A DNA stretch of 7,691 bases, from positions 1 to 7,691 of the forward strand of contig CALGZD010000150.1 in the NCBI GenBank assembly GCA_937934635.1, written 5' to 3'. Source of the DNA: an uncultured Deinococcales bacterium (GTDB taxonomy: Bacteria; Deinococcota; Deinococci; Deinococcales; Trueperaceae). Positions 1 to 7,691 of the stretch are shown here, in pieces. Numbering within the stretch: the first letter of the stretch is position 1; each line of letters opens with the position of its first letter. The position numbers and the translations under genes are program-made. The notes below the pieces were generated by a model. It ran no database searches. It was not told where the DNA came from and saw only the letters and a list, made by a program, of their open reading frames with translations.

Positions 1-842
1 CTTTAGACAATATCGACCTAGATGGTGCCAATCCTGTTATTGATTTAACTGGTCGTGATGAACTTCAATCAAAGCTTGTTAGTGTTGGCATAAGCTATAA
101 AGTTTTGCTAAGTAAAATTGGCAGTTACGATACTAATGGGGCTTTACTTCAAGCTTACCTAGCTCCTGCCAATACTAGCTCTATTACCGATTCAGCTAAT
201 ACACTTGGCGCACCTATAGCCGTTAATTTTATAAATGATAGTCAAACGATAGATACGACTTTTAATTTAAAAGCTGAGCAAGTGCAAGCACTCAATAATA
301 GAAAATTGCGCTTAGGCTTCTCTCTTAAAGGAACTATCAATGCTCTCAATTCTGAAACAGTTGGGCTTAGCTATGATGTTCAAAGTTTGAAAATCACAAA
401 TCTCAAAGTAGCTGTTAATGAACATTTCCCAAATGCTGATAATGGGGAAGTTCTCTCAATTGCAAATATAGACACAGGTGTTGCTAAAGTAAATAGCCTA
501 ACCTTAAACTATGCTGCAACACTCAAACAAAGTTCACCAGCTATCCTAAAAGGTACTGCAACCGTAGAACTTTATCTGGCAAGTTCTTCAGAAACAAATC
601 TTTATCAAGCTTCAAACCTTGCAAAATCAGTTGAAGTAGACATCACTGGCGATACACTAACTGGACAGCTCCGTGTGGAAAATCCATTGGTGGCAACAGT
701 CTTAGCCGATAATAATATTCGCTATGGATTAAAAATTACAGGTAATGCCATAGGCATCGAGGCAACTGCTAACAGCGGCAATGAAGTCACTTTCGAATAT
801 GAAATCACACAGTTAACTGGCACTGCAGGCGTCGGTTTGTAA
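1..842 (+). CDS. Unrecognised beta-rich protein with two-fold internal repeat (3' part only)
   Basis: The frame is open from base 3 to the left edge and ends at TAA 840-842, so the visible 279 residues are the C-terminal part of a longer protein. The TTG at 105 is an internal leucine codon, not a credible start: the frame continues upstream and no ribosome site is evident. The protein has alternating hydrophobic strands rich in T, S, N and L, no cysteine and no membrane segment in the visible part. Two stretches of about 110 residues resemble each other, one encoded near 81-410 and one near 495-830. Both contain a strand ending in a YLA motif, then a V-rich strand, then a LRLGFSLKG or IRYGLKITG strand, and both end in a Y-D/E-V/I strand. 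This suggests two tandem beta-sandwich modules, as in many exported or surface proteins, but I do not recognise a family. It is convergent with the ABC cluster and probably unrelated to it in function. Signal peptide and full length are out of view. Confidence 0.8.
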   Translation, partial: LDNIDLDGANPVIDLTGRDELQSKLVSVGISYKVLLSKIGSYDTNGALLQAYLAPANTSSITDSANTLGAPIAVNFINDSQTIDTTFNLKAEQVQALNNRKLRLGFSLKGTINALNSETVGLSYDVQSLKITNLKVAVNEHFPNADNGEVLSIANIDTGVAKVNSLTLNYAATLKQSSPAILKGTATVELYLASSSETNLYQASNLAKSVEVDITGDTLTGQLRVENPLVATVLADNNIRYGLKITGNAIGIEATANSGNEVTFEYEITQLTGTAGVGL

Positions 843-860
843 ACTACAGGTTTATATTCT

Positions 861-903
861 AAAATAAAAAGAGGTTGCCTTTTTCGGCAACCTCTAACTT
901 TTT
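861..903. terminator. Bidirectional rho-independent terminator
   Basis: A perfect 10-bp stem (870-879 with 886-895, containing GAGGTTGCC and GGCAACCTC) closes a 6-nt loop. On the minus strand it is followed immediately by a T-rich run (complement of the A-rich 861-869), an excellent terminator for the barrel gene and hence the ABC cluster. On the plus strand a T5 run at 899-903 follows after three bases, so it also serves the gene ending at 842. The position between convergent genes fits this double role. Confidence 0.92.
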
Positions 904-941
904 GTGGAGCTGAACAAGTTAAGTTTTTAAAAATTTACACT

Positions 942-2405
942 TTAAAAATTCACACCTAGCGACACACTCAAAGACATACTCTGATCTGCACCAAAAGGAC
1001 TATATTCTGTTCCAGTATCGCCGTAACCATAGCTATAAGAAAAACTTGGTGTAATATTATCTATACCCCTATAGCTCAGCCCTAGATTGATTCTGCCCGA
1101 AGCATCATTCAAATTACCAATCCAAAATATAGAAGGGGTAAGTTTACTCTTTAAGAAATCTGGTGAGCTTATGCTCAAAGCGCCATAGTGTTGACCACGG
1201 TTAAATAAATCTGCAACAGAAATTTGACCTTGTGCTAGCAATGCACCAATGGCTTGTTGATAATCTTTAGCGATGCTTATGTCAGCGTAACCTAAACCAT
1301 TAAAGTAGTATTGTCCAAAAGCAAAGATGGAAAAATCGCTTTCGTCATTGCTATAGTTATAGCTTGCACCAATGGTACTAGAAAAGTATAAATCATCAGA
1401 TGTACGTGCGCTCACACCAAGTAGTGAAGTATCGTCAAGAACAAGAAATTTCTTATTGACATTGCCTTCCAACACTGCTTCAGCAAAAACTGCAACATCA
1501 CCAATATTGGTTGATACTGTGCTCATAAGCGACCAAGGATTATCAAACTGATAGACACCGCCCACGGTGTACTCACTTCCACCAGCCAAAAATTCATAGC
1601 GAGAAGCCAGTGCAATCGGGTTGCCATTTTCAATATCATCTACTAGGGCATAACCAGTAAGGTTATTATTTCCAATTGGGTACTGTACTTTAGCAGCAAC
1701 TGGTCCTGCTAGTTCAGCATCTGGATTTTCTGGATCAATCGTTTCGATATTTATTAGATTAGCTGGACTAAAGAAACGTCCTACACCCCAGTTAATCGTT
1801 TGCTTACCAGCACGTATGAAAACTTGGTTATTGATATCAGTATCGATGAACATTTCACGCAAGTCATAGCTCAAGCCATCGTCAGTATCATAATCAATAT
1901 CGCCTTTGATAAAACCTCGTAAATCTGTACTTGGTCTGGCATCTAGGAATATGCGAGCGCCAAGATTATCAAGACCACTCTTGAAAGCATCTTCAGCATT
2001 CTCTGCATCAGGGTCGTAAGTAAGCTTTACAGAGCTACTGATTCGTCCACCAATGTCTACAGTTTCATTCGTTAGAAGCTCATCAGATGCAACAACGTCA
2101 GTTGCGCTAATTTCAGAAACTAGCCCACTACTTCCACCGAACAAATCATCTTCACTACCTGACGAATCACTTCCACCAAAGAGGGCATCCTCATCAGTTG
2201 AGCTACCATTATTATCACTACCACCAAAAAGTGCGTCTTCATCTACACTTGAATTATCCTCGCCTTCATCACTACTATCATCACTGGCACCAAATAGGCT
2301 GTCTTCAAGTGCGCTGTTATCGTCTTGAGCAAATGAAAAACTAGGTACTGCTAGAGCAGCAGTACCTAAAAGTAGGACGAGTAAAAAACTTTTATTAAGT
2401 TTCAT
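942..2405 (-). CDS. Outer-membrane beta-barrel protein, DUF1302-like, with repeat-bearing N-terminal tail
   Basis: 487 residues. A signal peptide covers about residues 1-26 (basic start, hydrophobic core, SFA|QD cleavage). Residues 27 to about 117 are acidic, rich in S, G, D and E and probably disordered, with four copies of an EDxLFG(G/A)S motif at 34-41, 56-63, 72-79 and 85-92. From about 118 to the end come alternating beta strands finishing in valine-asparagine-phenylalanine, the usual C-terminal signature of barrels inserted by BAM. The stretch at 182-219 (LREMFID, then RAGKQTINWGVGRFFSPAN) resembles DUF1302-type barrels, which accompany LolA-like proteins and lipid transporters; this assignment is from memory of the family and is moderate. 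The start ATG overlaps the stop of the upstream LolA-like gene by one base (TAATG) with no clear ribosome site of its own, so translation is probably by reinitiation. The likely role is outer-membrane partner of the ABC/LolA-like system, as acceptor or donor of a lipid or lipoprotein. Confidence 0.85.
   Translation of the reverse strand: MKLNKSFLLVLLLGTAALAVPSFSFAQDDNSALEDSLFGASDDSSDEGEDNSSVDEDALFGGSDNNGSSTDEDALFGGSDSSGSEDDLFGGSSGLVSEISATDVVASDELLTNETVDIGGRISSSVKLTYDPDAENAEDAFKSGLDNLGARIFLDARPSTDLRGFIKGDIDYDTDDGLSYDLREMFIDTDINNQVFIRAGKQTINWGVGRFFSPANLINIETIDPENPDAELAGPVAAKVQYPIGNNNLTGYALVDDIENGNPIALASRYEFLAGGSEYTVGGVYQFDNPWSLMSTVSTNIGDVAVFAEAVLEGNVNKKFLVLDDTSLLGVSARTSDDLYFSSTIGASYNYSNDESDFSIFAFGQYYFNGLGYADISIAKDYQQAIGALLAQGQISVADLFNRGQHYGALSISSPDFLKSKLTPSIFWIGNLNDASGRINLGLSYRGIDNITPSFSYSYGYGDTGTEYSPFGADQSMSLSVSLGVNF
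2130..2306 (-). repeat. Four EDxLFGGS motif repeats in the barrel's N-terminal tail
   Basis: Within the barrel gene, the motif reads EDSLFGAS, EDALFGGS, EDALFGGS and EDDLFGGS, separated by acidic serine/glycine linkers that shorten along the tail (start-to-start 22, 16 and 13 residues). The two identical EDALFGGS copies use different codons for D, A, L and one G, with no amino-acid change. The repeat is therefore conserved as peptide and is not a fresh DNA duplication. The same motif occurs in the neighbouring permease (5349-5417). Confidence 0.9.
2336..2368 (-). promoter_or_regulatory. Terminator-like hairpin inside the signal-peptide codons of the barrel gene
   Basis: A perfect 11-bp inverted repeat (2342-2352 with 2358-2368, arms TAGGTACTGCT and AGCAGTACCTA on the plus strand) has a 5-nt loop. 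In the direction of transcription (minus) the stem is followed after one G by T5 (complement of 2336-2340), then a mixed T-rich stretch. It lies about 37-64 nt into the coding sequence, at residues 13-22. The form is that of an intrinsic terminator or attenuator. Ribosomes translating the segment would disrupt it, so it may couple barrel transcription to translation. Function is inferred; the structure is seen. Confidence 0.4.
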
Positions 2406-3157
2406 TATCTGTTGACACGCTCAACATAGGCCTTGGTGAATACATTATCTGGAATGTCAGAAACTGATAAATCTGAAAAAGTGACTGTAGTTTTTGCACC
2501 TTCAACGAGTTCATCAATATAGATTGCTTTATCGGCAATGAAGTTATCGCCTGCTTTAGCATAGCTTGGGAAGTAAGAAGTTCTTAGCAAACGCTTAGTG
2601 AGACTGTACTCCTGAGCCTTTAGTACAAGGCTGTTATCTTTTGTGACAGATATTGTCATGAATGGGTAGGTAACCTCGTCATGAACTGCTTCTAATTCAA
2701 GTTCCCAAACATCAAATTTCCCAAGTGTACCTTCTGTACTAGACATTACCTTGTAATCTTCAGCAAGGCTCGAGGCCTCCCAATCAGAGTTCCTAGCATC
2801 ACTACCCTCAAAGCTCTCTGCCAAAGAGGTGAACTGAAACTGCCTACTTTCAGGGTCATAGAACCACAAACTTTCATCAACACGTAGATAGCCTTGACCA
2901 AGCTGTGTTTCAGGTTTTTGAATTAACAGCAAGAAAAGATCATCAGTGTCTCTACGGAACATCTGCACTTGAAGCGTTTCATCGCCATCCACGGGATCAC
3001 TGCTTTCAATGAGAAGGTTCATTGCCAAATCATCTGTAAAATTACTACGTTCATCAATGGTTTGAAGCATAGCTTGAAAATCTGGTTCTTGAGCCAGAGC
3101 GCTAAAACTTATTAGAACAGTAAAGGTTAAAAATATAGATATGAGTTTTTGTTTCAT
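2405..3157 (-). CDS. LolA-like periplasmic protein (outer membrane lipoprotein-sorting protein family)
   Basis: 250 residues with a signal peptide of about 22 residues (cleavage ALA|QE). There is no lipobox cysteine, so the product should be soluble in the periplasm. The mature part fits the LolA-like family often annotated as outer membrane lipoprotein-sorting protein (PF17131): GQGYLR at 87-92, LWFYDP at 97-102, then GSDARNSDW at 118-126 followed by LAEDY, an order typical of this family, with beta strands throughout. Members form an open half-barrel that shields lipid or lipoprotein acyl chains. The start ATG has a good ribosome site, AAGGAG at 3171-3166 with 8 nt spacing. Its stop overlaps the barrel start (TAATG). 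Placed between the permeases and the barrel, it is probably the carrier between the two membranes. It is not necessarily the housekeeping LolA, which usually sits apart from such a barrel gene. Confidence 0.87.
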   Translation of the reverse strand: MKQKLISIFLTFTVLISFSALAQEPDFQAMLQTIDERSNFTDDLAMNLLIESSDPVDGDETLQVQMFRRDTDDLFLLLIQKPETQLGQGYLRVDESLWFYDPESRQFQFTSLAESFEGSDARNSDWEASSLAEDYKVMSSTEGTLGKFDVWELELEAVHDEVTYPFMTISVTKDNSLVLKAQEYSLTKRLLRTSYFPSYAKAGDNFIADKAIYIDELVEGAKTTVTFSDLSVSDIPDNVFTKAYVERVNR

Positions 3158-3199
3158 AAAAAGTACTCCTTATAGCTTAGTTATACGAGAAAATTCGTG

Positions 3200-3347
3200 A
3201 GCTGACTGAGGGGTGGATTGCGATTCTGAGTAGTGAGTTCTAATAATTCTCAAAGATGAATCTAGCTCCCCTTTAGAAAAGAGGAGGACTAAAAACATAT
3301 TTGTAAAGAATCAAAGCTTCCCCCTTTTTCCAAGCTGAGGGGGATTC
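3200..3347. repeat. Palindromic, REP-like intergenic repeats between permease and LolA-like gene
   Basis: The 195-bp spacer holds two versions of each of two motifs. On the minus strand, one is AATCC(A)CCCCTCAG followed by AGCT or CAGCT (3347-3330 and 3219-3200). The other is AAA(G)GGGGA(A)GCT followed closely by GATTC (3329-3308 and 3276-3258). The first pair forms a hairpin with a 7-bp stem (3319-3325 with 3338-3344) and GAATC/GATTC ends; the second pair is similar but looser. No good T-run follows, so these look like dispersed palindromic elements or mRNA processing and stability signals, not a clean terminator. No convincing promoter was found ahead of the LolA-like gene. Confidence 0.5.
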
Positions 3348-3352
3348 CGCTT

Positions 3353-4660
3353 TTAAGACCTTAATGCTTCCGCAGGCTCTAAATTCGCAGCAGCCCTTGC
3401 AGGGACCAATACAGCTAACACACTCATGATGCAAAGCAAAAGTATGTTGACTGAAATCCTCGGAATTGAGTTAGAGAAAAACAGTTTGCCTTTATTTAAG
3501 AAAAAGGTCCAGTCTTCATACTGATTAAGATCAATCGTACCGAGTCCAAACATAACCAGAAGAGCAAGAACTAAACCAATGACTGCACCAACAAGCGCTA
3601 CAAAAAGTGCTTCCCAAATAAAAATGTTGCGAATCGCTGCTTTTTGCACACCCATAGCACGCATGGTGCCGATTTCCTTTGTACGTTCTAACATAACCAT
3701 ACGGTAAGAATTCATCAATCCAACCATGATGATTATCAATATGATTACAAAGATTCCGAGTGCAATTTGATCTGCAGCACTGAGTGCATTATTCAGGAAT
3801 GAAAGTATGTCGTCTACGTTTTGAACGTCGTACTTCGTACCTTCCCAACGATCTTCTTCATCTATAGTGTTAGATGGCGGTGGTCCAAAAATACCACCTT
3901 CATCTTCACCTTCTTTTGGAACAACTGTACCAAGCTTTGCAAGTTCGGCGTACAGCGTGTCAGTGACTTCACCAACTTTTTTAACATCTTTAAGGTAAAT
4001 ATTATAACTCTGGAATTCACCTGCATTCATGTCTAGTAAGGTATTGAGTTTATCGATGTGTGTGTAGGCAGAGGCTAAAAATGCCAAATTGCTTTTAACA
4101 CTTCCAGCAATAACTAAGTCATCTACATTAACCTGACCGTTAATTGTCTCTGCCCTGACAATAATTGTTTCGCCTACTTCTACACCCAATTCTTCTACAG
4201 TATCTTCAGGCAAGATGACTGCATTTGGATTACTGGCAAATATTTCAGCACCACCTTCTACAAACTGAAGGCTCGTTAGGAAAGCTGTTTCAATATCAAC
4301 ATCTACACCTGTAAGTAAGACATCTTCCTGATTACGATTTCCAATAAGTAATGCATTCGCAAAGGTTCTGAAATTTGCCGATAAAACCTCACCTTCAATA
4401 CTTTTAACTGCTTCTTTAATCGTGTCACTATTGCGGATAACATCGATTTCGGTACTTCTATCGCTGACCTCCGTACCAGCAATATACATGTGCCCACCAA
4501 GAATACCTGAGAAGTTATCTCTAATATTTGTACTAAGACCACCTGTAAACCCATTAATCAAAGTGAGGATAAAAAAACCAAATGCAATAGCACTGCCTAG
4601 CAAAAGGCTTCGTCTAAAATTCCTCATGACATTTTTATAAGCGATTCGAAATGATTGCAT
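3353..4660 (-). CDS. ABC transporter permease, FtsX/LolC-LolE type (second permease)
   Basis: 435 residues with the four-helix layout of type VII ABC permeases (MacB, LolC/E, FtsX). A first membrane helix lies at about 19-40, a large periplasmic domain at about 41-296, and three C-terminal helices at about 297-318, 347-373 and 403-421. The FtsX-domain signatures are clear: ERTKEIGTMRAMG at 325-337 (cytoplasmic coupling region) and the C-terminal P-ARAAANLEPAEALR at 420-434. A short acidic segment with GGIFGPPPS at 255-263 is a possible degenerate relative of the LFGG motif in the neighbouring proteins. The ATG is preceded by GAGGAG (4670-4665) at a good distance, 10 nt after the stop of the first permease. 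It should pair with that permease and the ATPase to form a heterodimeric inner-membrane complex. LolCDE-like lipoprotein release is the nearest functional model, but substrate is unknown. Confidence 0.9.
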   Translation of the reverse strand: MQSFRIAYKNVMRNFRRSLLLGSAIAFGFFILTLINGFTGGLSTNIRDNFSGILGGHMYIAGTEVSDRSTEIDVIRNSDTIKEAVKSIEGEVLSANFRTFANALLIGNRNQEDVLLTGVDVDIETAFLTSLQFVEGGAEIFASNPNAVILPEDTVEELGVEVGETIIVRAETINGQVNVDDLVIAGSVKSNLAFLASAYTHIDKLNTLLDMNAGEFQSYNIYLKDVKKVGEVTDTLYAELAKLGTVVPKEGEDEGGIFGPPPSNTIDEEDRWEGTKYDVQNVDDILSFLNNALSAADQIALGIFVIILIIIMVGLMNSYRMVMLERTKEIGTMRAMGVQKAAIRNIFIWEALFVALVGAVIGLVLALLVMFGLGTIDLNQYEDWTFFLNKGKLFFSNSIPRISVNILLLCIMSVLAVLVPARAAANLEPAEALRS

Positions 4661-4670
4661 AATTCTCCTC

Positions 4671-6152
4671 TTAATTTCCTTGCATCGCTTTTACTGGCGA
4701 GATGCCAAGTGCAACCGAAACAGGGTATAAACTAGCAACCAAACCAATAATAATCATGACAGCAAATGAAATGACTATAGATATAGACGATAATGTAGGT
4801 TTTAGAACTGGACCACCAAAGAAAATCTCAAGAAAATCGTTAGGTGCTGTGATACCAAGATTGTTAAATAAAGCAACAATAGCAACACCTACCAAAATAC
4901 CAATGATGCCAAAAACTATAGTTATCATAAGAACTTCAAGGGTAATCATAGAGCGAACAAAACCACGTTGACCACCGATTGCCCTTACAGTGCCAATTTC
5001 ACCAAATCGTTCGGTGACTGAAATGACCAAAGTATTCATGATGATGATAATAGCGACTAGCGCTACAACTGCAATAAGAATGTTTAGAATAATTGCAAAA
5101 GCACTAGCAAGACCTGCGAAGAAACCTGCACCAAATTTCCAGTTTTCCACGACCGCATTTTCTGCAATAAGTGGTGTTGATGCTTCGAACTCTTTTTTGA
5201 CTCTGTTAGTGGAAAAGCCGTCTTTAAGCTTTACGAGCATAAAGTGCCAAGCGTTGTTGTCTAAGGCTAAAAATTGTTCTCTGACCGAGACATCACCTAA
5301 GATGTTATCGAAGTCTAGGCTCGAGCCCCCCTCAGCATCTGCCACCAAATCTCCCCCGAAGAGATCATCCTCAAGACCAGCTTCTAAACTACTGGACTCT
5401 CCAAATAATGAATCTTCAGAAATATCTTCTTCTGGCGCTTCTTCAACAACTTCGGTGTCCGAAGCTTTAAATGCAGTTAAACCATTCAAAGAACGAAGTG
5501 TACTAGCATCTACAAAAGAAATTCTTTCAAGCGCACCAGCAGTATTTTTATATTCACCAATACCAATAATCGGTACTTCACGAATTTTTGCACCCGTAAT
5601 ATCATTCACACTTGCTAGCTGAATAACATCACCAATTTTAAGTTCAATATCTTCTTCTTTCAAAACATCATCAATCACAGCTTTAGAAATAACAATGCCA
5701 CGTTCACCTTCTTGAAGGTCTTCACCTTCAAGTAAAGTAAAGCTATCTGCAAACATTGCACGATATTCATCTGTTTTGACTGACCAAAACAAAGAAAACG
5801 AAAGGATTTCATCATTTTGGCTGATTGTACCCGCACCAGTGAGCATTGGTGTATATATCTCAACTGCTTCATGTTCTGCAAGTTGGGCTTCTATTTCTTC
5901 AATATTTTCAAGCGCAGGTATTCGCCCTCCAAAACCACCAATAAAAACAACAGAGTCATCACTAGTGTTACGAAAAATGATGTCACTAGTGAAGTTATCA
6001 GTATAGGTTTGTTCCATACCTCTGGTAACAGTTTGAATAACAGAGTTACCAACGACCAAGAATGCAATGCCTAAAGCAATCAAACTGCCAATAATTAGCG
6101 TTTTGATTTTATGCTCACGTAGATTGCGAAAGGCAATCTTAAGGAGAATCAT
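4671..6152 (-). CDS. ABC transporter permease, MacB/FtsX type, with acidic LFGG-motif insertion (first permease)
   Basis: 493 residues, longer than its partner. A first membrane helix lies at about 17-38, a periplasmic MacB-PCD-like domain at about 39-345, and FtsX-domain helices at about 347-373, 401-428 and 455-478. Family signatures include the N-terminal KIAFRNLREHK (5-15), ERFGEIGTVRAIGG (381-394) and the C-terminal YPVSVALGISPVKAMQG (476-492). Part of the extra length is an acidic, low-complexity insertion at about 231-287 in the periplasmic domain, which carries EDSLFGES (246-253) and EDDLFGGD (261-268), matching the repeats of the outer-membrane barrel. The start ATG overlaps the ATPase stop by four bases (ATGA), and AGGAG at 6164-6160 lies 7 nt upstream, so the two are translationally coupled. 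Predicted partner of the second permease in a LolCDE/MacB-like complex that moves a lipid or lipoprotein out of the inner membrane by mechanotransmission. Confidence 0.9.
   Translation of the reverse strand: MILLKIAFRNLREHKIKTLIIGSLIALGIAFLVVGNSVIQTVTRGMEQTYTDNFTSDIIFRNTSDDSVVFIGGFGGRIPALENIEEIEAQLAEHEAVEIYTPMLTGAGTISQNDEILSFSLFWSVKTDEYRAMFADSFTLLEGEDLQEGERGIVISKAVIDDVLKEEDIELKIGDVIQLASVNDITGAKIREVPIIGIGEYKNTAGALERISFVDASTLRSLNGLTAFKASDTEVVEEAPEEDISEDSLFGESSSLEAGLEDDLFGGDLVADAEGGSSLDFDNILGDVSVREQFLALDNNAWHFMLVKLKDGFSTNRVKKEFEASTPLIAENAVVENWKFGAGFFAGLASAFAIILNILIAVVALVAIIIIMNTLVISVTERFGEIGTVRAIGGQRGFVRSMITLEVLMITIVFGIIGILVGVAIVALFNNLGITAPNDFLEIFFGGPVLKPTLSSISIVISFAVMIIIGLVASLYPVSVALGISPVKAMQGN
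5349..5417 (-). repeat. Two EDxLFGG motifs in the periplasmic insertion of the first permease
   Basis: EDSLFGES and EDDLFGGD lie 15 residues apart inside the acidic insertion and match copies one and four of the barrel-tail repeats. Codons for the shared residues differ between the two genes (for example S is TCA here and AGC there, and L is TTA or CTC here and CTA or TTG there). Recent copying of DNA is therefore unlikely. A weaker echo, LDFDNILGD at 279-287, follows. Confidence 0.88.
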
Positions 6153-6901
6153 GCGCCAGCTCCTACCGTTTCTTGTTGAACATGACCAACTGATGCACCA
6201 CCTGAGTTAGTATCTACATTAAAGTCATCGATAACGACACCATCTTGCAGTTTGATAACATGGTCGGCAATTTTTACTACATCAGGATCGTGCGTACTAA
6301 AGATAAAGGTAGTCTCTAGTTCACGGTTCATCTGGCGCATAAGGTCCATGATTGCTTCACTGGTTGAAGAATCAAGGTTTGCTGTTGGCTCATCTGCCAT
6401 GACAATGCTTGGTTTGGTTACCAATGCTCTTGCAATAGCCACACGCTGACGCTGACCACCAGAAAGCTCATTTGATTTGTGAGTACGTCTATCGCCTAAG
6501 CCGACTGCATCAATCAGATAGTCAATCCACTCTGCTTGTTCTTTTTTACCCCGACTACGTTTACCGAGCAATACAGGAAATTCAACATTTTCGTAGACAT
6601 TTAGTACAGGGATAAGGTTAAAAGACTGGAAAATGAAACCAAGTGATTTGTGTCTAAGCCTAGTAAGAGCTTTATCTTTTAAACCACCTGTTTCCACACC
6701 ATCAATAACGACACTACCACCAGACGGTGTATCGATACAGCCAATTAGGTTGAGAATAGTTGACTTACCTGAACCTGATGGACCCGTGATAGATGCAAAT
6801 TCACCCTTATGGATTTCAAAATTCACACCTTTAAGTGCATGAACCTCAGTCTTTCCAAGCGGATAAACCTTTGTTACGTCTTTCAGTTCGACTATTGCCA
6901 C
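6149..6901 (-). CDS. ABC transporter ATP-binding protein, LolD/MacB type
   Basis: 250 residues with all nucleotide-binding motifs intact: Walker A GPSGSGKST (40-48), Q-loop Q92 in GFIFQSFNLIP, signature LSGGQ (146-150), Walker B IVMADE (166-171) with catalytic E171, D-loop NLD (175-177) and switch H204. The pattern SFNLIPVLNVYENVEFP is typical of the LolD/MacB/FtsE group. A tail of about 20 hydrophilic residues extends beyond the usual end near 230. The start is GTG at 6901, supported by GGAGG (6914-6910) with 8 nt spacing and by the family-typical N-terminus MAIVELKDVTKVYPLG. It is the first gene of the minus-strand cluster, and its stop overlaps the next ATG (ATGA). It should act as a cytoplasmic dimer powering the two permeases. 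LolD itself is one possibility, but the neighbouring barrel and LolA-like gene suggest a dedicated paralogous system, so no symbol is given. Confidence 0.94.
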   Translation of the reverse strand: MAIVELKDVTKVYPLGKTEVHALKGVNFEIHKGEFASITGPSGSGKSTILNLIGCIDTPSGGSVVIDGVETGGLKDKALTRLRHKSLGFIFQSFNLIPVLNVYENVEFPVLLGKRSRGKKEQAEWIDYLIDAVGLGDRRTHKSNELSGGQRQRVAIARALVTKPSIVMADEPTANLDSSTSEAIMDLMRQMNRELETTFIFSTHDPDVVKIADHVIKLQDGVVIDDFNVDTNSGGASVGHVQQETVGAGA

Positions 6902-6933
6902 GAATGTAACCTCCGTATTACCGATTTTGCTCT

Positions 6934-6963
6934 CTTATACCGTGTCCGAAACTATTATGTAAT
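6934..6963 (-). promoter_or_regulatory. Candidate sigma-70 promoter for the ABC cluster
   Basis: On the minus strand a TATAAG hexamer (6939-6934, 5 of 6 to consensus) lies 18 bp downstream of ATTACA (6963-6958, 4 of 6). Transcription would start near 6927, giving a leader of about 26 nt that contains the GGAGG ribosome site. The 14-bp repeat arrays begin about 35 bp upstream of the -35 box, a plausible place for activator or repressor binding. AT-rich surroundings make chance matches possible. Confidence 0.4.
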
Positions 6964-6997
6964 AAACAAATGAGTTAGGGCTATCATTTGCTCAACC

Positions 6998-7053
6998 ATA
7001 GTCTGTACCTAATAGTCTGTACCTAATAATCTATATCTAATAATCTGTGAGTT
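6998..7053. repeat. 14-bp tandem repeat array, four units
   Basis: Two identical units ATAGTCTGTACCTA (6998-7011 and 7012-7025) are followed by two degenerate ones (7026-7039 ATAATCTATATCTA, and 7040-7053, which keeps only ATAATCTGT). The array lies just upstream of the candidate promoter of the ABC cluster. It could be a set of protein-binding sites or the product of replication slippage. Confidence 0.8.
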
Positions 7054-7078
7054 ACCTAGATATCTCCATAAAAATGAC

Positions 7079-7106
7079 ATCAGACTAAACTAATCAGACT
7101 AAACTA
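7079..7106. repeat. Second 14-bp tandem repeat, two perfect units
   Basis: ATCAGACTAAACTA occurs twice head to tail (7079-7092 and 7093-7106), with the same 14-bp period as the array at 6998-7053. The unit shares the core CAGACTA with the reverse complement of that array (its units joined read TACAGACTATTAGG), so the two arrays are inverted relative to each other. Confidence 0.8.
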
Positions 7107-7272
7107 GGGATATAAACGGAATTGGTATTACTTTACATCAAAGCACCTTAACAAAATGCCTTACCCTTGCTATTTAATAACAGTTTTAGCAACTTTACTT
7201 CACTCTTTAGAATGAGAGTCCGATTCGTTACTTTAAGTTTAGTATGTGGTGCTTGCTTGGATTGTAGGCTTT

Positions 7273-7287
7273 CCTAAGATTCTTAGG
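7273..7287. repeat. Short palindrome downstream of the TipAS-domain gene
   Basis: CCTAAGA and TCTTAGG flank a single T, a near-perfect 15-bp palindrome 33 bp past the stop of the regulator gene. On the plus strand it is followed by a T-rich stretch, but no plus-strand gene precedes it. On the minus strand no T-run follows, so it is a poor terminator for the regulator. It could be an operator or a weak hairpin. Confidence 0.35.
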
Positions 7288-7319
7288 CTTCTTTTTACTG
7301 AACAGCTCAACTATGTTTT

Positions 7320-7691
7320 CTACAACTCATCAACATAGTGCTCAATCGCCTTCTCAAAAAACTCAGGCAAATCCACATGAAACTTTTCGTAAAAAGCTCG
7401 AAATCTTGAGTCTTCTGTATACAACTTTCCCAAGCCCCTAAGCACATCATGACTTGGTTCATAAAAATATCTTAAATTCTGATGCCAACGTGCAACCAGC
7501 GCTTGCACTGCTGCGCTACTTGGTGATTCATCTAAATGCTCTGCTAGCTTAGTGTAGATTTCATCTGCCTCAGCCAAAATCTGCTTTTGCTTATTTTTAG
7601 AGTATTCTTTCCACTTTCGGTTTGACTCAGCAACCGTTTCTTCACCCCATTTTTCAATAGCTTCTTCTTCGTAGGCTGCTTGGGTAGCTTC
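7320..7691 (-). CDS. TipAS-domain protein, probably MerR-family transcriptional regulator (3' part only)
   Basis: The minus-strand frame is open from the right edge (7691) to TAG at 7322-7320, giving 123 visible residues; the codon at 7577 is internal. The sequence matches the TipAS effector-binding domain (PF07739). YEEEAIEKWG near the visible start is followed by the WKEYSK segment and AEADEIYTKLAEHL, then SPSSAAVQALVARWHQNL, with the C-terminal helices LGKLYTEDSRFRAFYEKFH and FFEKAIEHYV. In TipA-like proteins this alpha-helical domain binds ligands, such as thiopeptide antibiotics in Streptomyces, and controls an N-terminal MerR DNA-binding domain, which here would lie beyond the window. 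A stand-alone TipAS protein is also possible. It runs in the same direction as the ABC cluster but is 418 bp away, so it is likely a separate unit; regulation of the cluster is possible but unsupported. Confidence 0.85.
   Translation of the reverse strand, partial: EATQAAYEEEAIEKWGEETVAESNRKWKEYSKNKQKQILAEADEIYTKLAEHLDESPSSAAVQALVARWHQNLRYFYEPSHDVLRGLGKLYTEDSRFRAFYEKFHVDLPEFFEKAIEHYVDEL

Follow-up and report, generated by a model that had tools for sequence, protein, structure and literature searches.

An EDxLFG-type peptide shared by a permease loop and a barrel tail of a Lol-like gene cluster as a candidate docking tag

Genes of the cluster and their known relatives

The window, the whole stretch of 7,691 nucleotides that was analyzed, contains a gene cluster on its reverse strand. 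Family profile matches identify a LolD/MacB-like ATPase (6149..6901), which is followed by permease A (4671..6152), a MacB-type permease with a LolC/LolE-type fold and a periplasmic loop at residues of about 228 to 285, and by permease B (3353..4660), which carries MacB_PCD and FtsX domains. A LolA-like periplasmic carrier of family PF17131 (2405..3157) and a DUF1302-like outer-membrane barrel (942..2405), with a signal peptide and a disordered acidic N-terminal tail, complete the cluster. The flanks hold a forward-strand gene without an assigned family (3-842) and, at 7320-7691, the terminal part of a TipAS-domain gene.

The ATPase scores 236.1 bits against the LolD model TIGR02211, below the cut-off of 307.75, and permeases A and B score 54.1 and 90.6 bits against the LolC/E model TIGR02212, both below its cut-off of 362.45; the fold by which LolC/LolE/LolF permeases are recognized is present here. 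The LolA-like protein matches PF17131 with 122.5 bits (gathering score, 30; E value, 2.1e-35), and its nearest solved relative is 3buu. The barrel reaches 22.9 bits against PF06980, slightly below the gathering score of 23.2, and several of its homologues bear the Pfam DUF1302 label. The cluster is best explained as a Lol-like export line in which a type VII ABC transporter, a LolA-like carrier and a barrel act together on a putative cargo. MacAB-TolC efflux is built with an adaptor and a TolC-type protein, whereas the window genes include a LolA-like carrier and neither an adaptor nor a TolC-type gene.

In the LolCDE-LolA-LolB system, the Hook and Pad of LolC recruit LolA, according to the available passages of PMC10865981. 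The present cluster resembles that system in its LolC/LolE-type permease fold, LolD-like ATPase and LolA-like carrier and, going by the same passages, in a periplasmic permease element that is a candidate for carrier recruitment. It differs in the tagged disordered loop of permease A, in the barrel encoded within the cluster, in permease scores far below the LolC/LolE model cut-offs and in the lack of a LolB-like gene in the window. The Borrelia BBJ25-BBJ28 system, as outlined in the accessible part of PMC13078400, has an Omp85-type barrel and a permease proposed to be a homodimer, unlike the DUF1302-like barrel and the two permeases found here; that part of the account mentions no motif, and a tblastn search with permease A for Borrelia relatives in the plasmid collection gave no match. 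AmeABCD, in the portion of PMC6394551 available, combines an RND transporter with a DUF1302 barrel and a LolA-superfamily DUF1329 protein. It thus shares with the present cluster a barrel of the DUF1302 type, a periplasmic protein of the LolA superfamily and an inner-membrane exporter, the exporter here being of the ABC and not of the RND type. No earlier description of the system or of its motif was found in searches of the open-licence PMC literature, motif strings included.

The motif, its conservation and its specificity

An earlier note had reported the peptide EDxLFG four times in the barrel tail and twice in the periplasmic loop of permease A, and a search for [ED][ED]xLFG over all six frames of the window retrieved exactly these six in-frame copies. 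Those of the barrel tail (2130..2306, reverse strand) begin at residues 34 (2283-2306), 56 (2217-2240), 72 (2169-2192) and 85 (2130-2153). Those of the permease A loop, on the same strand, are EDSLFGES at residue 246 (5394-5417) and EDDLFGGD at residue 261 (5349-5372), in a segment predicted to be disordered. The codon usage of the copies is not identical, as had also been claimed, and the motif is kept at the peptide level across relatives. The observation was right, and it is stronger than first stated.

Relatives were gathered by means of two transmembrane patterns of permease A, independently of the tag words, and the best 80 of 536 confirmed stretches, together with the window, form the first locus set. 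Its members are records of Trueperaceae, Spirochaetota and Bacillota and one that bears the label Smithella (L013) and has the same loop and tail as L014, a locus of Rectinema subterraneum. Wherever the contig is long enough, the gene order ATPase, permease A, permease B, LolA, barrel recurs in this set. The exceptions include L001 and L054, in which no barrel adjoins the LolA gene.

Two patterns were followed, the strict motif of the EDxLFG type and a core, [DE].{1,2}[LIM]F. Barrel tails were delimited automatically in 52 cases, the remaining 11 of 63 barrel open reading frames (ORFs) being left out because such delimitation was impossible. In the best 80 of 536 loci plus the window, the core is present in 77/82 permease A loops (mean of 17.4 and maximum of 30 in 500 shuffles) and in 48/52 delimited tails (mean, 11.8; maximum, 24; n = 500), and the strict motif in 29/82 loops (mean, 0.1; maximum, 3; n = 500) and 20/52 tails (mean, 0.1; maximum, 2; n = 500); the shuffles preserve composition, and, the sequences being related, these shuffle counts are not probabilities. 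The shuffled maxima speak against the view that loop and tail have no docking function and are acidic disordered linkers of like composition, a view that draws on the acidic character and low order of both segments and that we consider very unlikely. In 46 of the 48 core-bearing tails the motif starts at most 25 residues from the estimated end of the signal peptide.

Homologue lists obtained by word searches, which may be biased toward the motif words, gave at least one strict copy within the first 130 residues in 94 of the best 120 of 224 barrels, a strict copy in 82 of the best 120 of 593 permeases A, and none in the best 120 of 919 LolA-like proteins. In permease A, at least 90% of 44 sequences retain L249 and F250, within a loop that is variable otherwise; the 23 barrels compared all have F38, and at least 90% of them share L37 and G39. 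The segments thus show the conserved core within a variable disordered stretch by which short linear motifs are defined.

A second set was drawn evenly from 198 Spirochaetota genomes, 34 of which contain permease A at an E value of 1e-60 or better; 35 regions yielded 30 loop-tail pairs, several of them from closely related genomes. With the core pattern widened to accept F or V as well before the F, which applies to the pair counts of both sets, loop and tail both bear the core in 28 of these 30 pairs and in 55 of 60 pairs of the first set (drawn from the best 80 of 536 loci). Orthologous permeases and barrels therefore retain the motif, as the 77/82 loops, the 48/52 tails and the 28/30 second-set pairs attest. 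The other second-set pairs are L229, with the core in the loop only (tail EEDIY), and L232, with the core in neither; in the first set, the core is limited to the loop in L018, L052 and L080 and to the tail in L062 and L075.

By ORF class, in the best 80 of 536 loci plus the window, the strict motif occurs in 29/82 permeases A and 25/63 barrels, in none of 78 permease B, 71 LolA and 84 ATPase ORFs, and in 2 of 3,032 further open stretches with 80 or more amino acids. At the DNA level, the motif pattern occurs 68 times over 13 genomes and the backward pattern 46 times, and a genome-wide rarity of the string as such was rejected on this control. Thirty of these places were inspected: four belong to permease A or the barrel of the cluster itself, and the other 26, as judged by eye, lie in unrelated or antisense frames and have no acidic flexible context. 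What is special is the position and the pairing only, not the string. The near-background frequency of the bare string is in favor of the linker view; the earlier note had named commonness in unrelated cytoplasmic proteins as a refutation, and outside the cluster the motif occurs at a level near background.

The 13 genomes contain 50 LolA_like matches, and 40 surrounding regions were examined. Besides tagged systems, these genomes harbor paralogous ones that have no tag. Five of the latter are ABC-type loci in which a barrel-like gene adjoins LolA (L153, L155, L158, L159 and L162), and in these the core is absent both from the permeases and from residues 1 to 110 of the barrels. Among the untagged ABC-type loci, three barrel ORFs match the core beyond residue 110. 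RND-type paralogues were considered as a second case of a shared tag and rejected: four of their barrels (L147, L148, L151 and L156) begin with GFxxIF, yet the RND proteins lack the core. The motif is thus conserved in two unrelated proteins of opposite membranes and is specific to this type of cluster.

Matching of loops and tails within systems

Loop-tail pairing was measured on 90 pairs, namely 92 paired loci without L079 (no start), L244 (late tail) and L014 (identical to L013) and with L233, which was added by hand; the tails of three loci (L228, L233 and L234) had to be positioned manually. The similarity of a loop to its own tail averages 45.4 over the 90 pairs, against 36.8 after re-pairing (maximum, 40.5; n = 5,000) and 33.0 with shuffled tails. 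The effect is a statistical one: the own tail ranks first for 7 of 90 loops (median rank, 20), and 29 of 90 pairs individually exceed all 60 of their shuffles. This last figure is in favor of mere linkers, and the difference between 45.4 and 33.0 is against them.

When tails were exchanged inside clusters of related permeases, 0 of 3,000 re-pairings scored as high at thresholds of 0.3 to 0.5; the excess is weaker at 0.6 (36/3,000) and gone at 0.7 (466/3,000), as expected if near relatives have one common tag. With the core masked, own pairs still score higher (26.4) than re-paired ones (23.1; maximum, 24.9; n = 3,000) and shuffles (23.6), showing that the flanking residues match too. The clearest matched pair is that of L233, with the loop FDDLFDDVSDYDEALIQTDSSE and the tail FDSIFDDAEDVEEAIVTEDSE. 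A co-variation of the residue before the F (L, I or M), hinted at by L236, L243 and L235, was discarded, there being no clear trend over 83 pairs.

Four genomes (G005, G006, G195 and G210) have two or three systems each, those of G006 being L014, L176 and L177, and in these genomes the own tail is the best one for 8 of 9 loops, with a mean of 55.4 for own pairs and of 35.3 for cross pairs. Only the loop of L178 scores better with a foreign tail. G001 has two permease A genes for a single barrel match, so that the pairing is not invariably one to one.

Loop and tail have only short DNA words in common (median of 8.5 and maximum of 18 bases over 94 loci), which makes recent copying unlikely. The barrel gene of G012 is separated from the cluster by about 24 kb, and its tag (LFEEE) is still, like that of the permease (LFDDS), an LF with acidic residues. 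Both the absence of long shared DNA and the match that persists in G012 despite the unlinked barrel weigh further against the linker view. Loop and tail hence co-vary system by system, as a shared docking motif predicts.

As an evolutionary reading of the sequences, a shared and co-evolving docking tag is well supported, and we infer that the tag docks a reader. The EDxLFG peptides of permease A and of the barrel tail are probably one linear docking tag for a single shared reader that belongs to their own system and would keep both alike. A general periplasmic factor encoded outside the cluster might be the reader instead, given that every reader within the cluster is so far a candidate only; such a factor would not require tags that differ within one genome and match pair by pair, as they do for 8 of 9 loops, and we regard it as highly improbable.

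Candidate readers and the possible role of the tag

The earlier note had proposed a docking motif with a common partner and had named the LolA-like protein as that partner. The first part is favored by conservation, disorder and co-variation; for the second, neither confident docking nor evidence that singles out LolA was obtained. R68, D70, K242, E246 and R247 are kept in 67 LolA-like proteins of tagged systems and mostly absent from 24 paralogues of other systems, a pattern that fits an acidic ligand and may serve the cargo instead. R192 is mostly K in those 24 paralogues, a mild change. A natural read-through that tethers LolA to the barrel tail (L011) was modeled with AlphaFold2 as one construct with no control, and showed no docking: all residues of tag copies 1 and 2, and all but one of copy 3, have pLDDT values below 50. 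The linker of this model became one long helix. Divergence of the tag shows almost no excess correlation with that of LolA in the full comparison (partial correlations of 0.04 and 0.03; 59/300 permutations as high or higher), and the first-set subset gives 0.11 and 0.11 (10/300 as high or higher). Support for LolA thus came neither from the single control-less tether nor from co-variation, although LolA as the reader is compatible with both results.

Co-variation, with confounding, seems to point rather to permease B, whose variable loop (about 3838..3921, reverse strand) occupies the site equivalent to the tagged loop of permease A and is a candidate part in reading the tag. Tag windows aside, this loop (residues 226 to 275 in the scan) has the highest correlations with the two tags of 68 windows over the five proteins (0.52 and 0.55), and its partial correlations are 0.46 and 0.49, which 0 of 300 permutations matched. 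The transporter itself would then be the reader: the permease crown, in permease B near this loop, would have two ligands, in cis the permease A loop, which would occupy it at rest, and in trans the barrel tail, which would bridge the envelope and unite barrel and transporter, in line with MacB relatives that function within trans-envelope complexes (according to PDB entry titles). Against this, fast-evolving windows score high in general, for example residues 101 to 150 of the barrel, and the value of the loop drops to 0.22 and 0.30 in the first-set subset. Eight of 76 permease B loops also contain a large insertion, and excluding these eight loops does not reduce the value. Because high scores are common to fast-evolving windows, permease B was not accepted as a proven reader, and the transporter as reader appears unlikely.

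The LolA-like carrier is kept as the first candidate, tentatively and at somewhat less than an even chance, for two reasons: a shuttle is the one component that has to travel to both ends, and the Lol system offers an established case in which a permease element recruits LolA (PMC10865981, available passages). It is the most economical candidate reader. With the carrier in this role, the tag of permease A would capture the cognate LolA-like protein close to the permease so that it can take up cargo, and the barrel tail, in which the tag is often present in several copies, would catch it again for cargo release, while matched tags would keep parallel systems of one cell from mixing. The tag may then be a system-specific address code, by which the two ends of a line share a single reader while parallel lines in one cell are insulated, a possibility to which we give slightly less than even weight.

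According to the available passages of PMC11784454, LolB is limited to gamma- and beta-Proteobacteria, and the Lol pathway of diderm Terrabacteria is apparently found only in the Halanaerobiaceae group, probably by horizontal gain. A Lol-like cluster that includes a barrel of its own and a matching tag on both membrane parts is common to the records of Deinococcota, Bacillota and Spirochaetota. If the address code is true, it would offer diderm lineages without LolB a means of marking where a Lol-like route ends in the outer membrane. If the tag docks the carrier, how the carrier finds the right outer-membrane target, and likewise how cross-talk among parallel systems is avoided, would become testable with a peptide of ten residues.

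Flanking genes and the variable loop of permease B

The window opens with a partial gene of 279 amino acids (3-842), which returned no Pfam or NCBIfam match at an E value of 0.1, and closes with the end of a gene that carries a TipAS domain (PF07739; 7320-7691). Permease B, the partner of the tagged permease A, has a variable loop of its own at the corresponding place (approximately 3838-3921 in the window). The permease B proteins of 76 loci were compared, and [LIMF]FG is present in 18 of these variable loops. The spirochaete loops are frequently rich in methionine and glycine, and at eight spirochaete loci (L218, L220, L224, L232, L236, L237, L238, and L243), the loop contains a large additional insertion.

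Loop-tail pairs lacking the LF core in one or both parts

Among the 30 loop-tail pairs of the second set, taken from Spirochaetota genomes, L232 is the only one in which the LF core of the acidic EDxLFG-type tag is missing from both the permease A loop and the barrel tail, which may represent a joint loss. At L080, a locus of the first set, the core pattern checked in the loop-tail pairs is absent from the tail, which consists in part of repeated DPFAAA-like units; the loop of this locus presents several xIFA/LFA units.

LolA-like proteins beside other exporters

In four RND-type systems with a LolA-like protein (L147, L148, L151, and L156), the barrel starts with GFxxIF[DG] directly after the signal peptide, and this motif is absent from the RND proteins of the same four loci. 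The search of 13 genomes for LolA_like (PF17131) retrieved 50 matches, with one to nine per genome, and these adjoin RND or ABC exporters. The LolA_like genes beside exporters in these genomes constitute a broad range of parallel carrier systems.
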